A stretch of DNA of 64,000 bases, from NCBI RefSeq assembly GCF_026683955.1, contig NZ_CP113343.1:2728001-2792000 (forward strand). The letters are read 5' to 3'. Both the position numbers and the translations under genes were made by a program. The stretch's first letter is position 1. Each line of letters opens with the position of its first letter. Below the pieces are notes generated by a model. That model made no database searches, was not told where the DNA came from, and worked only from the letters and a program-made list of their open reading frames with translations. Origin of the DNA: Arthrobacter sp. MMS18-M83. Its GTDB lineage: Bacteria > Actinomycetota > Actinomycetes > Actinomycetales > Micrococcaceae. Below, one piece after another: positions 1 to 64,000 of the stretch.

Positions 1-637
1 ACAGAGCTGGGCGCCGGGGGTCGAACCCGGCGTCCACGAGTTTGGCGAGCCAGTCGTCCTTCTCGAAGTCCGCGGGCACGAACGTGACCCTAGGTGCGTC
101 GATTCGTGCCTTGATCAGTATGTCGCGCTTGACGGCCTGCGTCTTCGGGGCATCGATCTCGAAGGAAGTGACCGGGGCGTCCTGCGGGAGGCGGTATGGG
201 CGCGTGTCGAAGCCGGCTCCGAGGATGACCAACTGGTCGATCCCCGGAAGGAAGCGGTCCAAGGCCCCGTCGAAGAACGTGACCCTGGCCGACGCCTCGG
301 CTTGTGGAGGTATCTCGCCCTCGAAGGGGTACCGGAAGGCCTTCGGGACGAAGCCCGTGACGCGGTGCGCGAAGACCGTCGGCCAAAATGCCAGCCGCAT
401 ACCCAGCCAAGGCACTCCGGGCAGGATGGGCAACAGCCGGTTCGCGGCCTGGTCTTCTCGTAGGCCGAAATTGTGCATCGCCCACCTCACGGTGAGCGGT
501 GCTTGCGCGCTTGTCGACACGCCGGAAGGCCTCGCGGCCAGGAGCTTGCCTACCCAGATCGCATAGCCGAGCAGCGAGACCGGGAGCAGCACAGTACTGA
601 GCGCATAGAAGGCGACGGCGGCACTAGGCTTGCGCAT
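1..637 (-). CDS. Class I SAM-dependent methyltransferase, leucine-carboxyl-methyltransferase (PPM/TIGR00027) type, 3' truncated by window edge
   Basis: The leftward frame from ATG at 637 stays open to base 1 (212 codons seen), so the C-terminus is missing. An N-terminal hydrophobic stretch (about residues 5-30) suggests a membrane anchor. The family signature is clear: ARVTFFDGAL, then VILGAGFDTRPYR as the SAM-binding glycine motif, then an acidic strand end (FEID) and FVPADFEKDDW. Family members methylate carboxyl or hydroxyl groups with SAM, but the substrate here cannot be told. An AAAGGGACCGGGA stretch lies just before the ATG. Its upstream region contains a 32-base-period repeat array. 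The start is fairly secure, but the membrane anchor is unusual for the family. Confidence 0.75.
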   Translation of the reverse strand, partial: MRKPSAAVAFYALSTVLLPVSLLGYAIWVGKLLAARPSGVSTSAQAPLTVRWAMHNFGLREDQAANRLLPILPGVPWLGMRLAFWPTVFAHRVTGFVPKAFRYPFEGEIPPQAEASARVTFFDGALDRFLPGIDQLVILGAGFDTRPYRLPQDAPVTSFEIDAPKTQAVKRDILIKARIDAPRVTFVPADFEKDDWLAKLVDAGFDPRRPAL

Positions 638-660
638 TCCCGGTCCCTTTCGGTTGGTGT

Positions 661-773
661 CATATCTGCAGGAGCGTGGGGCGGGACGCTGCCATATGTG
701 AGCGGGCGTCAGATTGAAGGCCGTCATATCTGCAGGAGGGTCGGGAAAGGGGCCTTCATATGTGAGCGAGCGT
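661..773 (+). repeat. 32-base-period repeat array A (four units)
   Basis: Four similar words begin at 661, 693, 725 and 757, exactly 32 bases apart. Units 1 and 3 read CATATCTGCAGGAGCGT and CATATCTGCAGGAGGGT. Units 2 and 4 read CATATGTGAGCGGGCGT and CATATGTGAGCGAGCGT. The 15 bases between units are unrelated. The array lies in the 346-base gap between the methyltransferase start and the end of ptsH. The rest of that gap (774-931) shows nothing I can support. The same word family recurs near 7.1, 8.7 and 19.0 kb. Confidence 0.8.
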
Positions 774-931
774 GCGGTTGGAGCAATCGATGAGGCGCTT
801 AAAGACGAGGGCGGTTAAAGAAGAATCGAATTTCCGCGTCACGATTCGGCACCCGGTCCCACAAATCAGACAGCGCGCCATCGCGGTCCCCCGTACTTGG
901 TGGCGCGTTTTCCGGTAGAGACCCCGGGAAG

Positions 932-960
932 CTGTGGCCGGCCCTTGCGGCCGGCCACAG
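932..960 (-). terminator. Terminator hairpin after ptsH
   Basis: A perfect 12-base inverted repeat (CTGTGGCCGGCC, loop CTTGC, and its complement) sits 24 bases beyond the leftward ptsH stop. There is no strong T-run, as is common in actinobacteria. Confidence 0.7.
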
Positions 961-983
961 TCCCCACCCACTGGGCCCCGGCG

Positions 984-1262
984 CTAAACCGCGTCGAGGT
1001 CTGTTTCCAGCAGAGTTACCAGGGAATCCAAAGCAGCGTCGGCGCCGTCGCCCTCTGCCCGCAGCACCACGACGTCGCCTTTCGCCGCGCCGAGCGTCAT
1101 GAGCGAAAGGATGCTGGCGCCGTCGAGCGCGTCATCGGCGGGGGCTCCGGCCATCGCGATGGTCACTTCAACCGGGGATTCCCCTGCGGCTTCCGCGAAG
1201 ATCGCCGCAGGGCGGGCGTGCATTCCGGAGCGGCTGGCGATGATGGCGGTGCGTTCGGGCAT
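984..1262 (-). CDS. ptsH: HPr phosphocarrier protein of the PTS
   Basis: The product has 92 residues, the usual HPr length. It carries phosphate from Enzyme I to the sugar-specific EIIA domains in the cytoplasm. The active-site motif GMHARPAA places the phosphorylated histidine at residue 15. The ASILSLMTLGA segment holds the serine at residue 50, corresponding to the regulatory serine of Gram-positive HPr; whether an HPr kinase exists here is unknown. It lies 41 bases downstream of ptsI on the same strand, so the two are likely co-transcribed, and a strong hairpin follows it. The mannitol EII nearby is the obvious client. Confidence 0.95.
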   Translation of the reverse strand: MPERTAIIASRSGMHARPAAIFAEAAGESPVEVTIAMAGAPADDALDGASILSLMTLGAAKGDVVVLRAEGDGADAALDSLVTLLETDLDAV

Positions 1263-1303
1263 GGTTTCTCCTTTTGTTCAGATTGAGGTTGGTGCGGCGG
1301 GGC

Positions 1304-2992
1304 TCAGAGCCCGAGTTCCTCAAGGATCGGCAACTTGGCACGGACCCAGGCCTTGGCGTCGAGGGCGTCGGATGCGCTGAGCGCCAAGCGGGCCAGCTCC
1401 TGTGCCTGTTCCAGGGTCACCGTTTTGAGCACGGTTCCGACGGCGGCCAGGGACCGGGCGGTCATGGATAGTGTGGACACCCCCAGGCCAACAAGTACGA
1501 CGGCGAGGGCCGGGTCTGCGGCTGCTTCACCGCAGACGCCAACGGGTTTGTTGTTGCCCTCTTCCGCAGAGCCCGCGACGGTCAACTGCACCAAGCGCAG
1601 AACAGCAGGCTGCCACGGCGTGTTGAGCTCGGCAAGGGGGCCGAGTTGCCGGTCGGCGGCCATGGCGTACTGCGTGAGGTCGTTGGTGCCCAGGGATGCG
1701 AAGCCTACGTGGCGCAGAACCGAGGCCGAGGTCAGAGCCGCGGACGGAACTTCCACCATGACACCGGGAGTCTTGATCCCGGCGGCGTCACACAGCGAGG
1801 CGAAACGGGCGGCTTCGGCCGGCGTCGAGATCATGGGCGCCATGACCCAAACGTCGGCTTCTGATTCCTCGGCGGCTATGGCGATTGCCTCGAGTTGGCG
1901 TTCCAAAACGCCGGGCGTGGTGAAGTCGGTGCGGTAGCCGCGCACACCGAGGGCCGGGTTTGGTTCGGTGGCATCGGTGAGGAAGGGAAGGGGCTTGTCG
2001 GCGCCGGCGTCGAGGGTCCGGAGGACCACTTTCTTGCCCGGGAAGGCGTCGAACACGCCCCTGTACGCTGCGGCTTGTTCCAATACGGTCGGTTCGGTGT
2101 CGCGTTCCAGGAAACAGAATTCGGTGCGGAAAAGGCCCACGCCCTGGGCGCCCAACGCGGCGGCCGCGGCAGCGTCCTTGGCCCCGCCCACGTTGGCGAG
2201 AAGCGGAACCAAGTGGCCGTCCGCCGTCGTGCCGTTTCCATCAAAAACCGCCAGCGTGGCGGCATTTTCGACCCATGCGAGGGCGGCGGCGCGCTGCTCC
2301 TCGGAGGGTTCGAGGGAGAGGGAGCCGGCCGCGCCATCCACAAAGACCTCGGAGCCGTCCGGGATCTCGTCCACCCCGCGGGCAGCGACGACGGCGGGCA
2401 GGCCGAGCGAGCGCGCGATGATCGCCGTGTGGGACTGCGGTCCGCCGCCCGAAGTGACCAGTGCTGTCACGATGGCGGGGTCCAGCGTCGCGGTGTCCGC
2501 AGGGGCCAGGTCTTCGGCCACCAGGATGAAAGGAGTGTCCGACGCCGGGATCCCCGGGGCGGGGACGCCGCGGAGTTCGGCGACGATCCGGGCGCGTACG
2601 TCCAAGACGTCAGTGGCACGCTCGGCCATGTACCCGCCCAGGTTGTGGAGCATCTCCGATACCGAGGCGCCCGCTTCCCAGATGGCGCGTTCCGCGGAGC
2701 TGCCGTTGTTGTTGATGAGCTTGGTGGCCGACTTCAGGAGCATGGTGTCCTTGGCCATCAGCGCGGTGGCGTCCAGCACGGCCTTACCGTCTCCGCTGGC
2801 CCGGTCCGCGCGTGCCTTGAGTTCGTCGTGGACCGACTGGGCCGCCGCTTTCAGTCCGGCGACGGCTTCTTCCGCCGTCGTGGAAACCGCGAGCTGCTCG
2901 CCCGACGGCGGTTCGCTGACTGGCTTGGGCATCTGACGGATAGTGCCAATGACGCGGCCCGGGCTGACGCCTACTCCTTGGAAATTCTGCAC
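1304..2992 (-). CDS. ptsI: PTS Enzyme I (phosphoenolpyruvate-protein phosphotransferase)
   Basis: Enzyme I takes phosphate from PEP and passes it to HPr. From the GTG at 2992 the protein has 562 residues, matching the family. I prefer this GTG to the ATG 36 bases upstream because an AGAGG ribosome site precedes it and the product then starts VQNFQGVGVSPG, like other EI proteins. The phosphohistidine motif GGGPQSHTAI gives His188. The C-terminal PEP-binding barrel shows LGTNDLTQY and a VGVCGEAA active-site cysteine motif. It heads a ptsI-ptsH unit divergent from a TetR gene, with a palindrome in the shared promoter region. Confidence 0.95.
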   Translation of the reverse strand: MQNFQGVGVSPGRVIGTIRQMPKPVSEPPSGEQLAVSTTAEEAVAGLKAAAQSVHDELKARADRASGDGKAVLDATALMAKDTMLLKSATKLINNNGSSAERAIWEAGASVSEMLHNLGGYMAERATDVLDVRARIVAELRGVPAPGIPASDTPFILVAEDLAPADTATLDPAIVTALVTSGGGPQSHTAIIARSLGLPAVVAARGVDEIPDGSEVFVDGAAGSLSLEPSEEQRAAALAWVENAATLAVFDGNGTTADGHLVPLLANVGGAKDAAAAAALGAQGVGLFRTEFCFLERDTEPTVLEQAAAYRGVFDAFPGKKVVLRTLDAGADKPLPFLTDATEPNPALGVRGYRTDFTTPGVLERQLEAIAIAAEESEADVWVMAPMISTPAEAARFASLCDAAGIKTPGVMVEVPSAALTSASVLRHVGFASLGTNDLTQYAMAADRQLGPLAELNTPWQPAVLRLVQLTVAGSAEEGNNKPVGVCGEAAADPALAVVLVGLGVSTLSMTARSLAAVGTVLKTVTLEQAQELARLALSASDALDAKAWVRAKLPILEELGL

Positions 2993-3076
2993 TGAAATCC
3001 TCTGTTCCTGCTCTCGGATCGGACCCACCGGCTGCGGCGCCTCGGGGTCCGAAAAAATCTCCTGTGACTCACTTCA

Positions 3077-3091
3077 TATAGCGTTGCTATA
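3077..3091. promoter_or_regulatory. Palindromic operator between ptsI and tetR
   Basis: TATAGC-GTT-GCTATA is a perfect inverted repeat, AT-rich in a GC-rich region. It lies 19 bases before the TetR start and about 85 bases before ptsI. The position suggests binding by the adjacent TetR protein, controlling both directions. This is inference from position. Confidence 0.6.
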
Positions 3092-3109
3092 GGTGCTAGG
3101 GTAGCGGCT

Positions 3110-3832
3110 ATGAGTTTCGATGACCAGCTTCCGCCTAAAACTCGGCTGCTCCGTGCAGCTGCCGAGTTGCTGGCGAATTCGGACGGGTCGCCGGTCTCTA
3201 CGCGCCAAATCACCAAACTTGCCGGCGTCACGGCGCCCACGCTTTACCACCACTTCGGCGATAAGGAGGGGCTGTTCGACGCCGTCGTTGCAGCCGGCTT
3301 CGAGGAGTACGTGGCGGGGGAGCGGGACTTCGCACCTTCTGGGGAACCCCTGGAAGACGTCCGGCGGATGTGGGACAACCACGTCCAGTTCGGACTCACC
3401 CAACCGCACCTTTACTTGGTGATGTTCGGCAATATCCGTCCCGAAAGCAGGCCGGCCATCGTGGCTGATGCCGAGTCGCTTCTGGAGGAAATGCTGAGCA
3501 AGGCGGCCATTGCCGGGCAGATCAACGTACCCCCGCGCGAGGCAGCAAGGAGCATCCTGGCAGCCAACGTTGGTGTCACGCTCATGCTCATTGCAGAGCC
3601 ATTGGAAGACCGGAACCTCGAGCTCTCCACCATGACCCGGGATTCCATGATTTTCGCTGTGTCCACGGAAACAGCCCGTGGCGCCGCAGCCGACGACTCC
3701 GGCAAGTCGTCCGTTGTTGTTGCGGCAATCGCGCTGAATGCGGCACTCCAAGCCTCGCATTCAGACCAACTATCCAGTTCGGAACTGAAGCTTTTCCTTG
3801 AATGGCTTCACCGAATCTCCAGCAGCTCCTAG
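3110..3832 (+). CDS. TetR/AcrR-family regulator, probable regulator of the mannitol PTS locus
   Basis: The product has 240 residues. The N-terminal helix-turn-helix covers about residues 10-55 (STRQITKLAGVTAPTLYHHFGDKEGLF). The C-terminal ligand-binding region is helical and not assignable to a subfamily. The gene is divergent from ptsI and sits 68 bases before mtlA in the same direction, so it may regulate both sides. Mannitol operons in other bacteria use MtlR activators of PRD or DeoR type, so a TetR here is unusual. The ligand is unknown; mannitol 1-phosphate is one guess. The TATAGC palindrome just upstream is the natural autoregulatory site. Confidence 0.8.
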   Translation: MSFDDQLPPKTRLLRAAAELLANSDGSPVSTRQITKLAGVTAPTLYHHFGDKEGLFDAVVAAGFEEYVAGERDFAPSGEPLEDVRRMWDNHVQFGLTQPHLYLVMFGNIRPESRPAIVADAESLLEEMLSKAAIAGQINVPPREAARSILAANVGVTLMLIAEPLEDRNLELSTMTRDSMIFAVSTETARGAAADDSGKSSVVVAAIALNAALQASHSDQLSSSELKLFLEWLHRISSSS

Positions 3833-3844
3833 AGCTGTCCTCCT

Positions 3845-3880
3845 TCGATAGATATCGACTGATCCCGCACTGATGCGGGA
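3845..3880 (+). promoter_or_regulatory. Palindrome and hairpin before mtlA
   Basis: Two structures lie in the 68-base gap between tetR and mtlA. TCGATA-GA-TATCGA (3845-3858) is a perfect palindrome and a candidate operator. TCCCGCA-CTGA-TGCGGGA (3863-3880) is a 7-base stem with a 4-base loop, which could end tetR transcription or shape the mtlA leader. A TTAGGA ribosome site follows. Confidence 0.5.
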
Positions 3881-3900
3881 CTCACGTTAGGAATTCACAG

Positions 3901-5880
3901 ATGGCAACAGCGTCCGTTGCGAAACCGCGCACCAGCCTGCGCGTTGGTGTCCAAAAGTTCGGAACTTTCCTCTCCGGCATGATCATGCCCAACATCGGGG
4001 CCTTCATTGCATGGGGCCTCATTACCGCCCTGTTCATCAAGACCGGTTGGCTGCCCGTCCCCGAACTGGGCGGCTTCGGCAACAACGCTGCGGGCGCGCC
4101 GAACGTGGGCCTTGTCGGCCCCATGATCACCTATCTGCTGCCGCTCCTGATTGCGTACACCGGCGGCAAGATGGTCTACGACGTCCGCGGCGGCGTGGTG
4201 GGTGCTATCGGTACCATGGGCGTGATCGTTGGTGCCGGTATTCCGATGTTTATCGGTGCAATGCTTATGGGCCCGCTCGGTGGCTGGACGATGAAGAAGA
4301 TCGACTCCATCTGGGATGGCAAGATCCGTCCGGGCTTCGAGATGCTGGTGAACAACTTCTCCGCAGGTATTTGGGGAGGCTTGCTCGCCATGCTCGGCTT
4401 CTTCGGTATTTCTCCCCTGGTCCAGGCCTTCAGTACGGCGGCGGGCAATTTCGTCCAGTTCCTGGTCCACAACGGACTCCTTCCGCTTACCAGCATCTTC
4501 ATCGAGCCCGCCAAGGTCCTCTTCCTGAACAACGCAATCAACCACGGGGTGCTGACCCCGTTGGGGATCCAGCAGTCGCTCGACCAAGGTAAGTCCATCT
4601 TGTTCCTGCTTGAAGCCAACCCCGGTCCGGGAGCCGGAATTCTTCTCGCCTATATTTTCTTTGGACGCGGAGCAGCGAAGGCCTCGGCACCCGGCGCTTT
4701 GATCATCCAGTTCCTTGGCGGGATCCATGAGATCTACTTCCCGTATGTCCTGATGCGCCCGCTGCTGATCCTAGGAGCTATCGCCGGAGGCATGACAGGC
4801 ATTGCGACACTCGCAATCACCAACTCCGGCCTCGTGGCTCCGGCAGCCCCGGGATCCATCTTCGCAGTCGTTGCCCAGACCTCCCGGGACAGCTATGTGG
4901 GCGTCATTTTGGCGGTCATCTTGGCAGCGACGGTATCGTTCCTCGTCTCCTCGCTAATTCTCCGCACCACGCATCACAGCGACGAGGTTGACCTTGGCGC
5001 AGCCACCTCCAAGATGGAAGAAATGAAAGGCAAGAAGAGTTCCGTTTCCTCCGCCCTCCTGGGCGCCGCTGGCGGTACCGCCCTCCTGACCCGCCCAATC
5101 CAGAACATCGTGTTCGCGTGCGACGCCGGCATGGGCTCCAGCGCCATGGGCGCATCGGTGCTGCGGAACAAGATCAAGGCAGCCGGTTTCCCGGAGGTCA
5201 AGGTCACCAACGCGGCCATCGCCAACCTCACCGACACCTACGATGTCGTCATCACGCACCAGGACCTTGCCGAACGCGCGCAGCCGCTCACGACCGGAGC
5301 CGTGCACGTCTCCGTGGACAACTTCATGAACAGCCCGCGGTACGACGAGATCGTCGAGCTGGTCAAGAGCAGCAACGCGGCTCCCGGCGCTCAAGGATCG
5401 ACGACGGCGGCCGAACCGGCCGCCCAGCCGGCCACCGCCGTCGTGGGCAGGGATGTTCTGCTCGCCGAAAGCGTGATCCTCAACGGCACCGCGACGGACC
5501 GTGATTCGGCCATCGACGAAGCCGGCAAGCTCCTGCTGGACCGCGGCTCCGTGGACATGGGCTACATTCACGCCATGCATGAACGCGAGGAATCGGTGTC
5601 CACATACATGGGCAGCTTCCTGGCTATCCCGCACGGCACCAACGCCGCAAAGGACCACATCCTGCACTCCGGTGTGTCGATTGTCCGCTACCCCGAGGGC
5701 ATCGACTGGGGTGGCAAGCAGGTCAAGTTCGTCGTCGGCGTCGCCGGGATCGACAACGAGCACCTCCACATCCTGGCCTCCATCGCCAAGATCTTCACGG
5801 ACAAGGCGCAAGTAGCCCAGCTTGAGCAGGCCACGTCGGTGGAGGAAGTGCTGGATCTGTTCGGAAAGGTCAACGCATAG
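3901..5880 (+). CDS. mtlA: PTS mannitol-specific transporter, fused EIICBA
   Basis: This 659-residue membrane permease takes up mannitol and phosphorylates it to mannitol 1-phosphate. EIIC (about residues 1-350) starts [25 protein letters not shown] and carries several membrane segments. EIIB follows with [16 protein letters not shown], giving phosphocysteine 407. After an Ala/Pro/Thr linker (about 495-520), EIIA has AIPHGTN with phosphohistidine 578. All three domains are present, so only EI and HPr are needed, and both are encoded next door. The stop overlaps the mtlD start by one base, so the two genes are translationally coupled. Confidence 0.95.
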
Positions 5881-7028
5881 TGAAGGCAGTCCATTTTGGG
5901 GCCGGGAACATCGGACGGGGATTCGTCGGCTTGCTGCTGCACGAGGCTGGATATGAGGTGGTCTTCGCCGATGTCGCGGACGCCTTGATCAGCCAGCTCG
6001 CCTCCGCATCCTCCTACGAGGTCCACGAGGTTGGCGAAAATGCAACAGTCAAGACCGTGTCCGGTTTCCGGGCCCTGAATTCGGGCTCTGAGGAGGCTGC
6101 CGTCGTCGCGGAAATCGCGACGGCGGACCTCGTCACCACGGCGGTTGGGCCGCACATCCTCAAGTTCGTGGCGCCAGTGATCGCGCGCGGCCTGGCTGGC
6201 CGGTCGCCGTCGCTGGCTCCGCTTCAGGTCATGGCCTGCGAGAACGCGATCAACGCGACCGACTTGCTGCAATCCGAAGTGCACGCCGCTTGGGACGGGG
6301 CCGCGGGTGACCTTTCCTCCGTGGCGGTGTTTGCCAACACTGCCGTGGACAGGATCGTCCCCAACCAGGCGCCCGGCCAAGGCCTGGACGTCACCGTGGA
6401 GACTTTCTACGAGTGGGTCATCGACCGGACCCCGTTCGCGGGTACGCCCCCGGTGATTCCGGGAGCGACCTTCGTGGACGAGCTTGGTCCGTATATCGAG
6501 CGCAAGCTGTTCACCGTCAACACCGGCCACGCCTCGGCAGCGTACTTCGGCTACGGCGTCGGCTTGGAGAAGATCTCCGAAGCCATGGCCGATGCCTCCG
6601 TAGCTTCACGAGTACGGGCCGTGTTGGAGGAAACCAAGCAGCTTCTCGTGGCCAAGCACGGCTTCGTCGAGGCCGAGCAGGAAGCGTACGTTCAGAAGAT
6701 CCTGTCCCGCTTCACCAACCCGTACCTGCCGGACACCGTGAACCGGGTAGGCCGTGCCCCGCTGCGCAAACTGGGCCGGCACGAACGGTTCATCGGCCCG
6801 GCCGCGGAGCTCGCCGAGCGCGGAGTCACCCCCGTTGCCTTGCTCGACGCGATGTCCGCCGCCCTTCGTTTCGACGACGGGGCAGACGACGAAGCCGTGG
6901 AGCTCACCCGGATGCTTTCCGAGATGGACGCCGCCGAGGCGGTTGAGCGCATTACCGATCTGCCGCCGACGCACCCGCTGTTCCCGCAGGTGCAGAAGCT
7001 GATCGAAGACCGCAAGGCCGAAGGCTAA
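5880..7028 (+). CDS. mtlD: Mannitol-1-phosphate 5-dehydrogenase
   Basis: This 382-residue enzyme oxidises mannitol 1-phosphate to fructose 6-phosphate with NAD+, feeding glycolysis. The GTG start shares its G with the last base of mtlA (TAGTG). The N-terminus [15 protein letters not shown] is the NAD-binding glycine motif. NTGHA and [14 protein letters not shown] are conserved family blocks of the C-terminal catalytic domain. Its place directly after the mannitol permease confirms the role. A very strong hairpin starts at the base after its stop. Confidence 0.95.
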
Positions 7029-7056
7029 ACCCGGGCCCGGCGAGCCGGGCCCGGGT
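7029..7056 (+). terminator. Terminator after mtlD
   Basis: A perfect 12-base stem (ACCCGGGCCCGG, loop CGAG) begins immediately after the mtlD TAA. It is almost entirely G and C and no T-run follows. Confidence 0.8.
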
Positions 7057-7094
7057 CCCTCCCCGGGGACGCTCCCCGGGGACCCTCCCCGGCG

Positions 7095-7253
7095 ATCCTC
7101 CTGCAGATCTGGCTCGCTTTTCCCGAACGCTCGCTCACCTTTAGGCTGCTTTCGGGCGATCCTCCTGCAGATCTGACGGCCAAAACGCTCACCCTCCTTC
7201 ACTTTTGATGTGCAGGAGGGTGAGCGTTTTGGGCCCCAAAGGTGAGCGAGCGT
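7095..7253. repeat. 32-base-period repeat array B (six units, two orientations)
   Basis: Read leftward, four 16-base units occupy 7095-7110, 7127-7142, 7159-7174 and 7191-7206: AAAAGTGAAGGAGGGT, AGATCTGCAGGAGGAT, AAAGGTGAGCGAGCGT and AGATCTGCAGGAGGAT again. Read rightward, two more units occupy 7206-7221 (TGATGTGCAGGAGGGT) and 7238-7253 (AAAGGTGAGCGAGCGT). Every step within an orientation is exactly 32 bases. The two blocks diverge from about 7206. The array fills the space between the convergent mtlD and MarR genes. Confidence 0.8.
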
Positions 7254-7256
7254 CGA

Positions 7257-7745
7257 TTAGCTGCCGAGTTCTTCCGACGCCGTTCGCCCGGCGGCCTGGA
7301 CGCGCCGCAGGAAGTCGGTAATGACGGCGATTTCGGCGTCGTCGTAGTCTGCACAGATGGTGTCCATGAGGCTGTTCATTCCCGCGTAGAGGCGGAACAT
7401 CTCGGCGTTTCTATCGGGAAGAACCCGGATTACCACGGCGCGCCGGTCGGAGGGATCGCGGTCCCGCGCAATCCAGCCTCTGCGTTCGAGCCGGTCGAGG
7501 ATGCCGGTCATGGTGGCTGGGTGCAGGCCGGCGTGTTTGGCCAGCGTGCTCGGGCTGAGCGGCCCCCGGTTCGAAATCAGGTCAAGACAATCAAGGTCAA
7601 CGTCCTTCAGCTCGGCTTGAGTGCCGACCTGGTGATTGAGCACCGATAGTTGCAGGCGTACGCCGCGAAGCTCGGCCTTGAGCTCAGCAACAGCACGCCG
7701 CCGAAGGCGGGGGGTTGGGGCTTCTTGATTTGATATTGAACTCAT
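7257..7745 (-). CDS. MarR-family transcriptional regulator
   Basis: The product has 162 residues with the MarR winged helix: LSPSTLAKHAGLHPATMTGILDRLERRGWIARDRDPSDRRAVVIRV at about residues 63-110 (recognition helix then the DR-x-D/R wing). The flanking helices would form the dimer. It is divergent from the NAD(P)-binding protein gene at 7806, with an AT-rich 60-base gap between them, the usual arrangement for autoregulation and control of the neighbour. The ligand is unknown. Confidence 0.85.
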   Translation of the reverse strand: MSSISNQEAPTPRLRRRAVAELKAELRGVRLQLSVLNHQVGTQAELKDVDLDCLDLISNRGPLSPSTLAKHAGLHPATMTGILDRLERRGWIARDRDPSDRRAVVIRVLPDRNAEMFRLYAGMNSLMDTICADYDDAEIAVITDFLRRVQAAGRTASEELGS

Positions 7746-7775
7746 ATGATATCGTTTCTGTATTGTATGGTTTTC
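7729..7775. promoter_or_regulatory. AT-rich divergent promoter/operator between marR and the NAD(P)-binding gene
   Basis: The stretch is strongly AT-rich for this genome and contains TTGATATTGAACTC followed by ATATGATATC, imperfect inverted repeats of a GATAT word. It covers the MarR start and the likely promoter of the divergent gene. Exact promoter elements cannot be fixed by eye. Confidence 0.45.
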
Positions 7776-7805
7776 CTAGGACAAGAATACCGGAGGCCGC
7801 ATCAC

Positions 7806-8537
7806 ATGAAGATTGCAGTATTCGGGGCAAACGGCCCCACCGGAAGGATTCTCACCGCACAGGCGCTCGACGCCGGCCATGTCGTCACCGCTGTTACGCG
7901 CCGGCCGCACGATTTCCCGCTTTCCGCCCCCGGCTTACGCGTGGTCGGCGCCGATGTGTACAACTTCGACGACCTGAGCGCCGTCGTCGAAGGAAATGAT
8001 GCTGTTCTCTCAACCCTTGGTGTTCCATACAGCCGCCAGCCGATCACGGTCTATTCAGTGGGCACTGGCAACATCATCCGGGCAATGGGCAAGCACGGCG
8101 TCCGTCGATTGGTCTGCGTCAGCTCCAGCGCCACCGACACCACGGCCGGTCCGCATGGCGGGTTCCTTTTCGACAAAGTGCTGCAGCCCCTCGTTACCAA
8201 GCTGCTGGGGAAGACTCTGTACGAGGACATGCGGCGGATGGAAACGGCCGTCGCCGCCAGTGGTTTGGACTGGACAATAATGCGGCCCTCCGGCCTTTTC
8301 GAGACCGAATCCATCACGGACTACAAGATGGCCGTCGGCTATATCAATGGCATTTTCACGTCACGGACCGACCTTGCGGACTCTATGCTGCAGCAGCTCA
8401 CCTCGGATGAATTCGTGCGCAAAACCGTGGCTGTTGCCACTTTCGCGCAAAAGCCGAGCCTCGTCCAGCTGCTTTTCCGTGAGGCCAGCAGCAAGAAGGC
8501 CGCACCGGATAGCGTGCCCGCGGGGAAGCTGTCCTGA
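7806..8537 (+). CDS. NAD(P)H-binding atypical SDR (NmrA/SDR-a5-like oxidoreductase)
   Basis: The product has 243 residues from ATG 7806, chosen because a CCGGAGG ribosome site lies just upstream and MKIAVFGANGPTGR is the Rossmann start of this family (GxxGxxGR). LVCVSSSATDTT matches the second conserved strand of NAD(P)-binding NmrA-like proteins. The active-site tyrosine of classical SDRs is not evident, so it may be a redox sensor or a quinone/flavin reductase rather than a dehydrogenase. The divergent MarR suggests induction by a toxic or phenolic compound. Confidence 0.75.
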   Translation: MKIAVFGANGPTGRILTAQALDAGHVVTAVTRRPHDFPLSAPGLRVVGADVYNFDDLSAVVEGNDAVLSTLGVPYSRQPITVYSVGTGNIIRAMGKHGVRRLVCVSSSATDTTAGPHGGFLFDKVLQPLVTKLLGKTLYEDMRRMETAVAASGLDWTIMRPSGLFETESITDYKMAVGYINGIFTSRTDLADSMLQQLTSDEFVRKTVAVATFAQKPSLVQLLFREASSKKAAPDSVPAGKLS

Positions 8538-8633
8538 CCGCCATGCATCTCAGTCCGAGGTTCGTGTTGCGGCGTTTCTTTTTGTCGGGCTGTTCGCAGG
8601 ATTCCTGATCGGATTGCTCGTCCTGGAGCGGTC

Positions 8634-8754
8634 ACGCTCTCTCACCTTGGCGGGAAGCACGAAACCTTCCTTCGCGATGTGAAGGAGGGTTGCGGTTTGG
8701 TCCCTCAAAGGTGAAGGAGGGTTGCGGTTTGGACCCCCAAAGGTGGAGGAGGGT
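8634..8754. repeat. 32-base-period repeat array C
   Basis: Three rightward units end at 8690, 8722 and 8754 (CGATGTGAAGGAGGGT, AAAGGTGAAGGAGGGT, AAAGGTGGAGGAGGGT), exactly 32 bases apart. The 16 bases after units 1 and 2 share TGCGGTTTGG. Two degenerate leftward units precede them (8634-8649, AAGGTGAGAGAGCGT-like, and 8664-8679), here 30 bases apart. The array occupies most of the 310-base gap between two rightward genes. Bases 8538-8633 hold no gene I can support. Confidence 0.7.
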
Positions 8755-8847
8755 CGTGAAAATAGCCGTGGACCATCCAAGAAATTGCGATTGAACGTTT
8801 CACTCGAAATTCGTGCAACAGATCTCGCGCTGTGTCAGGCTAGTGTT

Positions 8848-9351
8848 ATGAGTCACGCAAATCCAGGAGTAAAGCCGCTGTTGAGCATGGTTCTGGACGA
8901 AGGAGTCTTCACCCTCCGCCGGGCCCACTGGGAGGACCTCCCCGCCATTCTGAGATTGCTCGCAGCTGATCAATTGGGCAGCTCCCGCGAAAACGCCGAG
9001 GACGTTGGCCCCTATCTGCAGGCGTTCCAGCAGATCAACGAGGATCCCGCCCAATTGTTGGTGGTGGGCCATTTGAACGGTGCCTGCGTGGCAACCTTCC
9101 AACTGAGCTTCATTCCGGGCTTGGCGCGGAAGGGCTCGCTCCGCTGCCAGATCGAGGCCGTGCGTGTCGCCGCCGAGCTGCGGGACCATGGCGTTGGTGC
9201 GGCAATGATGCAGTGGGCCATCGAAGAGGCCAGGAGCCGTGGTTGCACCATGGTCCAGCTCACCAGCGACAAATCCCGCAAGGACGCCCATCGCTTCTAT
9301 GAACGGCTGGGCTTCGTGGCCAGTCACGAGGGATTGAAGCTGGCGCTGTAG
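8848..9351 (+). CDS. GNAT-family N-acetyltransferase
   Basis: The product has 167 residues. FTLRRAHWEDLPAILRLLAAD is the GNAT N-terminus. The acetyl-CoA-binding region shows VRVAAELRDHGVGAAMMQWA (R/D-x-x-G-x-G/A loop), and DAHRFYERLGFVASHEG is the typical C-terminal motif B. It transfers an acetyl group to an amine of unknown identity. ATG 8848 has no clear ribosome site, so a leaderless message is possible. It stands alone between a repeat array and the MarR operator. Confidence 0.85.
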   Translation: MSHANPGVKPLLSMVLDEGVFTLRRAHWEDLPAILRLLAADQLGSSRENAEDVGPYLQAFQQINEDPAQLLVVGHLNGACVATFQLSFIPGLARKGSLRCQIEAVRVAAELRDHGVGAAMMQWAIEEARSRGCTMVQLTSDKSRKDAHRFYERLGFVASHEGLKLAL

Positions 9352-9394
9352 CAAGGAGGTCGGAGGAGCCCTTGCTAAGTGAGACGCGCATCCC

Positions 9395-9434
9395 TTGATA
9401 TTTAGGTAGCCTAACTGTTAGGCTACCTAAATAT
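9395..9434 (+). promoter_or_regulatory. Promoter with 37-base near-perfect palindromic operator overlapping the marR start codon
   Basis: ATATTTAGGTAGCCTAAC (9398-9415), one T, then its exact complement (9417-9434) form an 18-base perfect inverted repeat. Its right arm ends in the AT of the marR ATG. TTGATA at 9395-9400 and TAGGCT at 9419-9424 (18-base spacing) would put transcription start at or beside the ATG. No ribosome site is present, so a leaderless message is likely. A bound MarR would cover the whole core promoter. Confidence 0.75.
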
Positions 9435-9879
9435 GAACACCAATCCAGCTGACGACGCGCTCCTCGCCCTCGCCCAATCATTCCGGGAAGCCCTGCGGCA
9501 GAGTGTCTACGTGATGCGCCGCCTCGATTCCGAGGAGCAACTTAGTTCGGCTCAGCTTGGCGTCCTCAAGATGGCGCTCGACGGCGGTGCTCGCGTCGGA
9601 GAAATCGCCCGGAACCTTGGGGTCAAGGTCCCTAGCGCCACGGAGCAGATCATCAAGCTTGAGCGCGCCGGCCTGGTCAAGCGCGAAGCAGACCCGGACG
9701 ATTCCCGCGCCGTCCGCGTCGCCGCGACGCCGGCGGGGCGTGCCGCCGTCGAGAATGCAGACCGCCGGCGCAACGAATTCATCGCCCGGATCCTCGGGAC
9801 CCTGAGCCAAGATGAGCGCGATTCCGTCGCGGCCGCCCTTCCGGTGTTCGACAAGATCAACAACTCAGTCCAGAACTAA
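9433..9879 (+). CDS. MarR-family regulator of the downstream MFS exporter
   Basis: The product has 148 residues. The winged helix covers about residues 35-100: LSSAQLGVLKMALDGGARVGEIARNLGVKVPSATEQIIKLERAGLVKREADPDDSRAVRVAATPAG, including the D-D-S-R wing. It is 27 bases upstream of an MFS transporter in the same direction, a standard regulator-pump operon. The 18-base palindrome over its own promoter strongly suggests autorepression. The ligand is probably a pump substrate. Confidence 0.9.
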   Translation: MNTNPADDALLALAQSFREALRQSVYVMRRLDSEEQLSSAQLGVLKMALDGGARVGEIARNLGVKVPSATEQIIKLERAGLVKREADPDDSRAVRVAATPAGRAAVENADRRRNEFIARILGTLSQDERDSVAAALPVFDKINNSVQN

Positions 9880-9906
9880 GACAAGCCAAAACTAGGAGAG
9901 CAGTCC

Positions 9907-11133
9907 ATGAAAGGCCAGCTCGCAGACCAACTGCCGCCAGCGGAAGAAACCCTCGAGGCCGAGAAAGCCTCGTTCCTCAAGCAGCCCAAGGCTGTGTGGG
10001 CCACGGCGATTGCCGCCGTCTTCGCTTTCATGGGTATCGGCCTGGTTGACCCGATCCTGCCGGCCATCGCCAAGAACCTCCAGGCCAGCCCCAGCCAGGT
10101 GTCCTTGCTCTTCACGAGTTACTTCCTGGTGACAGCCGTCGCGATGCTCGTGACGGGGTTCGTCTCTTCGCGGATCGGCGGCAAGAAGACCCTCATGATC
10201 GGCCTGGCCCTGATTGTCGTGTTCGCCTCACTGTCCGGTCTTTCCGGCAGCGTGGGTGAGCTCGTCGGATTCCGCGCCGGCTGGGGACTTGGCAACGCCC
10301 TCTTCGTGGCCACCGCGCTCGCCGTGATTGTCGGCGTCGCGAGCGGCGGAACCGGAACCGCCATCATTCTGTACGAGGCCGCCCTCGGCCTGGGCATTTC
10401 CCTCGGCCCTCTGCTCGGCGCGCTCCTGGGTGGATGGCAGTGGCGCGCACCGTTCTTCGGCACCGCGGTCCTCATGGCGGTTTCCTTCATCGCCCTGATG
10501 GTCCTTCTGCCCAAGACTCCGGCCCCCGCCGCGAAGGCGCGCCTCCGTGACCCGCTCCTTGCCTTGGGCCACAAGGGCCTTCGCACCACCGCAGCCAGCG
10601 CCCTGTTCTACAACTACGGATTCTTCACCATCCTGGCCTTCACCCCGTTCATCCTGGGCATGGATGCCTACGGTATCGGCGCAGTGTTCTTCGGCTGGGG
10701 CGTGGCAGTGGCTGTCTTCTCAGTCTTCGTGGCACCCGTGCTGCAGCGGCGCTTCGGCACCACCAACGTCCTGGTCGGCACCCTCGGAACTCTCCTGCTG
10801 GACCTCGCCGGTCTGGGACTGGCCGCGGGGCACTCGGTGACCGCCGTCGTCGTACTGGTTATTGTGGCCGGGGCCCTGCTGGGCATCAACAACACGCTCT
10901 ACACCGAACTCGCCATGGAAGTCTCCGATTCGCCGCGCCCCGTGGCCTCGGCCGGTTACAACTTTGTGCGCTGGATGGGCGGGGCGCTGGCTCCGTTTGC
11001 CGCAGCCCAGCTAGGTGAGCAATTCGGCCCGCAGGTTCCCTTCTTTGCCGCGGCGGTTGCCCTGGCGTTCGCGATCCTGGTGGCCGTGGGCGGCCGCCGG
11101 TTCCTGAAGTCGCACGAGCCGCACCTCGTGTAA
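9907..11133 (+). CDS. MFS transporter, 12-TM drug-exporter type
   Basis: The product has 408 residues with about 12 hydrophobic segments. The first membrane helix ends at GLVDPILPAIAKNLQASPSQVSLLFTSY, a signature of drug:H+ antiporters. The loop 2-3 motif is GFVSSRIGGKKT. It is probably co-transcribed with the MarR gene 27 bases upstream and therefore induced by the compounds it exports. The substrate cannot be deduced. A CCCAACTG palindrome follows five bases after its stop and may also end the transcript. Confidence 0.85.
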   Translation: MKGQLADQLPPAEETLEAEKASFLKQPKAVWATAIAAVFAFMGIGLVDPILPAIAKNLQASPSQVSLLFTSYFLVTAVAMLVTGFVSSRIGGKKTLMIGLALIVVFASLSGLSGSVGELVGFRAGWGLGNALFVATALAVIVGVASGGTGTAIILYEAALGLGISLGPLLGALLGGWQWRAPFFGTAVLMAVSFIALMVLLPKTPAPAAKARLRDPLLALGHKGLRTTAASALFYNYGFFTILAFTPFILGMDAYGIGAVFFGWGVAVAVFSVFVAPVLQRRFGTTNVLVGTLGTLLLDLAGLGLAAGHSVTAVVVLVIVAGALLGINNTLYTELAMEVSDSPRPVASAGYNFVRWMGGALAPFAAAQLGEQFGPQVPFFAAAVALAFAILVAVGGRRFLKSHEPHLV

Positions 11134-11138
11134 GACAG

Positions 11139-11204
11139 CCCAACTGGCTCGCAGTTGTTGTCGTTATAAGCCCTCATAACGACAACAAATGCGAGCCAGT
11201 TGGG
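11139..11204. repeat. Long palindromic repeat element, copy 1
   Basis: The two 29-base arms (11139-11167 and 11176-11204) match at 28 of 29 positions, with an 8-base loop. The arms begin CCCAACTGGCTCGCA and continue TTGTTGTCGTTAT. Related copies occur at 43963-44035 and 54878-54966. It lies between convergent MFS genes and could act as a bidirectional terminator, but the conserved sequence, not just structure, marks it as a repeat family. Confidence 0.85.
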
Positions 11205-11220
11205 TGCGTGACAGCCTTGG

Positions 11221-12681
11221 CTACTTGGGTGTGATCGCAAGTTCCGCGGGCTTGGAGCCCTTCGGGACGAACAGGGTGTCAGCCTGCTCGAGGGACATGC
11301 CGTTTGTCTCGGGCACCTTGAACATGACGAAGAAGAACGACGCCGCCGCGAACAGTGCGTACATGCCGTAAGTCAGCGGCAACGAACCGGCCGCCATGAT
11401 GGGGAAGCTCAAGGTGATGGCGAAGTTGGCGATCCACTGGGCCGCGGCGGCCAGGCCGAGCGCGCGGGCTCGGATGCGTGAGGGGAAGATCTCTCCCAGG
11501 AGCACCCACACCAACGGGCCCCACGAGGCTCCGAAGCTGACAACGAACACGTTGGCGGCTACCAAGGCTACGGGACCCCAGGCGCCGGTCAAGGACACGG
11601 ACGAACCCGTCCCAGTGGCGGAAGAAAAGGCGATCGCCATGGCGCCCAGGGACACGGCCATGCCGAGGGATCCCGTCAGCAGGATGGGACGTCGGCCGAT
11701 GCGGTCCACGAGCGCGATTGCCACGAGGGTGACCAAGATGTTGGTGATGGACGTTGCCACGGAGATGGCCAGGGAATCTTGCTCGTGGAAGCCGACTGCC
11801 TTCCACAGGGTGGTGGAGTAGTAGAAGATCACGTTGATGCCGACGAATTGCTGCAGCACCGACAGGATGATGCCGATCCACACCACGGGTTGCAGGCCAA
11901 ACGCCTTGCCACGCAGCGAACCCTTTGTGGTGGAGAGCTTGTCCTGCTGGATGGAGTCGCGGATTTCGCGGATGTGGCGTTCGGTATCGTCGCCGGGCAT
12001 CAGGGTGTCGAAGATCTTGCGTGCGGTGTCTTCCTTGCCGTTGAGGACCAGGAAGTGTGGGGATTCCGGCAGTCGGAAGGCGATCAGACCGTAGACCGCT
12101 GCTGGTACGGCGCAAGCGATGAACATCCAGCGCCAGGCCTCAATACCGAGCCACAAAGCGTGGTGGGCGCTTCCCGCGGACGTCGCCAGGACGGCGTCGG
12201 ACAGCAGGGCCGCGAAAATGCCGGTGGTGATCGCCAGTTGCTGCAGCGACGCGAGCCGCCCGCGGACCTGGCGCGGCGAGATTTCCGAGATATAGGCCGG
12301 TGCAATCACGGAAGCAAGGCCGATGCCTAGACCACCCACTAGCCGCCAGAAAACCAAGTCCCAGATGCTGAAAGCCAAGCCCGTCCCGATGGAGCTGACC
12401 AGGAAGAGGGCGGCACCAAGTTTCATCGCGGGGATGCGGCCGTAGCGGTCGGCCACCTTGCCCGCAAGGTAAGCTCCCGCCGCACAGCCGAGCAGGGCCA
12501 CCGCAACCGCGAATCCCGTGACCGCCTCGCTCAGCATGAATTCGTCCTTCATCGCATCCACGGCGCCGTTGACCACCGAGGAGTCGAAGCCGAAGAGGAA
12601 CCCGCCCACAGCACCGGCAACGGCAAGGCCAATTACCTTGCGTGGGACGCCGGAATGGCTGTCGGAGCTGGAAATGGGCAT
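11221..12681 (-). CDS. MFS sugar porter (sugar:H+ symporter family)
   Basis: The product has 486 residues from ATG 12681, chosen for a GGGAGA ribosome site and an N-terminus close to the first helix (GFLFGFDSSVVNGA, the sugar-porter GYD-like motif). Other signatures are GKVADRYGRIPAMK, PAYISEISPRQVRGRL, FRLPESPHFL (PESPR-like) and QQFVGINVIFYYS, with VPETNGMSLEQ near the C-terminus. About 12 membrane helices import a monosaccharide or polyol with protons. No metabolic enzyme adjoins it, so the sugar is unknown. A small palindrome at 12780 may be its operator. Confidence 0.88.
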   Translation of the reverse strand: MPISSSDSHSGVPRKVIGLAVAGAVGGFLFGFDSSVVNGAVDAMKDEFMLSEAVTGFAVAVALLGCAAGAYLAGKVADRYGRIPAMKLGAALFLVSSIGTGLAFSIWDLVFWRLVGGLGIGLASVIAPAYISEISPRQVRGRLASLQQLAITTGIFAALLSDAVLATSAGSAHHALWLGIEAWRWMFIACAVPAAVYGLIAFRLPESPHFLVLNGKEDTARKIFDTLMPGDDTERHIREIRDSIQQDKLSTTKGSLRGKAFGLQPVVWIGIILSVLQQFVGINVIFYYSTTLWKAVGFHEQDSLAISVATSITNILVTLVAIALVDRIGRRPILLTGSLGMAVSLGAMAIAFSSATGTGSSVSLTGAWGPVALVAANVFVVSFGASWGPLVWVLLGEIFPSRIRARALGLAAAAQWIANFAITLSFPIMAAGSLPLTYGMYALFAAASFFFVMFKVPETNGMSLEQADTLFVPKGSKPAELAITPK

Positions 12682-12779
12682 GGCTCTCCCTTGAGGAAAT
12701 GTAGTGGATTGTGCGGCGCGGTCGTCGTCGGCTGCTGATTCCGACGGGGACGCCGGTGCACTCGCGCTACACAGTGTGG

Positions 12780-12794
12780 CACGCTGCCAGCGTG
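12780..12794. promoter_or_regulatory. Candidate operator upstream of the sugar porter
   Basis: CACGCT-GCC-AGCGTG is a perfect inverted repeat about 100 bases upstream of the sugar porter start, in an otherwise featureless gap. LacI- or ROK-type control is possible, but no regulator gene is adjacent. Confidence 0.35.
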
Positions 12795-12893
12795 ACTTCC
12801 AGTCAATGCCGCCAGCCACACTGGACGTGTCACGCCACGCAAACTTTCGCGCCGCCGTCGGGCACTCCACGGCGCGAGCACTGGAAACGGCAA

Positions 12894-12922
12894 CGGCAGG
12901 CAGTCCAAAAGACTGCCTGCCG
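12894..12922 (-). terminator. Terminator after the DHA2 exporter
   Basis: CGGCAGGCAGTC, a CAAAA loop and the exact 12-base complement lie 27 bases beyond the leftward stop at 12949. Confidence 0.75.
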
Positions 12923-12948
12923 TGACGCGGTTTGGTGCCTAGCGGAAC

Positions 12949-14601
12949 CTAGTGGGCCGAGACTGATTCCTTTGCTGCCGCCTTCGGGTCGGTCAGCTTC
13001 TTGTTCGGCAGGGCGAAGCTGATCAGGAAGGCAAGGCCGGTCAGCGCCGCTGCGGTCAGCATGACGGCGTCGATCGACTGCGCGAAACCCTCGGTGATAG
13101 GCCGGGTGAGCACCGGGTTGGCGTGGTGCAGCCAGCTGGTGTCGTTCAGCGAATCGTTGCTGGCGCCGTTCTTGAAGAAGTCGTACAGCTTGGCGTTGGC
13201 GGGATCGGCGGCAACCGCGGGATCCTTGAGCACCTTGAGGTAGTCCGCGTTCCCGATGGCATCCTTCATGCCCGAGGCGATCTTGTCGGCCGCCAGGCTG
13301 AAGAGCATCGAGATGAACACTGCGGTACCCACGGCGCCGCCCATGGAACGGAAGAACGCCGCGGTGGAGGTGCCCACGCCCATATCCTTCGGCGGTACGG
13401 ACACCTGCATGGCGAGGGTGAGTGGCTGCATGCAGAAGCCGAGGCCCATGCCGAAGAACACGGCGATCAGGCCGGGAACCCACAAGCCGGTGTCCACGCC
13501 AAGGGACAGGCCCATGACAACCGCAGCCGCCGTCAAGATGGCCGTGCCGAGAATCGGGAAGATCCGGAAAACGCCGGACGCCGAGATGGTTCGTCCCGCT
13601 GTAATGGAACCGAAGAGGATACCCACTGTGAAGGTGATCATCATGAGGCCGGCCTCGGTGGGGGTGAGGCCCTTGACCAGCTGCAGGTACATGGGGAGCA
13701 TCGCGATGGCCCCGAACATGCCGATGCCGATGATGAAGTTCAGCAGGGAGGACAGGCCGAAGGTGATGTTCTTGAAGAGCCGCAGGGGAATCAGAGCGTA
13801 GTCGCCTGCGCGCTTCTCAACCAGCAGGAACGCGACGATACCGACGAAGCCCAGCCCGTAGCAGATCCAAGAGTTGACGGAGGTCCAGCCCCAGCTGCGT
13901 CCCTGTTCTGCCACGAGGAGCAGCGGAACGATTGCCAAGGTGATGGCTGCCGCGCCCCAATAGTCGATCTTCTGCTTGACGTGCTTCGCGGGCAGGTGCA
14001 GATAAAGGAACACCACGGCCAAGGCGGCCAGGCCTATGGGCAGGTTGATGAAGAAGACCCAGCGCCAGCCGTCGAAGCCGAGGATGTTGGACGAGCCAGC
14101 GAAAGCGCCGCCGACCACGGGACCGAGGACCGAGGAAACGCCAAAGACGGACATGAAATAGCCCTGGTACTTTGCGCGGTCCTTGAGGGCAACGATGTCG
14201 CCGATGATGGTCAGGGCGAGGGCCAGCAGACCGCCGGCGCCCATGCCTTGGATACCGCGGGCAATGGCGAGCTCGGTCATGGAGTGCACCGAACCGGCAT
14301 ACAAGGAACCGGCCAGGAAGATCAGGATCGCGGCCAGGTAGAGCGGGCGGCGGCCGAAGATGTCGCTGAGCTTGCCGTACAGCGGAGTGCTCACCGTGGA
14401 CGTGATGAGGTACGCCGTGGTGGCCCATGCCTGCAAGGACAGGCCATCGAGGTCGTTGGCGATCGTGTAAATGGACGTGGACACGATGGTCTGATCCAGG
14501 GAGGACAGGAACATGCCGAGCATGAGGCCCACCATGACGGTGAGCGTCTGACGGTGCGTCAGGACCTCACCGGCGGCCCGAGCGGGCGTGGCTTTGGACA
14601 T
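12949..14601 (-). CDS. DHA2-family MFS multidrug exporter (14 TM)
   Basis: The product has 550 residues. Helix 1 carries LGMFLSSLDQTIVSTSIYTIANDL, the D-Q-T-I-V motif of the DHA2 (EmrB/QacA) family, then GKLSDIFGRRPLY (loop 2-3 motif A) and LGPVVGGAFAG (motif C of antiporters). Length and helix count fit 14-TM exporters. A hydrophilic loop of about 70 residues near the C-terminus precedes the last helix. It probably confers drug or toxin resistance by proton antiport. A perfect 9-base inverted repeat upstream suggests MarR/TetR-type repression, but no regulator is adjacent. Confidence 0.9.
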   Translation of the reverse strand: MSKATPARAAGEVLTHRQTLTVMVGLMLGMFLSSLDQTIVSTSIYTIANDLDGLSLQAWATTAYLITSTVSTPLYGKLSDIFGRRPLYLAAILIFLAGSLYAGSVHSMTELAIARGIQGMGAGGLLALALTIIGDIVALKDRAKYQGYFMSVFGVSSVLGPVVGGAFAGSSNILGFDGWRWVFFINLPIGLAALAVVFLYLHLPAKHVKQKIDYWGAAAITLAIVPLLLVAEQGRSWGWTSVNSWICYGLGFVGIVAFLLVEKRAGDYALIPLRLFKNITFGLSSLLNFIIGIGMFGAIAMLPMYLQLVKGLTPTEAGLMMITFTVGILFGSITAGRTISASGVFRIFPILGTAILTAAAVVMGLSLGVDTGLWVPGLIAVFFGMGLGFCMQPLTLAMQVSVPPKDMGVGTSTAAFFRSMGGAVGTAVFISMLFSLAADKIASGMKDAIGNADYLKVLKDPAVAADPANAKLYDFFKNGASNDSLNDTSWLHHANPVLTRPITEGFAQSIDAVMLTAAALTGLAFLISFALPNKKLTDPKAAAKESVSAH

Positions 14602-14637
14602 TGCTTCTCCAAGGGGTCGAAGAAAAGGGGATTAAGC

Positions 14638-14664
14638 AGGATAGTTGCTTTCAGTAACTATCCT
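14638..14664. promoter_or_regulatory. Operator upstream of the DHA2 exporter
   Basis: AGGATAGTT (14638-14646) and AACTATCCT (14656-14664) are exact complements around nine bases. The centre is also partly symmetric (CT-TTC-AG). It lies about 37 bases before the exporter start. The form fits a MarR-family dimer site; the regulator must be encoded elsewhere. Confidence 0.6.
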
Positions 14665-14709
14665 AATCGCACCTGTATTCCCTGTCTTACCCGAATGGGG
14701 AGAAAATTC

Positions 14710-15192
14710 TCACCGCTCCACGAGAATCCCGTCAGGATCGCAGTAGATCAGGTTGCCGGGTTCGATGTGCACTCCATCGATCACCAAGGCGATGTCCACT
14801 TCTCCACGGCCCACTTTAGAGCTCTTCTTGGGATTGCTTCCGAGGGCTTTGACGCCTAGAGGCAGCTTCGCGATCGCCACGCGATCGCGAATGGCCCCAT
14901 TGATCACGACGCCGGCCCAGCCGTTCGCGACCGCGCTCTCCGCGATCATGTCCCCCATCAGGGCTGTGCGCAGCGAGCCGTAGCCGTCCACCACCAGCAC
15001 CGCGCCGTCGCCCGGGGTTGCCAGAACGGTCTTTACCAGGGCATTGTCCTCGAAGCACTTGATGGTGCGCGCGGGGCCGTTGAAATGGGAGACGCCGCCG
15101 AGGTCCTGGAACTGCAGTGATATTGACTCAACATCTTCCGCGCGCTCGTCGTACAGATCGGCGGTGTTGATGGGGTTCGCTGGCATGTTCAT
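14710..15192 (-). CDS. rraA: RraA-family protein (RNase E regulator-like / HMG aldolase-like)
   Basis: The product has 160 residues, the length of E. coli RraA. VVDGYGSLRTALMGDMIAESA and GVVINGAIRD (the conserved R-D pair) are family signatures. In E. coli RraA binds RNase E and lowers its activity. Many actinobacterial relatives are instead weak 4-hydroxy-4-methyl-2-oxoglutarate aldolases, and sequence alone does not separate the two. It stands alone, leftward, after the exporter operator. The window holds a second, longer RraA relative at 26948 within a catabolic operon. Confidence 0.8.
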   Translation of the reverse strand: MNMPANPINTADLYDERAEDVESISLQFQDLGGVSHFNGPARTIKCFEDNALVKTVLATPGDGAVLVVDGYGSLRTALMGDMIAESAVANGWAGVVINGAIRDRVAIAKLPLGVKALGSNPKKSSKVGRGEVDIALVIDGVHIEPGNLIYCDPDGILVER

Positions 15193-15356
15193 CGTTGATC
15201 CTCCTCGGTCCGTTGGAGTTACCCTAACGGGTGCGGACTCACCCTAGCGCGTCCGGGTCGGTGCACTTGTCCACATAGGTGCCTTCATGACAACGCATCG
15301 TACCCCTACAGCGCTAGGCTAAAATCCACACGTCAAGCCGCTAGGGGAGCACCGTC

Positions 15357-16685
15357 ATGAGCCTGTCCGATCTGCCTGGTTCATTGCCTGAAAGGCCCGT
15401 GACGGATCCTGCCCACGATCCTGCCCAAACACAAGGGTCGACGACGGCGCTCGCCGAGCCCGTAGAGCGCGTCCGCGCCTTGTGGGTCACCGGAGTGGTG
15501 CTGGTCAATGTTGGTATCAATGCTGCCTTCTTCGGCCCCATTCAGGTGCTGCTTGGGCAGCAGGCCATCCACTTTGACGAAGGCCAGAAGGAAGCCATTC
15601 TCGCCCTCGTCACGGGGTCCGGCGCCGCGGTTTCCCTGGTGGCGAATCCCCTGTTCGGTGCCTTCAGCGACCGCACCACGTCACGCTTCGGACGGCGCGT
15701 CCCGTGGGTGCTCTTTGGTGCCATTCTCGGCGCGGCAGCCCTGATAGCCCTGGCAGGCGCGCCCAACGTCGCTGTCATGGCCCTCCTGTGGTGCCTGGTT
15801 CAGGCCGGTTGCAACGGTGCGTACGCGGCCCTGACGGCGGCCATCCCGGACCGAGTCCCGGTGCCTCAGCGCGGCACCGTCGGCGGGCTTGCAGCCATGG
15901 GCCAAACCGTGGGGATCCTGGCGGGCGCAGTGATCGCGTCCGTGGTTTCGGGGAACTTTGCCCTCGGATACATCGTGTGCGCTGCCGCTCTGCTGGCCGG
16001 CGTCGTGCTCTACCTTTTCAAGAACGACGACGTTCCTTTATCGGCGGAGACTCGGCCACCGTTCAAGCTCGGGACATTCGCCAAGGGGTTCTGGATCTCG
16101 CCGGTCAAATATCCGGATTTCGCCTGGGCCTGGCTGACACGCTTGCTGGTGAATGTCGGCAACCATATGGTCACGCTGTACTTGCTGTTCTTCCTCAAGG
16201 ATGCCGTGCATCTTGAGGAGATGCAGGGGATCAAGCCTGAGCTCGGCGTGCTGATCCTGACGGGCCTCTATGCCCTCATGGTGATCGTCACAAGCGTGGT
16301 GGGCGGTGCCATCAGTGACCGCATGGGCAAACGGAAACCCCTCGTGATTATCTCCTCGATCGTCATTTCGCTAGCTGCGTTGATCCTTGGGCTCGACCCC
16401 ACCTGGACAGGAGCAATTGCTGGCGCGGTGGTGCTCGGTATCGGGTTTGGTGCCTACCTGGCGGTCGACTTCGCCCTCATTACCCAAGTGCTGCCCACTG
16501 CGCTGGACCGGGGCCGGGACCTTGGTGTCATCAACGTGGCCAACTCCTTGCCACAGGTGATCGCGCCGCTCATTGCCTATCCCTTTGTTGCTTTCTGGGG
16601 TGGCTACATCTCGCTGTATGTGGCCGCAGCCGTCATCGGCCTGCTGGGCGCCGTATTCGTGGTGAAGATCAAGGGCGTCGCATAG
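15357..16685 (+). CDS. MFS transporter (GPH/SLC45-like)
   Basis: The product has 442 residues with about 12 helices and a 40-residue hydrophilic N-terminus rich in Pro and Thr. NVGINAAFFGPIQVLLGQQA, NPLFGAFSDRTTSRFGRRVPWVL and GGAISDRMGKRKPLVI are the paired motifs (GxxSDRT..FGRRRPW) of the sugar-cation (GPH/SLC45-like) subgroup. Probable role: uptake of a sugar or glycoside. ATG 15357 follows CTAGGGGAGCACC. The next gene, a TetR regulator 120 bases downstream, may control it. Confidence 0.8.
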   Translation: MSLSDLPGSLPERPVTDPAHDPAQTQGSTTALAEPVERVRALWVTGVVLVNVGINAAFFGPIQVLLGQQAIHFDEGQKEAILALVTGSGAAVSLVANPLFGAFSDRTTSRFGRRVPWVLFGAILGAAALIALAGAPNVAVMALLWCLVQAGCNGAYAALTAAIPDRVPVPQRGTVGGLAAMGQTVGILAGAVIASVVSGNFALGYIVCAAALLAGVVLYLFKNDDVPLSAETRPPFKLGTFAKGFWISPVKYPDFAWAWLTRLLVNVGNHMVTLYLLFFLKDAVHLEEMQGIKPELGVLILTGLYALMVIVTSVVGGAISDRMGKRKPLVIISSIVISLAALILGLDPTWTGAIAGAVVLGIGFGAYLAVDFALITQVLPTALDRGRDLGVINVANSLPQVIAPLIAYPFVAFWGGYISLYVAAAVIGLLGAVFVVKIKGVA

Positions 16686-16805
16686 CCTGCGAATCCGTTC
16701 TCAGGGAACTGGCAACTTGCTGCCGTATCATTGTCAGGACCGCGCCCGGCCTTTGGCGTCCGCGGTATCTCCCAGAACGAAGCCCAAACCAACAGAACGC
16801 CGGAA

Positions 16806-17408
16806 ATGTCCGAACCGAACTCCCTGGAACCGTATTCGCTGGATCTGGCCGCGGGGTTGCCCCAGATGGCGGCTGCTCCCACCACGCCGAGACAGCAACT
16901 GCGCTACGCCCGGATACTGAAGACTGCCGCAGGTTTCGCCCAGCGGCAGTTCGATACTGTGAGCCTTTCGGACGTATCCACCAGGGCCCACGTTCCGCTG
17001 GGGACGCTCTACCGCTACTTCCCGTCTACGGTCCATCTGATGCTCGCGGTCTACCGGCAGCAGCTACGGGAACTCAATGACGCCAAGCCGGCGTCTTCGC
17101 GGTGCAGCCAGCAGGAACTCACCGGTCTGGGGATGGAGATTTTCCACATGCGGGTCATGCAGCCCGCCGTCGAACACTGTCTTTCCCGCACGTGGGATAC
17201 CCGCGACGGTGACATCCCGGTGCTTTTGCGAGACATCGAAGTGCTCTCTGCCGAGATGGTCACGTCGGCGATCGGCGACGCTGGCAGGGCGCGGATTCTG
17301 TTGCACGTGATCAGTGGTCTGGTCCAGTCGGTCAACTGCCGTCGGATCTCGCTTTTCGATGCCGAGAAGGACCTGAAGAACGCCTGCAAGTTGATTGCGG
17401 ACGCGTAG
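16806..17408 (+). CDS. TetR/AcrR-family regulator
   Basis: The product has 200 residues from ATG 16806. An in-frame start exists at 16731, but the sequence between shows no homology signature. The DNA-binding domain is at about residues 30-75 (FDTVSLSDVSTRAHVPLGTLYRYFPSTVHLM), reminiscent of KstR-like steroid or fatty-acid regulators. It lies between an MFS carrier and malic enzyme on the same strand. The target is unknown. Confidence 0.78.
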   Translation: MSEPNSLEPYSLDLAAGLPQMAAAPTTPRQQLRYARILKTAAGFAQRQFDTVSLSDVSTRAHVPLGTLYRYFPSTVHLMLAVYRQQLRELNDAKPASSRCSQQELTGLGMEIFHMRVMQPAVEHCLSRTWDTRDGDIPVLLRDIEVLSAEMVTSAIGDAGRARILLHVISGLVQSVNCRRISLFDAEKDLKNACKLIADA

Positions 17409-17430
17409 CTTTTTCCGGCAACTGGCGTAA

Positions 17431-17459
17431 TTGGTCTAGACCACTACGACCAAAAGTAT
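17431..17459 (+). promoter_or_regulatory. dre-like (DasR/GntR-type) operator and promoter upstream of malic enzyme
   Basis: ATTGGTCTAGACCACT contains the perfect 12-base palindrome TGGTCTAGACCA (17432-17443). This equals the core of the DasR-responsive element described in Streptomyces, which controls N-acetylglucosamine and PTS genes through a GntR protein. TTGGTC as a -35 and AAGTAT at 17454 as a -10 would be 17 bases apart, with the operator over the -35. The nearest downstream gene is malic enzyme, about 190 bases on. Confidence 0.6.
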
Positions 17460-17647
17460 GTGTTTATGGCTGGATGTCTCTAGTCTTCCTATCAAGGACC
17501 TGCCTACGAAGACAGGACCCAAGCGGCTAGCAGCCCATATCCGCAGGAGTTTCACAGCACGGACCACCACCCTTGGCCCGGCACCGAAGCCTCTACACCT
17601 GCCCGAATTGTGCCGTGGGTTCACGGCTAGCCTGAGGAGACAACGAC

Positions 17648-18841
17648 GTGTCCGTCGAAACCATCACCCCTGAACAGAACCTGACTGCCCTGGCGCTGAG
17701 CGAAGAGGAAATCTTCGCGGCCCACGAAGGCGGCAAGCTCTCCGTTTCCAGCACCGTGCCGCTCTTGAACAAGCGTGACCTTTCCATTGCCTACACCCCC
17801 GGCGTCGCTGAGGTGAGCAGGGCGATTCACGCCAATCCGGAGCTTGCCCGCACGCACACGTGGGCCGAGCGCCTTGTGGTGGTCGTCAGCGATGGCACCG
17901 CGGTCCTTGGACTTGGCAACATCGGCCCCAGCGCCTCCCTCCCGGTCATGGAAGGAAAGTCCGCGCTTTTCAAGGCTTTCGGCGAGCTGGACTCGATTCC
18001 GCTGGTTCTCAACACCACTAACGTGGATGAGATCATCGAGACCCTGGTCCGCCTGCGCCCAAGCTTCGGTGCCGTGAACCTCGAGGACATCTCCGCTCCG
18101 CGCTGCTTCGAACTCGAAGAGCGTCTTATCGAGGCCCTTGACTGCCCGGTTATGCACGATGACCAGCATGGCACCGCCGTCGTGGTTCTCGCCGCCCTGA
18201 CGAACGCCGCCAAGGTGACCGGCCGCGAACTTGAAGGACTGAAGGTTGTGGTTTCCGGTGCAGGTGCCGCCGGGATCGCCGTGTCCGAGATCCTGCTCAC
18301 TGCTGGCGTCAAGGACGTCGTCCTGCTGGATTCCAAGGGCATCATCAACGCTGAGCGTGCCGATCTGGTGGCCGATTCGGGCAGCGTCAAGGCCCGCTTC
18401 GCCCAGCGGACCAACCCCCGCGGCCTTTCCGGCGGACCCGCCGAAGCCCTCACGGGCGCAGACGTGTTCGTCGGTGTTTCCTCGTCGAAGCTGGCCGAGG
18501 AACACCTGAAACTCATGAACAAGGATTCGATCGTGTTCGCGCTGTCCAACCCGGACCCGGAAGTTCTGCCCGAGGTCGCCGTCAAGTACGCGGCCGTTGT
18601 GGCTACGGGCCGTAGCGACTTCCCGAACCAGATCAACAACGTCCTGGCCTTCCCCGGGATCTTCCGCGGAGCCTTGGACGCCGGCGCGCGCCGGATCACT
18701 CCGGCCATGAAGCTCGCCGCGGCCCGCGCCATCGCCGCGCTGGCCGAAGAGGACCTCTCGGCCGACTACATCGTGCCCAGCCCGCTGGATCCCCGCGTTG
18801 CACCTGCGGTCACGGCGGCCGTTGCCGCTGCGGTTGAATAA
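17648..18841 (+). CDS. NAD(P)-dependent malic enzyme (bacterial short form)
   Basis: This 397-residue enzyme decarboxylates malate to pyruvate and CO2 with reduction of NAD(P)+, linking the TCA cycle to pyruvate. The GTG start has a strong GAGGAGA ribosome site at 17634. Motifs in order: LNKRDLSIAYTPGVAEVS, VVSDGTAVLGLGNIGPSAS, EDISAPRCFELEERL, MHDDQHGTAVVVLAAL and GAGAAGIAVSEIL (Rossmann glycines). The length fits the short malic enzymes without a phosphotransacetylase tail. The dre-like operator upstream hints that amino-sugar or PTS signals tune it. A hairpin follows the stop. Confidence 0.95.
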   Translation: MSVETITPEQNLTALALSEEEIFAAHEGGKLSVSSTVPLLNKRDLSIAYTPGVAEVSRAIHANPELARTHTWAERLVVVVSDGTAVLGLGNIGPSASLPVMEGKSALFKAFGELDSIPLVLNTTNVDEIIETLVRLRPSFGAVNLEDISAPRCFELEERLIEALDCPVMHDDQHGTAVVVLAALTNAAKVTGRELEGLKVVVSGAGAAGIAVSEILLTAGVKDVVLLDSKGIINAERADLVADSGSVKARFAQRTNPRGLSGGPAEALTGADVFVGVSSSKLAEEHLKLMNKDSIVFALSNPDPEVLPEVAVKYAAVVATGRSDFPNQINNVLAFPGIFRGALDAGARRITPAMKLAAARAIAALAEEDLSADYIVPSPLDPRVAPAVTAAVAAAVE

Positions 18842-18866
18842 CCTAGCACTTCAGCCCCAAAAGCCG

Positions 18867-18906
18867 ACGACGGCGACTCTCCCGTGCTGGGGAGGGTCGC
18901 CGTCGT
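18867..18906 (+). terminator. Terminator after malic enzyme
   Basis: ACGACGGCGAC (18867-18877) and GTCGCCGTCGT (18896-18906) pair exactly, with further CTCCC/GGGAG pairing inside, followed by TCTTTGTT. Confidence 0.85.
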
Positions 18907-18998
18907 TCTTTGTTCCGCCACCACTGGCGGGCCGCACACCCAGACTGGGCCCATGAACGCCGAAACGATGGTGACCGTTCTCTGCGGTTCACGGCCCG

Positions 18999-19138
18999 AT
19001 ACGTGATGGAGCGTTGGGGGTTTGGGCCCGATAGGTGATGGAGCGTTTGCCTCGACCAACCCTCGCTCACCTTTAGCGCCTTTTTGACAGACCCTCCATC
19101 ACTTTTGGCGGCATTTTCGCCGACGCTCGCTCACGTCT
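18999..19138. repeat. 32-base-period repeat array D (five units, two orientations)
   Basis: Two rightward units end at 19014 (ATACGTGATGGAGCGT) and 19046 (ATAGGTGATGGAGCGT). Three leftward units occupy 19059-19074 (AAAGGTGAGCGAGGGT), 19091-19106 (AAAAGTGATGGAGGGT) and 19123-19138 (AGACGTGAGCGAGCGT). Steps within each orientation are exactly 32 bases, and the two blocks converge. The array fills much of the 400-base gap before the broken kinase gene. I see no gene in the remainder (18907-18998). Confidence 0.8.
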
Positions 19139-19242
19139 CGGGTTGGCTCCAAGGATGAATCCGCTGGCTTCCGGGTGGAGATCGGACGCAGGAGGGCAGA
19201 ATCGGCGTCGACGCATCCCGGGCCGTGGATAGGGTGGCTGAC

Positions 19243-20365
19243 ATGGAACAGACACTGAAAGTTGCACGGCAATGGGGCGCCCCCGCGGCGGCCGTCATCT
19301 TTTTCGCCCTGTGGTGCGTGGCGGAAGCGGGAAGGATGGGGGCCTCGGGGGTTGAACACGTGGCCCGGCACGTGGATGCTTGTCCTGATTGCCTTGACGA
19401 TCGCGGTAGCGGTGTGGAAGCCGTACGTATCACTCGGGCTGACCGCCATCCTTTTGCCGCAGGCTGTGCCGCCGTCGGCATCGCTTTGGCGCTCTACGAG
19501 GACCGGGGCAAGCTCTTCCAGTCCAAGGTCCTCGTCCAGGCCAATCTCAAGGAGACCGAGGTCGAGCTGGTCGTGGAGCAGGAACGCACCCGGATCGCCC
19601 GCGATCTCCACGACGTCTTGGCACACTCGCTCGCTGTCATTGCCGCGCAAGCCGACGGCACACGCTACCTCAGCCAGAGGACCAACCGAAAGCAGTGCTC
19701 GACGCCTTGGAGAACATCGCGGTGTCGGCCCGCCACGCCCTGGTGGACGCACAGCGCGTCATTGAAGGAGTGCGCGACGACGGCCTGGTCGCCCCGCAGC
19801 CCCGGCTCACCGACGTCGGGCCCCTTGTGGAGCGAATGCGCCAAGGAAGCCTCAAGGTCCAACAGAGCGAGACCGGTGTCCCGGTTGAGCTTGGCGCGGG
19901 TCAGCAACTCGCCGTCTTCCGGATTGTCCAGGAATGCCTCACGAACGCCCTCAAACACGGCGGGCGCGGCACCGCTGTGCGGCTTCACTTCGACTGGAGC
20001 GGCCCTGGGCTGACCATGCACGTTGCTTCCGACTGCCGGCGTCCGTTTCGATTGGGGGGACGGACGACGGCGATGAGGTGGCGCGTGTGGGGCGCGGCAT
20101 CCCCGGAATGCGGGAACGTGCACACCTGGCCGGCCGTTGGCTCAGCTCCGGGCCCGACGGCGAGCAGTTCCGTGTGACGGTCTTCATCCCCTACGGTTCA
20201 CGCTCGGCACCTCTCCCCTCGGAAAATCGCGGAGAAGAAGGCCTGGAAGGCGCTGCGGACCGGGAAGCCGCGTCCCCAAAGGGCTTTGAGCAGGAGCCGG
20301 CGCTTGCACTCGAAGGCGCTTCGCCGTCGTTGTCCCTTGAGCGGGAAAGCGGCGGACGTGGCTGA
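19243..20365 (+). pseudogene. NarL-type sensor histidine kinase, broken by about four frameshifts
   Basis: Recognisable pieces lie in different frames but in the right order. First come helix 1 from ATG 19243 (AAAVIFFALWCVAEAG) and, in a second frame, a transmembrane block with WMLVLIALTIAVAVW. Back in the first frame are a coiled linker and the H-box EQERTRIARDLHDVLAHSL. A third frame holds ENIAVSARHALVDAQRVIEG and VFRIVQECLTNALKHGG (N-box), and the second frame resumes with GRGIPGMRERAHLAGR (G-box). Frame changes fall near 19340, 19460, 19675 and 20030. The 3' end overlaps the response-regulator start by 8 bases, as in intact pairs. Either the gene is decayed or the sequence has errors. Confidence 0.8.
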
Positions 20366-21032
20366 AGCGCAGATCACGGTTGCCTTGGTAGACGACCAGC
20401 CCCTCTTCCGCGCCGGCATCCGCATGCTGGTGCAGAGCCAAGCAGACATGGACATGGCGTGGGAGGCCCACGACGGCGAACAGGCCGTGGCGCTCGCCGC
20501 CAAGCTGCGGCCGGACGTCATGCTGATGGACCTTCGGATGCCGGTGCTGGATGGAGTCGGGGCCACGCGGCGCATCACGGAGGAAGCCGATGCGGCAGGA
20601 GTGGACAAGCCCAAGATCATTGCCCTGACCACCTTCAACAGGGACCAGGCCGTGGTTGAGGCGGTGCAGACGGGCGCAAGCGGCTACCTGCTCAAGAGTG
20701 CCGAGCCGGAGTTCCTGCTGGCCGCGATCCGAACCGTGTACTCGGGATACTCGGTGATCGCGCCCGGTCCGGTGCACGAGCTCTTCCAGCACGCAGCCCG
20801 GACAGTGCCGGTGGCCGGGCCGGACCTCGCCGTGATGGACGAGCTCTCGCCACGCGAGCGGGATGTGTTCTTGCTCGCGGCCAAGGGCCTGGGGAACGCT
20901 GAGCTGGCAGAGAGCCTGTTTGTCTCTGAGGCCACAGTTAAATCCCATTTGCGCAGTGTGCTCAGCAAGCTCGGGCTGCGTACCAGGCTTCAACTGGTGG
21001 CCTTCGCCTATGAGCACCGGCTGCTCGGCTAG
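20358..21032 (+). CDS. NarL/LuxR-family response regulator
   Basis: The product has 224 residues from GTG 20358, giving MAEAQITVALVDDQPLFRAG. The receiver domain (about 1-125) has the acidic pair DD, the phosphoacceptor in DVMLMDLRMP, the threonine in ALTTF and lysine in GYLLKS. A LuxR helix-turn-helix follows: LSPRERDVFLLAAKGLGNAELAESLFVSEATVKSHLRSVLSKLGLRTR. It is intact and overlaps the broken kinase gene, its expected partner. If the kinase is truly dead, this regulator would depend on another phosphate source or act unphosphorylated. Confidence 0.9.
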   Translation: MAEAQITVALVDDQPLFRAGIRMLVQSQADMDMAWEAHDGEQAVALAAKLRPDVMLMDLRMPVLDGVGATRRITEEADAAGVDKPKIIALTTFNRDQAVVEAVQTGASGYLLKSAEPEFLLAAIRTVYSGYSVIAPGPVHELFQHAARTVPVAGPDLAVMDELSPRERDVFLLAAKGLGNAELAESLFVSEATVKSHLRSVLSKLGLRTRLQLVAFAYEHRLLG

Positions 21033-21050
21033 GCACCCCCAAATGCAAGG

Positions 21051-21083
21051 CGACGGCCGCCCCGGTGGGGACGGCCGCCGTCG
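21051..21083. terminator. Hairpin between response regulator and DUF4383 gene
   Basis: CGACGGC (21051-21057) pairs with GCCGTCG (21077-21083), with CCCC/GGGG pairing inside. It lies between convergent genes and could serve both. Confidence 0.6.
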
Positions 21084-21115
21084 TGCAACTGCAGGTACTG
21101 CAGAGTCAGGGTGCG

Positions 21116-21586
21116 CTACATGGCGCGGCCCTTCGTCTCCTCCCTTGCGTCACGCCCGAGCCAAAGGCCAAGGGCGACCATGACAACGCCGAGAACCAGG
21201 TGCAGCCAGTCGTCCGCGGCGTTCATGGGCACGAAGTCAGCGCTCATGTTCGACATGGTGATTAGACCGTAGATCCAAAGGACGAGGTAGATTGCGCCGC
21301 CACCAATGAGGTAACCACGCGCCATCCTGCCGGTTCTGGCCAGGTAAAGGCCTGCAGCGCCGAACAGCAGATGGACAATGTTGTGCAGGACGGATACTTG
21401 GAAGACTCCAAGAAGCATGGCGCCCGAATCATGTCCTGCAAAGGTCATGGCGCCGTAATTGCTGGTGATGCCCGGGATAAATCCCAAGACGCCAACAGCC
21501 AGGAAAACCCAGCCCAAACCCAGTGCTGTGTTGTGCAGCGTCAGCCCCATCACGTGGTGCTGCGCGGGGTGTGAAGCAGTGGTCAT
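21116..21586 (-). CDS. DUF4383 membrane protein
   Basis: The product has 156 residues with four hydrophobic helices. The layout matches DUF4383: GLGWVFLAVGVLGFIPGIT, then LLGVFQVSVLHNIVHLLFGAAGLYLAR (with the conserved N-x-x-H), then YLIGGGAIYLVLWIYGLI, then DDWLHLVLGVVMVALGLWLG. Function of the family is unknown. It is a single leftward gene without an operon partner. Confidence 0.8.
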   Translation of the reverse strand: MTTASHPAQHHVMGLTLHNTALGLGWVFLAVGVLGFIPGITSNYGAMTFAGHDSGAMLLGVFQVSVLHNIVHLLFGAAGLYLARTGRMARGYLIGGGAIYLVLWIYGLITMSNMSADFVPMNAADDWLHLVLGVVMVALGLWLGRDAREETKGRAM

Positions 21587-21784
21587 AGCTCCTCCCGATC
21601 ACGATTTCGATCGGCCCTTCAAATGGAGGGCCGCATCGCGGCAAGGAGTCGGAACCCTGCCGACGAGGATATCTTACTCCCGAAAACCCGGGAAATAGAG
21701 GGGATGGCGTGGGACAACGCGCAGCTAGCATGGTTCTGTGATGCCCAATTCTGCAATGGATTATCCTGCGACGGCAGGGCAACC

Positions 21785-22783
21785 GTGAGTGAGCCATCGG
21801 TTCCCGGTAATCAAGGAGCGATTTTCGGCGACACGAGGGACATCACACCGTTCCGCGACGGACATGTCCGCACCTCGGTGAGTGGACTGGCGGAGGGCCT
21901 GGGCGGTGCGATTGCCGGCGTCCTGAAGGGAAAGGCCGCTGGCCGGATCGACGTCGACGGGGATGTCCCCAAGCTCAAGCGGCTGGCCGGCAAGACCGCC
22001 AAATCCGTGTACGACGCCATTTTCACCAGCACGGAACCGGACCGCCTCATCACCCTAGCCCGCACCTACCCCGGCTGGGCCGGGCTTTGCTACGTGATTG
22101 CCGGCCTGCTTGCGTACAAGCACGGCGGATATCTGCGCGCGTCGGAACTGCTGCAGCGGGGCTTGTCCATACGGATCGACGACGCCGCCAGCCGGTTCTC
22201 CGGCAGTTGCCTTGGCAGGGTGGTTACGCGGGTTGAGGTTGCGGAGCGGATTGAAGTTCCGGTCCTGTTCAGCGAGGAATCGGTGTTCCTTGCCCTCTCG
22301 CACTGCTCTCGGGAGACGGGCCAGACGGCGGAGGCCCTCGACATCCTGGCTAGCCTGCCGCCGTCGTTGCCCACCGCGCTTGCCCGCTGCACCGCAGCGG
22401 CGGCACTTGAGCGGCACGCCGACGTCGTCAGATGGACGGACGGGCTCCGCAACGCGGACGACCTCTCGGCGGCGCTCTTGCTGATACGGGCGCAGTCACT
22501 CAGGGCGTTGGGGGAGCGGGCGGCGGCGCAAGCCGCACTCGCCGAGGTACTCCGGAGGAAGAAGACCAGCCTCGCCTTGCGCAACGACGCACTCACGGAC
22601 CGGGCTCTGTCGATGCTTGAGGTCAGGCGGAGGGCGCCCGGCCCTCGTCCGCTCAGTCCTCGCGTCGTTATGCGGACTCGGCGTAAGTCCGAGGGGGCCG
22701 AGTTGGAGGCAGTGGATGGGATCCGCAGGGACATCGAGGTGCGCCGGCTGTGGAACAAAGACTTCGGCGAACCTGGCGGTTAG
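21785..22783 (+). CDS. Unidentified helical protein, possibly tetratricopeptide-like
   Basis: I do not recognise this protein (332 residues from GTG 21785). In-frame starts also exist at 21704 and 21623, and none has a decisive ribosome site. Residues from about 130 on form paired amphipathic helices rich in Ala and Leu (AGLLAYKHGGYLRASELLQRGLSIR, ALSHCSRETGQTAEALDIL, ALLLIRAQSLRALGERAAAQAALAEVLRR), like TPR repeats. The C-terminus is basic. No signal peptide is seen. It may be a scaffold or regulatory protein. Codon bias is normal for the window, so it is a real gene. Confidence 0.6.
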   Translation: MSEPSVPGNQGAIFGDTRDITPFRDGHVRTSVSGLAEGLGGAIAGVLKGKAAGRIDVDGDVPKLKRLAGKTAKSVYDAIFTSTEPDRLITLARTYPGWAGLCYVIAGLLAYKHGGYLRASELLQRGLSIRIDDAASRFSGSCLGRVVTRVEVAERIEVPVLFSEESVFLALSHCSRETGQTAEALDILASLPPSLPTALARCTAAAALERHADVVRWTDGLRNADDLSAALLLIRAQSLRALGERAAAQAALAEVLRRKKTSLALRNDALTDRALSMLEVRRRAPGPRPLSPRVVMRTRRKSEGAELEAVDGIRRDIEVRRLWNKDFGEPGG

Positions 22784-22802
22784 CACGGCCTAACGCCCGC
22801 GG

Positions 22803-23126
22803 TTAGGACCGAAGCGCGCGAAGGACTCCTCGAAGCGAGACGCCCACGGCACCGACAAGTGGCAGCAACATGGCCATCACAACCACGGTGTTCTGCTGGA
22901 AAGTCACGCGCCCGCTGGCGTTGCGGCCATAGACCCCGACCGGGAGCACAAAACCGCCGCCTCCACCGCCCGCAGCATTGGTTCCATCGCCGCCTCCTCC
23001 GAATCCAAAGGACACCAGGGCTACTGGGATTAGTTCTTCTCCGCCGATCTGCAGGGGAGGGCCGTACGCCGTCGATACACCGACCTTTTTGAAGGCCTCC
23101 ACGAGGGCTGAAAATTGATCGGACAT
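22803..23126 (-). CDS. GerW/YtfJ-family protein
   Basis: The product has 107 residues. GPPLQIGGEELIPVALVSFGFGGGGDG followed by a run of six glycines and GGFVLPVGVYG is the GerW (YtfJ) signature, and a single C-terminal hydrophobic helix follows (VVVMAMLLPLVGAVGVSL). In Bacillus the relative is a spore protein, but the family is widespread in non-sporulating actinobacteria, where its role is unknown. No neighbour explains it. Confidence 0.75.
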   Translation of the reverse strand: MSDQFSALVEAFKKVGVSTAYGPPLQIGGEELIPVALVSFGFGGGGDGTNAAGGGGGGFVLPVGVYGRNASGRVTFQQNTVVVMAMLLPLVGAVGVSLRGVLRALRS

Positions 23127-23186
23127 GAAGCCGACGATATGCCGCCTCGCCGTAGAACGCCAGAGCGATCTCGCCTGACGCTCGCG

Positions 23187-23822
23187 TCACCGGAGCAGCG
23201 GAAGCAACTGTTCGCCCAACAGCACGGCCCCGAGCGCCACCATGATAATGCCGCTGCCGAGCGTCACCACGCGTGCGGCGGAGGGTCGGGACTGCAGCAG
23301 CTTTCGGGAAGTCATCGCCACCGCCGTGTAGATTATGCCCACGAACAGCACGAATGTGAGGCCCAGCACTCCGGATTGCACCGGCACCGGCAAGGACGCT
23401 TCAGGGCTCACGAACTGCGGCACAAGTGCCAGGAAGAACAGCAGGCCCTTGGGGTTGATGCCACTGGTGCCCATGCCTTGCAGGAAGGTGCGCAACTGGT
23501 TTCGGGACTGCCCGACGGCGTCATCCGCGCTGAAGCTCGCGCCGCGCCACGAGCGCATAGTGCTCACGCCGAGCCAGAGCAAATAGGCGGCGCCCGCGAT
23601 CGTCAGCCAGCCAAGGAGCCCCGGAACGCCGGTCAAAAGGGCGGCGAGCCCGGCCGTCAGGAAGGCCGTGTGCAGGATGTATCCGCTGCACAGGCCAGCC
23701 ACGGCGGGGACGAAACTGCGCTGCCGCAAGCCCGCAGCGATCGAATATGCCCAATCAACGCCGGGGGTGCAGGCCAAGGTGACGGCGACAATCACGAAGG
23801 CGAGGAAGAGGTGGGGATTCAT
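23187..23822 (-). CDS. LysE-family amino-acid exporter
   Basis: The product has 211 residues with about six helices. The N-terminus FLAFVIVAVTLACTPGVDWAYSIAAGLRQ (TPGPD-like motif), the FLQGMGTSGINPKGLLFFLALVPQFV segment (conserved N-P-K) and a hydrophobic C-terminus define the RhtB/LysE group. It exports amino acids or related compounds. It is divergent from an Lrp/AsnC regulator with about 100 bases between, the classic LysE/LysG-like or Lrp/exporter arrangement, so export is probably induced by the amino acid that binds the regulator. Confidence 0.88.
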   Translation of the reverse strand: MNPHLFLAFVIVAVTLACTPGVDWAYSIAAGLRQRSFVPAVAGLCSGYILHTAFLTAGLAALLTGVPGLLGWLTIAGAAYLLWLGVSTMRSWRGASFSADDAVGQSRNQLRTFLQGMGTSGINPKGLLFFLALVPQFVSPEASLPVPVQSGVLGLTFVLFVGIIYTAVAMTSRKLLQSRPSAARVVTLGSGIIMVALGAVLLGEQLLPLLR

Positions 23823-23925
23823 GGTGGCTCCTGGCTGGTGGGTACACCATGAACCTTATGAAAAATCTGCCCATAAGTGTTCCCATATTTAGCCCGGCTT
23901 GCCGCGGAATCGGTAAGATAATTGC

Positions 23926-24381
23926 GTGATTGATGGAATTGACAGAACTATTTTGCGTCACCTCAAAGAGGATGGGCGAATGACTGCCACAGCGCTCGCG
24001 GCCAAGGTGGGATTGACCGTGGCGCCATGCCATAGGCGGCTGCGTGATCTCGAGGCTTCCGGAGTGATTCGGGGCTATCGGGCGGACATTGATCCGGCGG
24101 CGATTGGCCTGGGATTCGAGGCGATCGTCTTCGTGACCCTACGCCAGGTGGACCGCACCACCATGTCGGACTTCGAGGACCGCGTGGCGGCTAACCCCAA
24201 CATTGTCGAAGCACAGCGGCTTTTCGGCTCACCGGACTATCTCCTGCGCGTGATCGCCGCCGACCTCCCGGCCTACCAGCGTTTCTACGACGACCAGCTC
24301 ACCGCACTTCCCGCCGTCGAGCGCCTCACCTCGACCTTGGTGATGAAGAACCTGAAGACGAACGCGGGACCGCCGGTCTGA
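23926..24381 (+). CDS. Lrp/AsnC-family regulator
   Basis: The product has 151 residues with a GTG start. The N-terminal helix-turn-helix is IDGIDRTILRHLKEDGRMTATALAAKVGLTVAPCHRRLRDLEASGVI. The C-terminal RAM ligand domain contains FGSPDYLLRVIAADLPAYQRFYDDQLTALPAVERLTSTLVMK, with the G-x-x-D-Y/F signature. It is divergent from the LysE exporter, its likely target. The ligand is probably an amino acid. Confidence 0.9.
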   Translation: MIDGIDRTILRHLKEDGRMTATALAAKVGLTVAPCHRRLRDLEASGVIRGYRADIDPAAIGLGFEAIVFVTLRQVDRTTMSDFEDRVAANPNIVEAQRLFGSPDYLLRVIAADLPAYQRFYDDQLTALPAVERLTSTLVMKNLKTNAGPPV

Positions 24382-24423
24382 GTTCGGCCTTATTTTGTCG
24401 CACCCTCCTGGCAGAGTGTTTCC

Positions 24424-26219
24424 ATGGAAGCGATCGGATACTTCGACACCCGGCAGGGCCTTGCGTCCCGCGGGCTTTTCGGAGTGTCCCGTCATGGCGG
24501 TGTTCCGCGACTTGCCGCGGTCCCGGACGGGCCTCCGGGCGGGCTGACGTTGGTGGATCCGTGCGATGGGGGCGGTTGGCAGGCCGCTTTGGACGGGGCC
24601 CTGGCGGCGTTGAGGTCGTTGGCGGAAAAGGCGGCCGATGACGTTGGAGTCTTGGGTTTCCAGGAGGCTGTCGCGTTCGCCTCCGGTGTGGAAGAACTCT
24701 CCCGCGCCCTGGATTATCTCCAGGTGGTCGCGGCTTCGGGGCTGGACAGGGCACGGAGGGATGAACCCACTACCCGGCCGGGCTGGACAACGGGCTGGGC
24801 CTCTGATGCGGATACCGGCTCTGGAATGGGCTGGACGTCCGAGACAACAGCGGGCCAAGCGGACGCGCAGGGCGATGCCTCCGGCTCGGTGCAGGGCGCT
24901 CGTGCGTCCGGCGCGGGGAGCGCAAGTCTTGAGGCCGCAGCGACTTCTTCCATGCGGGGAACGGGGGGCGTTCGTGGCGGGGAGTTCAGGTCCACGGCTG
25001 AGCATCTGCGTTCGTTGCTGCGGATCAGTGCCGTCGAGGCCAGGCGCCGGCTCGCCGCGGCTCAGGAGCTGCTACCGAGCCGCGGCCTCACCGGACAAAT
25101 GGTCCCTCCCCGGCACCAGCAAACGGCCGCGGCGCTGGCGTCCGGGGTGATCGGGTCCCGCTCGGCCGGGATCATCACGATGGCCTTGGAGAAGGTGCGT
25201 CCGCTTTGCAGCCCCGAGAAGGCTGCGGAGATGGAACACGCCCTGGCCCGTACCGCGGAGGAAAATGATCAGGATTTCCTGGCCAGGGTTGCCCGGCGTT
25301 GGGTCGATGCGATTGACCAGGACGGCCCGGAACCATCCGAAGAATCCCTCCGCTACCATCAAGGGGCGTTCCTGCGCCGTCCCAAGCACGGGCTGCAGCA
25401 TGTGGAGATCTTCGCCACCACCGAGCAATACGAACACCTGCTCACGGTCATGAACACCGCTGCCAACCGCCACGGGCGGCCACCCCAGGGCACAGTTCAT
25501 GCCTCCGTGGAATCATTCGACGATTCTTCCGGCGAGGCATCGGACAATGCCGAGCCGCTGGACCGGCGTTCGAGGGCGCAGAAGCTCCTGGACGGTTTGA
25601 TCGGCGCCTGCACGCTCGCCCTGGCCGCAGGGTCCCTGCCCGCCACGGGCGGCCACCGCCCGCAGGTCCTGGCCACCATCGAGCACCGCGAACTCTTCCC
25701 CCAAACAGCCGGCATCCGCAGCCCGGGCAGCCTTCACCATCCGGGCAACTTTCGCAGTTTGGTCAGCCCGCCCTGTTCAACCGCCCCCAGAAGGGCAGTG
25801 GCACCGGGTCCTTCACGTTCACCGGGCCCGTCCCGGCAGCCACTTTGCGCAAACTCGCCTGCGACGCGGATATCATCCCCGTAGTCCTCGGCGGAGAAGG
25901 CCAAGTGCTGGACATCGGACGGGCCTCAAGGATCTTCCCGCCGCACATCCGCAAAGCCATCACAGCGCGGGACAAAGGCTGCGCTTTCCCCGGGTGCACC
26001 ATACCGGCACCGTGGTGCGAGGCCCACCACATCGAGTATTGGTCCCGGGGCGGACCCACCAGCACGGCTAACGGGACGCTGCTCTGCAGCCATCACCATC
26101 ACCTGATCCACAAGGAAGACTGGCGCATCCAGGTCCGCAACGGGATCCCTTGGTTCATCCCGCCACCCCACACGGACCCGCACCGGAAACCCCGAAGAAA
26201 CCACTACTTCCAGATATGA
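24424..26219 (+). pseudogene. DUF222/HNH endonuclease, split by one frameshift
   Basis: The DUF222 part runs from ATG 24424 through LARTAEENDQDFLARVARRWVD to about 25720. The frame then changes, and the catalytic HNH part continues as PVPAATLRKLACDADIIPVVLGG, CAFPGCTIPAPWCEAHHIEYWSRGG and ANGTLLCSHHHHLIHKEDW to 26219. Both parts are otherwise complete, the HNH cysteines and histidines are intact, and codon bias is normal on both sides, so the break is recent or a sequence error. Intact relatives are common, often in several copies, in Arthrobacter. Their role is unclear. As written, the upstream frame stops at 25884 without the nuclease domain. Confidence 0.8.
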
Positions 26220-26221
26220 CC

Positions 26222-26680
26222 TCACGCCCCCAGCAAACCCGTGGTCCGGTACGGAATCACCTCGCGCAGGAACATGCTGGTGGATGTGCGGACGATTCCG
26301 GGGCACAGCCTGATCTCTTCGGACACGCGGTATAGATCGTCCGGGCTTGTGGCGACCACGCGGATGATGAGGTCGGTGTCGCCGGCTGGAGCATGGCATT
26401 CGAGGACCTCGGGGATGTCGCGCAGGGCCGCGATCGCCTCGTTGAGCCGGCTCTGGTCCAACTCCGCGCTCACCGCTGCCGCAACGCCCCGGCCCAATGC
26501 GGAAGGCAGCACGCGGCTGCTGTTCGGACGCAGAGCGCCCGACGCCGTCATGCGCTCCAGGCGCGACTGGACTGTCCCGCGCGCCAAGCCCAAGCGCTGG
26601 GCGAGGACCATGATCGGCACCCGGGGGTCGTCGTCGAGCGCGGCAAGGATGCGCTTGTCGGTTGAGTCCAATTCCTGCAT
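26222..26680 (-). CDS. Lrp/AsnC-family regulator, probable regulator of the oxoprolinase/aldolase units
   Basis: The product has 152 residues. Helix-turn-helix: LDSTDKRILAALDDDPRVPIMVLAQRLGLARGTVQSRLERMTASGAL. RAM domain: HAPAGDTDLIIRVVATSPDDLYRVSEEIRLCPGIVRTSTSMFLREV. It is divergent from the RraA/MFS/pxpABC operon across a 267-base gap that holds a promoter block also found before the SDR gene at 31893. This makes it the best candidate for a shared regulator, sensing an amino acid or oxoproline-like compound. The link is inferred from position. Confidence 0.88.
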   Translation of the reverse strand: MQELDSTDKRILAALDDDPRVPIMVLAQRLGLARGTVQSRLERMTASGALRPNSSRVLPSALGRGVAAAVSAELDQSRLNEAIAALRDIPEVLECHAPAGDTDLIIRVVATSPDDLYRVSEEIRLCPGIVRTSTSMFLREVIPYRTTGLLGA

Positions 26681-26839
26681 GGCTGCCGCTTTCTGCCTAG
26701 TCGCCGAAGGTTCGGCTGGTCAGAATGTCCAACCGAATCCCATTCTCCCGCACAATGCCTGCCTCTAGGCTCGCCAGCGGAAGCCATCCGCCCGCGAACC
26801 ATGGTTGCGAATGATTTACATGCCCGTAACGGGAACCCC

Positions 26840-26894
26840 TTGACGGCATGAATTTAAAACGCGAAACTCTTCTCATATGTGATTGACGTCTCAA
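26840..26894 (+). promoter_or_regulatory. Promoter/operator block, copy 1 (before the RraA-family gene)
   Basis: The 32 bases at 26863-26894 match 31827-31858 at 30 of 32 positions; the core reads CTCTTCTCATATGTGATTG. A CTTGAC motif lies 23 bases before the block in both copies. Such conservation 5 kb apart, each just upstream of a transcription unit, points to one regulator. The rest of the 267-base gap shows nothing else I can support. Confidence 0.7.
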
Positions 26895-26947
26895 GGCGAT
26901 CGGCGCTCCCCGCACCGGTTCTTGGGAAGAAACCAAAGGCGAAGAAA

Positions 26948-27580
26948 ATGGCAACAACACTCGAACTCACCGTCCGCACCGCATCCTGGACCCGGCCGCC
27001 CCGCGAACTGGTCCGCGCGTTCGAAGCGTTCCCCGTGGCAAACATCGGTGACGCGATGGAGCGGCTGGGAATCGTCGACGGCGGAATCAGCCCCGTCTGG
27101 GAAGGGGCCCGTTGCGTCGGCTCGGCCCTCCCCGTCCTCGGTGCCGCGGGAGACAACGCCGCCGTCATCGAAGCGCTGAACTACATCCAACCCGGCGACG
27201 TGGTGGTGATCAACGGCTTCGGCCACGAACACCGTGCCCTCGTGGGCGAGCAGTTGTCCCAGCGTTTCGAAGCCGCCGGTGCCACCGGCGCGGTCATTGA
27301 CGGCTACATCCGGGACCGAGCCACCATCACCGAAATCAAGTTCCCCGTCTTCGCCCGCGGCGTCACCCCTGCCGGTCCGTTCAAGAACGGACCCGGAGTC
27401 ATCGGGGAACCTGTGGCAATCGGCGGAATCGTCTGCTCGGCAGGCGACATTGTCGCCGCCGATGACGACGGAGTCGTCATCATCCCCCAGGCCCGTGCCG
27501 TCGAAATCCTGGAACGAGTCATCGCAGTGGCCGCGCACGAGGCCGAGATGACAGCGGAAATCACCCGCGAATACAGCTAA
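26948..27580 (+). CDS. RraA/dimethylmenaquinone-methyltransferase-like family protein, probable 4-hydroxy-2-oxoacid aldolase
   Basis: The product has 210 residues from ATG 26948; an earlier in-frame GTG lies inside the promoter block and is unlikely. Key motifs: VANIGDAMERLGIVDGG, GDVVVINGFGHEHRALVGEQLS (glycine-rich loop with conserved E) and AVIDGYIRDRATI, whose R-D pair binds substrate and metal in HMG/CHA aldolases. The length is nearer the aldolases (about 210-230) than E. coli RraA (161). In an operon with a carrier and 5-oxoprolinase it is better read as an enzyme splitting a 4-hydroxy-2-oxo acid to pyruvate. The substrate is inferred. Confidence 0.75.
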   Translation: MATTLELTVRTASWTRPPRELVRAFEAFPVANIGDAMERLGIVDGGISPVWEGARCVGSALPVLGAAGDNAAVIEALNYIQPGDVVVINGFGHEHRALVGEQLSQRFEAAGATGAVIDGYIRDRATITEIKFPVFARGVTPAGPFKNGPGVIGEPVAIGGIVCSAGDIVAADDDGVVIIPQARAVEILERVIAVAAHEAEMTAEITREYS

Positions 27581-27628
27581 CAACGCTTTCTCCCACCCCA
27601 GCCCCCTCATAGACTGAAAGCACCCACC

Positions 27629-28978
27629 ATGACAAAGCAATCGACGGACTCAGTGGAACTGAACACCGCTCAAATCAAAGTCGTCACCGCGGATGGCAGG
27701 ATGGTGCGCAAGGCAACCTTTGCCGGCACCATGGGTTCCTTCGTGGAATGGTACGACTACGGCATCTACGGCCTACTGACCACGTATCTGGCCATCAACA
27801 TCATGGGTTCCAAGGACACAGGCTCCTTGCTCCTGACCAACGTCGGCTTCCTGGTGAGCTTCCTCGCCCGCCCGTTCGGCAGCGTCATCTGCGGATTCCT
27901 GGGTGACAAGCTGGGCCGGAAGAACCTGCTCGCAGTCCTCCTGCTCCTCATCTCCGGGGCGACGGCCTGCATCGGCCTTATCCCGTCGTACTCGGTCATC
28001 TTCTGGGCCGCTCCCGCCTTGCTGATCCTATTCCGCATCCTTCAGGGGTTCTCTGCCGGCGGCGAAGTGGCAGGCGCCATGGCATTCGTGGGCGAGTACG
28101 CGCACAACAAGCACCGCAACTACTCCATGAGCTTCATCGCGGTAGGTTCCTTCTGCGCCCTGCTCTTCGGCAGCGCTCTCTCCGCCACCCTCATCACCAC
28201 CCTCGGGGACTCCACCATGGAGGCCTGGGCCTGGCGCATCCCGTTCCTGTTCGCCCTGCCTTTGGGCTACGTCGGTTTCTACATCCGCTCCAAGATGGAA
28301 GACACCCCGCACTTCGCGGCACTGCGTGAGCGCAACGAGGTAGAACGCAACCCGCTGCGCACCGTCTTCACCTCCAAGCGCCATCTGAAGGCCATCGCCC
28401 TGACCATCTTCCTCCCGGCACTGAACGGCCCCGGCTACTACCTGCTGTTCGCCTACATGCCCACGTACCTGAAGACCCAGCTGGGCTCAGGCCACAACTT
28501 CACCATGCTCCAGGCGCTCCTGGTCACTGCTGTCAGCCTGGTGGCCATCATCATCTCCATCCCGCTCATGGCCCGCTTGTCCGACCGCATCGGCCGCAAG
28601 CCCGTGTTGGCTCTCTCCGCCGTGCTCATGGCTGTGGTTTCCTACCCGATGTTTGCCATGATCACCACCGGCAATATGCCGCTGGCCTGCGTTGCCACCG
28701 TCGTGATGGCCATCGCGTTCTCCGGCCACGCCGCCGTCGTCCACACGGTGCTGACCGAAATGTTCCCCACTACGGTCCGCTACAGCGCCTACAGCATCGG
28801 CTTCAGCATCAGCACCATCATCTTCGGCGGCAGCGCACCGCTGGTCATGACTGAACTCATCAAGGCCACCGGCAACAGCATGGTTCCCGCCTACGCCTCA
28901 ATCGGCACTGCCATCATCACGCTCGCCTCGGTCTACTTCCTGAAGGAAACCAAGGGCCAGCCCCTCCAGACGCACTAG
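27629..28978 (+). CDS. MFS transporter, metabolite:H+ symporter (MHS) family
   Basis: The product has 449 residues with about 12 helices. MGSFVEWYDYGIYGLL is the hallmark first helix of MHS carriers (ProP, KgtP, ShiA). FLARPFGSVICGFLGDKLGRKN, RILQGFSAGGEVAGAMAFVGEYA and ARLSDRIGRKPVLALSA are further family motifs. Relatives import proline, betaine, 2-oxoglutarate or shikimate with protons. It is 48 bases downstream of the aldolase-like gene and upstream of pxpABC, so it probably imports the substrate of this operon, an organic or imino acid. Confidence 0.9.
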   Translation: MTKQSTDSVELNTAQIKVVTADGRMVRKATFAGTMGSFVEWYDYGIYGLLTTYLAINIMGSKDTGSLLLTNVGFLVSFLARPFGSVICGFLGDKLGRKNLLAVLLLLISGATACIGLIPSYSVIFWAAPALLILFRILQGFSAGGEVAGAMAFVGEYAHNKHRNYSMSFIAVGSFCALLFGSALSATLITTLGDSTMEAWAWRIPFLFALPLGYVGFYIRSKMEDTPHFAALRERNEVERNPLRTVFTSKRHLKAIALTIFLPALNGPGYYLLFAYMPTYLKTQLGSGHNFTMLQALLVTAVSLVAIIISIPLMARLSDRIGRKPVLALSAVLMAVVSYPMFAMITTGNMPLACVATVVMAIAFSGHAAVVHTVLTEMFPTTVRYSAYSIGFSISTIIFGGSAPLVMTELIKATGNSMVPAYASIGTAIITLASVYFLKETKGQPLQTH

Positions 28979-28997
28979 TAGCGGACCACCAGAACCC

Positions 28998-29043
28998 CGA
29001 CGGCGGCGGTCGCCCGCCACCGAAACGGCAGCCGCCGCCGTCG
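28998..29043 (+). promoter_or_regulatory. Intra-operon hairpin between the MHS carrier and pxpA
   Basis: CGACGGCGGCGG (28998-29009) pairs exactly with CCGCCGCCGTCG (29032-29043) around 22 bases. It may partly terminate transcription or protect the upstream message end. It lies 33 bases before the pxpA start. Confidence 0.5.
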
Positions 29044-29076
29044 AACCCTTAGTAACGAACAGAAGTGGGAGTCACC

Positions 29077-29880
29077 TTGAGCATCAATTCAGTCGCCGTC
29101 GTCGCAGACCTCGGCGAAAGCTACGGCAACTACACGATCGGCGACGACGACGCATTGCTGGGTCTCGTCACAGCCTCCAACATCGCCTGCGGTTTCCACG
29201 CCGGCGATCCGCGGGTCATGGATGCCACCGTCAAGGCCTGCGTGGAGCGCGGCATCGAACTCGGCGCACACCCTGGCTATCCGGACCTGGTGGGCTTCGG
29301 CCGCCGCCTCATCGAAGCCAGCGAAGAAGAAATCCGTACCGATGTCCTCTACCAGATCGGCGCCCTGGACGCGTTTGCCCGCATCCACGGAGGCAAGATC
29401 AGCCACGTGGCTCCGCACGGACGCATGGGCAGCATCGCCCAGACCGACGCCAAGCATGCCCGCGCCATTACGGATGCCATCAAGGCCTACGATCCCTCCT
29501 ATATCGTGATCTGCCAGAAGGGCCTCCTCGCCGATGAATCCCGCAAGCGCGGGCTCGAGGTGGGCTACGTCTTCCTCGCGGACCGCGGCTACGGCGAAGA
29601 CGGCATGCCCGTCTCCCGCAACAGTGAAGGCGCACTCCTGCACGACCCCGAGGAAATCGGCCGCCGCGTGGTCCAGGTAGTGACCGAAGGAACTGTACGC
29701 GCCGTCACCGGCAAGGTGGTCCCGCTCGGCCACGATGCCGACGTCGTCCTCCTCCACGGTGACCACCCGCAGGTCCTCCAGAACGGCACGGCCCTCCGCG
29801 CGGCCCTGGACAAGGCAGGCATCAAAGCCACCGGCCTTCAGGAAGTTCTCGCGGAAAAGGCCCGGCTGGCCACGGTCTGA
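29077..29880 (+). CDS. pxpA: 5-oxoprolinase subunit A (LamB/YcsF family)
   Basis: PxpA works with PxpB and PxpC to hydrolyse 5-oxoproline to glutamate with ATP. The product has 267 residues from the TTG at 29077, chosen for the GGGAG ribosome site; a GTG at 29065 is in frame but lacks one. Family motifs: VADLGESYGNYTIGDDDALL, ASNIACGFHAGDPRVM, ELGAHPGYPDLVGFGRR, VAPHGRMG and FLADRGYGEDGMPVSR. Canonical PxpA reads DLNE and VKPHGALYN where this has DLGE and VAPHGRMG, so the active site differs from the standard enzyme and the substrate may too. Confidence 0.85.
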   Translation: MSINSVAVVADLGESYGNYTIGDDDALLGLVTASNIACGFHAGDPRVMDATVKACVERGIELGAHPGYPDLVGFGRRLIEASEEEIRTDVLYQIGALDAFARIHGGKISHVAPHGRMGSIAQTDAKHARAITDAIKAYDPSYIVICQKGLLADESRKRGLEVGYVFLADRGYGEDGMPVSRNSEGALLHDPEEIGRRVVQVVTEGTVRAVTGKVVPLGHDADVVLLHGDHPQVLQNGTALRAALDKAGIKATGLQEVLAEKARLATV

Positions 29881-29927
29881 AGCTGAGCAACAACCGGATC
29901 CATCACCCGTACCACCGAGCAGGACTC

Positions 29928-30754
29928 ATGACCACGCACACAGCACCCGCGAAGCGGCTGCACCACCCGCCCGAACTGGAAGCCGAGCCGTTCGGCGATT
30001 CAGCCCTCATGCTTCGGGTCAAGAACGACGACGCCGACTTCCGCCGGGCGGCGGGCAGCCGGCTCCGCGACGTGCTGCTGGAGGTGCGCCCGTACGGGGT
30101 GCTGGACATCGTGGCCGGCGTCGAGTCCTTGTTGGTCGAGTTCGACTGCTTGGCGGTGACCCACGAACAATTGGCCCAGACCATTCGCTTGGCGGTTGCC
30201 GGCAACGGCCTGGAACCGGGCGCCCCTAGCGCCTCGCAATCACTTTTTGTCATCCCGATGGTCGTGAGCGAGGAATTTTCCCGGACCTTCCCAGTGTTGC
30301 CGAGGAGTTGGGACTGAGTCCGGAAGCGGTGCTGCGGCAGTTCGAGTCCTCGGTGCTGACCATCAACCTGTTGGCTGCGGCCATGGCCCCCATGATGGGC
30401 GGCGTGCAATTCCCCGGCCAGGTCAGCCGCTGTGTCGAGCCGCGGACCAACGTGGACCCCGGATCCGTGATGGTTGCCGGCACCAACGCCATCATCCAGC
30501 CGTTCCCCGGGCCGAGCGGCTGGAAGGTGATTGGCCGGACTCCGCTCACCATCTGCGACATCCGCGAAGATCCCGCCACGTCCTACAAACCAGGGGATCT
30601 GGTGCGCTTCGAGCTTGTTCCGGAGGGCGAATGGGTGCGGCTCGAAGGCCGCTTCCTGCGGGCCTCGGGCGGCAGCGCCAGCTCAGGTGGCGCTAGCTCG
30701 AGCGCCGGCACCAGCTCGGACAGCGCGGATGGAGGCCACAATGACCTTCCCTGA
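29928..30754 (+). pseudogene. pxpB: 5-oxoprolinase subunit B (AHS1/KipI-like), single-base frameshift
   Basis: The first frame (29928-30317) gives AEPFGDSALMLRV and VLDIVAGVESLLVEFD, the PxpB N-terminus. After EEFSR it continues out of frame to a stop. The second frame, open from just before 30308, gives PEAVLRQFESSVLTINLLAA, PMMGGVQFPGQVSRCVEPRTNVDPGSV and PFPGPSGWKVIGRTPL, the conserved C-terminal half. One missing G in a short GGG run near 30280 would restore a single frame of about 275 codons. The C-terminus ends in a Ser/Gly/Ala-rich tail. Whether this is a read error or a true mutation decides whether the operon works. Confidence 0.85.
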
Positions 30755-31781
30755 ACGCGCAATCGGCATCAAAGTGAGCGAGGCTGGCTGGCTGTCCACC
30801 TTCCAGGACTTGGGCCGCGAGAATTCCGAGTTCATGGGCGTCCCCTGCGGAGGCGCAGCGGACCAGCACTCTGCTGCGGTCGCCAACGTCTTGGTTGGAA
30901 ACAGCCGTAAGGCCACCTGCTTGGAAATCATGGGCGGACGTTTTGCGTTCACGGCCACGCATGACGTGATGTGCGCCGTGACCGGGATCCCGGCTGAGGT
31001 CACCGTGAACGGGGATCCCGTCGCCATGTGGGAGCCTCTTTGTCTTCCGGCGGGTGCCCGGGTTGTGATTGCCAAGGCCCGCGGTGGCATGCGGAACTAC
31101 TTGGCCTTCAGCGGCGGACTGGAAACTGCCCGCTTCATGGGCAGCGCCGCGCCCGAATCGCGCATGGGCTTTCCCCAACAGCTCACCCCGGGCCGGACGC
31201 TTACCCTTCACAGCCGGTACCGCGGATTCACACACCCGTTCTTGACCCAGCCCCTGTTCCGCCTGCCTGTCCCCGTGCCGGAGTTCAGCCCGGACGTGTG
31301 GACCATCGACGTCGTTGACGGTCCCGAAACGGACCGGACCCCCGGCATCCGGAAGCTGCTCAGCTCCAGCCACTACACAGTGGGCGCCAAATCCAACCAC
31401 GTGGGCCTGCGTTTGGACGGGCCGGTGGTGCATCCCGAGGGGCTCGGGGAAATCGTGTCCCATGGGGTGCCGATCGGCGCGTTCGAAATCCCGCATGGCG
31501 ATGAGCTCATCATCCTGGGCCGTTCGCGAACCCTCACGGCTGGCTATCCGATCGTGGCTGTAGCCGCCAAAGCCTCCTTGTCCATGCTGGGCCAAGCCAG
31601 CCCTGGCCGGAAGATGACCTTCCGCTGGATCAGCAACACTGCTGCGGTGGAGCAATACCGTGAACAGCAGCGCCTCGTGGCGCATCTGGAAGATCGCGTG
31701 CACGCCCTTTTTGCCGCCGTCGGGCTCCCAGTCTCAGCGGGCTCCACGATGGCCTCCTCGCCGACTCCCGCCGCGGCGTGA
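30741..31781 (+). CDS. pxpC: 5-oxoprolinase subunit C (AHS2/KipA-like, biotin-dependent carboxyltransferase family)
   Basis: The product has 346 residues from ATG 30741, with GGAGG upstream and a 14-base overlap with pxpB that couples translation. Motifs: GWLSTFQDLGRENSEFMGVPCGGAADQHS (canonical QDxGR..G.P..GAMD), CLEIMGGRFAFTA, RNYLAFSGGLE, the RMGFPQQLTPG block, SNHVGLRLDG (conserved R-M/N-G-x-R-L-x-G) and PHGDELIILGRSRTLTAGYPIVAVA. The canonical GAMD sequence reads GAAD here, another departure from standard PxpC. It forms the enzyme with PxpA and PxpB. Confidence 0.88.
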   Translation: MTFPERAIGIKVSEAGWLSTFQDLGRENSEFMGVPCGGAADQHSAAVANVLVGNSRKATCLEIMGGRFAFTATHDVMCAVTGIPAEVTVNGDPVAMWEPLCLPAGARVVIAKARGGMRNYLAFSGGLETARFMGSAAPESRMGFPQQLTPGRTLTLHSRYRGFTHPFLTQPLFRLPVPVPEFSPDVWTIDVVDGPETDRTPGIRKLLSSSHYTVGAKSNHVGLRLDGPVVHPEGLGEIVSHGVPIGAFEIPHGDELIILGRSRTLTAGYPIVAVAAKASLSMLGQASPGRKMTFRWISNTAAVEQYREQQRLVAHLEDRVHALFAAVGLPVSAGSTMASSPTPAAA

Positions 31782-31803
31782 CGCTCCGGCCCCAAGAAAA
31801 CAC

Positions 31804-31858
31804 TTGACCATCAACTTCTAAAATGAGAAACTCTTCTCATATGTGATTGGCATCTCAA
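31804..31858 (+). promoter_or_regulatory. Promoter/operator block, copy 2 (before the SDR gene)
   Basis: Bases 31827-31858 repeat the block at 26863-26894 with two changes. This copy also holds a perfect inverted repeat, ATGAGAA-ACTC-TTCTCAT (31823-31840), which copy 1 keeps only in its right half. CTTGAC precedes at the same distance. It marks a second transcription unit (SDR, aminotransferase, TetR) under the same control. Confidence 0.7.
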
Positions 31859-31892
31859 ATGATTCACGCAAAGAACGCAAGGAACTGAAACC

Positions 31893-32690
31893 ATGGGACT
31901 TCTGGACGGCAAGCTCGCGATCATCACCGGGGCCGGTACCGGCATGGGACGCTCGACGGCGGCCCTGCTGGCCGCAGAGGGCGCCGCAGTGGTGCTGGTG
32001 GGGCGTCGTGAGGACGTCCTGCAGGAACTCGCCACGGAGATCGTCGCCGACGGCGGCCGTGCGTTCGCCCGCGCTGCGGACATCACCTCGAAAGAAGACG
32101 TTGAGGCGTTGCTCGAGTGGATCCACGGGAATCTCGGTCCGGTGGACATCCTTGTCAACAACGCAGGCAGCGCCAGCAAGGTCCTCAACGTCCGCTGGAT
32201 CAGCCAAGAGGAGTGGAACGAGGTCCTTGATGTCAACCTCAACGCCGTCTACCTGCTCAGCCAGGCGGTCCTTCCGGACATGCTGGCCCGCAAGACCGGA
32301 ACCATCATCACGGTCTCCTCGCTCGCAGCCGTGAACCCCAACCTGCTCGGGGGCGCCGCGTATGGTGCGGCAAAGGCCGCGGTCCGGAACTTCATGACCT
32401 ACCTCCACAACACCTTCCGCAACGACGGACTGCGGGCAGTGACCATCCTGCCCGGTGAAACGGCGACTCCTATCCTAGACAACCGCGCCCGGCCGCCCCG
32501 CGCAGAGGAGCGCGATGCCATGGTGCAGCCCGAGGACGTGGCCCGCGCCATCCACCTCGTCGCCACGCTGCCCCAGCGCACCGTGGTCCAGGAACTGGTC
32601 ATCGCCCCGACCATCCAGCGGGACACGTCCGGTGACATCGAGATCAGCCGCTGGGCCGGAGCCCCAGCCGACGAAGCGCCTCAGCGATGA
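31893..32690 (+). CDS. Short-chain dehydrogenase/reductase
   Basis: The product has 265 residues. Classical SDR motifs: ITGAGTGMGRSTA (TGxxxGxG coenzyme loop), DILVNNAG, VSSLAAV and AYGAAKAAV (catalytic Y-x-x-x-K). It oxidises or reduces an alcohol/ketone with NAD(P). R39-like residues after the second strand (VGRRED) hint at NADP preference. It starts the second unit behind the conserved promoter block, and its stop overlaps an alternative start of the aminotransferase (ATGA). Substrate unknown; it may adjust the hydroxyl group of the lactam-derived intermediate. Confidence 0.88.
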   Translation: MGLLDGKLAIITGAGTGMGRSTAALLAAEGAAVVLVGRREDVLQELATEIVADGGRAFARAADITSKEDVEALLEWIHGNLGPVDILVNNAGSASKVLNVRWISQEEWNEVLDVNLNAVYLLSQAVLPDMLARKTGTIITVSSLAAVNPNLLGGAAYGAAKAAVRNFMTYLHNTFRNDGLRAVTILPGETATPILDNRARPPRAEERDAMVQPEDVARAIHLVATLPQRTVVQELVIAPTIQRDTSGDIEISRWAGAPADEAPQR

Positions 32691-32761
32691 AACCCCGCAG
32701 ACGGTACGCGCCCTCACCTGGAACTGCCGCCACTACAACCACCACCCAGATCAGGACCCTC

Positions 32762-33931
32762 ATGACACTCGAGCCAGCCACCGCCGTCGCCGATTTCCAG
32801 CCGTCCGAAGCTGTGCAGCGTATCCAGCGCACATCGCTGCGCGTGCAGCAGCCCCAATCCAAAGGTGACCTCGTCTCCTTGGCCATGGGCGAGCCGGACT
32901 TCGATACCCCGGCCCAGGTTCGAGCAGCAGCCGCCCGCGCCCTCGAGGACGGCTTCACCCACTACTCGCCGTTGCTTGGCGAGCTGGTGCTTCGCGAGGA
33001 GCTGGCTGCCCGTATCGGCCAGCTCCTCGGCGGAGCGGCCAGCCCCGGCGACGTGCTCATCACCCAGGGCGGCACGGCCGGCCTGTCCGCGGCGATCCTT
33101 GGCGTCGTCAACCCCGGCGACAAAGTGGTTATCCCGGACCCCACCTACTCCCTGTACGCGGACCTCGTCAGCATGGCCGGAGGAATCACCGTACCCGTGC
33201 CGCTGGCCGACGACCTGCACTGGGACCTCGAGGCGCTGGCCACCGCGCTTGAGGGTGCCAAAATGTTCGTCTTCTGCAACCCGTCCAACCCGACCGGCAT
33301 CGTGCACTCCCGCCGCGAGCTCGAAGCCCTCGCCGACATGGTGGCCGGCACTGACACTTTGATCCTCTCCGACGAGGCCTACAGCGATCTCGTCTACACA
33401 CCCGAACCCTTCACCTCGGCGCTGGAAATCGAAGCCCTGGCCGGCCGGACCATCTACTGCCAGACCTTCTCCAAGAGCTACGCCATGACAGGCTGGCGTG
33501 TGGGCTACCTCTGGGGCCCGTCCGATGTCATCGCCTCAGCTGCCCGGGTCCACAACACCTTCAACGGCTCCATGAACCAGGCCGTGCAATACGCGGCACT
33601 CACCGCCCTGAAGACGTGCGGCCCGGACATCGAACGCATGCACGCTTCCTATGCCTTGCGCCGGGAACTCATGGCGAGCGGCCTCCAGCAGATTCCCGGC
33701 CTCACGGTCAGCTCGCCGGAAGGAGCGTTCTACCTTTTCCCGAAGTACGACGTCGAGCTCCCGGCCGCCGCGATGGTGGCTCACCTTCGCAACCACGGCG
33801 TGGCCGTCCGTCCCGGCAGCGAGTTCGGCCGAAACGGCGAGTTCCACCTGCGCCTGTCCTATGCTGCCAGCTCAGGGGCGATCGCCACCGGTGTGGAGCG
33901 GCTGGCGGCCGGACTGGCAGAGCTCCGGTGA
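32762..33931 (+). CDS. PLP-dependent class I/II aminotransferase (fold type I)
   Basis: The product has 389 residues from ATG 32762, with AGGA upstream; an in-frame ATG at 32687 overlaps the SDR stop and would add 25 residues unlike the family. Motifs: VSLAMGEPDFDTP, TQGGTAGLSAA (phosphate cup), FVFCNPSNPTGIV, LILSDEAYSDLVY and TFSKSYAMTGWRVGYLWG with PLP lysine 238. It moves an amino group between an amino acid and a 2-oxo acid. In this context it could deaminate a glutamate analogue released by the oxoprolinase. A hairpin and a TetR gene follow. Confidence 0.9.
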   Translation: MTLEPATAVADFQPSEAVQRIQRTSLRVQQPQSKGDLVSLAMGEPDFDTPAQVRAAAARALEDGFTHYSPLLGELVLREELAARIGQLLGGAASPGDVLITQGGTAGLSAAILGVVNPGDKVVIPDPTYSLYADLVSMAGGITVPVPLADDLHWDLEALATALEGAKMFVFCNPSNPTGIVHSRRELEALADMVAGTDTLILSDEAYSDLVYTPEPFTSALEIEALAGRTIYCQTFSKSYAMTGWRVGYLWGPSDVIASAARVHNTFNGSMNQAVQYAALTALKTCGPDIERMHASYALRRELMASGLQQIPGLTVSSPEGAFYLFPKYDVELPAAAMVAHLRNHGVAVRPGSEFGRNGEFHLRLSYAASSGAIATGVERLAAGLAELR

Positions 33932-33948
33932 GTGCCGCGGACGTGGCC

Positions 33949-33979
33949 AGCGTAGCGCCTGCCGCTCAGGCGCTACGCT
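33949..33979. promoter_or_regulatory. 13-base inverted repeat upstream of tetR
   Basis: AGCGTAGCGCCTG (33949-33961), CCGCT, and its exact complement (33967-33979) lie 26 bases before the TetR start and 17 after the aminotransferase stop. TACGCT at its right end could be a -10. It may be an autoregulatory TetR operator, an intergenic terminator, or both. Confidence 0.6.
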
Positions 33980-34005
33980 GGAATCTGACACGGAAGGGGG
34001 CGCCC

Positions 34006-34596
34006 ATGCGCAGCGATACCCAACGCAACCGCCGCCAGCTGGTTCGGGCGGCCGGGAAGCTCTTCGCCAAGGCCAAGGGCCCGGTGAGCATGACGGACAT
34101 CGCCCGTGAAGCCGAAATCTCCCCGGCAACGGCTTACCGCCATTTCGCCTCGGTGGAAGACGTGCTGGCCGCGTTCCGCTTTGGTGTTGGCGAGAAGCTG
34201 CGCGATTTCAGCGTTGCCCAGACTACGTCCGGAGTGGAACTGCTGGAGAGCGTCAGCCGGCATTGGGTGGGACTGGTTATCAAGCACGGCGGTTCCATGG
34301 TCCACACCCGCTCCGGCGAAGGGTATCTGGCCCGTCTTCGCTCCGGTGCGTACTACCTGACCATCCAGGCCGAGGCTTTGGAGCGGCCACTCCGGGAGGC
34401 CTGTGAGGAACTCGGCCTCCCGCCCCTGGGGGACGAGGCCATGTTCCTGTGGAACATCCTCTTTGACCCCCGTGAAATTTTCGATCTGCTCAACACTGTC
34501 GGCCTGGACAAGGACCAAGTGTCCACCAAACTCTGCGCTGCGCTTCGGGGAGCCATGGCCGCCTGGGCCGCTGCGGAGCCAACTTCGGCAAAGTGA
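34006..34596 (+). CDS. TetR/AcrR-family regulator
   Basis: The product has 196 residues from ATG 34006, with GGAAGGGGG upstream. DNA-binding domain: NRRQLVRAAGKLFAKAKGPVSMTDIAREAEISPATAYRHFASVEDVLAAF. The remaining helices form the ligand domain, with no subfamily recognised. It closes the SDR-aminotransferase unit, and the inverted repeat 26 bases upstream is its likely own operator. It may respond to a pathway intermediate, adding a second control layer to the AsnC protein. Confidence 0.82.
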   Translation: MRSDTQRNRRQLVRAAGKLFAKAKGPVSMTDIAREAEISPATAYRHFASVEDVLAAFRFGVGEKLRDFSVAQTTSGVELLESVSRHWVGLVIKHGGSMVHTRSGEGYLARLRSGAYYLTIQAEALERPLREACEELGLPPLGDEAMFLWNILFDPREIFDLLNTVGLDKDQVSTKLCAALRGAMAAWAAAEPTSAK

Positions 34597-34704
34597 CCAT
34601 CGCCTGTTCATCTTCTGGTCAGGAATTGGTCAGATTGACCAATGACGATTGAGTCCGTTGCGCCAGTTGTAGTGTTCCTGTTGAAATAGTGACAACGAAA
34701 GGGA

Positions 34705-34797
34705 ATGGCTACCGCCGGACCCCGCAGGCTACGGATCCCCCGGTACACCACCCGGCCACCCGAAACACCGTCCCGCAAAGACGCAGCCGCTGATTGA
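34705..34797 (+). CDS. Candidate small ORF (30 residues) upstream of gluQRS, possible leader peptide
   Basis: An ATG with AAAGGG four bases ahead opens 30 codons rich in Arg, Pro and Thr (starts MATAGPRRLRIPRYTTRPPE). A 47-base hairpin follows 56 bases after its stop, then gluQRS. This layout resembles a leader peptide with attenuator, but no run of one amino acid is present and I do not recognise the peptide. In the rest of the 349-base gap, 34597-34704 holds only possible promoter elements. Confidence 0.35.
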   Translation: MATAGPRRLRIPRYTTRPPETPSRKDAAAD

Positions 34798-34853
34798 CTC
34801 TTGTTCACGCATCGTCTTTCCGCACTCCGCCGGCCCAGCGCCGGCACCACCAT

Positions 34854-34900
34854 AAGAGCCCCTGAGCCACCGAACGCGTTGCGGTAGCTGAGGGGCTCTT
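34854..34900. terminator. Strong hairpin upstream of gluQRS
   Basis: AAGAGCCCCT (34854-34863) pairs exactly with AGGGGCTCTT (34891-34900). Inner AGC/GCT and ACCG/CGGT pairs extend the stem to about 17 base pairs with one-base bulges. It ends 45 bases before the gluQRS start. It could be a terminator for the small upstream transcript or an attenuator. Confidence 0.65.
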
Positions 34901-34945
34901 GTGCTGGATCCTGCAGGCACGCCCGGCGACGCATAGTCTTGTGCC

Positions 34946-35854
34946 ATGACTTCCGCTGGCCGCTTTGCCCCGAGCCCCTCCGGCGAGCTTCACGTGGGCA
35001 ATCTGCGCACCGCCATGCTCGCGTGGCTCTTCGCCCGCTCCACGGGCCGCGACTTCCTGCTGCGCGTGGAGGACCTCGACCGTGCGCGGGCCGGTGCCGA
35101 GGAAGTCCAGCTCAGGGACATGGAAGCCGTAGGCGTAACGTGGGACGGCGCCGTCGTTCGCCAGACAGACCGTGCCGGGCTGTACAACGCAACTATCGAG
35201 CGGCTCTCCGCCGCCGGGCTGACGTACGAGTGCTTCTGCACGCGGCGCGAAATCCAGGAAGCCCCGTCCGCGCCCCACGCTCCGCAGGGCGCCTATCCGG
35301 GGACGTGCAGGAACCTTTCGACGGCGGAGCTTGAGATCCGCCGGGCCCTGCGCCCGGCTGCCATCCGGCTCCGCTCCGAAGCCCAGGAATGGACTGTGGA
35401 GGACAAGTTGCACGGGCCCTATACGGGCGCCGTGGATGACTTTGTGCTCCGACGGAACGATGGCGTCACCGCCTACAATTTGGCGGTGGTGGTGGATGAC
35501 GCAGAGCAAGGCGTGGACCAGGTGGTCCGCGGCGACGACCTCCTGTCCTCCACGCCACGCCAGGCTTATCTGGCCTCGTTGCTCGGGTTGCCGGTTCCGG
35601 AATATGCGCACGTTCCCCTCGTGCTGAACCGCGACGGCGCGCGGCTGGCCAAGCGCGACGGTGCGGTGACGCTAGGCGACCTTGCCGCTGTCGGACTGTC
35701 CGCCGGCGAGGTGCGGGACGTGATCCTGGAATCGCTCGGGCTGCCGGAAGGTCCGCTGGGTGACGCCTTGGATAGTTTTGACCCGGCCAGTTTGCCCCGC
35801 AAGCCGTGGGTGTGGAACGGTCATCAGCAGTCGACCCTCCGGAAAGGAGCCTAA
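34946..35854 (+). CDS. gluQ: Glutamyl-Q tRNA(Asp) synthetase
   Basis: The product has 302 residues: the catalytic half of glutamyl-tRNA synthetase without an anticodon-binding domain. It attaches glutamate to queuosine 34 of tRNA(Asp). The HIGH-like motif is APSPSGELHVGNLRTAM, and the KMSKS-like loop is RDGARLAKRDGAVTL. The zinc-binding region shows CFCTRREIQ and YPGTCR (cysteines). VDDFVLRRNDGVTAYNLAVVVDDAEQGVDQVVRGDDLL is the conserved core. It is followed without gap by an oxidoreductase gene (GTG at the base after its stop), so the two are probably co-transcribed. Confidence 0.93.
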   Translation: MTSAGRFAPSPSGELHVGNLRTAMLAWLFARSTGRDFLLRVEDLDRARAGAEEVQLRDMEAVGVTWDGAVVRQTDRAGLYNATIERLSAAGLTYECFCTRREIQEAPSAPHAPQGAYPGTCRNLSTAELEIRRALRPAAIRLRSEAQEWTVEDKLHGPYTGAVDDFVLRRNDGVTAYNLAVVVDDAEQGVDQVVRGDDLLSSTPRQAYLASLLGLPVPEYAHVPLVLNRDGARLAKRDGAVTLGDLAAVGLSAGEVRDVILESLGLPEGPLGDALDSFDPASLPRKPWVWNGHQQSTLRKGA

Positions 35855-36901
35855 GTGCTCGCCTATGTGCTGACCCGCTACGGCGGTGCCGACGCAATGG
35901 AACTGCAGAACGTCCCCAAGCCGATTGCCGGTCCGGGCGAAGTCCTGGTCAGGGTGTTTGCCGCAGGCCTCAACCCGGTGGACTACAAGCAACGCGAAGG
36001 CGCCGTGCGCGTGATCACCAGGCCGAGGTTGCCCCTGGTGGCCGGCAGTGAGCTGGCCGGGATCGTGGAAGCCGTGGGACCCGGCGTCACGCGCTTTTCC
36101 ACGGGAGACCGGGTGTTTGCCCGGGTGGACAAAGCCCTGCTGGGTGCCTTTGCCGAACACGCCGCGGTCCACGAGGATCTGGTGGCTCTCATGCCAAGGT
36201 CGCTCAGCTACACCGAGGCCGCGAGCCTTCCCCTGGCCGGCCTGACTGCCTTGCAGGCACTGCGCGACGAACTCAAGGTCAAGCCTGGAACCAAGCTATT
36301 TATCTCCGGAGGCGCCGGCGGAGTGGGGACCCTTGCCATTCAACTGGCCAAGTACTTCGGCGCCGAGGTGACCACCACTGCGTCTCCCCGTGGAGAAGAG
36401 CTCGTTCGGCGGCTCGGGGCGGACGCCGTCGTCGATTACACAAAGGAAAACGTAGCCGAAGTCCTGAGGGGCTTCGACGCCGCCCTGGACCTGGTGGGCG
36501 GCGAGACACTGGAGCAGACGTTCAAGATCCTCAAGCCGGGCGGCAAAGTGGTCAGCATCGCGGGCATGCCTGAACCGCAGACAGCTTTGAAGGATCTTGA
36601 CGCCCCGGCCTGGATGACTGTGCTGTTCTGGGCCATCAGCCTCGGGATCCGTGGCCGCGCCCGCGACGCGAAGGTCCGGTACCGCTACCTGTTCATGCAC
36701 CCCAGCGGCGAGGACCTGAAATTCCTGGCACGCCTGGTGACCGACGGGAAGCTGCAACCCGTGGTGGACAGCAGCTACCCGCTCGAAAAGATCGCGGACG
36801 CCTTCGCCGCACTGGAGCAGGGACGCGCCAAGGGCAAGATCGTGGTGACCATGGGCACCCGCGGCTGGGCCCATTCTGCCGGGTTCCCTGGCCGAGCGTA
36901 G
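35855..36901 (+). CDS. NADP-dependent quinone-type oxidoreductase (zinc-free MDR family)
   Basis: The product has 348 residues, with a GTG start and GGAAAGGAG inside the gluQRS end. The GroES-like domain starts MLAYVLTRYGGADAMELQNVPKP with VAAGLNPVDYKQREG; the Rossmann domain carries LFISGGAGGVGTLAIQLAKYFGAEV. The zinc-ligand cysteines of alcohol dehydrogenases are missing, as in quinone oxidoreductases/enoyl reductases. DYTKENVAEVLRGFDAALDLVGG matches the family. It reduces quinones or enones with NADPH. No functional link to GluQRS is apparent beyond co-transcription. Confidence 0.88.
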   Translation: MLAYVLTRYGGADAMELQNVPKPIAGPGEVLVRVFAAGLNPVDYKQREGAVRVITRPRLPLVAGSELAGIVEAVGPGVTRFSTGDRVFARVDKALLGAFAEHAAVHEDLVALMPRSLSYTEAASLPLAGLTALQALRDELKVKPGTKLFISGGAGGVGTLAIQLAKYFGAEVTTTASPRGEELVRRLGADAVVDYTKENVAEVLRGFDAALDLVGGETLEQTFKILKPGGKVVSIAGMPEPQTALKDLDAPAWMTVLFWAISLGIRGRARDAKVRYRYLFMHPSGEDLKFLARLVTDGKLQPVVDSSYPLEKIADAFAALEQGRAKGKIVVTMGTRGWAHSAGFPGRA

Positions 36902-36936
36902 CGAGGTTAGGGGGCAGAAGGGACTAGGCTGTCCGG

Positions 36937-38088
36937 GTGGATGCACAGACGATTGCCCCCGGATTCGAACCAGTCGCCGAACTCTTTGGCCGATACCTTA
37001 GCGAGGACCCGGAATATTCAGCCCAACTCGCGGCCTACCATCGCGGTGTCAAAGTTTTGGATATCAGCGGTGGGCCGCACCGCCGCCCGGATTCGGTGAC
37101 CGGTGTCTTCTCTTGCTCCAAGGGCGTGTCCGGGCTGGTCATTGCGCTGCTGGTCCAGGAAGGCCGCTTGGATCTCGACGCCGAGGTGGTCAAGTACTGG
37201 CCGGAATTCGGAGTCGAAGGAAAAGCCACGATTACCGTGGCCCAACTGCTTTCCCACCAGGCAGGACTGCTGGGTGTTGAAGGCGGCCTTACGATGGCCG
37301 AATACAACAACTCCGAACTGGCCGCCGCCAAACTCGCGCAGATGCGGCCACTTTGGAAGCCGGGGACCGCTTTTGGATACCACGCGCTGACCATCGGCGT
37401 CTTCATGGAGGAGCTGTGCCGCCGGATCACGGGGTCGACGCTCCAGGAAATCTACGAACAGCGGATCCGTTCCGTGACAGGCGCCCACTTCTTCCTAGGG
37501 CTTCCTGATTCCGAGGAGCCCCGCTATGCCACGCTTCGCTGGGTTGCCGACCCGTCGGCTCCGTGGACCGACCCCGCCAGCCATTTCGGCCTGTCGGCCA
37601 ACTCGGTGGTGGGTGACATCCTGGAGCTGCCCAACATCCGCGAGGTCCGGGCAGCGGGCCTGAGTTCCGCCGCCGGCGTTGCTAGCGCCGAAGGCATGGC
37701 CCGCGTCTACGCCGCAGCACTCACCGGACTCGCCCCCGACGGCGACCGTCCCGCCGTCGCGCCCCTCCTCAGCGAAGAGACCATCCAGACCGTCACCGCC
37801 GAACAGGTCTTCGGCATCGACCGGGTTTTCGGCGAGGCCAGCTGTTTCGCGACAGTGTTCATGAAATCGCATGCACGCTCGCCGTACGGCAGCTACCGGG
37901 CGTTCGGGCACGACGGCGCCAGCGCATCTTTGGGGTTCGCTGACCCCGTGTATGAACTCGCTTTCGGGTACGTGCCGCAGCAGGCCGAGCCGAGCGGGGC
38001 TGGTTGCCGTAACCTTGAGCTGAGCGCCGCCGTACGGAAGGCAGTCGCCGAACTTGCGCAGAAGGATGAAAATGACCTTCACCGTTGA
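36937..38088 (+). CDS. Serine hydrolase, beta-lactamase/esterase (class C-like) family
   Basis: The product has 383 residues with a GTG start. GVFSCSKGVSGLVIALLVQEG holds the catalytic S-x-x-K, FGYHALTIGVFMEELCRRITG holds the Y-x-x of EstB/class C enzymes, and FGHDGASASLGFADP replaces K-T-G with H-D-G, as in many esterases. No signal peptide is evident, so it is probably a cytoplasmic esterase or lactamase-like hydrolase rather than a resistance enzyme. It overlaps the HD-protein start by 17 bases. Confidence 0.87.
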   Translation: MDAQTIAPGFEPVAELFGRYLSEDPEYSAQLAAYHRGVKVLDISGGPHRRPDSVTGVFSCSKGVSGLVIALLVQEGRLDLDAEVVKYWPEFGVEGKATITVAQLLSHQAGLLGVEGGLTMAEYNNSELAAAKLAQMRPLWKPGTAFGYHALTIGVFMEELCRRITGSTLQEIYEQRIRSVTGAHFFLGLPDSEEPRYATLRWVADPSAPWTDPASHFGLSANSVVGDILELPNIREVRAAGLSSAAGVASAEGMARVYAAALTGLAPDGDRPAVAPLLSEETIQTVTAEQVFGIDRVFGEASCFATVFMKSHARSPYGSYRAFGHDGASASLGFADPVYELAFGYVPQQAEPSGAGCRNLELSAAVRKAVAELAQKDENDLHR

Positions 38089-38596
38089 AACAGCCATGGT
38101 CCTTGCCGAAGTGGCGCACAACCGCCAGAAGGACAAACTGAAGCGGCCCCACCGTGAACACGTGTTGACCGTAGGAGATGCGCTCGCCGATTTCGACGAC
38201 GACATCCGGATAGCGGGCTACCTGCACGACATCGCCAAGGACACCCCCATCACTAGGCAGGCGTTGCTTGAGATGGGTGTTTCCGAGCGGGCCGTGGGCA
38301 TCATCGAGAGGGTAACCCGCCGTTTCCAGGATGACCCGGACAGTGATGAGGCCGTCATTCTGCACATCGCGGAGGATCACGACGCTACCTTGGTCAAGAT
38401 CGCCTGCAACGCCCACAACTCCTTGCCGGAGCGGGTACGGGCGCTCGCAGAGAAGTGGCCCGGCAAAGGCCCTAATACGCGCTACGCGGACGCGCGAAAA
38501 GTGCTCTATCAAGCCGTGCCGCGTGGAGAAATCCACCTGATCCTCCAACGCATCAACCCGGATCTACTGCCCGAGCTGGATCAGCTGGGGAACTAG
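38072..38596 (+). CDS. HD-domain phosphohydrolase
   Basis: The product has 174 residues from ATG 38072, with AAGGA six bases upstream inside the preceding gene. HREHVLTVGDALADF, IAGYLHDIAKDTPIT (the H-D pair) and LHIAEDHDATLVKIACNAHNSL outline the HD metal site of RelA/SpoT-like or dNTPase-like small hydrolases; ACNAHNSL (for KxADxxDN) resembles the SpoT/MESH1 pattern. The substrate is probably a nucleotide. It overlaps the serine hydrolase gene. Confidence 0.78.
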   Translation: MTFTVETAMVLAEVAHNRQKDKLKRPHREHVLTVGDALADFDDDIRIAGYLHDIAKDTPITRQALLEMGVSERAVGIIERVTRRFQDDPDSDEAVILHIAEDHDATLVKIACNAHNSLPERVRALAEKWPGKGPNTRYADARKVLYQAVPRGEIHLILQRINPDLLPELDQLGN

Positions 38597-38627
38597 CACC
38601 TCGACTCGTCGAGCACGTCTCGGCTGT

Positions 38628-39143
38628 CTACGGTTTTGTCGGGTCATCCTGCGTGGGCTTGGCAGCGGCCGCAACGTCCCGGGTAACGGATGCCGTGACT
38701 TCCGCGAGAATCCGCTCGTGGATCTGGCCCGTGAGCTCGTGAATCGCACGCGTGAGATCGGTGTTCTCCTCGAGCAGTTGCTCCTGGGCGTTGTAGTCAT
38801 GGTCTGCCTTCACCTGCTGGAAAACCGCTTGACGGTTCTGGCCGATCATGACGAAGGTTGAGAGGAAGATCGCTTCGAGCGAGACGATCAATGTCAACGT
38901 CGGCCACGGACTCTGTTCGAACACGAGCATCCACACGGCGAAAAGCAGGATATGCAAGTAGACAAAGTTCATCGATCCGGCGAAGGCTGTGATTGCATCC
39001 GCGACCCGAAGCTGAATGCTTGCGGCCCGGCGCTCGGCCTCCGCCAGGACCGACGGATGCAGCTTCGACCGCTCGCTTTGAGATAGCAATCGCGTAGGTC
39101 TCAGATACGAGCGCGAATGCGGAGCGGCACCCGTCGTTGACAT
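38628..39143 (-). CDS. DUF1003 membrane protein
   Basis: The product has 171 residues. After a charged N-terminus come two adjacent helices, ITAFAGSMNFVYLHILLFAVWMLV and LTLIVSLEAIFLSTFVMIGQNRQ, with the conserved SLEAIFLS and QNRQ of DUF1003, then a coiled-coil-like tail (QVKADHDYNAQEQLLEENTDL). Function unknown; some relatives are linked to metal or stress responses. It is a single gene, tail-to-tail with the HD gene. Confidence 0.88.
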   Translation of the reverse strand: MSTTGAAPHSRSYLRPTRLLSQSERSKLHPSVLAEAERRAASIQLRVADAITAFAGSMNFVYLHILLFAVWMLVFEQSPWPTLTLIVSLEAIFLSTFVMIGQNRQAVFQQVKADHDYNAQEQLLEENTDLTRAIHELTGQIHERILAEVTASVTRDVAAAAKPTQDDPTKP

Positions 39144-39282
39144 CGATGGGGTTCCGGCCTATTGCTGTGTCATGCGTTCAATCCCTTGGCCCGCGGCGAG
39201 CCGATCTCGCCTCTGGGAGCGAGCCTAGCGTCGCCACAAGCGTGAACCTAGGATTGACCGGCGATTCGACTCGGGGTCCGAA

Positions 39283-40476
39283 TTACCCGCCCATCAACCT
39301 TCGCCGATGCTTGAGCTCTTTGACCCAGTCCCTGGTCTGGATCGGCCCGAAGGGTGAGGCTCCGGCGTCGAGGTCTGTGATCAGCGGACCCGACGCCTTG
39401 AGTGCGAGTTCCAGGACTCCCTCCGCCGCGCGCCCTGTCAGCCCCAGTTTTCCGGCCCAGGCGAGGAAATGTTTGCGGGAGATGCCGCTCGTCTTCCCGC
39501 CGATGCCCAGTGCGAGGGTCTTGTCCCCGTAGACCACAGTGGAGGGGATGTCGTAGACCGGGGCGATGGTGTACTCGCCAAGCGGCGACTGCACCATGGA
39601 CACATTCTTGGCATGGAGGTCGCCGTTACCGCTGAGCCAAGCGAACGCGAGCTGGAGGGCCAGGTTCCGCAAGGCCGGCAGGGGCGCGGAACAATGGGCT
39701 GCCAACGCGGCGCACACCTCGCCAAAAGGCACGCTGTACTTGTCCGCCGGATACAGTCCGAGCGCTTGGGCCCCGTCCTCGACGGCGAGACGCACCGGAG
39801 TGCCGTCAGTTCCGGTGAGGCGATCGAAACGCTCCACGAGCAGCCCGGCCCGCCCGCCGACGTCGTGCACTAACTGGACGTGGCTCACCGGAATCCGCAA
39901 CTTGCGCGCGTAACGGAACATGAGAAACTCGTTTTCCACCACGAACGGGAACTCGGGCGCATTCAGTTTGAGGATGAAGCGCTTGCCCGCTTGCGCCACC
40001 GGGAGCGAAATCATCCCGGCCGACAACTTGTCCTGCACACCGGCCAACGCCACCGGATCGATGAGCCCTGAATCGCCGAGCAGCGCGTCGAAGTCGAGGG
40101 GCAGCTTCGAATCGAGCACGACGGCGGAGCCTCCTTCCGTGGGTGGCTCGCCGTGGGGGACGGTCTGGACATTACCGACGGCGTCTCCTCCTGCGCCCAT
40201 GAGGAGCGCGAGCTCGTCGTCGGCGCTGGCTTTGACCGCCCTACGCAGCGAATTCAAGCGGCGGCCCTCCGGGAGGAGCCCGGTGAAATAGGGCGGAACG
40301 GCGCCGCTCGGCGTGAACACGGCCTGGTTCGTCAGCGGGAGCGTCGTGGCAACAGCAGGGCCGCCCGATTCGAGGTACCGCGGCAAGTAGCTGAACTTGG
40401 TGCCGCCTTCATGCCGCTCGATGCGGGCAGCCAGGACGCCTTGCTTATAGACGTCGGCGATGCGATGGAATGTCAT
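39283..40476 (-). CDS. hipA: HipA-family serine/threonine kinase toxin
   Basis: The product has 397 residues. The N-terminal small domain includes GLLPEGRRLNSL. LAGVQDKLSAGM holds the regulatory serine (Ser152) of the activation loop. ERFDRL precedes the catalytic loop SGNGDLHAKN (Asp286), and YDIPS (308-312) is the metal-binding DFG equivalent. In E. coli HipA phosphorylates glutamyl-tRNA synthetase, causing growth arrest and persistence. The ATG overlaps the HipB stop by four bases, so toxin follows antitoxin in one operon. All catalytic residues appear intact. Confidence 0.92.
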   Translation of the reverse strand: MTFHRIADVYKQGVLAARIERHEGGTKFSYLPRYLESGGPAVATTLPLTNQAVFTPSGAVPPYFTGLLPEGRRLNSLRRAVKASADDELALLMGAGGDAVGNVQTVPHGEPPTEGGSAVVLDSKLPLDFDALLGDSGLIDPVALAGVQDKLSAGMISLPVAQAGKRFILKLNAPEFPFVVENEFLMFRYARKLRIPVSHVQLVHDVGGRAGLLVERFDRLTGTDGTPVRLAVEDGAQALGLYPADKYSVPFGEVCAALAAHCSAPLPALRNLALQLAFAWLSGNGDLHAKNVSMVQSPLGEYTIAPVYDIPSTVVYGDKTLALGIGGKTSGISRKHFLAWAGKLGLTGRAAEGVLELALKASGPLITDLDAGASPFGPIQTRDWVKELKHRRRLMGG

Positions 40477-40718
40477 GACTGGCTGTATGCATTCTGGCTG
40501 CTCGCGGCCTTCACCGTGAGTTCAAGGCCCAGCGTGCCAAGCACAGCCAAGAGTGGTTCCAACTGGACCGTGGCCTTCCCTTGCTCCACGAAACGGACGA
40601 AACGCTCCGAGACGCCGGCGAGGTCAGCGAGATCGGACTGGCTCAGGCTGAGCGATGCACGGCGGGCGCGGACCTTGGCGCCCAGGGACTCGGTGAATTC
40701 CTTGGGGGACATGTCCAC
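40473..40718 (-). CDS. hipB: HipB-type helix-turn-helix antitoxin
   Basis: The product has 81 residues. The Cro/XRE helix-turn-helix is RARRASLSLSQSDLADLAGVSERFVRFVEQGKATVQLEPLLAVLGTLGLEL. HipB binds HipA and represses the operon by binding palindromic operators. The two CGTGCCG palindromes just upstream are the likely sites. The C-terminal tail (VKAASSQNAYSQS) is short and flexible, as in antitoxins degraded by Lon. Confidence 0.9.
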   Translation of the reverse strand: MDMSPKEFTESLGAKVRARRASLSLSQSDLADLAGVSERFVRFVEQGKATVQLEPLLAVLGTLGLELTVKAASSQNAYSQS

Positions 40719-40756
40719 CCTTCCTCGTGTTTTACGGGCATGTGCGTGCTTCGCAT

Positions 40757-40844
40757 CCGGTACGTTCGTGCCGGTTTCACCATTTTCCGCCCCTCCGGGG
40801 TTTGGATCAAGGGTTCCCCGGTAGGAATCGGCACGTTCGTGCCG
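40757..40844. promoter_or_regulatory. Two palindromic HipB operators
   Basis: Site 1, CCGGTACG-TT-CGTGCCGG (40757-40774), has one mismatch. Site 2, CGGCACG-TT-CGTGCCG (40829-40844), is perfect. Centres are 71 bases apart, near seven helical turns, as suits looping or cooperative HipB binding upstream of hipBA. Confidence 0.75.
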
Positions 40845-40854
40845 GTGTTATTGC

Positions 40855-41481
40855 CTAGTTTGCGAGAGCCTCCGGGTTTCTCTTGGCCCACCACAGCAGC
40901 CCAATGTACGTGAGGTCGAAGACGCTGCAGAGGGTGCCAATGCCCAGAATGAACAGTGAATTCTCAAGGACGCCGAAGGTGATGGTGGGCGCGAGGGTCC
41001 CGATCCATTTCGCGACCGCGATCAGCATGGATTGGCCCCGCAGGCTGCGGCGGGCGACGAACATGGCAATGAACAGGCCGGACATCAGGAGATTCTGCAG
41101 GAAGGCCGCGTACCGGGATGCGGGTTCCCAATCGAACTCGGCGATGAACAGCCACTGCACGGCAAAAGCTGCAAGGCCCAGCAGGACCGCCCATCCGATG
41201 AACAGTGGCCGCGTGACAAACCCGGGAAGTTCCCGCCTGCCGAACTGAAGGAACGTGTAGACAATCACGACGTCCGCCAGTGCCCAGGCAATGTTGATGA
41301 CTCCCTGAACGGAGAGTCTCGTGCTGAGCGAATGCACCGCGTAGATGGCTTCCCACGCGATGTTCAGCCCCAGGGCTGCCGCCGGGATGGCGTAGCTCTT
41401 GTCGCGAAATCCGACCAGGATCGCGCAAATGTAGACCGCGGTCCACGCGACCCCGCTCAGGATCGTCAGAAACAGGGTCAT
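40855..41481 (-). CDS. Seven-helix membrane protein, possible transmembrane terpene cyclase-like (PaxB/Pyr4 type)
   Basis: The product has 208 residues with about seven hydrophobic helices. GLNIAWEAIYAVHSL in helix 2 and SVFDLTYIGLLWW in helix 7 resemble the two acidic sites (Glu and Asp) of Pyr4/PaxB-type membrane terpene cyclases, which protonate an epoxide or olefin. No prenyltransferase or epoxidase is nearby, so the substrate is unknown and the name is a family guess. It ends beside the HipB operators and starts beside a 75-base palindromic element. Confidence 0.55.
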   Translation of the reverse strand: MTLFLTILSGVAWTAVYICAILVGFRDKSYAIPAAALGLNIAWEAIYAVHSLSTRLSVQGVINIAWALADVVIVYTFLQFGRRELPGFVTRPLFIGWAVLLGLAAFAVQWLFIAEFDWEPASRYAAFLQNLLMSGLFIAMFVARRSLRGQSMLIAVAKWIGTLAPTITFGVLENSLFILGIGTLCSVFDLTYIGLLWWAKRNPEALAN

Positions 41482-41506
41482 TGTTCCTCCTCGTCCTCAG
41501 GCACCC

Positions 41507-41583
41507 CGCCCATTTCGCCGGAAGCCCTCCCGTTCGCCGGAATCTTCCGGCGAGCCCGCACGCTTCCGGCGAATTGGCGGGCG
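41507..41583. repeat. Complex palindromic element with four TTCGCCGGAA words
   Basis: TTCGCCGGAA occurs forward at 41514 and 41533 and inverted at 41545 and 41564 (the third copy ending G), a symmetric F-F-R-R set with 19-base steps on each side. Outer flanks (CCGCC..GGCGG) extend the pairing. It fills the 122-base gap between two leftward genes and could fold into a large double hairpin (terminator) or bind a protein. Confidence 0.65.
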
Positions 41584-41603
41584 GGCGGCCGAACAGCGGT
41601 TGA

Positions 41604-42914
41604 CTACACGCGACCCAGCACGTCGATGTCTTCGAGGAAGTCCTGGTGGACCTCGTCGCTGACCGTGGTGCGGGTGTCGGCGATTGCGTCGAGATAGTCC
41701 TGCGTGACCGGTCCCTTGCGACCGTTCGAAGCCGGTGCGGGGCCCCCGGCGGAGGCGCCGTCGTCGTAAACTGCTTTTTCCAAAGCGCGCTGGGAGGCGC
41801 TGCGCGCCGCGTACTCAATGTCGGCGGGAGAGAAGCCTTCGGTACGATCCACCAGCAACGCGATATCCACGGAGTCCACCACCGTGGCCGGGATGAAGCG
41901 CTGCCACATGGCCTCACGCGCGTGGACGTCGGGCAGGCCGATGGGGATCACGTAGTCGAAGCGGCCGTGGCGCAAGAAGGCAGTATCCAGGGCGCGGATG
42001 AAGTTGGTGGCGCATACCAGCAGGCGGCCGGGCTGTTCACGGAAGGCGGGGATGATCTTGAGGAGCTCGTTGGTGACACCCTGCAGCGGCGACGGCGGCT
42101 CACCGGACCGCTGGGACGCGATCTCCTCCACCTCGTCGATGAAGACGACGGCGTGCTCCAGTTCGGCGATTTCCAGGAACGTCTCGCGCAACGCGCCCGC
42201 CAAGCCCTTGGGATCGGCGGCAAGGCGCGAGGGGAAGACTTCCACGAAAGGCCACTCAAGGCGCGATGCAATGGCTTTGGCGAACGTCGTCTTACCTGTC
42301 CCCGGAGGGCCGAAGAGCACGACGGCGCGCGGCGGCACTACGCCGTATTCGTCCGCGAGATCGGCCTCGGCCAGCGGTAGGACAAGCCGGCGTTCCAGCA
42401 GTTCCTTTTCGCGGCGCATGCCGGCGACGTTTTCCCACAGGTCGCGGGCGAGGATCCGGCCGCCCAGCAGGCTCAGCGGCTCCAACTCCTGGCGCTGCAC
42501 CGGAATGGTCCGCTCGAAGTAGCGCAGGTTTTTCTTCACCACGAAGCCGCGGCCCAGGAACGCTTCCACGCGGGTTTCGCTTTCCGGCATCAGGGCCGAG
42601 AGCTTGTTGAGGCCATGCGGAGCCATCCGATTCTCGACGGCGGCCAGCAGCGAAGTGCCGATCCCGCGCCCGCGGAACTCAGGCAGCGTGGCCAGGAAGA
42701 CGATCCATCCTTGGTCATGGGCAGCACGTCCGACGGCGGCGCCCACCACCTGGTCGCCCTGCACGGCCACGACGGCGTGGTCCTTCTCGCACGACGCAAG
42801 CACCTCGGAGAGCGCGTAGACCGGCTCAACGTTATCCGCTTTGAGCGACTCCCAAAGGTGCAGGATGCCGTCCATGTCCGACGAGTGGAAGTCCCTGATG
42901 CGCCAATTGCTCAT
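41604..42914 (-). CDS. GNAT acetyltransferase fused to an AAA+ ATPase
   Basis: The product has 436 residues. Residues 1-140 form a GNAT domain (WRIRDFHSSDMDGILHLWESL; acetyl-CoA loop RGRGIGTSLL at 81-90; AFLGRGFVVKKNLRYFER). Residues about 165-400 form a Cdc48/FtsH-like AAA+ module: Walker A GPPGTGKT at 202-209, Walker B VVFIDE at 256-261, sensor CATNF, and RHGRFD with the arginine finger. The C-terminal helical lid reads FSPADIEYAARSASQRALEKAV. The fusion suggests acetylation coupled to ATP-driven remodelling of a target. The substrate is unknown. No frame break exists, so the fusion is real. Confidence 0.88.
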   Translation of the reverse strand: MSNWRIRDFHSSDMDGILHLWESLKADNVEPVYALSEVLASCEKDHAVVAVQGDQVVGAAVGRAAHDQGWIVFLATLPEFRGRGIGTSLLAAVENRMAPHGLNKLSALMPESETRVEAFLGRGFVVKKNLRYFERTIPVQRQELEPLSLLGGRILARDLWENVAGMRREKELLERRLVLPLAEADLADEYGVVPPRAVVLFGPPGTGKTTFAKAIASRLEWPFVEVFPSRLAADPKGLAGALRETFLEIAELEHAVVFIDEVEEIASQRSGEPPSPLQGVTNELLKIIPAFREQPGRLLVCATNFIRALDTAFLRHGRFDYVIPIGLPDVHAREAMWQRFIPATVVDSVDIALLVDRTEGFSPADIEYAARSASQRALEKAVYDDGASAGGPAPASNGRKGPVTQDYLDAIADTRTTVSDEVHQDFLEDIDVLGRV

Positions 42915-43000
42915 GCCCTGCTCCTTGGTGGATCGCCATCGATTGCCTGGTGTTGAGCATAGGCGAACAGGTGGCGGCGCGGGGTTGCGAGGGCGTTGCG

Positions 43001-43870
43001 TTACGTCGCCAGGTGGAACTCTTTGCGCTGGCGGCCGAGCCCTTCTATTTCAATCTCAACAACGTCCCCCGTCCGGAGATACGGGAAGCGGCCGGACAAA
43101 GCCACACCTTCCGGCGTGCCCGTGATGATGACGTCTCCAGGCTCCAGCACAATGTGCTGGCTCAAGTGGTGGACAAGCGTAGCAGGATCGAAAATCAGGT
43201 CCGCGGTGGTGGAGTCCTGGCGAGCCTCGCCATTCACCCAAGTGCGTAGGCGCAATGCAGCTGCGTCTATCTCGCCAGCAGGAACCAGCCATGGCCCCAG
43301 TGGAGTCGATTGGGGGAGTGTCTTGCCCTTGGTCCATTGCCCGGCGGCGCCGGGGAGCTGCAGTTCACGTTCGGACAGGTCGTTGGCAAGAACGTAGCCA
43401 GCGATGCATACCGCGGCTTCGTCCAGGTCTGCCAGGTAGGTGGCTTCCCGTCCGATGACGATTCCGAGTTCCACTTCCCAGTCGTACTTTTCCGACGAAG
43501 GCGGAATGGGGGCCGGGTCGAACGGTCCCGTCACTGTGTTGGAGGGCTTCAGGAAGACGACTGGCACTTCGGGCGGTGTGGCTCCGGACTCCGCGGCGTG
43601 TGCCGCGTAGTTCAGGCCGATCCCGACGACGGCCCCTGGCCGGGCAATCGGGGCGCCGATGCGCAGCCCTTCAGCGTGAACGGTGGGCAACCTTCCGGCG
43701 TCGAGCGCTTCCTGCGTACTGGCGATACCGCCCCCGGCGAGGAAGGCGCCGTCGATGTCAGCAGTTAGTGGGCGCAGATCGAAGTACCGTTCGGTGCCTT
43801 CAGCGTCTGTGGCGATGACCACCGGCTGCTCGTGGCCGGACGGTCCTAAACGGGCAAATTTCACGTGCAT
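43001..43870 (-). CDS. Fumarylacetoacetate hydrolase (FAH) family protein
   Basis: The product has 289 residues. VVGIGLNYAAHAAESG, FLKPSNTVTGPFDPAPIP, EKYDWEVELGIVIGREA (metal-binding E-x-E), GYVLANDLSERELQ (metal-binding D) and VIITGTPEGVALSG are FAH signatures. Family members hydrolyse or decarboxylate 2,4-dioxo acids such as acylpyruvates in aromatic or sugar-acid breakdown. It stands alone, so the pathway cannot be assigned. Confidence 0.9.
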   Translation of the reverse strand: MHVKFARLGPSGHEQPVVIATDAEGTERYFDLRPLTADIDGAFLAGGGIASTQEALDAGRLPTVHAEGLRIGAPIARPGAVVGIGLNYAAHAAESGATPPEVPVVFLKPSNTVTGPFDPAPIPPSSEKYDWEVELGIVIGREATYLADLDEAAVCIAGYVLANDLSERELQLPGAAGQWTKGKTLPQSTPLGPWLVPAGEIDAAALRLRTWVNGEARQDSTTADLIFDPATLVHHLSQHIVLEPGDVIITGTPEGVALSGRFPYLRTGDVVEIEIEGLGRQRKEFHLAT

Positions 43871-43962
43871 TCTCTCCTTTGAGCTGCGGGGTGTCCTTCT
43901 TCCATAGTGCCACCGGGATTCAAATCGACCTGGTCACATTTCGCGGGAATGGGATGTGCTTG

Positions 43963-44035
43963 CCACCCCAACTGACTCGCATTTGTTGTCGTTATAAGAC
44001 CGGCAAACGACAACAAATGCGAGTCAGTCGGGTGG
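43963..44035. repeat. Long palindromic repeat element, copy 2
   Basis: The arms 43963-43993 and 44006-44035 are complementary except for one indel near the outer end, with a 12-base loop. The core word ACTGACTCGCATTTGTTGTC matches the elements at 11139 and 54878. It lies 24 bases beyond the leftward permease stop and 93 bases upstream of the leftward FAH gene. Confidence 0.85.
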
Positions 44036-44059
44036 CGTCAGGCACTGAGTGCTGGAGCG

Positions 44060-45577
44060 CTAGATCCTGTCCTCCGAACCGGCAACTGGCAGGTTGGCGA
44101 CCACGGGCGAACTGCCCGTGAAGCCGTCGCGGGCTGCGGCGAGCTCGTGGATTTGCTTGCGGCACAGGTACCAACCGACCACCATGAGGGCGCAGGCAAT
44201 TGCCGTGACCAACATGGTGAGGGGGGAGTCGATGAACACCATGACCAGCACGCCCACCAGGAACAGCAGCGAAAGATAACCGGTGTAGGGGGCGCCGAAC
44301 ATCCGGAAGGACGGACGCTTCAGCCAACCCTTGTCCGCCCATCGTTTGAGCTGCATCTGGCACAGGACGATCGTGGCCCAGGTGACGATGATGCCCACCG
44401 AGGCGACGTTCAGGACGATCTCGAAGGCATCTGCCGGGACGAGGTAGTTCAGGGGGACGCCGAGCAGCGAGACGCCGGCAGTGATAGCGATGCCGCCGTA
44501 GGGAACACCGGCCTTGTTCATGCGCTGGGCGAACTTCGGAGCCGAACCCGCCACGGACATGGAGCGCAGGATGCGGCCGGTGGAGTACAACCCGGCGTTG
44601 AGGGAGGACAGCGCGGCCGTGAGGACCACGAGGTTCATGATCACGTCCACGCCCTGGATGCCGATGTGGCCGAAGAACGTCACGAACGGACTGACGCCCT
44701 TGACATATGAGGTGTATGGCAGCAGCAGGGCCAGCAGAATGACGGAGCCGACGTAAAAGACGGCGATGCGGAAGACCACGGAGTTGATGGCCTTGGGCAT
44801 GATCTTCTCGGGGTTCTCGGTTTCGCCAGCCGCAGTGCCCACGAGCTCGATTGACGCGTAGGCGAACAGAACCCCCTGCATGAGGATGATCATCGGCAGC
44901 AGGCCGTTGGGGAAGATGCCGCCGTGGTCCGTGAGGAGGCTGAAGCCGACCTCTTGGCCCGGTACCGGGGTGCCGAAGATGACGAAGAAGGTGCCAACCA
45001 CGAGGAACGCCAGCAGCGCGGCCACCTTGATGAGCGCGAAGTAGAACTCCATCTCGCCGAACACCTTGACGGAAACCAGGTTCAGGCTCAGGACGACCAC
45101 CAGGGCGATCAGGGCCCAGGCCCACTGCGGAACAACGCCCATCCACGGCACATATTTGCCGAAGAAGTTCATGTAGAGGGCCGCGGCGGTGATGTCCACG
45201 ATGGTGGTGGTGGCCCAGTTGATCCAGTAGAACCAACCGGAGACAAACGCAGCCTTCTCGCCGAAGAATTCGCGGGCGTAGGAGACGAAGGAGCCCGACG
45301 ACGGGCGGTGCAGCACGAGTTCCCCGAGGGCACGCAGGATCAGGAAGGCAAAAAATCCGCAGACCGCATATGCGATGACGAGGGAGGGGCCCGCGGCGTT
45401 GAGGCGGCCGCCGGCACCCAGGAACAGGCCGGTGCCGATGGCACCGCCGATCGCGATCATCTGGATCTGACGCGGCTTCAGGCTCTTGTGATAGCCCTTG
45501 TCCTCGGCATGAAGGAGCTTTTCAGTGGCGTGCGCCTGTGGCGGGACCGTGTGGTCCGTGATGGGTGCATTGGTCAT
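44060..45577 (-). CDS. ansP: Amino-acid permease (APC superfamily), probable L-asparagine permease
   Basis: The product has 505 residues from ATG 45577; the frame extends upstream, but AGGATTCCC precedes this ATG and [14 protein letters not shown] is a typical hydrophilic start. [28 protein letters not shown] is the hallmark first helix, followed by about 12 helices ([50 protein letters not shown]). Proton-coupled uptake; asparagine is inferred because aspartase, asparaginase and a GntR regulator lie directly upstream on the same strand. Confidence 0.85.
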
Positions 45578-45649
45578 GGGAATCCTTAGGAGTGTCCTGT
45601 TGTGGGTCCGGATCTCGCCGTCCGGCCTGTATGTTCGGGCGCTCAGGCC

Positions 45650-45677
45650 CGACGGCGGCTGGTGAGTGCCACCGTCG
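45650..45677 (-). terminator. Weak hairpin after aspA
   Basis: CGACGGCGG (45650-45658) pairs with CCACCGTCG (45669-45677) with one mismatch, 22 bases beyond the leftward aspA stop. It may be a partial terminator within the cluster. Confidence 0.4.
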
Positions 45678-45698
45678 TCGCTCAGTGTGCGACTCAGC

Positions 45699-47114
45699 CT
45701 ATTTGCTGAGGTTGGCGAGGCGTTCGGGGCGGAGGAGTTCATCGAGCTGCCCCGAGGTCAGCAATCCGTGTTCAAGAACGAGCTCGGCCACACCTTTGCC
45801 GCTTGCCAGCGCTTCTTGGGCGATGGCGGTGGCGGAGGCGTATCCGATGTGCGGATTGAGGGCCGTGACGAGTCCGATCGACTGCTCTACGGTGAGGCGC
45901 AGCCGCTCGGTGTTCGCGGTGATGCCCCGGACGCAGCGCGATGTGAGTGTGCGGCACGCGGCTTCCAGGTGGGAGATGCTCTTGTGGAGGCTGTGGACAA
46001 TAATCGGCTCGAAGGCGTTCAGCTGGAGCTGTCCCGCTTCGGCTGCCATGGTGACGGTGACATCGTTGCCGATGACTTCATAGGCCACTTGGCTGACCAT
46101 TTCCGGGATCACCGGATTGATCTTGCCCGGCATGATGGACGAGCCCGACTGCACAGCCGGGAGGTTGATCTCGCCCAGTCCCGCTCGCGGTCCGGAGGAC
46201 AGCAAGCGGAGATCGTTGCAAATCTTGGAAAGCTTGACGGCGACGCGCTTGAGCACGCCCGAGAGGTGGACGAACGCGCCCACGTCCTGGGTGGCCTCGA
46301 TGAGGTCGACGGAGGTAACCAGCGGCAGGCCGGTAATCTCGGCGAGGTGCCGGCAGGCCGCCTCGGCGTAGCCAAGCGGGGCATTCAGGCCTGTGCCGAT
46401 GGCAGTGGCGCCAAGGTTGATCTCATGGATCAGCAGTTGGGATTCGGCCAGGCGTGCCCGGTCCTCGCCGACAGTCACGGCATAGCCGCCGAATTCCTGG
46501 CCGAGGGTCATGGGGACTGCGTCCTGCAGCTGGGTGCGGCCCATCTTGACCACCGTGCGGAATTCCTCGCCCTTTTCCGCGAAGGCGACCTGGAGTTCCT
46601 GAAGTGCCGCAAGAAGGCCTTGGACCGAGAAGATGGTGGCCAGGTTGACGGCCGTGGGATACACATCGTTGGTGGACTGGCTCAGGTTGACGTGGTCGTT
46701 CGGGTGCAGCCTGGCGTAGTCGCCCTTGGGGTGGCCGAGGATTTCGAGGGCGCGGTTGGCGATGACCTCGTTCGCATTCATGTTGGAGCTTGTGCCGGCG
46801 CCACCCTGGATGACGTCCACCATGAACTGCTCGTGGAGCTTGCCGTCCATGATGTCCTGGCAGGCTTGCTCGATGGCGTCAGCCCGCTCGTCATCCAGGA
46901 GGCCAAGTTCGCGGTTGGTGCGCGCAGCGGCGAGCTTCACCGCTGCGAGGCTCCTGACGAGGTTGGCGTTGCTGGCCAACGGCTGGCCCGTGATGGGGAA
47001 GTTCTCGATGGCACGCAGCGTGTGCACACCCCAGTAGGCATCAGCAGGGACGTCGCGGTCGCCGAGGAGATCGTGTTCGGAGCGGAACGGGCGTGCGTGA
47101 TTGACGGTTGTCAT
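45699..47114 (-). CDS. aspA: Aspartate ammonia-lyase (aspartase)
   Basis: This 471-residue enzyme deaminates aspartate to fumarate and ammonia. Signatures: [33 protein letters not shown] and the superfamily loop [15 protein letters not shown] with the catalytic serine. Fumarases share the fold, but the neighbouring asparaginase and permease favour aspartase. The pathway is asparagine to aspartate to fumarate, releasing two ammonia. It lies 36 bases downstream of the asparaginase gene. Confidence 0.9.
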
Positions 47115-47150
47115 TGCTGTCCTTAGGTCTTCTGTGCTTGTTTGACTGCG

Positions 47151-48179
47151 TCAGTAGGATTCGAGGAAGTTCGCGGCACGCAGCACACCCACAGGGTGGC
47201 CGCCACCCAACACAGGTGGGCTTGCAAGCGCCGCGAGCTGGCCGCCGTCGAGCCCCAAAGCTTCGAGGACGCGCACCGTGACGGGCATGCGGGCGCGGTC
47301 GCCGCCATCGGAGATCTTGATGGCGACGCCAGTGCCGTTCCGCAAGCCGATCACCTGGAGGCCTTCGAAGCCGTCCTTGGCGAGCAGGCCGGGAACAGTG
47401 CGCATGATCGCCGTGACGTCGCGACCCTCGCCGGCCACCATCTCGGGGTAGGCGCGCATGGCGTTGGCTACTTGGCCTTCTGCTCCGTCGGCGTCTGCTG
47501 CAGCCAAGCGGCTGTACGCCCGGGCCATGCCGTGCAGGCTGTGGGCGAAGAGCGGGGTGCCGCAACCGTCCGTGCTGACGGCGGCGGCGTCTTCGCCGGT
47601 GAGCTCGGTGATGGTGTCCCTCACGAGCATCTGGAGGGGATGCCCGGGGTGCAGGTAGCCGTGGACAGGCCAACCGTTGATCACGCAGGTGGCGGCCATG
47701 GAGGCGTGTTTGCCGGAGCAGTTCTGTGCGAGTTGCGTCGGCTTGCCACCGGCCCGGAGCCATTCTTCGCGCTCGGCCGTGCCGTAGGGGAGGTCCGTGC
47801 TGTTTTCCAACGCGCCCTTGTCCAGGCCGTGCATTTCAAGGATCCGTGCGGCGCCGTCGAGGTGCATTGCAGCGCCGGAGTGGCTTGCTGCGGTGAGGGC
47901 AAGGAGGTTCTCCGGAAGCCTGAGCCCAGCGCGGACCATGGCGACTGCCTGCAGCGGTTTGAGGGAAGACCGCGGGTAGAACGCGGCGTCGGGCTCGCCT
48001 GCTTCGATCAGTGTTTCGCCGTCCGGCCCGACGGCGATGAGGGAGCCGTAGTGGATGCTCTCGACCAGGCCGTCCCGGGTCTGTTCCACCAGCGGGACAT
48101 GGCGCGGGGTTGCTGGAATGGCGGGTTTAGGCTCTGTGTTTTGTGGCACAGTGGTGCGCGTTGCATGCGGGGTGGGCAT
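47151..48179 (-). CDS. ansA: L-asparaginase II (Rhizobium-type, PF06089)
   Basis: The product has 342 residues from ATG 48179, preferred for its AAGGAAG ribosome site; an ATG at 48203 overlaps the regulator stop (ATGA). The family is unrelated to the classical asparaginase and uses a Ser/Lys/Cys centre: YPRSSLKPLQAVAMV (S-x-x-K), AASHSGAAMH, QNCSGKHASMAATC and VSTDGCGTPLFA. It hydrolyses asparagine to aspartate and ammonia. An in-frame Pro/Thr-rich N-terminal stretch of about 25 residues precedes the fold. Confidence 0.9.
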   Translation of the reverse strand: MPTPHATRTTVPQNTEPKPAIPATPRHVPLVEQTRDGLVESIHYGSLIAVGPDGETLIEAGEPDAAFYPRSSLKPLQAVAMVRAGLRLPENLLALTAASHSGAAMHLDGAARILEMHGLDKGALENSTDLPYGTAEREEWLRAGGKPTQLAQNCSGKHASMAATCVINGWPVHGYLHPGHPLQMLVRDTITELTGEDAAAVSTDGCGTPLFAHSLHGMARAYSRLAAADADGAEGQVANAMRAYPEMVAGEGRDVTAIMRTVPGLLAKDGFEGLQVIGLRNGTGVAIKISDGGDRARMPVTVRVLEALGLDGGQLAALASPPVLGGGHPVGVLRAANFLESY

Positions 48180-48199
48180 GGCTTCCTTCAGTTGGTGGA

Positions 48200-49030
48200 T
48201 CATTTGCTGAGGATGGTGTCCAAGGCAACGCTGACCGCGCTGAGATGGTCGGCCATCGCTGCTTCGGCGGCTGCGGAGTCGCCGGATTCGATGGCTTCGA
48301 CAATGCGGAGGTGCTCATCGTCGGAAACGTGCTGGCGGTCGGCCACCATGTTCAGGGTTTCGGATTGGTGGGCCAATGCGTCGCGAATGTCCGCGACGAC
48401 GCTTTCAAAGACCTTGTTGCCGCTGGCGCGGGCGATGGCGGAATGGAAACTGGCGTCGAGGCTGACCCAGGTCTCGGGGTCGGTCTCGGAGAGCATTGAC
48501 GCCACAATTTCCTTGAGGTGTTCAAGATCTTCCGGGCTACGGCGTTTCGCGGCCAGGCCGGCTGCGGGGACTTCGATGTGTGGGCGGGCCTCGTTCAGGT
48601 CCCGCGCCGAATACTGGCCGAGCGTGAGGTCATTTGCCACCCTGTCTGCGACGACGAACGTGCCTTTGCCTGTCTTCGTGACCGTCAGTCCGAGCGCATT
48701 GCAGGAACGGAGGGCTTCACGAATGACCGAGCGACTTACCCCGTACTGCGCGGCCAAGGTGGCCTCGGAATTGAGCTTGGCGCCCACTTCCACAGTTCCG
48801 TCTTCGATATCCTGGCGAATGGCACTGAAGACGGACTCCGCGGCACTGAAACGGGCGAGGGGCCGAGGGCTTGATGGCCTGGGTGCTTGGGGCGGCCGGG
48901 GGACGGCGCCGCTTGTGGCGGTGCGCTGGCCGGCCGCAGCTTTCTGGCTGGTGGCTGGCTGTCCAGTGGCGGCCTGTCCGGCTGTCCGGCTGTCTGACAG
49001 GTTCACGATTAAGAATATGGCACGGGTCAC
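48200..49030 (-). CDS. FadR-subfamily GntR regulator (FCD domain)
   Basis: The product has 276 residues. After a low-complexity N-terminus (about 60 residues of Ala/Thr/Gln/Pro) comes the winged helix (EVGAKLNSEATLAAQYGVSRSVIREALRSCNALGLTVTKTGKGTFVV) and the FCD ligand domain (DASFHSAIARASGNKVFESVV with metal-binding D-x-x-x-H, and H residues in VSDDEHLRIVEAIESGD). Later starts (such as GTG 49006) are possible, as the extension is unusual. It sits directly upstream of the asparaginase with a 4-base overlap with an alternative start, so it probably controls this cluster in response to aspartate or asparagine. Confidence 0.88.
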   Translation of the reverse strand: MTRAIFLIVNLSDSRTAGQAATGQPATSQKAAAGQRTATSGAVPRPPQAPRPSSPRPLARFSAAESVFSAIRQDIEDGTVEVGAKLNSEATLAAQYGVSRSVIREALRSCNALGLTVTKTGKGTFVVADRVANDLTLGQYSARDLNEARPHIEVPAAGLAAKRRSPEDLEHLKEIVASMLSETDPETWVSLDASFHSAIARASGNKVFESVVADIRDALAHQSETLNMVADRQHVSDDEHLRIVEAIESGDSAAAEAAMADHLSAVSVALDTILSK

Positions 49031-49076
49031 AGGGTGGTGTCAACGTGGGACCATTATTACTCCGGCGGTTTGCTAG

Positions 49077-49298
49077 CTGGGCGACGGAACGACTCATCCT
49101 GCGATCTTTTCGCAGTTGAAGGACCTCTTCCAGCTGATGTCGAACATCATGAGTGCGCGTATCGAAGGAAACCGCACATCGATTGTCGACGCCGTGGCGG
49201 GTGTGGAACGAGCCGATCGCTATGGCGACGTGCAGCAAAATGATGGTGTTCAAGAGATCGTCCAGCTGCAACAAGCAACGGCCGTCATCAGATACTGA
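49077..49298 (+). pseudogene. Remnant of a Fic-family protein N-terminus
   Basis: An open stretch after a stop encodes about 73 residues, including HPAIFSQLKDLFQLMSNIMSARIEGNRTSIVDAV. The S-x-R-I-E-G-N-R-T block is typical of the region before the Fic fold in Fic/DOC AMP-transferases. The catalytic HPFxxGNG motif is absent and a stop follows at 49298. There is no proper start codon. I read it as a decayed fragment in the 344-base gap between the GntR gene and the 2H gene. The rest of the gap (49031-49076, 49299-49374) shows no feature. Confidence 0.5.
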
Positions 49299-49374
49299 GA
49301 GACACTCAATAGGCCAGCCGGTCGAACCCGCATTCGCGAGGCGAACGAACTGTTGCCGGAGCATAATTGCATCC

Positions 49375-49992
49375 ATGGCCAACCGTCCGCGCGGGCGATG
49401 GGATTCAACGACGCAGACAGCACCGCCCATCACGGTGGAGGTGCCGGTCCTCGGCATTGGCTCGGGTCCATCCGCCTACGAAGAACTGGGCAGCTACGTC
49501 TGGGCACTGCGTAGGCCCCGCGGGCTCCATATGACACTGCTGCACCTTGGCGTCGTGGAGGACTTTTGCACGGATGTGGCTGTTTGGACCAAGGGCAACA
49601 CCAGTCCTGAGTCGGCCATGGGCCGGACAGTTTCCTGGTTGGAAAGGTTGCCTGTGCTCGAAGCCTTTTCCGGGAGCGCCGAAAGGCTGATCGTATTGGG
49701 CGCAGGTGGGGTGGCCGGGCTGGAGATAGACCTACCCGCTTCGGTGCATGAATTTCAGGTCTCCCTGGTGCACGCCCTTCACGAACTTTTGGACGAATTG
49801 CTGGTGGACAACATCGACGACTTCATCCTCAGCTCCCCAGCCCTTGGATTCCGCTCGCCCCGATGGGTACCCCATGTGGCTGTGGGCAGGCCAAAGTATC
49901 ATGGCCGCGGGCCTTGGGAGATCGCCCGGGTCGGAGTCGATTTCGGGGAATCGCGGATCAGGAACCGCCAATTCCTTCCTCAATTGCCTTAG
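49375..49992 (+). CDS. Probable 2H phosphoesterase-superfamily protein (2'-5' RNA ligase-like)
   Basis: The product has 205 residues from ATG 49375. Two H-x-T/S-x-like motifs 130 residues apart, RGLHMTLLHLG and PRWVPHVAVGRPKYHG, with LVHALHELLDELLVD between, fit the 2H (ThpR/LigT) fold, whose paired histidines cleave cyclic phosphodiesters. In the second motif the T/S position is Ala, so activity is uncertain. Substrates could be 2',3'-cyclic RNA ends or cyclic nucleotides. It lies tail-to-tail with the glycosylase-like gene. Confidence 0.55.
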   Translation: MANRPRGRWDSTTQTAPPITVEVPVLGIGSGPSAYEELGSYVWALRRPRGLHMTLLHLGVVEDFCTDVAVWTKGNTSPESAMGRTVSWLERLPVLEAFSGSAERLIVLGAGGVAGLEIDLPASVHEFQVSLVHALHELLDELLVDNIDDFILSSPALGFRSPRWVPHVAVGRPKYHGRGPWEIARVGVDFGESRIRNRQFLPQLP

Positions 49993-50016
49993 TGGCGCGT
50001 AGCCGCCAGTCCGGTC

Positions 50017-50634
50017 CTATAGGTGTTGGATCCCCGCGCGCTGCATGGCGTCCCGGTAGATCTCGATGTTCTTGGCCAGGAGTTCCTGTTGCTTCGCCTC
50101 GGACAGGGCAAACGCCCGTCCGCCAAGCGCGCTTGCCTTGTAGACCTTGATTCCGTGCTGCCGGAGCGGCGAATGGTAGGTCTTCTCGTAGAGGGCCAGG
50201 AATGCCGCAGCCTCTGCGCCGTGCGCGACGATCGCGGAGACCCTCTTGTTGATCTTGAGGAACTGACGGAACGGACGGAGTCCGTCGGTCTTCTCCTGCG
50301 CGCTCAGTGCTGGCGGCAGGTCGGGGTCGCGGACCCACGGGTAGGAATTCCACGGCATGACGTAACGCACGTCCAATTCCGCCGAGTCATAGATCAGCTG
50401 AGCGCGGCGGGCGGCATCGTCGTCGTTGAGGTGCGAAACGAATCCCGACGCGGTGCCTTTGCCCGGGCTCGTATGGAGCGTGACAATCCGGCACTCATCT
50501 TCGTCATGCACAGGATCGATGTAAGGCACGGAAGAACCTGGCCTTTTGGCCATCAGTTCGTCGCACAGCTGCGTCACGGCAGCAATATTGGGCTCCTGTA
50601 GCAAGGCCCTTTTTTCGTCCCAGTCAATGGTCAC
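50017..50634 (-). CDS. Uracil-DNA glycosylase-superfamily-like protein
   Basis: The product has 205 residues from GTG 50634 (GGAGAG ribosome site). An upstream in-frame ATG adds 16 unlikely residues. LDVRYVMPWNSYPWVRDPDLP and RVSAIVAHGAEAAAFLALYEKTYHSPLRQHGI recall the motif order of the UDG fold (N-P/N-S-Y..., then a late H-S-P-L/R loop). The canonical GEAPG motif is absent, so catalytic activity on uracil is doubtful. It could be a family outlier in DNA repair. Confidence 0.55.
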   Translation of the reverse strand: MTIDWDEKRALLQEPNIAAVTQLCDELMAKRPGSSVPYIDPVHDEDECRIVTLHTSPGKGTASGFVSHLNDDDAARRAQLIYDSAELDVRYVMPWNSYPWVRDPDLPPALSAQEKTDGLRPFRQFLKINKRVSAIVAHGAEAAAFLALYEKTYHSPLRQHGIKVYKASALGGRAFALSEAKQQELLAKNIEIYRDAMQRAGIQHL

Positions 50635-50787
50635 GTTCTCTCCTTCGGCAGCGCGGCGTCCAGAATCGGCGTCTCTTGCCACTTTACGCGGTCGCTTTGC
50701 GCGTCGCTCACGCTCCTGCAGAGCCGAGGGCCAAATCGCACGACGCCGGACCGCACAGCGGGCACCTGAACCGCCCCTCGGGCGGGG

Positions 50788-51168
50788 CTACTGTCCCTTC
50801 AGCTTCTGCATATCGCGCCGGTCCTTCTTGGTGGGCCGCCCTGCGCCACGGTCGCGCTGGGGAAGTCCGAGGGCCGGCGCCGCGGGACGCTCCGGGGTGT
50901 GGTCAGTGAAACAGTGGGACGCTGCTTCGGCACCCACCCTTTTGGCAATGAGCCGGCGGACCTCAAGGATGCGCTCGAAGCCGGACTGGCGGACCCGGAT
51001 GGTGTCGCCGACAATCACCGATTGCGAGGCCTTGACCGGGTTCCCGTTGATTCGTACGTGCCCTGCCCGGCAGGCGGTTGTCGCCGCGGAACGGGTCTTA
51101 TAGGCGCGGATAGCCCAGAGCCAGGCGTCAATGCGCACGTTGCTCGGGGAAGACGGAAGGCTAGTCAT
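50788..51168 (-). CDS. S4-domain RNA-binding protein (Hsp15/HslR-like)
   Basis: The product has 126 residues from ATG 51168; a longer in-frame extension upstream has no family support. VRIDAWLWAIRAYKTRSAATTACRAGHVRINGNPVKASQSVIVGDTIRVRQSGFERILEV is a complete S4 domain. The tail is basic (GRPTKKDRRDMQKLKGQ). Hsp15 binds stalled 50S subunits carrying nascent chains, and this protein probably has a similar ribosome-rescue or translation role. Confidence 0.88.
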   Translation of the reverse strand: MTSLPSSPSNVRIDAWLWAIRAYKTRSAATTACRAGHVRINGNPVKASQSVIVGDTIRVRQSGFERILEVRRLIAKRVGAEAASHCFTDHTPERPAAPALGLPQRDRGAGRPTKKDRRDMQKLKGQ

Positions 51169-51267
51169 GATTGCGAACGAGTATAGTCGGCGCGCTGCCT
51201 GACCCGTCGTCGGCTCCGTTCCACGAAACCCTTGACGACGAAAGAAATGCACCCCAGACTATAGCGG

Positions 51268-51291
51268 TGCACATGTTGCACAGCATGTGCA
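51268..51291. promoter_or_regulatory. Operator upstream of the MFS/SDR/FucU/IclR operon
   Basis: TGCACATG (51268-51275) and CATGTGCA (51284-51291) are exact complements around eight bases, about 85 bases before the MFS start. TTGCACA inside repeats part of the arm. An IclR-family protein encoded at the operon end is the likely binder. Confidence 0.55.
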
Positions 51292-51373
51292 AGGATTGCT
51301 CGAAATAAAGAAACAATTGCCCGCTCACTGATCGGGCCTGCAACATCACGTTGATTGAGTCAAAGGAGCCTTG

Positions 51374-52792
51374 ATGAAAAGTGTTTTACCTGCCCAAATT
51401 GCGACATGGCAGTCGTTCGGTGAGCTGGGGGACCGGACTCTCGCGAAAGTTCGACGCAAGGTCATTCCCGTCATCTGCTTGCTGTACTTCATTGCCTTCT
51501 TGGATCGGAACAATGTCGGTTTCGCCAAACTCACCATGAGTGAGGACATCGGGCTGAGCGCATCCGCGTACGGGCTCGGTGCTGGCATCTTCTTCATTGG
51601 CTACGCCCTGTTTGAGATTCCGAGCAATGGAGGAATGTACCGCTTCGGAGCGAGGAAATGGATTGCCCGTATCCTTATCAGCTGGGGCGTTTGCGCCGCA
51701 GCGATGGCACTTGTGAATGGTGAAACGACGTTCAACGTCATCCGCTTCCTACTCGGAGCAGCCGAGGCGGGGTTCTTCCCCGCGGTCGTCTTCTACCTCA
51801 CTCTGTGGTTCCCTGCCGCCCAGCGGGTCACCGTCCTTGGGCTATTCGTTTTGGCTCAGCCGATCTCCAACGCCATTGGCGCTCCGGTTTCGGGCCTGCT
51901 GCTGAACCTTGAAGGGGTCGCGGGCCTTCATGGATGGCAGTGGCTCTACATTGTTGAGGGCATCCCCGCCGTCGTGCTTGGGATTCTTGCTCCGCGTTTG
52001 CTGACGGACAGGCCTGAACAGGCTCATTGGCTGTTGGATGAGGAGCGAGACTGGCTGAGCAACACGATGGCCAGGGAACTCGCAGACAAGCAGAAGTCCG
52101 GTCCGCACACCTTTCTGGGCGGCCTCAAGGATCGCAGAGCCCTTGTCTACGCTTTCCTCAACTTCGGTATGGTGTGCGGCATTTACGGCTTTGGTTTGTG
52201 GCTTCCCACAGTGGTCTCTGGCCTAGGCAAACTTAGTCCTGTCCAAGTTGGCTTCATCGTGGTCATCCCCTACGGAGCGGCCGCCGCATTCCTTTATTAC
52301 TGGAGCCGCAGGTCTGACCGGACCGGAAAACGCGCCGCGCACGCCAGCATCAGCATGCTGATTGCGGCCGCTGGCCTCGCAGGGGCGGCGTTCCTTTTGC
52401 CGGTCAACGCAATGGCAGCCCTCGCTTTCCTCACCATCGCCGCCATGGGAGTCTTTTCGGCTACGGCCCCACTCCTGTCAATGCCGTCGGCCGCATTGGG
52501 GGGTGCCGCGGCAGCAGCCGGGCTGGCTTTGGTCAATTCCATCGGAAACGTTGGAGGGTTTGTAGCTCCGTTCGCCGTCGGATTGCTCAATGACGCCACC
52601 CACAGCAACCTCGCCGGGCTGCTCTTCCTCTCTGTTTGCCTTGTCATCACCGCCTTGGCCACTTACCTGTATGCCCGCAACCGACCGGAAGGCACCACGG
52701 TGCCCAGTTCAGTCGCGGCAGCAGAGCTAGCCGAAACCAACGGACCCTCCATAGCTGGGGAGTCGAAAGAAAGGACCGCGTACCGTGCATGA
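51374..52792 (+). CDS. MFS transporter, anion:cation symporter (ACS) family
   Basis: The product has 472 residues with about 12 helices (ATG 51374; a TTG lies one codon earlier). KVIPVICLLYFIAFLDRNNVGFAKLTM and GIFFIGYALFEIPSN are signatures of the ACS family (hexuronate, phthalate, tartrate, 4-hydroxyphenylacetate carriers), as is RFLLGAAEAGFFPAVVFYLTLWFPAAQR. It imports an organic or sugar acid with protons. Its end overlaps the SDR start by 8 bases, so it opens a four-gene unit with an operator 85 bases upstream. Confidence 0.9.
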   Translation: MKSVLPAQIATWQSFGELGDRTLAKVRRKVIPVICLLYFIAFLDRNNVGFAKLTMSEDIGLSASAYGLGAGIFFIGYALFEIPSNGGMYRFGARKWIARILISWGVCAAAMALVNGETTFNVIRFLLGAAEAGFFPAVVFYLTLWFPAAQRVTVLGLFVLAQPISNAIGAPVSGLLLNLEGVAGLHGWQWLYIVEGIPAVVLGILAPRLLTDRPEQAHWLLDEERDWLSNTMARELADKQKSGPHTFLGGLKDRRALVYAFLNFGMVCGIYGFGLWLPTVVSGLGKLSPVQVGFIVVIPYGAAAAFLYYWSRRSDRTGKRAAHASISMLIAAAGLAGAAFLLPVNAMAALAFLTIAAMGVFSATAPLLSMPSAALGGAAAAAGLALVNSIGNVGGFVAPFAVGLLNDATHSNLAGLLFLSVCLVITALATYLYARNRPEGTTVPSSVAAAELAETNGPSIAGESKERTAYRA

Positions 52793-53546
52793 ATCTACAC
52801 TCCGAGGAAAAACAGCGCTTGTGACTGGAGGCGGGACGGGCATAGGGCAAGGTGTGGCCCTGGCGCTCGCCGAGGCAGGGGCAAGAGTAGCCATAACCTA
52901 CAACAGCCACCAGCCCGATTCTGCCTTCGCCCGGCGGGTGGAGAGCAGCTCTGGTAAACCACTGAAAGCACTTCAGGTAGACGCGACCAGCGAGGAGATC
53001 GTTGGGGAGGCTGTCGAGGAGATCGCCAGTAACTTTGGCGGGCTGGACATCTTGGTCAACAACGTCGGAGGCCTCGTCCAGCGATCAACCATAATGGATA
53101 TGGAGTACAGCCTCTGGCGGCAGGTGATGGGTGTCAACCTGGACGCAACATTCCTCATGACCCGTGCAGTCTTGCCCCACCTCCGCCGCAATGGTCGGAT
53201 CATCAACGTGGCCTCCCTTGCGGGGCGGAACGGTGGGCATGCCGGAGCAACCGCCTATGCCACCTCAAAAGCTGCTATTTTCGGCTTCACCCGGGGACTT
53301 GCCAAGGAGGTTGCGGAATCCGGGATAACAGTCAACGCTCTTGCGCCGGGCTTCATCGAGGCAACGCCGTTTCACGATACCTTCACCACATCCGAATCAA
53401 AGGCCGCCACCGTTGCAGGTATCCCTTTGGGGAGGGCTGGACTTCCGGAAGACGTCGCGGGGGCTGCCTTGTGGCTGGCTTCTGACCACTCGCGCTTTGT
53501 CACAGGAACCGTTGTGGACATCAACGGCGGGCAGTACTTCGCGTGA
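52785..53546 (+). CDS. Short-chain dehydrogenase/reductase, sugar-type
   Basis: The product has 253 residues, with a GTG start inside the MFS end. VTGGGTGIGQGVALALAEAG (TGxxxGxG), DILVNNVGG, NVASLAGRNGG and AYATSKAAI (Y-x-x-x-K) are present, with PLGRAGLPEDVAGAALWLAS and DINGGQ at the C-terminus, the FabG/sugar-dehydrogenase pattern. It probably oxidises the sugar imported by the MFS carrier. Its stop overlaps the GTG of the FucU gene by four bases. Confidence 0.9.
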   Translation: MHESTLRGKTALVTGGGTGIGQGVALALAEAGARVAITYNSHQPDSAFARRVESSSGKPLKALQVDATSEEIVGEAVEEIASNFGGLDILVNNVGGLVQRSTIMDMEYSLWRQVMGVNLDATFLMTRAVLPHLRRNGRIINVASLAGRNGGHAGATAYATSKAAIFGFTRGLAKEVAESGITVNALAPGFIEATPFHDTFTTSESKAATVAGIPLGRAGLPEDVAGAALWLASDHSRFVTGTVVDINGGQYFA

Positions 53547-53968
53547 TCCAGGGCAAACTTACCCATCCGCAGATCATCTCCGCGCTGGCGGCTGCCGGAC
53601 ACGGGGCGACTGTCCTGATTTCGGACGGGCACTATTCCGCGGCGACGGCCGTGGGGCCAAACGCAGTCACGATCTTCCTCAACCTGCAGGCGGGCGCTCC
53701 AACTGTTCCTCAGGTACTCGACGTGGTTCTGCAGATGGTTACGGTCGAGAAGCTGACACGCATCCTTCCGTCCGAGGACGCCAGGCCATGCTTGGTGCAC
53801 AGTGAAATAGATACACTGATGCCCGAGGACACCAAGGATGAATTCGTCGATCGCTTCCGGTTTTATGACCTTGCAAGGTCCGCTGATCTTGCGCTGTGCA
53901 TCGTCACGGGCGATTCACGGCGATTCGCTAATGTGCTTCTGACCCTGGGAGTGCTTCCCCAGACCTGA
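53543..53968 (+). CDS. RbsD/FucU-family sugar mutarotase
   Basis: The product has 141 residues with a GTG start (GTGA overlap with the SDR). GKLTHPQIISALAAAGHGATVLISDGHYSAAT is the family N-terminus with the catalytic histidine (GHGA..DGHY), and FYDLARSADLALCIVTGDSRRFANVLLTLG carries the conserved Y and the T-G-D-x-R motif. It interconverts pyranose/furanose or anomeric forms of a monosaccharide. The unit therefore handles a sugar, possibly fucose-, ribose- or rhamnose-like. Confidence 0.88.
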   Translation: MIQGKLTHPQIISALAAAGHGATVLISDGHYSAATAVGPNAVTIFLNLQAGAPTVPQVLDVVLQMVTVEKLTRILPSEDARPCLVHSEIDTLMPEDTKDEFVDRFRFYDLARSADLALCIVTGDSRRFANVLLTLGVLPQT

Positions 53969-54009
53969 CGAGCTTCTATCGGCCCGCCCGAACAGAAAGG
54001 TGCCATGAC

Positions 54010-54774
54010 GTGTCCCAGACAGTAGGGCGGGCCATAGACATTCTTGAGTACTGCAGTGACCAGCCTCGTGAAATCAAGGACATTGCGGATTGGTTGGGAG
54101 TCCACCGGACTACGGCGATGAGGTTGGTCAATACCCTGATTGGAGCTGGATTTCTCCGTAAGGACGATTCCGGCCGCTTCGGTGTGGGATTCCGACTTGC
54201 TGGGTTAGCCCAGTCAGCCCTCGAACAGTTTGACCTGCGTTCCCTGGTTCACCCTCATATCCTGCAACTCAGCAAGCGGGTGGGACATACCGTCCAGTTT
54301 GCGGTTGCGGAAGCTGCCCACCTTGTCTACGTGGACAAAATTGAACCGCCTAACTCCATCACCCTCAACACCAAGATTGGCGGATTGGTGGTGGTGCACA
54401 CGGCCGGAGTCAGCAAAGCCATCCTTGCGTTCCTGCAAGCCCGGCAAAGAGACCAGATATTGGACCACGCCACGTTCGAGCAGTTCACCCCCACAACCAT
54501 CACGTCCAGGGGAGAATTCCTCCGAGTGCTCGGGGACGTGCGGAAAAATGGCTGGGCTGCGGACCGGGGAGAGTATGAGTCCTTCTCCAATTGCATTGCC
54601 GCCCCCGTCCACAGCCATACCGGGGCGGTTGCGGGTGCTATCTCGATTACTGCTTTTAAAGAACGTGCCGATTTGGATGCCCTCAAGCTGCTGTTGCCTC
54701 AGCTACTTGAGACCACCCACGCCATCTCCCAGGAGCTGGGCTGGCGCGAGCCGGGGGCGCCGACGGAGGGCTGA
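54010..54774 (+). CDS. IclR-family transcriptional regulator
   Basis: The product has 254 residues with a GTG start. N-terminal winged helix: VGRAIDILEYCSDQPREIKDIADWLGVHRTTAMRLVNTLIGAGFLRKDDSGRFGVGFRL. The C-terminal effector domain includes AAHLVYVDKIEPPNSITLNTKIGG, HTAGVSKAILAFL, and CIAAPVHSHTGAVAGAISITAFKER. It is 41 bases after the FucU gene and probably regulates this operon through the TGCACATG palindrome. The ligand is likely the sugar or its acid. Confidence 0.92.
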   Translation: MSQTVGRAIDILEYCSDQPREIKDIADWLGVHRTTAMRLVNTLIGAGFLRKDDSGRFGVGFRLAGLAQSALEQFDLRSLVHPHILQLSKRVGHTVQFAVAEAAHLVYVDKIEPPNSITLNTKIGGLVVVHTAGVSKAILAFLQARQRDQILDHATFEQFTPTTITSRGEFLRVLGDVRKNGWAADRGEYESFSNCIAAPVHSHTGAVAGAISITAFKERADLDALKLLLPQLLETTHAISQELGWREPGAPTEG

Positions 54775-54781
54775 TTACCGA

Positions 54782-54814
54782 CGTCGTAGTTCCGCGTCTT
54801 CAGGAACTACGACG
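54782..54814 (+). terminator. Terminator after the IclR gene
   Basis: CGTCGTAGTTCC (54782-54793) pairs exactly with GGAACTACGACG (54803-54814) around nine bases, starting eight bases after the stop. Confidence 0.7.
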
Positions 54815-54864
54815 CCGAGCCGCTCATCTACCACGGGGCCGGCTTCAGGCAACTGGTGGCCTGA
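54790..54864 (+). pseudogene. Possible 3' gene fragment (24 codons)
   Basis: After a TAG, 24 codons to a TGA at 54862 (starting FRVFRNYDAEPLIYHGAG) have G or C in the third position in 23 of 24, as in real genes here. There is no start codon and I cannot name the family. It overlaps the right arm of the terminator hairpin. It may be the tail of a deleted gene or chance. Confidence 0.25.
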
Positions 54865-54877
54865 GGCTGGACGCAGC

Positions 54878-54966
54878 CCCAACTGACTCGCAGTAGCGGC
54901 CCCAACTGACTCGCAGTAGGTGTCGTTATGAGCCGTCAAAACGACAACAAATGCGAGTTAGTTGGG
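54878..54966. repeat. Long palindromic repeat element, copy 3, with duplicated left arm
   Basis: The word CCCAACTGACTCGCAGTAG occurs at 54878 and again at 54901 (23-base step). The second copy pairs with the right arm 54940-54966, which reads AACGACAACAAATGCGAG then TTAGTTGGG. The left arm differs from copies 1 and 2 in five central bases, so this copy is partly degenerate. Confidence 0.8.
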
Positions 54967-54986
54967 TCAGACGGGCGCTTGGGACT

Positions 54987-55706
54987 CTACGCTCGGGGGC
55001 GGGCTCCTGCGGAGGCTGTCACTCGTCCGGATGAGACCGGCTTGCCTCCGTGTGGGTCTTCTTGGCGTTCACGGACCGGCGCCACAATCTCGTGGGGCGT
55101 TGCCTCTTGGGCTGGTGTTTCCTGTGCCCGTTCAGCATCCCGGGCCGCGGCCCGGGCGTCAGCCTCGGCAACGGCTGCCGCCCATTGACTGTTCAGGACC
55201 GGCGGATCCGGCTTTACCGCAACCACGAAGGGATGTTCCTTGGCCTGGGTTGTGGCCACGGCCGTGGCAGCGGTTGCGATTCGTGCCTTGACCTGCGCGG
55301 GCTTGGGCCACGTCCGTGGATCCACGAGCCGCTTCCAAGGGAAGGACCGGAAAGCAGTCCACCCCGCGGACCACAGCAACTTGGTGGTCCTCAGGACTCC
55401 AAGGCGCGGTTTCTCGGGGGCAGCCGCACCCGTCCCCAAGGAACCGGCATCCGCCATCGTCGATTCCACAGACTCCGCCAGGGTCGGGACGCGCCGGGGC
55501 CTCGGCGGCAGGTGCACAACCGGGACCGTATTGCGCTTCGGGAAGATTCCCACCATGGCGAGAAGGATGATCGAGAGCAACTTCACGACGCCGGCCAGCA
55601 CCAAAGTGATAACCATCAGGAAGCCCAAAGCGAGGAACATGATCGAGGCGAGTCCGAGCGTGCCGAAAAAGGTCAGATTGAGGGCCAGTGTTGTTGGATC
55701 CTCCAC
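54987..55706 (-). CDS. Hypothetical membrane protein, two TM helices and a long Ala/Pro-rich cytoplasmic tail
   Basis: Not recognised; 239 residues. Two adjacent helices lie at the N-terminus (FFGTLGLASIMFLALGFLMVITLVLAGVV and LLSIILLAMVGIF), then a basic Pro-rich segment (PKRNTVPVVHLPPRPRRVPTL), a central conserved-looking part (LLWSAGWTAFRSFPWKRLVDPRTWPKP) and a charged Ala/Glu tail. Codon bias is strong, so it is a real gene. A shorter protein at 58355 has a similar one-helix plus WT/W-rich layout. No operon partner. Confidence 0.6.
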   Translation of the reverse strand: MEDPTTLALNLTFFGTLGLASIMFLALGFLMVITLVLAGVVKLLSIILLAMVGIFPKRNTVPVVHLPPRPRRVPTLAESVESTMADAGSLGTGAAAPEKPRLGVLRTTKLLWSAGWTAFRSFPWKRLVDPRTWPKPAQVKARIATAATAVATTQAKEHPFVVAVKPDPPVLNSQWAAAVAEADARAAARDAERAQETPAQEATPHEIVAPVRERQEDPHGGKPVSSGRVTASAGARPRA

Positions 55707-55898
55707 GTAGCCTCCCCGAGCCAGAGTTGTGAGGTGGATGCCGCAACCGTCGGTCCGCGGGCATGTCTCCTAGCCTACGGGCGAAATCTGGATGAATCAT
55801 CCGTCAAACTCCGCCTCGTCTAGGTTGTATCGAAGCTGTTATCTGGTGTGACAAGATTTGTTGCCTAGCTCTCACCATTCAGTCCAGATAGGGCGTCA

Positions 55899-56303
55899 AT
55901 GCCACTCGATTCCGCTCGCCTCCGCCACGGCACCTGCCCTTGCCTGTCCGGGGAGCAGTACACCGCGTGCTGCGGACGTTTCCATCGCGGGGACGCCGAT
56001 GCGCCCACCGCTGAGCAGCTCATGCGCGCCCGCTACTCGGCCTTCGTGGTCCTTGACACGGACTACATTCTGCGCACGTGGCACCCGGACACACGCCCGG
56101 CGGCACTGGACTTGGACCCGGATATTGAGTGGCTGCGGCTGGACATCCTGGCAACGCGCCACGGCGGTCCCTTGGACCTTGAAGGATCGGTCGAGTTCGC
56201 GGCGCACTACCGGTCCGACGGCGAAAGCGGGGTCCAGCGCGAAACCAGCCGCTTCGTGCGGATTGATCGCCGCTGGTACTACCTCGACGGCGACGTCGGC
56301 TAG
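55899..56303 (+). CDS. YchJ-family protein
   Basis: The product has 134 residues. The SEC-C-like N-terminus CPCLSGEQYTACCGRFH carries the metal-binding cysteines, followed by TAEQLMRARYSAFVVLDTDYILRTWHPDTRP, the YchJ middle domain (NTF2-like), and WYYLDGDVG at the end. Function is unknown; a zinc-binding, possibly nucleic-acid or protein-associated role is assumed. Single gene. Confidence 0.88.
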   Translation: MPLDSARLRHGTCPCLSGEQYTACCGRFHRGDADAPTAEQLMRARYSAFVVLDTDYILRTWHPDTRPAALDLDPDIEWLRLDILATRHGGPLDLEGSVEFAAHYRSDGESGVQRETSRFVRIDRRWYYLDGDVG

Positions 56304-56337
56304 CTCTTTCCGCCCGTGCCGCGGTCAGCACCGGGCC

Positions 56338-58290
56338 TCAGCGGTACTTCCGGTGCAGGCTCTTCTTCGATGACGCTCCAGGGGAGGCATCGGCGATCCA
56401 TGGGCCTGTACCTTCGGACTGGTCCAGGATTCCGGCCTCGAGCCAGGCGTAGTCGCCAGCCAGGACGTTCGATGACAGCTCGTGATCGACGTCGTCGGTG
56501 TTCCGCCACAATTGCTCGAAGTATCCGTCCACGCGTATCCGGGCTTGCTCGCAGAAGGCTTCGGCAAGTTCGTAGGCCGCCGCACCCTGTTCCGGCGCCG
56601 TCTGCAACAGCATTTCGGCCCGTGAGCAGCACGCGGCCATGGCAAACAACTCCGCTCCGATATCCACAATCCTGCCGAGGAAGGCTTGTTTGTACTCGAG
56701 CCTCGCCTGCCAGCGGCCCATCCCGTAGAACGTCTGCCGGGCGAGCCTTCGAGAAGCCCGCTCCACATACCGCAATTGCTTGGCCAAGCGCCCAAACTCA
56801 CCATAGGAGCGGGGGTCCATTCCGGCTCCGGCCACGAGCTTGGGGAGCCACTTTGCGTAAAAACCGGAGGCGCCGACGGCGGCACGCGCCTTCTCCTGCA
56901 GGGTCGCGTCCGCGGAAGCGAGCTCGCCCGCTGCCGAAAGGTGGGCGTCGACGGCTTCGCGGGCGATGAGCAGGCGCATGATCTCGGACGAGCCTTCAAA
57001 GATCCGGTTGATGCGCATGTCCCGCAGCAGTTGCTCCGCCGCTACTGCGCGTTCCCCCCGGGCTTCAAGGGAATCAGCCGTCTCGAAGCCACGACCACCA
57101 CGGATCTGCACCAGCTCGTCAGCCACCGTGTAGCTCAGCTCAGTGGACCAAAGCTTGGCCAAGGCGGCCTCGATCCGAACATCCTTCTGCCCGGAGTCGG
57201 CCATTTCGGCGGAGAGCTCAAAGACGGATTCGAGGGCAAAAGTGGTGGCGGCGATAAAGGCGATCTTCTTGCCGACGGCCTCATGTTTTCCAACCGGACG
57301 TCCCCATTGGGAGCGCGCGTTGGACCATTCACGGGCGATCTTCAGCGACCACTTGCCCGCGGCCACGCATAGTCCGGGGATGGAGAGACGGCCCGTGTTG
57401 AGCGTCGTGAGCGCGATCTTGAGCCCTTGGCCCTCCCGGCCGAGCCTGTTGGCTGCAGGTACACGAACCTGGTGGAAACGGGTCACCCCGTTCTCGATGC
57501 CGCGCAGGCCCATGAAGGAATTGCGGTTCTCGACAGTGATGCCGGGAGAGTCCATTTCCACCACGAACGCTGTGATGCCGCCCTTCAGGACCGTGCCGTC
57601 GGGGCCGGTGCGGGCCGGAACAACCGCCATGACCACCACTAGCTCGGCAATGACGCCGTTGGTGGTCCAAAGTTTTACGCCGTCCAAAACGTAGGACTCG
57701 CCGTCGTCGCTTGGCACTGCGGTGCAGCCCATCCGGGCGGGGTCGCTGCCGACGTCGGGCTCTGTTAACAGGAAAGCCGTGATAGCGCCGGCGGCGCAAC
57801 GCGGCAGGTACTCCTGCTTTTGTTCGGGCGTGCCGAAGACCTTGACCGGCTCCGGGACGCCGATGGATTGGTGGGCCGAAAGCAGCGCGCCCAGGCTCGG
57901 GTGGACCGATCCCAGGAGAGCCAAGGCTCTTCCGTAGTAGACCAGAGACAGGCCCAAGCCGCCGTACTCGCGCGGAATCTTCATGCCGAAAACGCCCAGC
58001 TCGGTGAGGCCCGCGAGATATTCGTCCGGGATTTTGGCATCGCGCTCGATCATGCGGCCGGACATGGTGCCGCAGAATTCCGTCAACTTCGACATGAACT
58101 CTTCGCCGCGCTCGACGTCCTCGGCTCTTGCTTGTGGCCAAGGGTGGATTAATCCAAGATCGAAATCGCCCAGATACAGCCCTTTGGCAAAACTTGGGCG
58201 GTTCCATTCGGTTTCGCGGGCGGCTTCGGCGACGGCGCGGGCTTCTGCCGCTGTGACGTCGGTGCTCTTGTTGTCAGTGGCGGAGGTCAT
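56338..58290 (-). CDS. Acyl-CoA dehydrogenase, long VLCAD/ACAD9-like form
   Basis: The product has 650 residues, longer than typical acyl-CoA dehydrogenases (about 380-400), with a C-terminal helical extension as in VLCAD. Motifs: FGMKIPREYGGLGLS, AFLLTEPDVGSDPARM (flavin contact), NSFMGLRGIENGVTRFHQVRVP, RSQWGRPVGKHEAVGKKIA and RINRIFEGSSEIMRLLIA with the catalytic glutamate. It catalyses the first step of beta-oxidation with FAD and an electron-transfer flavoprotein. It stands alone, with no thiolase or hydratase nearby. Confidence 0.92.
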   Translation of the reverse strand: MTSATDNKSTDVTAAEARAVAEAARETEWNRPSFAKGLYLGDFDLGLIHPWPQARAEDVERGEEFMSKLTEFCGTMSGRMIERDAKIPDEYLAGLTELGVFGMKIPREYGGLGLSLVYYGRALALLGSVHPSLGALLSAHQSIGVPEPVKVFGTPEQKQEYLPRCAAGAITAFLLTEPDVGSDPARMGCTAVPSDDGESYVLDGVKLWTTNGVIAELVVVMAVVPARTGPDGTVLKGGITAFVVEMDSPGITVENRNSFMGLRGIENGVTRFHQVRVPAANRLGREGQGLKIALTTLNTGRLSIPGLCVAAGKWSLKIAREWSNARSQWGRPVGKHEAVGKKIAFIAATTFALESVFELSAEMADSGQKDVRIEAALAKLWSTELSYTVADELVQIRGGRGFETADSLEARGERAVAAEQLLRDMRINRIFEGSSEIMRLLIAREAVDAHLSAAGELASADATLQEKARAAVGASGFYAKWLPKLVAGAGMDPRSYGEFGRLAKQLRYVERASRRLARQTFYGMGRWQARLEYKQAFLGRIVDIGAELFAMAACCSRAEMLLQTAPEQGAAAYELAEAFCEQARIRVDGYFEQLWRNTDDVDHELSSNVLAGDYAWLEAGILDQSEGTGPWIADASPGASSKKSLHRKYR

Positions 58291-58354
58291 AGGAAGGCTC
58301 CTCTTGCCGGTTGTGCCGGTTCGAGCCCAGGATCCGCCTCGGGTGGGGGACCCT

Positions 58355-58657
58355 TCAGCTGTCCCTCAATGCTACCCGCGGGTAGGTACCTGTGCTAGGG
58401 GAGGTTTGCGATGGGAATTCCACTGGCAGCTCGACCTTTCCGGCCTGGTGGACCAGCTGATCCCACGCGAAATTGATGCCGTGGACCAGCCCACCCAGCA
58501 CGTTCTTCACGGTGAACCAGGCGAGGCTCGCCGCTCCGACCAACGCAAGGGTGGCCATGGCGGCTACCACGATGAAGGCCGCCAGAACCAGGCCCAGGAC
58601 CAGTGTTCCGCCGAAAACGTAGGTGCTGGTGTCCATAGTCGTAAGGTCGAACTGCAT
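58355..58657 (-). CDS. Small hypothetical membrane protein
   Basis: Not recognised; 100 residues from ATG 58657 (MQFDLTTMDTSTYVFGGTLVL). One long hydrophobic region (VLGLVLAAFIVVAAMATLALVGAASLAWF) is followed by FTVKNVLGGLVHGINFAWDQLVHQAGKVELPVEF. A longer frame upstream has no support. It lies between the acyl-CoA dehydrogenase promoter side and the Wadjet genes. The 245 bases 58658-58903 hold the divergent promoters; no clear operator is seen. Confidence 0.5.
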   Translation of the reverse strand: MQFDLTTMDTSTYVFGGTLVLGLVLAAFIVVAAMATLALVGAASLAWFTVKNVLGGLVHGINFAWDQLVHQAGKVELPVEFPSQTSPSTGTYPRVALRDS

Positions 58658-58903
58658 CGGGTCCCCTCCGCAACGCTGCCAAAGCCGACGTCGGAATGTC
58701 GAAGTCGTTGGTGACGACACTAGGGGCGATATCGGCAGTTCAGCTAGCAACAACACCGGCCGCCATGCGTGTCGATACGCGATCGAAACCCTACCGCTAG
58801 GTAGATCACGGAAGGGTTGCGGTGCACCCTGCGTTAACCTTGTACGGGGCAGTTTTCGGGATTTCCGCTGCCAATAGGTTCCGCAGCAGCTGAAGGAGAG
58901 TAA

Positions 58904-60361
58904 GTGTCCCGCTCAGCAATGTCCTCAGCCGATGCCATTAGCGCACGGCTCAGGGACCTCGAGCTTCTCACCAAGGGCCCCGCATGGGCTCTCACACGCT
59001 CGGCCCCCTGGGTCATCGCGGTGCTCCAAGCGTCCTTCACCCGCACAAGACCGCAGCTTCCGCTTGAAGAGTTCCACGCCGACGTCGACGCCTTCCTTGA
59101 GCAGCTCCGGAGGCAGGATCCCGGGCTGGGAGGGCAGGCGAGCGGCAAGGCGTTTGCCGACGAGTGGACCCGCAAGCAGTTCCTGACCCGTCGCAGCCAG
59201 TCCGGCCAGATCGTCTACGAAATCACCGAGGCTGCCGCACGCGTCCTCGCTTTCCTCGATAGTCTCTCCAGCGAACGCTCCACCCTCAATGGTTCCCGGC
59301 TCGGAACACTGTTGGGCGACGTCGAAAAGCTCGCCAACGAGACCAATCCGGACCAGAGCGCCCGCCTGGAGTCCCTCTCGGAGGAGATTCAAGAACGTCA
59401 GCAGCTGATCGAGGACATTAGCTCCGGCGACTTCGACGGCCTCCTGGATGACGAAGAAGCCGTCGAAGCGGCTGGGAACATCCTGGACCTGGCGGCGAGC
59501 CTGCCCGCGGACTACAAAAAAATGCGCGACCGCATCGAGGAACTGGTCGGCGAGCTTCGCAACCAGATCATCGAGGAGTCCCTCAGCAAAGGTGCCACCA
59601 TGGCGCAGGTCCTGGAGGCGGACAAACGCTTGCGTCAGAGTCCCGAAGGCCGCACGTTCCGCTCGTTCACTGCGTTCCTTGAGGATCCGCAGCAACAGTT
59701 GCGCTTCCGTTCGGCGATCGGTGACGTGTTGAGCCGTCAGTTTGCCGACGAGCTCAGCCATGAGGACCGGGAGACCCTCAAGAACCTCGTGGCCGAACTT
59801 CGTGCGCAGCACAGCCAGATCCAGCGCATCTACGGCCGGCTTTCGGAGAGCCTGAACAACTACATCCAAAGCGAAGACATCCGTCAGTCGGTCCGGCTGA
59901 GGCAGGTCTTGCGCGAGGCCGAGCAAGCGATCCGCTCCATGCCCTACGAACGCGACCGTCCCGGCCTGGTCCGCGGACCGGTGCTGTTCAACGCGGGATT
60001 CGAATCGCTCGCCATGGTCAAGCTCTTCGATCCGGATGAGTTCGCGGCGCCTCCCAAGCTCGCCGATCCCATTGCCTTCAGCGATTCGGACCGCGTCAGG
60101 TCGCTGCGCTCCGCGAAAGCGAGGCCCGCCGTCGTCCGCGCCGCCATGGCAGGCGCCGCCACGCTGGCGGAGGCTTGGACCAACCTCCCGGAGGAAGAAC
60201 GGCACATCAACACTGTCCGGGCCCTCCTGTCCGAAGCGCTGCACGGGGGTGCGTCGTTTGACCGGGCTGCGTGGGAAGACATCGACTTCGAACAAATCGA
60301 CGGCAGCACGCGCACCGCGTACCTGCCCCTCGTGACGCTGACTAAGGATTCCGATGACTGA
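58904..60361 (+). CDS. jetA: Wadjet system protein JetA (DUF3375, MksF/kleisin-like)
   Basis: The product has 485 residues, with a GTG start and GGAGAG ribosome site. The DUF3375 layout is clear: [35 protein letters not shown], then [33 protein letters not shown], then [14 protein letters not shown], then a charged coiled-coil-like middle and [29 protein letters not shown]. In Wadjet complexes JetA is the kleisin bridging the SMC-like JetC dimer. It overlaps jetB by 8 bases, and all three genes read rightward, so they form one operon for defence against plasmids. Confidence 0.9.
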
Positions 60362-61484
60362 CGCCCACCCCACCGAGCATGCCCCCTCTTCGGAGCAAGG
60401 AGTGGACATATCGCAGCATGTCCAGTCCGGACCTTCGCAGGATGGACATGCGCATTCCTTGACGGCGGGTTCGGCGGCTGAAGATGGACATGTCCGCTCG
60501 GATCCTTTCCGCGTCACTCCCCGCGACACGTTTGTTGACGGCGCGGCGCTGTTCCCGGGCGATACCGGCGTGCTGCCCATGAAGGTCCGTCAAGCCCTCG
60601 TGCGCCTGCTCAAGGGTCCGTACATCGACGGCGGCCGCGACGAAAAGCTCTGGACCACCCTCCTGGACGACCAAGTGATTCTCCGCAGCCGCCTTTCGGA
60701 GCTCTTCCTGAACCTGCAGTTGGACCACGAACGGAAGATCGCGGTGCTCCGGCCTGTTGATCCGGAAGCCATCGGCGGCAGCGCCCGCTCGAGCATCCTT
60801 CGCCAACAGCGCGCGTTGAGCCGTGTCGAGACCATCGTGCTGCTGCGACTGAGGCTCCTCCTGGACCGCCACGCCACGGCCCAGACCGATCCCGTCATCA
60901 CCCGCGAAGAAATCGCCGAACTCGTGGCGCACTACCAGCCATCCGGCCAACAAGACGCCCTCCGCGACACCGACGTCGTCAACCGCACCGTCACGAAGCT
61001 CCTAGCCCGCCAACTCCTCCTAGCCACGGGCATCGAAGACACCTTCGCGATCTCCAAGGCCCTCCCACTAGCCCTCCCCTTCGAAAACATCGGCGACATC
61101 CCGGCCCAGATCGAAGCGCTGATCGCCGTAGCAGCCGACGAATCAGGCACCGAACCCCTGATCGAACTGACAGAAATGGACGACGACGCCGCAGGTGACG
61201 ACGCCGACGCTGTCTCCGACGCCGAGGTGGATGACACCAATGGTGACGAACATGCCGCAGCAGCCGAGGCCGCCTGGGTGATCGAAAGCAGCGGCGACCC
61301 TGACAACGCCGCAGCGGTGGATGCCGGCCCGGGAGTGGCATCGGGCCTGTCGGAGCCGGCAGCATCGTCCGGAGGACGAATGCTGTCCGGGGAAGGGGCG
61401 GGGCCGGCATCCACCGCGGAGGCAAAGGCAACCACAGCTGACGCAACCACAACTGCGAAGACCAAAGCGGAGGCAGCCAAGTGA
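60354..61484 (+). CDS. jetB: Wadjet system protein JetB (DUF4194, MksE-like) with long acidic C-terminal extension
   Basis: The product has 376 residues. The DUF4194 core is about residues 55-255: [92 protein letters not shown] and [33 protein letters not shown] end. Before it lies a Gly/His/Ser-rich linker of about 50 residues, and after it about 120 residues of Asp/Ala/Thr-rich, probably disordered sequence ([22 protein letters not shown]). Usual DUF4194 proteins are near 200-230 residues. The stop overlaps the jetC GTG (GTGA). Confidence 0.88.
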
Positions 61485-64000
61485 CCATTGCAACCATGCT
61501 TCCGATCGGCGAACTCACCAACCCGGGCCAGATGCGCCTTGCCTTGGTCCAGGTGGTCAATTGGGGGACGTTCCATGGCGCCCACACGATGCGCGTGGAC
61601 CGAAACGGCACGCTCCTCACGGGCAATTCTGGCGTCGGGAAGTCGACGTTGTTCGATGCCATGCTCCGCGTCTTCGATGCCCGGCCGCGCTCCAATGAGG
61701 CTGCCGCGCAGCGGGCTGGCGGGGCTGTGGAGGACAAGAGGACCACGTTCACGTACATGCGTGGAAAGGTGGGCGACAAGGCCGTGGGTGAGGGCTCGGC
61801 GAGTGCCTTCCAGCGCCCCGGCGCCACCTGGTCCGCCGTCGCACTGACCTTCGACAACGCGGCTGGCACCAAGATCACCATCTCGGCCCTGTTCGACCTG
61901 CCCAAGAACGGTACGGAATCCAGCGTCGGCCGGTTCTACGTGATCGACAACAAGCCCCTGGACCTCGGGGCGATCGAGGGCATCGCCGAGAAGCGCTTCA
62001 CAAAGGGCGCACTGGAGACCATCTTCCCGGATGCCCAGATCTTCGATGTGCACAAGGCCTTTGCGGAGCGTTTCCGCCGGCTTCTGGGCATCAACTCGGA
62101 CCAGGCGCTCCCGCTCCTGCGGGTGATCCAGGCAGGCAAGGGGCTCGGAGGCAGCGTCAACACGTTCTTCCGCGACCAGGTGCTGGATGCCCCGGCGACC
62201 CTGACCGCCGCGGACGACGTCGTCGAGGAATTCAGCAACCTCATGTCCATCAGGCAGCGGCTGGAGGACGTCCGCCAGCAGCGCGATCAGCTCGCCCCCG
62301 TGCCGGGAATGAACAAGGAGTATGCCCAGTCGTTGCTGGAGGCCAACCGGCTCCGGGAGCTCAGCGGCGAGGAATTCGACGCCCACAAGCAGCAGCTTTC
62401 CGTCACTGTCCACGCCAAGACGTTGGCCCGTTTCAAGGACCTCGCCCAGGCGAAGGCAAAGGAACTCAGCGCGGAGCGGGGCGTCAGGGACTCCCTGGCC
62501 AAAGAGCTGCGCCAGCTCGAATCGGATTACAACAACCAGGGGGGCAATGCGATTTCGGCGATCGAGCAGTCGCTGGAAAATGCCCGTGTCGGCCTCAAGC
62601 TCCGCCAGCAAGTGGAGGGAGCAGCCCGCCAGGCGTTGGCCGACGCCGGGCTGAACCTTGAGTGGACGGCTGAGGGTTGGGAGCAGGCCCACGAGCAGGC
62701 AGCGAGCCGCTCCGCCGAACTCAAGGACGATTCCGAAGCGCTGAGGGAACTCCGGTTCGAAGCCTTCGACGGCCACGCCACCAAGAAGCGCGAACTCGCC
62801 GCGGCCCAGCAGGAGCTCGTCTCGCTGAAGACGCGCAAGTCCCTGCTGCCGCCGTCGAGCATTGAAAACCGCGCTGCGATCGCCGCAGCCACCGGCGTCC
62901 CCGAGGACCGCATGCCCTTCGGCGGCGAGCTGATTGACCTCGCCGAGGGGGAGGAACGGTGGCGGCCCGCGGCCGAGCGCGCCCTGCGGAACCTGGCCAC
63001 GACGCTGCTGGTTCCGGGCGAGCACTTCGCCGCCGTCACGCGCTACCTCAACGACAACACCGTCCGCGGCGCCCTTCGGGCAGTCGACGTCTCCAAACCG
63101 CTCGCAGGCGGCGCTTTGGCTGTGGAGGACGTGTCCGACGGCGACTTGCTGACAAAGTTGAACATCCTCGCCTTGGGGGCGAACGCCGACGCCGGAGAGT
63201 GGATCCGCGAGCGGATCTCCCTCGATTTCGCCTACCCGTGTGTGGAAGACCCGGACGAACTCGCAAAGCTGGACAAAGGCCTGAGCCTGGGCGGCGTGGT
63301 CAAGCGAAACAAGCACACCGTGGAGAAGGACGATCGCTTTACGAGCCGGCAGGACTACGTGCTCGGCTTCGACAATGCTTCCAAGCTGGAACTCGTGGCC
63401 GCGAAGGTCGGGGAGCTCGAAAACGAGCTTGCGAAGGCCGCCGAACTCGCCCAAAGCCGCGAGGATTCCCACCAAGGCATGACGCGCCAACTCGAGGCGC
63501 TGCGCCGCATTGCCGACGACGAACGTGGTTGGGAACAGGTCTCGGCGGCGGTGGCCGCCGAGGAGCTCGCGAAGATCGAACAGCGGCTCAAGGATGCCCT
63601 GGCCGCGCAGGCCGACTTGGAACCCTTGCGGGCGAACATCGAGGCCGTGCGTGAAAAGCACCAGTCCTCCACAGGGTCGGCGGCGGTTTTGCAGAGCGAA
63701 TACAAGACGCTCGACCATCAGATGACCACGGCTGACGCCCTCCTGGATGCTGCCCGCAACCGCCTCGACCAGGCGCCGCCGTCGGGCACTACCGTTGCCT
63801 CCCTCGAACCGTACTTCAGCGCATTCGGCGAGGTGAGCGAGCTCCACGAACTGGACACCCTGGCTGCGGAAGTCCGGAGCAAGCTCTTGGCGGAGCTGCA
63901 CGCCGCCGAGTCGCGCGGGCAGGCGTTGGCCGAGCGGTTGACGCGCATGTTCGAAGGCTTCGTGCGCGAATGGGGCACCGCGATTTCCGCGGATCACGGC
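61481..64000 (+). CDS. jetC: Wadjet system ATPase JetC (MksB/MukB/SbcC-like), truncated by window edge
   Basis: The frame is open from GTG 61481 (or ATG 61496) to the last base, 840 codons. The N-terminal ATPase head begins [18 protein letters not shown] with Walker [10 protein letters not shown] at residues 48-56. [25 protein letters not shown] follows. From about residue 250 long heptad-rich coiled coils ([20 protein letters not shown]..., [21 protein letters not shown]) flank a hinge-like domain ([41 protein letters not shown]). The missing C-terminal part should hold the signature and Walker B. JetC compacts or extrudes plasmid DNA; the nuclease JetD is expected next. Confidence 0.92.

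Follow-up and report, generated by a model that had tools for sequence, protein, structure and literature searches.

The window analysed here, a stretch of 64,000 nucleotides (G000:C1:2728001-2792000) from the 5.1-Mb genome (G000) of an apparently Arthrobacter-type actinobacterium, carries four arrays in which a 12-base core word, STGVNSGAGSGT, returns at steps of exactly 32 bases. They are best explained as rows of double-stranded protein-binding sites acting in chromosome topology or organisation, like the BIME-2/gyrase sites, a reading that we hold tentatively and with somewhat less than even confidence.

The exact step in array A and the presence of three further arrays built by the same rule, both announced by the earlier note, were borne out (Table 1). 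The longer 16-base words of array A, CATATCTGCAGGAGCGT, CATATGTGAGCGGGCGT, CATATCTGCAGGAGGGT and CATATGTGAGCGAGCGT, start at 661, 693, 725 and 757, respectively, and its core word at 698 reads GTGAGCGGGCGT. Array A is flanked by the 5' part of one minus-strand gene, whose start codon is near 637, and by a second minus-strand gene (984-1262), which we take to be HPr-type, in part from its position beside a PTS enzyme I-type gene; 211 nt separate the stop codon of the latter from the 3' end of the array A word. The hairpin behind this gene did not pass the terminator count of the T-tail scan. On the left, a minus-strand frame (2-727) is open through part of array A up to an ATG at 727, and the start near 637 is the likelier one, judging from a Shine-Dalgarno-like sequence. 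Array B is set between converging genes, a mannitol-dehydrogenase gene (plus, ending at 7028) and a MarR-family gene (7257-7745, minus), and is adjoined by a 13-base tandem repeat, GGGACCCTCCCCG (7036-7101), which holds word-like pieces. A minus-strand word with one mismatch (8634-8645) precedes array C. In array D, placed between a malic-enzyme gene (plus, ending at 18841, with its own terminator-like hairpin) and a histidine-kinase-type gene, the arms are reversed, the 3' ends of the words pointing inward. Elsewhere in the window a perfect 23-base tandem duplication, GCCCCAACTGACTCGCAGTAGCG, was noticed at 54876-54919.

Table 1. Arrays and associated hairpin in the window (mm, mismatch to the core word)
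Feature	Position	Strand	Details
Array A	666..773	+	words at 666, 698 (1 mm), 730, 762; step 32
Hairpin	932..960	-	perfect 12 bp, 5-base loop; after the HPr-type gene, between gene and array A
Array B	7095..7253	both	minus words at 7095 (1 mm), 7127, 7159 (1 mm), 7191; plus words at 7210, 7242
Array C	8679..8754	+	words at 8679, 8711, 8743; near-identical spacers
Array D	19003..19134	both	plus words at 19003, 19035; minus words at 19059, 19091, 19123

In the whole genome, 120 same-strand pairs of STGVNSGAGSGT were found at exactly 32 bases (48 forward and 72 reverse), compared with 0 + 0 for the reversed control pattern. The random genome-wide spacing that the earlier note had set against its own claim did not occur. 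In the named loci of 8 kb, same-strand words were most often 32 bases apart (234 pairs), followed by 64 (84) and 96 (32), with 5 pairs at 31 and 7 at 33. Since these loci had been picked by the 32-base pattern, the spacing is tested only beyond the array ends. There, 61 degenerate words (1-2 mismatches) were found at offset 32, whereas no other offset between 14 and 50 had more than 5 (4 at 31 and 3 at 33); over all 37 offsets, 133 words were observed compared with 64 in the shuffled control. In 85 middle words whose letters the search pattern did not dictate, positions 7-9, 11 and 12 were 96-98% fixed, and an A at unit position 31 carried 1.5 bits. Part of the regularity within arrays is the product of tandem duplication, because in 58 of 93 pairs of successive spacers the identity is 75% or higher. 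Among the seven least similar spacer pairs (<50%), both steps were 32 in five. That selection acts on the word and its three-turn spacing, as proposed earlier, is still the best reading, given the words beyond the array ends and a head-to-head gap on the same lattice, although tandem duplication softens it. The alternation of two word types held for some arrays and was often absent, many arrays in the G000 search keeping a single type. A long single-strand array in another genome (G031:C171:25985-26828) alternates GAGGGT and GAGCGT words and thus forms a 64-base higher-order repeat.

CRISPR loci have a conserved repeat of about 23-47 nt and unique spacers. In the arrays about 12 of 32 positions are fixed and the spacers are often near copies; this short conserved part and the two-armed layout agree with the earlier statement that the arrays are unlike CRISPR.

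Two features extend beyond what had been noticed before, namely that many arrays consist of two head-to-head arms and that they are oriented relative to genes. For neighbouring divergent arms, the head-to-head gap was 5+32k bases in 17 of 35 pairs when members were chosen by same-strand spacing alone, and in 36 of 54 when the choice was not so restricted. Convergent arm pairs were only seven and showed no single phase. The spacers, described earlier as unrelated, proved to be alike in composition rather than in sequence, and neighbouring spacers of array C are near copies. In 131 non-redundant units the AT fraction was 0.71-0.77 at positions 19-21 and 0.66-0.98 at positions 29-31, compared with 0.11-0.27 at positions 23-27. 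The AT counts of positions 19-21 and 24-26 had means of 2.24 and 0.39, respectively (n=131, p 1e-21), and the AT phase was present in each of three word groups. Taken with the fixed A at position 8, these patches would, on our reading, place AT roughly every 10-11 bp, about one helical turn.

It was also considered whether the arrays act at the end of transcription or in 3'-UTR RNA, as terminators, Rho sites or mRNA stabilisers. Their fixed orientation near stop codons would agree with this, and two-armed arrays can fold strongly: the z-scores of the two strands were -9.8 and -11.4 for array B and -5.0 and -2.5 for array D. The one-armed arrays A and C folded no better than shuffles on either strand, and a hairpin with a T tract formed by the array itself was not found. 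No Rfam family reached its gathering score in the window, so that confinement to four copies within annotated RNA genes, the other outcome named in advance as adverse, did not occur. No compensatory pairs were seen by eye among the strongest column correlations listed, which linked the same column one unit away or neighbours. Moreover, all 14 rRNA flanks that bear an array have a strong hairpin ahead of it, no more than 60 nt from the 5S gene and mostly with just a short T tract, and locus D, the place of array D, is arranged likewise. An RNA element is thus improbable. Words on the same face, phased AT, a preferred head-to-head gap and the lack of a general RNA signal together argue that the arrays work as double-stranded DNA, to which a polarity-sensitive protein would bind.

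Placement was evaluated with genes called by a home-made GC3 rule, leaving out of the named-locus statistics L031, L038, L068, L083, L088 and L090, which are single matches outside Arthrobacter-type genera. Less than 10% of the sequence was coding in 102 of 114 arrays and more than 50% in 8, the intergenic share of the loci being 15%. Converging genes flanked 40 of 103 intergenic arrays and 46 of 229 array-free gaps of at least 100 nt. The outer word faced a stop codon with its 3' end in 119 cases (median distance 26 nt) and with its 5' end in 36 (median 132 nt); facing a gene start, the numbers were 52 and 41, respectively. Codon bias was tried as a stand-in for expression level, eleven frames of the ribosomal-protein cluster serving as reference, and was set aside, being only marginally higher in stop-facing genes (p 0.04). 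No recurring gene was obvious near the arrays in the 25 widest clusters listed, among 789 predicted proteins of the named loci. In two diverged species, a DUF559-type gene has arrays to its left and right (L192 1423-2397, with a Pfam match, and L194 1838-2794).

The association with rRNA operons was determined on a set of 30 matches, which is not every rRNA operon. Two partial matches of 37 nt were left out, and of the remaining 28, two without 5S and two with less than 60 nt downstream were removed, leaving 24. An array was present within 700 nt downstream in 14 of these 24 operons (one mismatch allowed), whereas among random 700-nt windows of G128 an array was present in 6 of 252 origin-side ones and in 0 of 252 terminus-side ones. 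In the six genomes that have 28 strict pairs or more (G000, G012, G128, G071, G035 and G066), a class set after the result was seen, the figure was 12 of 13 operons; in G004, G006 and G087, with no strict pairs, it was 2 of 8. Two arrays of G000 start 80 nt past the 5S rRNA. Two G000 loci had at first sight resembled arrays around a 1.6-kb cargo, as transposon ends would; both are rRNA-operon flanks, one with an integrase-like insertion, taken by eye for an IS, and the idea was dropped. In L189 (2919-4410), an insertion with integrase-like frames, read by eye as an IS, separates two array arms behind an rRNA operon.

The preferred reading, sites for a topology-related protein, would work as follows. 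A putative protein would read [GC]TGANSGAG[CG]GT, with an A at the second base before the word. The 32-bp step, equal to three helical turns, would align all words on one side of the helix, and the AT patches, spaced by about a turn, might let the array bend or wrap. Situated 3' of genes and rRNA operons, beyond terminator-like hairpins and mostly on the origin side, the rows could then serve as sinks or barriers for positive supercoils pushed downstream by transcription. Protein binding, its cooperativity and the topological role are what we infer from geometry and location. Because they lie past the hairpins of rRNA operons, the arrays match the sites of transcription-driven positive supercoils and of gyrase accumulation in E. 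coli. According to the excerpts of PMC6379681, gyrase cleavage sites of E. coli pile up downstream of rRNA operons and in BIME-2 elements, which are strong, transcription-independent gyrase sites, and the GC period of the gyrase motif is 10.75 bp. Several observations count against this explanation. Gyrase is conserved, yet the arrays are patchy within the genus; G060, with 23 strict pairs, had an array after 0 of 3 rRNA operons tested; and among the matches listed (to ~3.4 Mb), strict pairs adjoin only 2 of the 5 rRNA operons of G000. The marginal codon bias, the 52 cases of a 3' end facing a gene start and the reversed arms of array D point the same way.

Position on the replication map was determined for 66 independent loci in three complete chromosomes (G128, G012 and G071), using exact genome lengths and dnaA as origin; G000, whose array list reaches only ~3.4 Mb, stands outside these statistics. 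From dnaA to the terminus, the quarters held 25, 29, 10 and 2 loci. The distribution was 11/14/2/0 in G128 (Rayleigh p 9e-4), 11/9/4/1 in G012 (p 2e-3) and 3/6/4/1 in G071, which is not significant alone (p 0.15). In G128, stop-bearing gaps of at least 80 nt were as frequent on one side as on the other, at 48 and 47 per 180 kb. This scarcity near the terminus could be attributed to a role as origin-domain or nucleoid-occlusion sites, on which a dedicated protein, a functional counterpart of Noc or SlmA and not necessarily a relative, would load and thereby tie division or domain organisation to the origin-side nucleoid, the placement behind genes being merely harmless. In the excerpts of PMC3116907, the Ter macrodomain is free of SlmA sites and terC free of Noc sites. 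The strict pattern gave about 14-27 separated loci per genome, and Noc and SlmA sites likewise number tens per chromosome (PMC3116907, in part); the SlmA site also starts with GTGA. As the same excerpts describe them, however, those sites are short palindromes and the SlmA ones are mainly in coding DNA, whereas the arrays are intergenic direct repeats. Neither the rRNA-operon association nor the stop-facing orientation is predicted by such a role, and the terminus side may simply be younger DNA. On balance, nucleoid-occlusion sites are a rather unlikely explanation taken alone; this role and a topological one could also go together.

Of 121 genomes of the genus, 49 contain the stricter word pair, and copy numbers per genome range from 0 to 253. 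The figure of 49 is a lower bound, because an rRNA operon of G006, a genome that lacks strict matches, is followed by a GGG-type array. The first pattern was absent from 22 other genomes of the order. Organism names covered 80 of the 118 stretches listed, L111-L148 lying outside that set, and 74 of the 80 were Arthrobacter, Pseudarthrobacter or Paenarthrobacter. Seven stretches from viral contigs also matched.

Orthologous arrays occupy locus D in six other species (G128, G066, G012, G072, G064 and G086). Across them the word is kept, while the copy number has changed and the spacers are different and locally homogenised; in G112 the word there is a variant. For G075 and G100, the stretches examined have a different flank and no array at this place. 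In 20 further loci (L168-L187), no array was detected by an 8-base match at 32 or 64, apart from one chance-like hit in L187, and several hold a GGGGTCAC...GTGACCCC palindrome instead. Arrays also flank the same DUF559-type gene, paired by eye, in G128 and G071, with differing words. The idea of strictly genome-specific word dialects was weakened, since one genome can hold several word types and arrays are internally homogenised.

Such turnover resembles that of bacterial minisatellites (VNTR), which share tandem copies, copy-number change and local homogenisation. Accordingly, the arrays might be a neutral or selfish 32-bp unit that spreads, is homogenised by slippage and gene conversion and is tolerated in old intergenic backbone, the word being kept by descent only. 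The many near-identical spacers are in line with this, as are the G031 array, which repeats its unit over 27 steps, and the difference from 0 to 253 copies between species of one genus. A neutral satellite would account for the homogenised arrays, though not for the conserved word, the arm phase or the AT phase: at locus D the word stays while spacers are replaced, and AT phase is retained despite the change of spacer sequence. In contrast to VNTR, spacers diverge and word and step remain. The enrichment after rRNA operons also speaks against it, as does the rarity of RAYT (PF01797), which is absent from 120 of the 121 genus genomes, G000 included. RAYT is the usual mobiliser of REPs, and a RAYT-mobilised REP was rejected for the same reason. 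A neutral satellite therefore seems doubtful as the whole explanation, while deserving to be kept in mind.

A second interspersed element, GGGGTCAC-N35-GTGACCCC, was encountered in G000 (9 copies) and in 64 of the 121 genomes of the genus, with up to 56 copies and 0 in the control. It often takes the form GGGGTCACTTACGGCCCAT...ATGGGCCGTAAGTGACCCC with a variable centre, and it sits at the locus D orthologue in, for example, L174, L182 and L183. None of the 13 copies in G087 falls between about 1.6 and 3.8 Mb of its 5.3 Mb. Like the arrays, it has a half-word starting with GTGA, a fixed spacing and, in some species, the place of locus D; unlike them, it is a single palindrome with 35 bases between the half-words and no tandem array.

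A further candidate was a genus word for recognising kin DNA, such as the DUS/USS of naturally competent bacteria. The array unit resembles the Haemophilus USS in having a short conserved core and AT patches a turn apart, with variants between species. However, uptake words are scattered single copies, and over-represented copies of that kind were not found in the window, where 15 of the 19 exact word matches are array members. This makes an uptake role very improbable.

By analogy, BIME-2 elements would be the functionally closest known system. Like the REP/BIME-2 sequences of E. coli, in which gyrase and IHF sites occur, the arrays have many intergenic copies, regularly spaced in mosaics of both orientations near gene 3' ends (PMC6379681, PMC2817692, both in part). 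Their AT/GC phase is near 10.7 bp, as in the gyrase motif described in the excerpts of PMC6379681. The unit differs in being a non-palindromic 12-base word in mainly direct repeat at 32, and a gyrase role of the arrays would be transferred by analogy. Because a palindromic hairpin unit was looked for and not found, the word being non-palindromic and arrays A and C folding like shuffles, and because RAYT was missing from all but one of the genus genomes, the arrays represent a variant of interspersed mosaic DNA and not BIME. REP counts for Arthrobacter livingstonensis appear in a RepRanger table, in the portion of PMC12306157 at hand, and do not imply overlap with these arrays. Keywords and the exact strings GTGAGCGAGCGT (unrelated matches) and GGGGTCACTTACGG (no match) retrieved no account of the arrays from the open-licence PMC literature.

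On a bolder and less likely reading, though a possible one, the arrays would be the landing platform of a putative actinobacterial chromosome-organising protein. It would oligomerise on same-face words three turns apart, reverse polarity at a short dyad and mark the origin-side, rRNA-operon-bearing nucleoid, as a counterpart of Noc/SlmA or of BIME-2/gyrase on direct-repeat DNA. As interspersed DNA the arrays make up a genus-wide class, and a protein lattice is predicted from their geometry alone. If they are bound, they would offer natural arrays of varied length beside rRNA operons, in which supercoil insulation or the marking of nucleoid domains could be studied outside the E. coli and Bacillus models.
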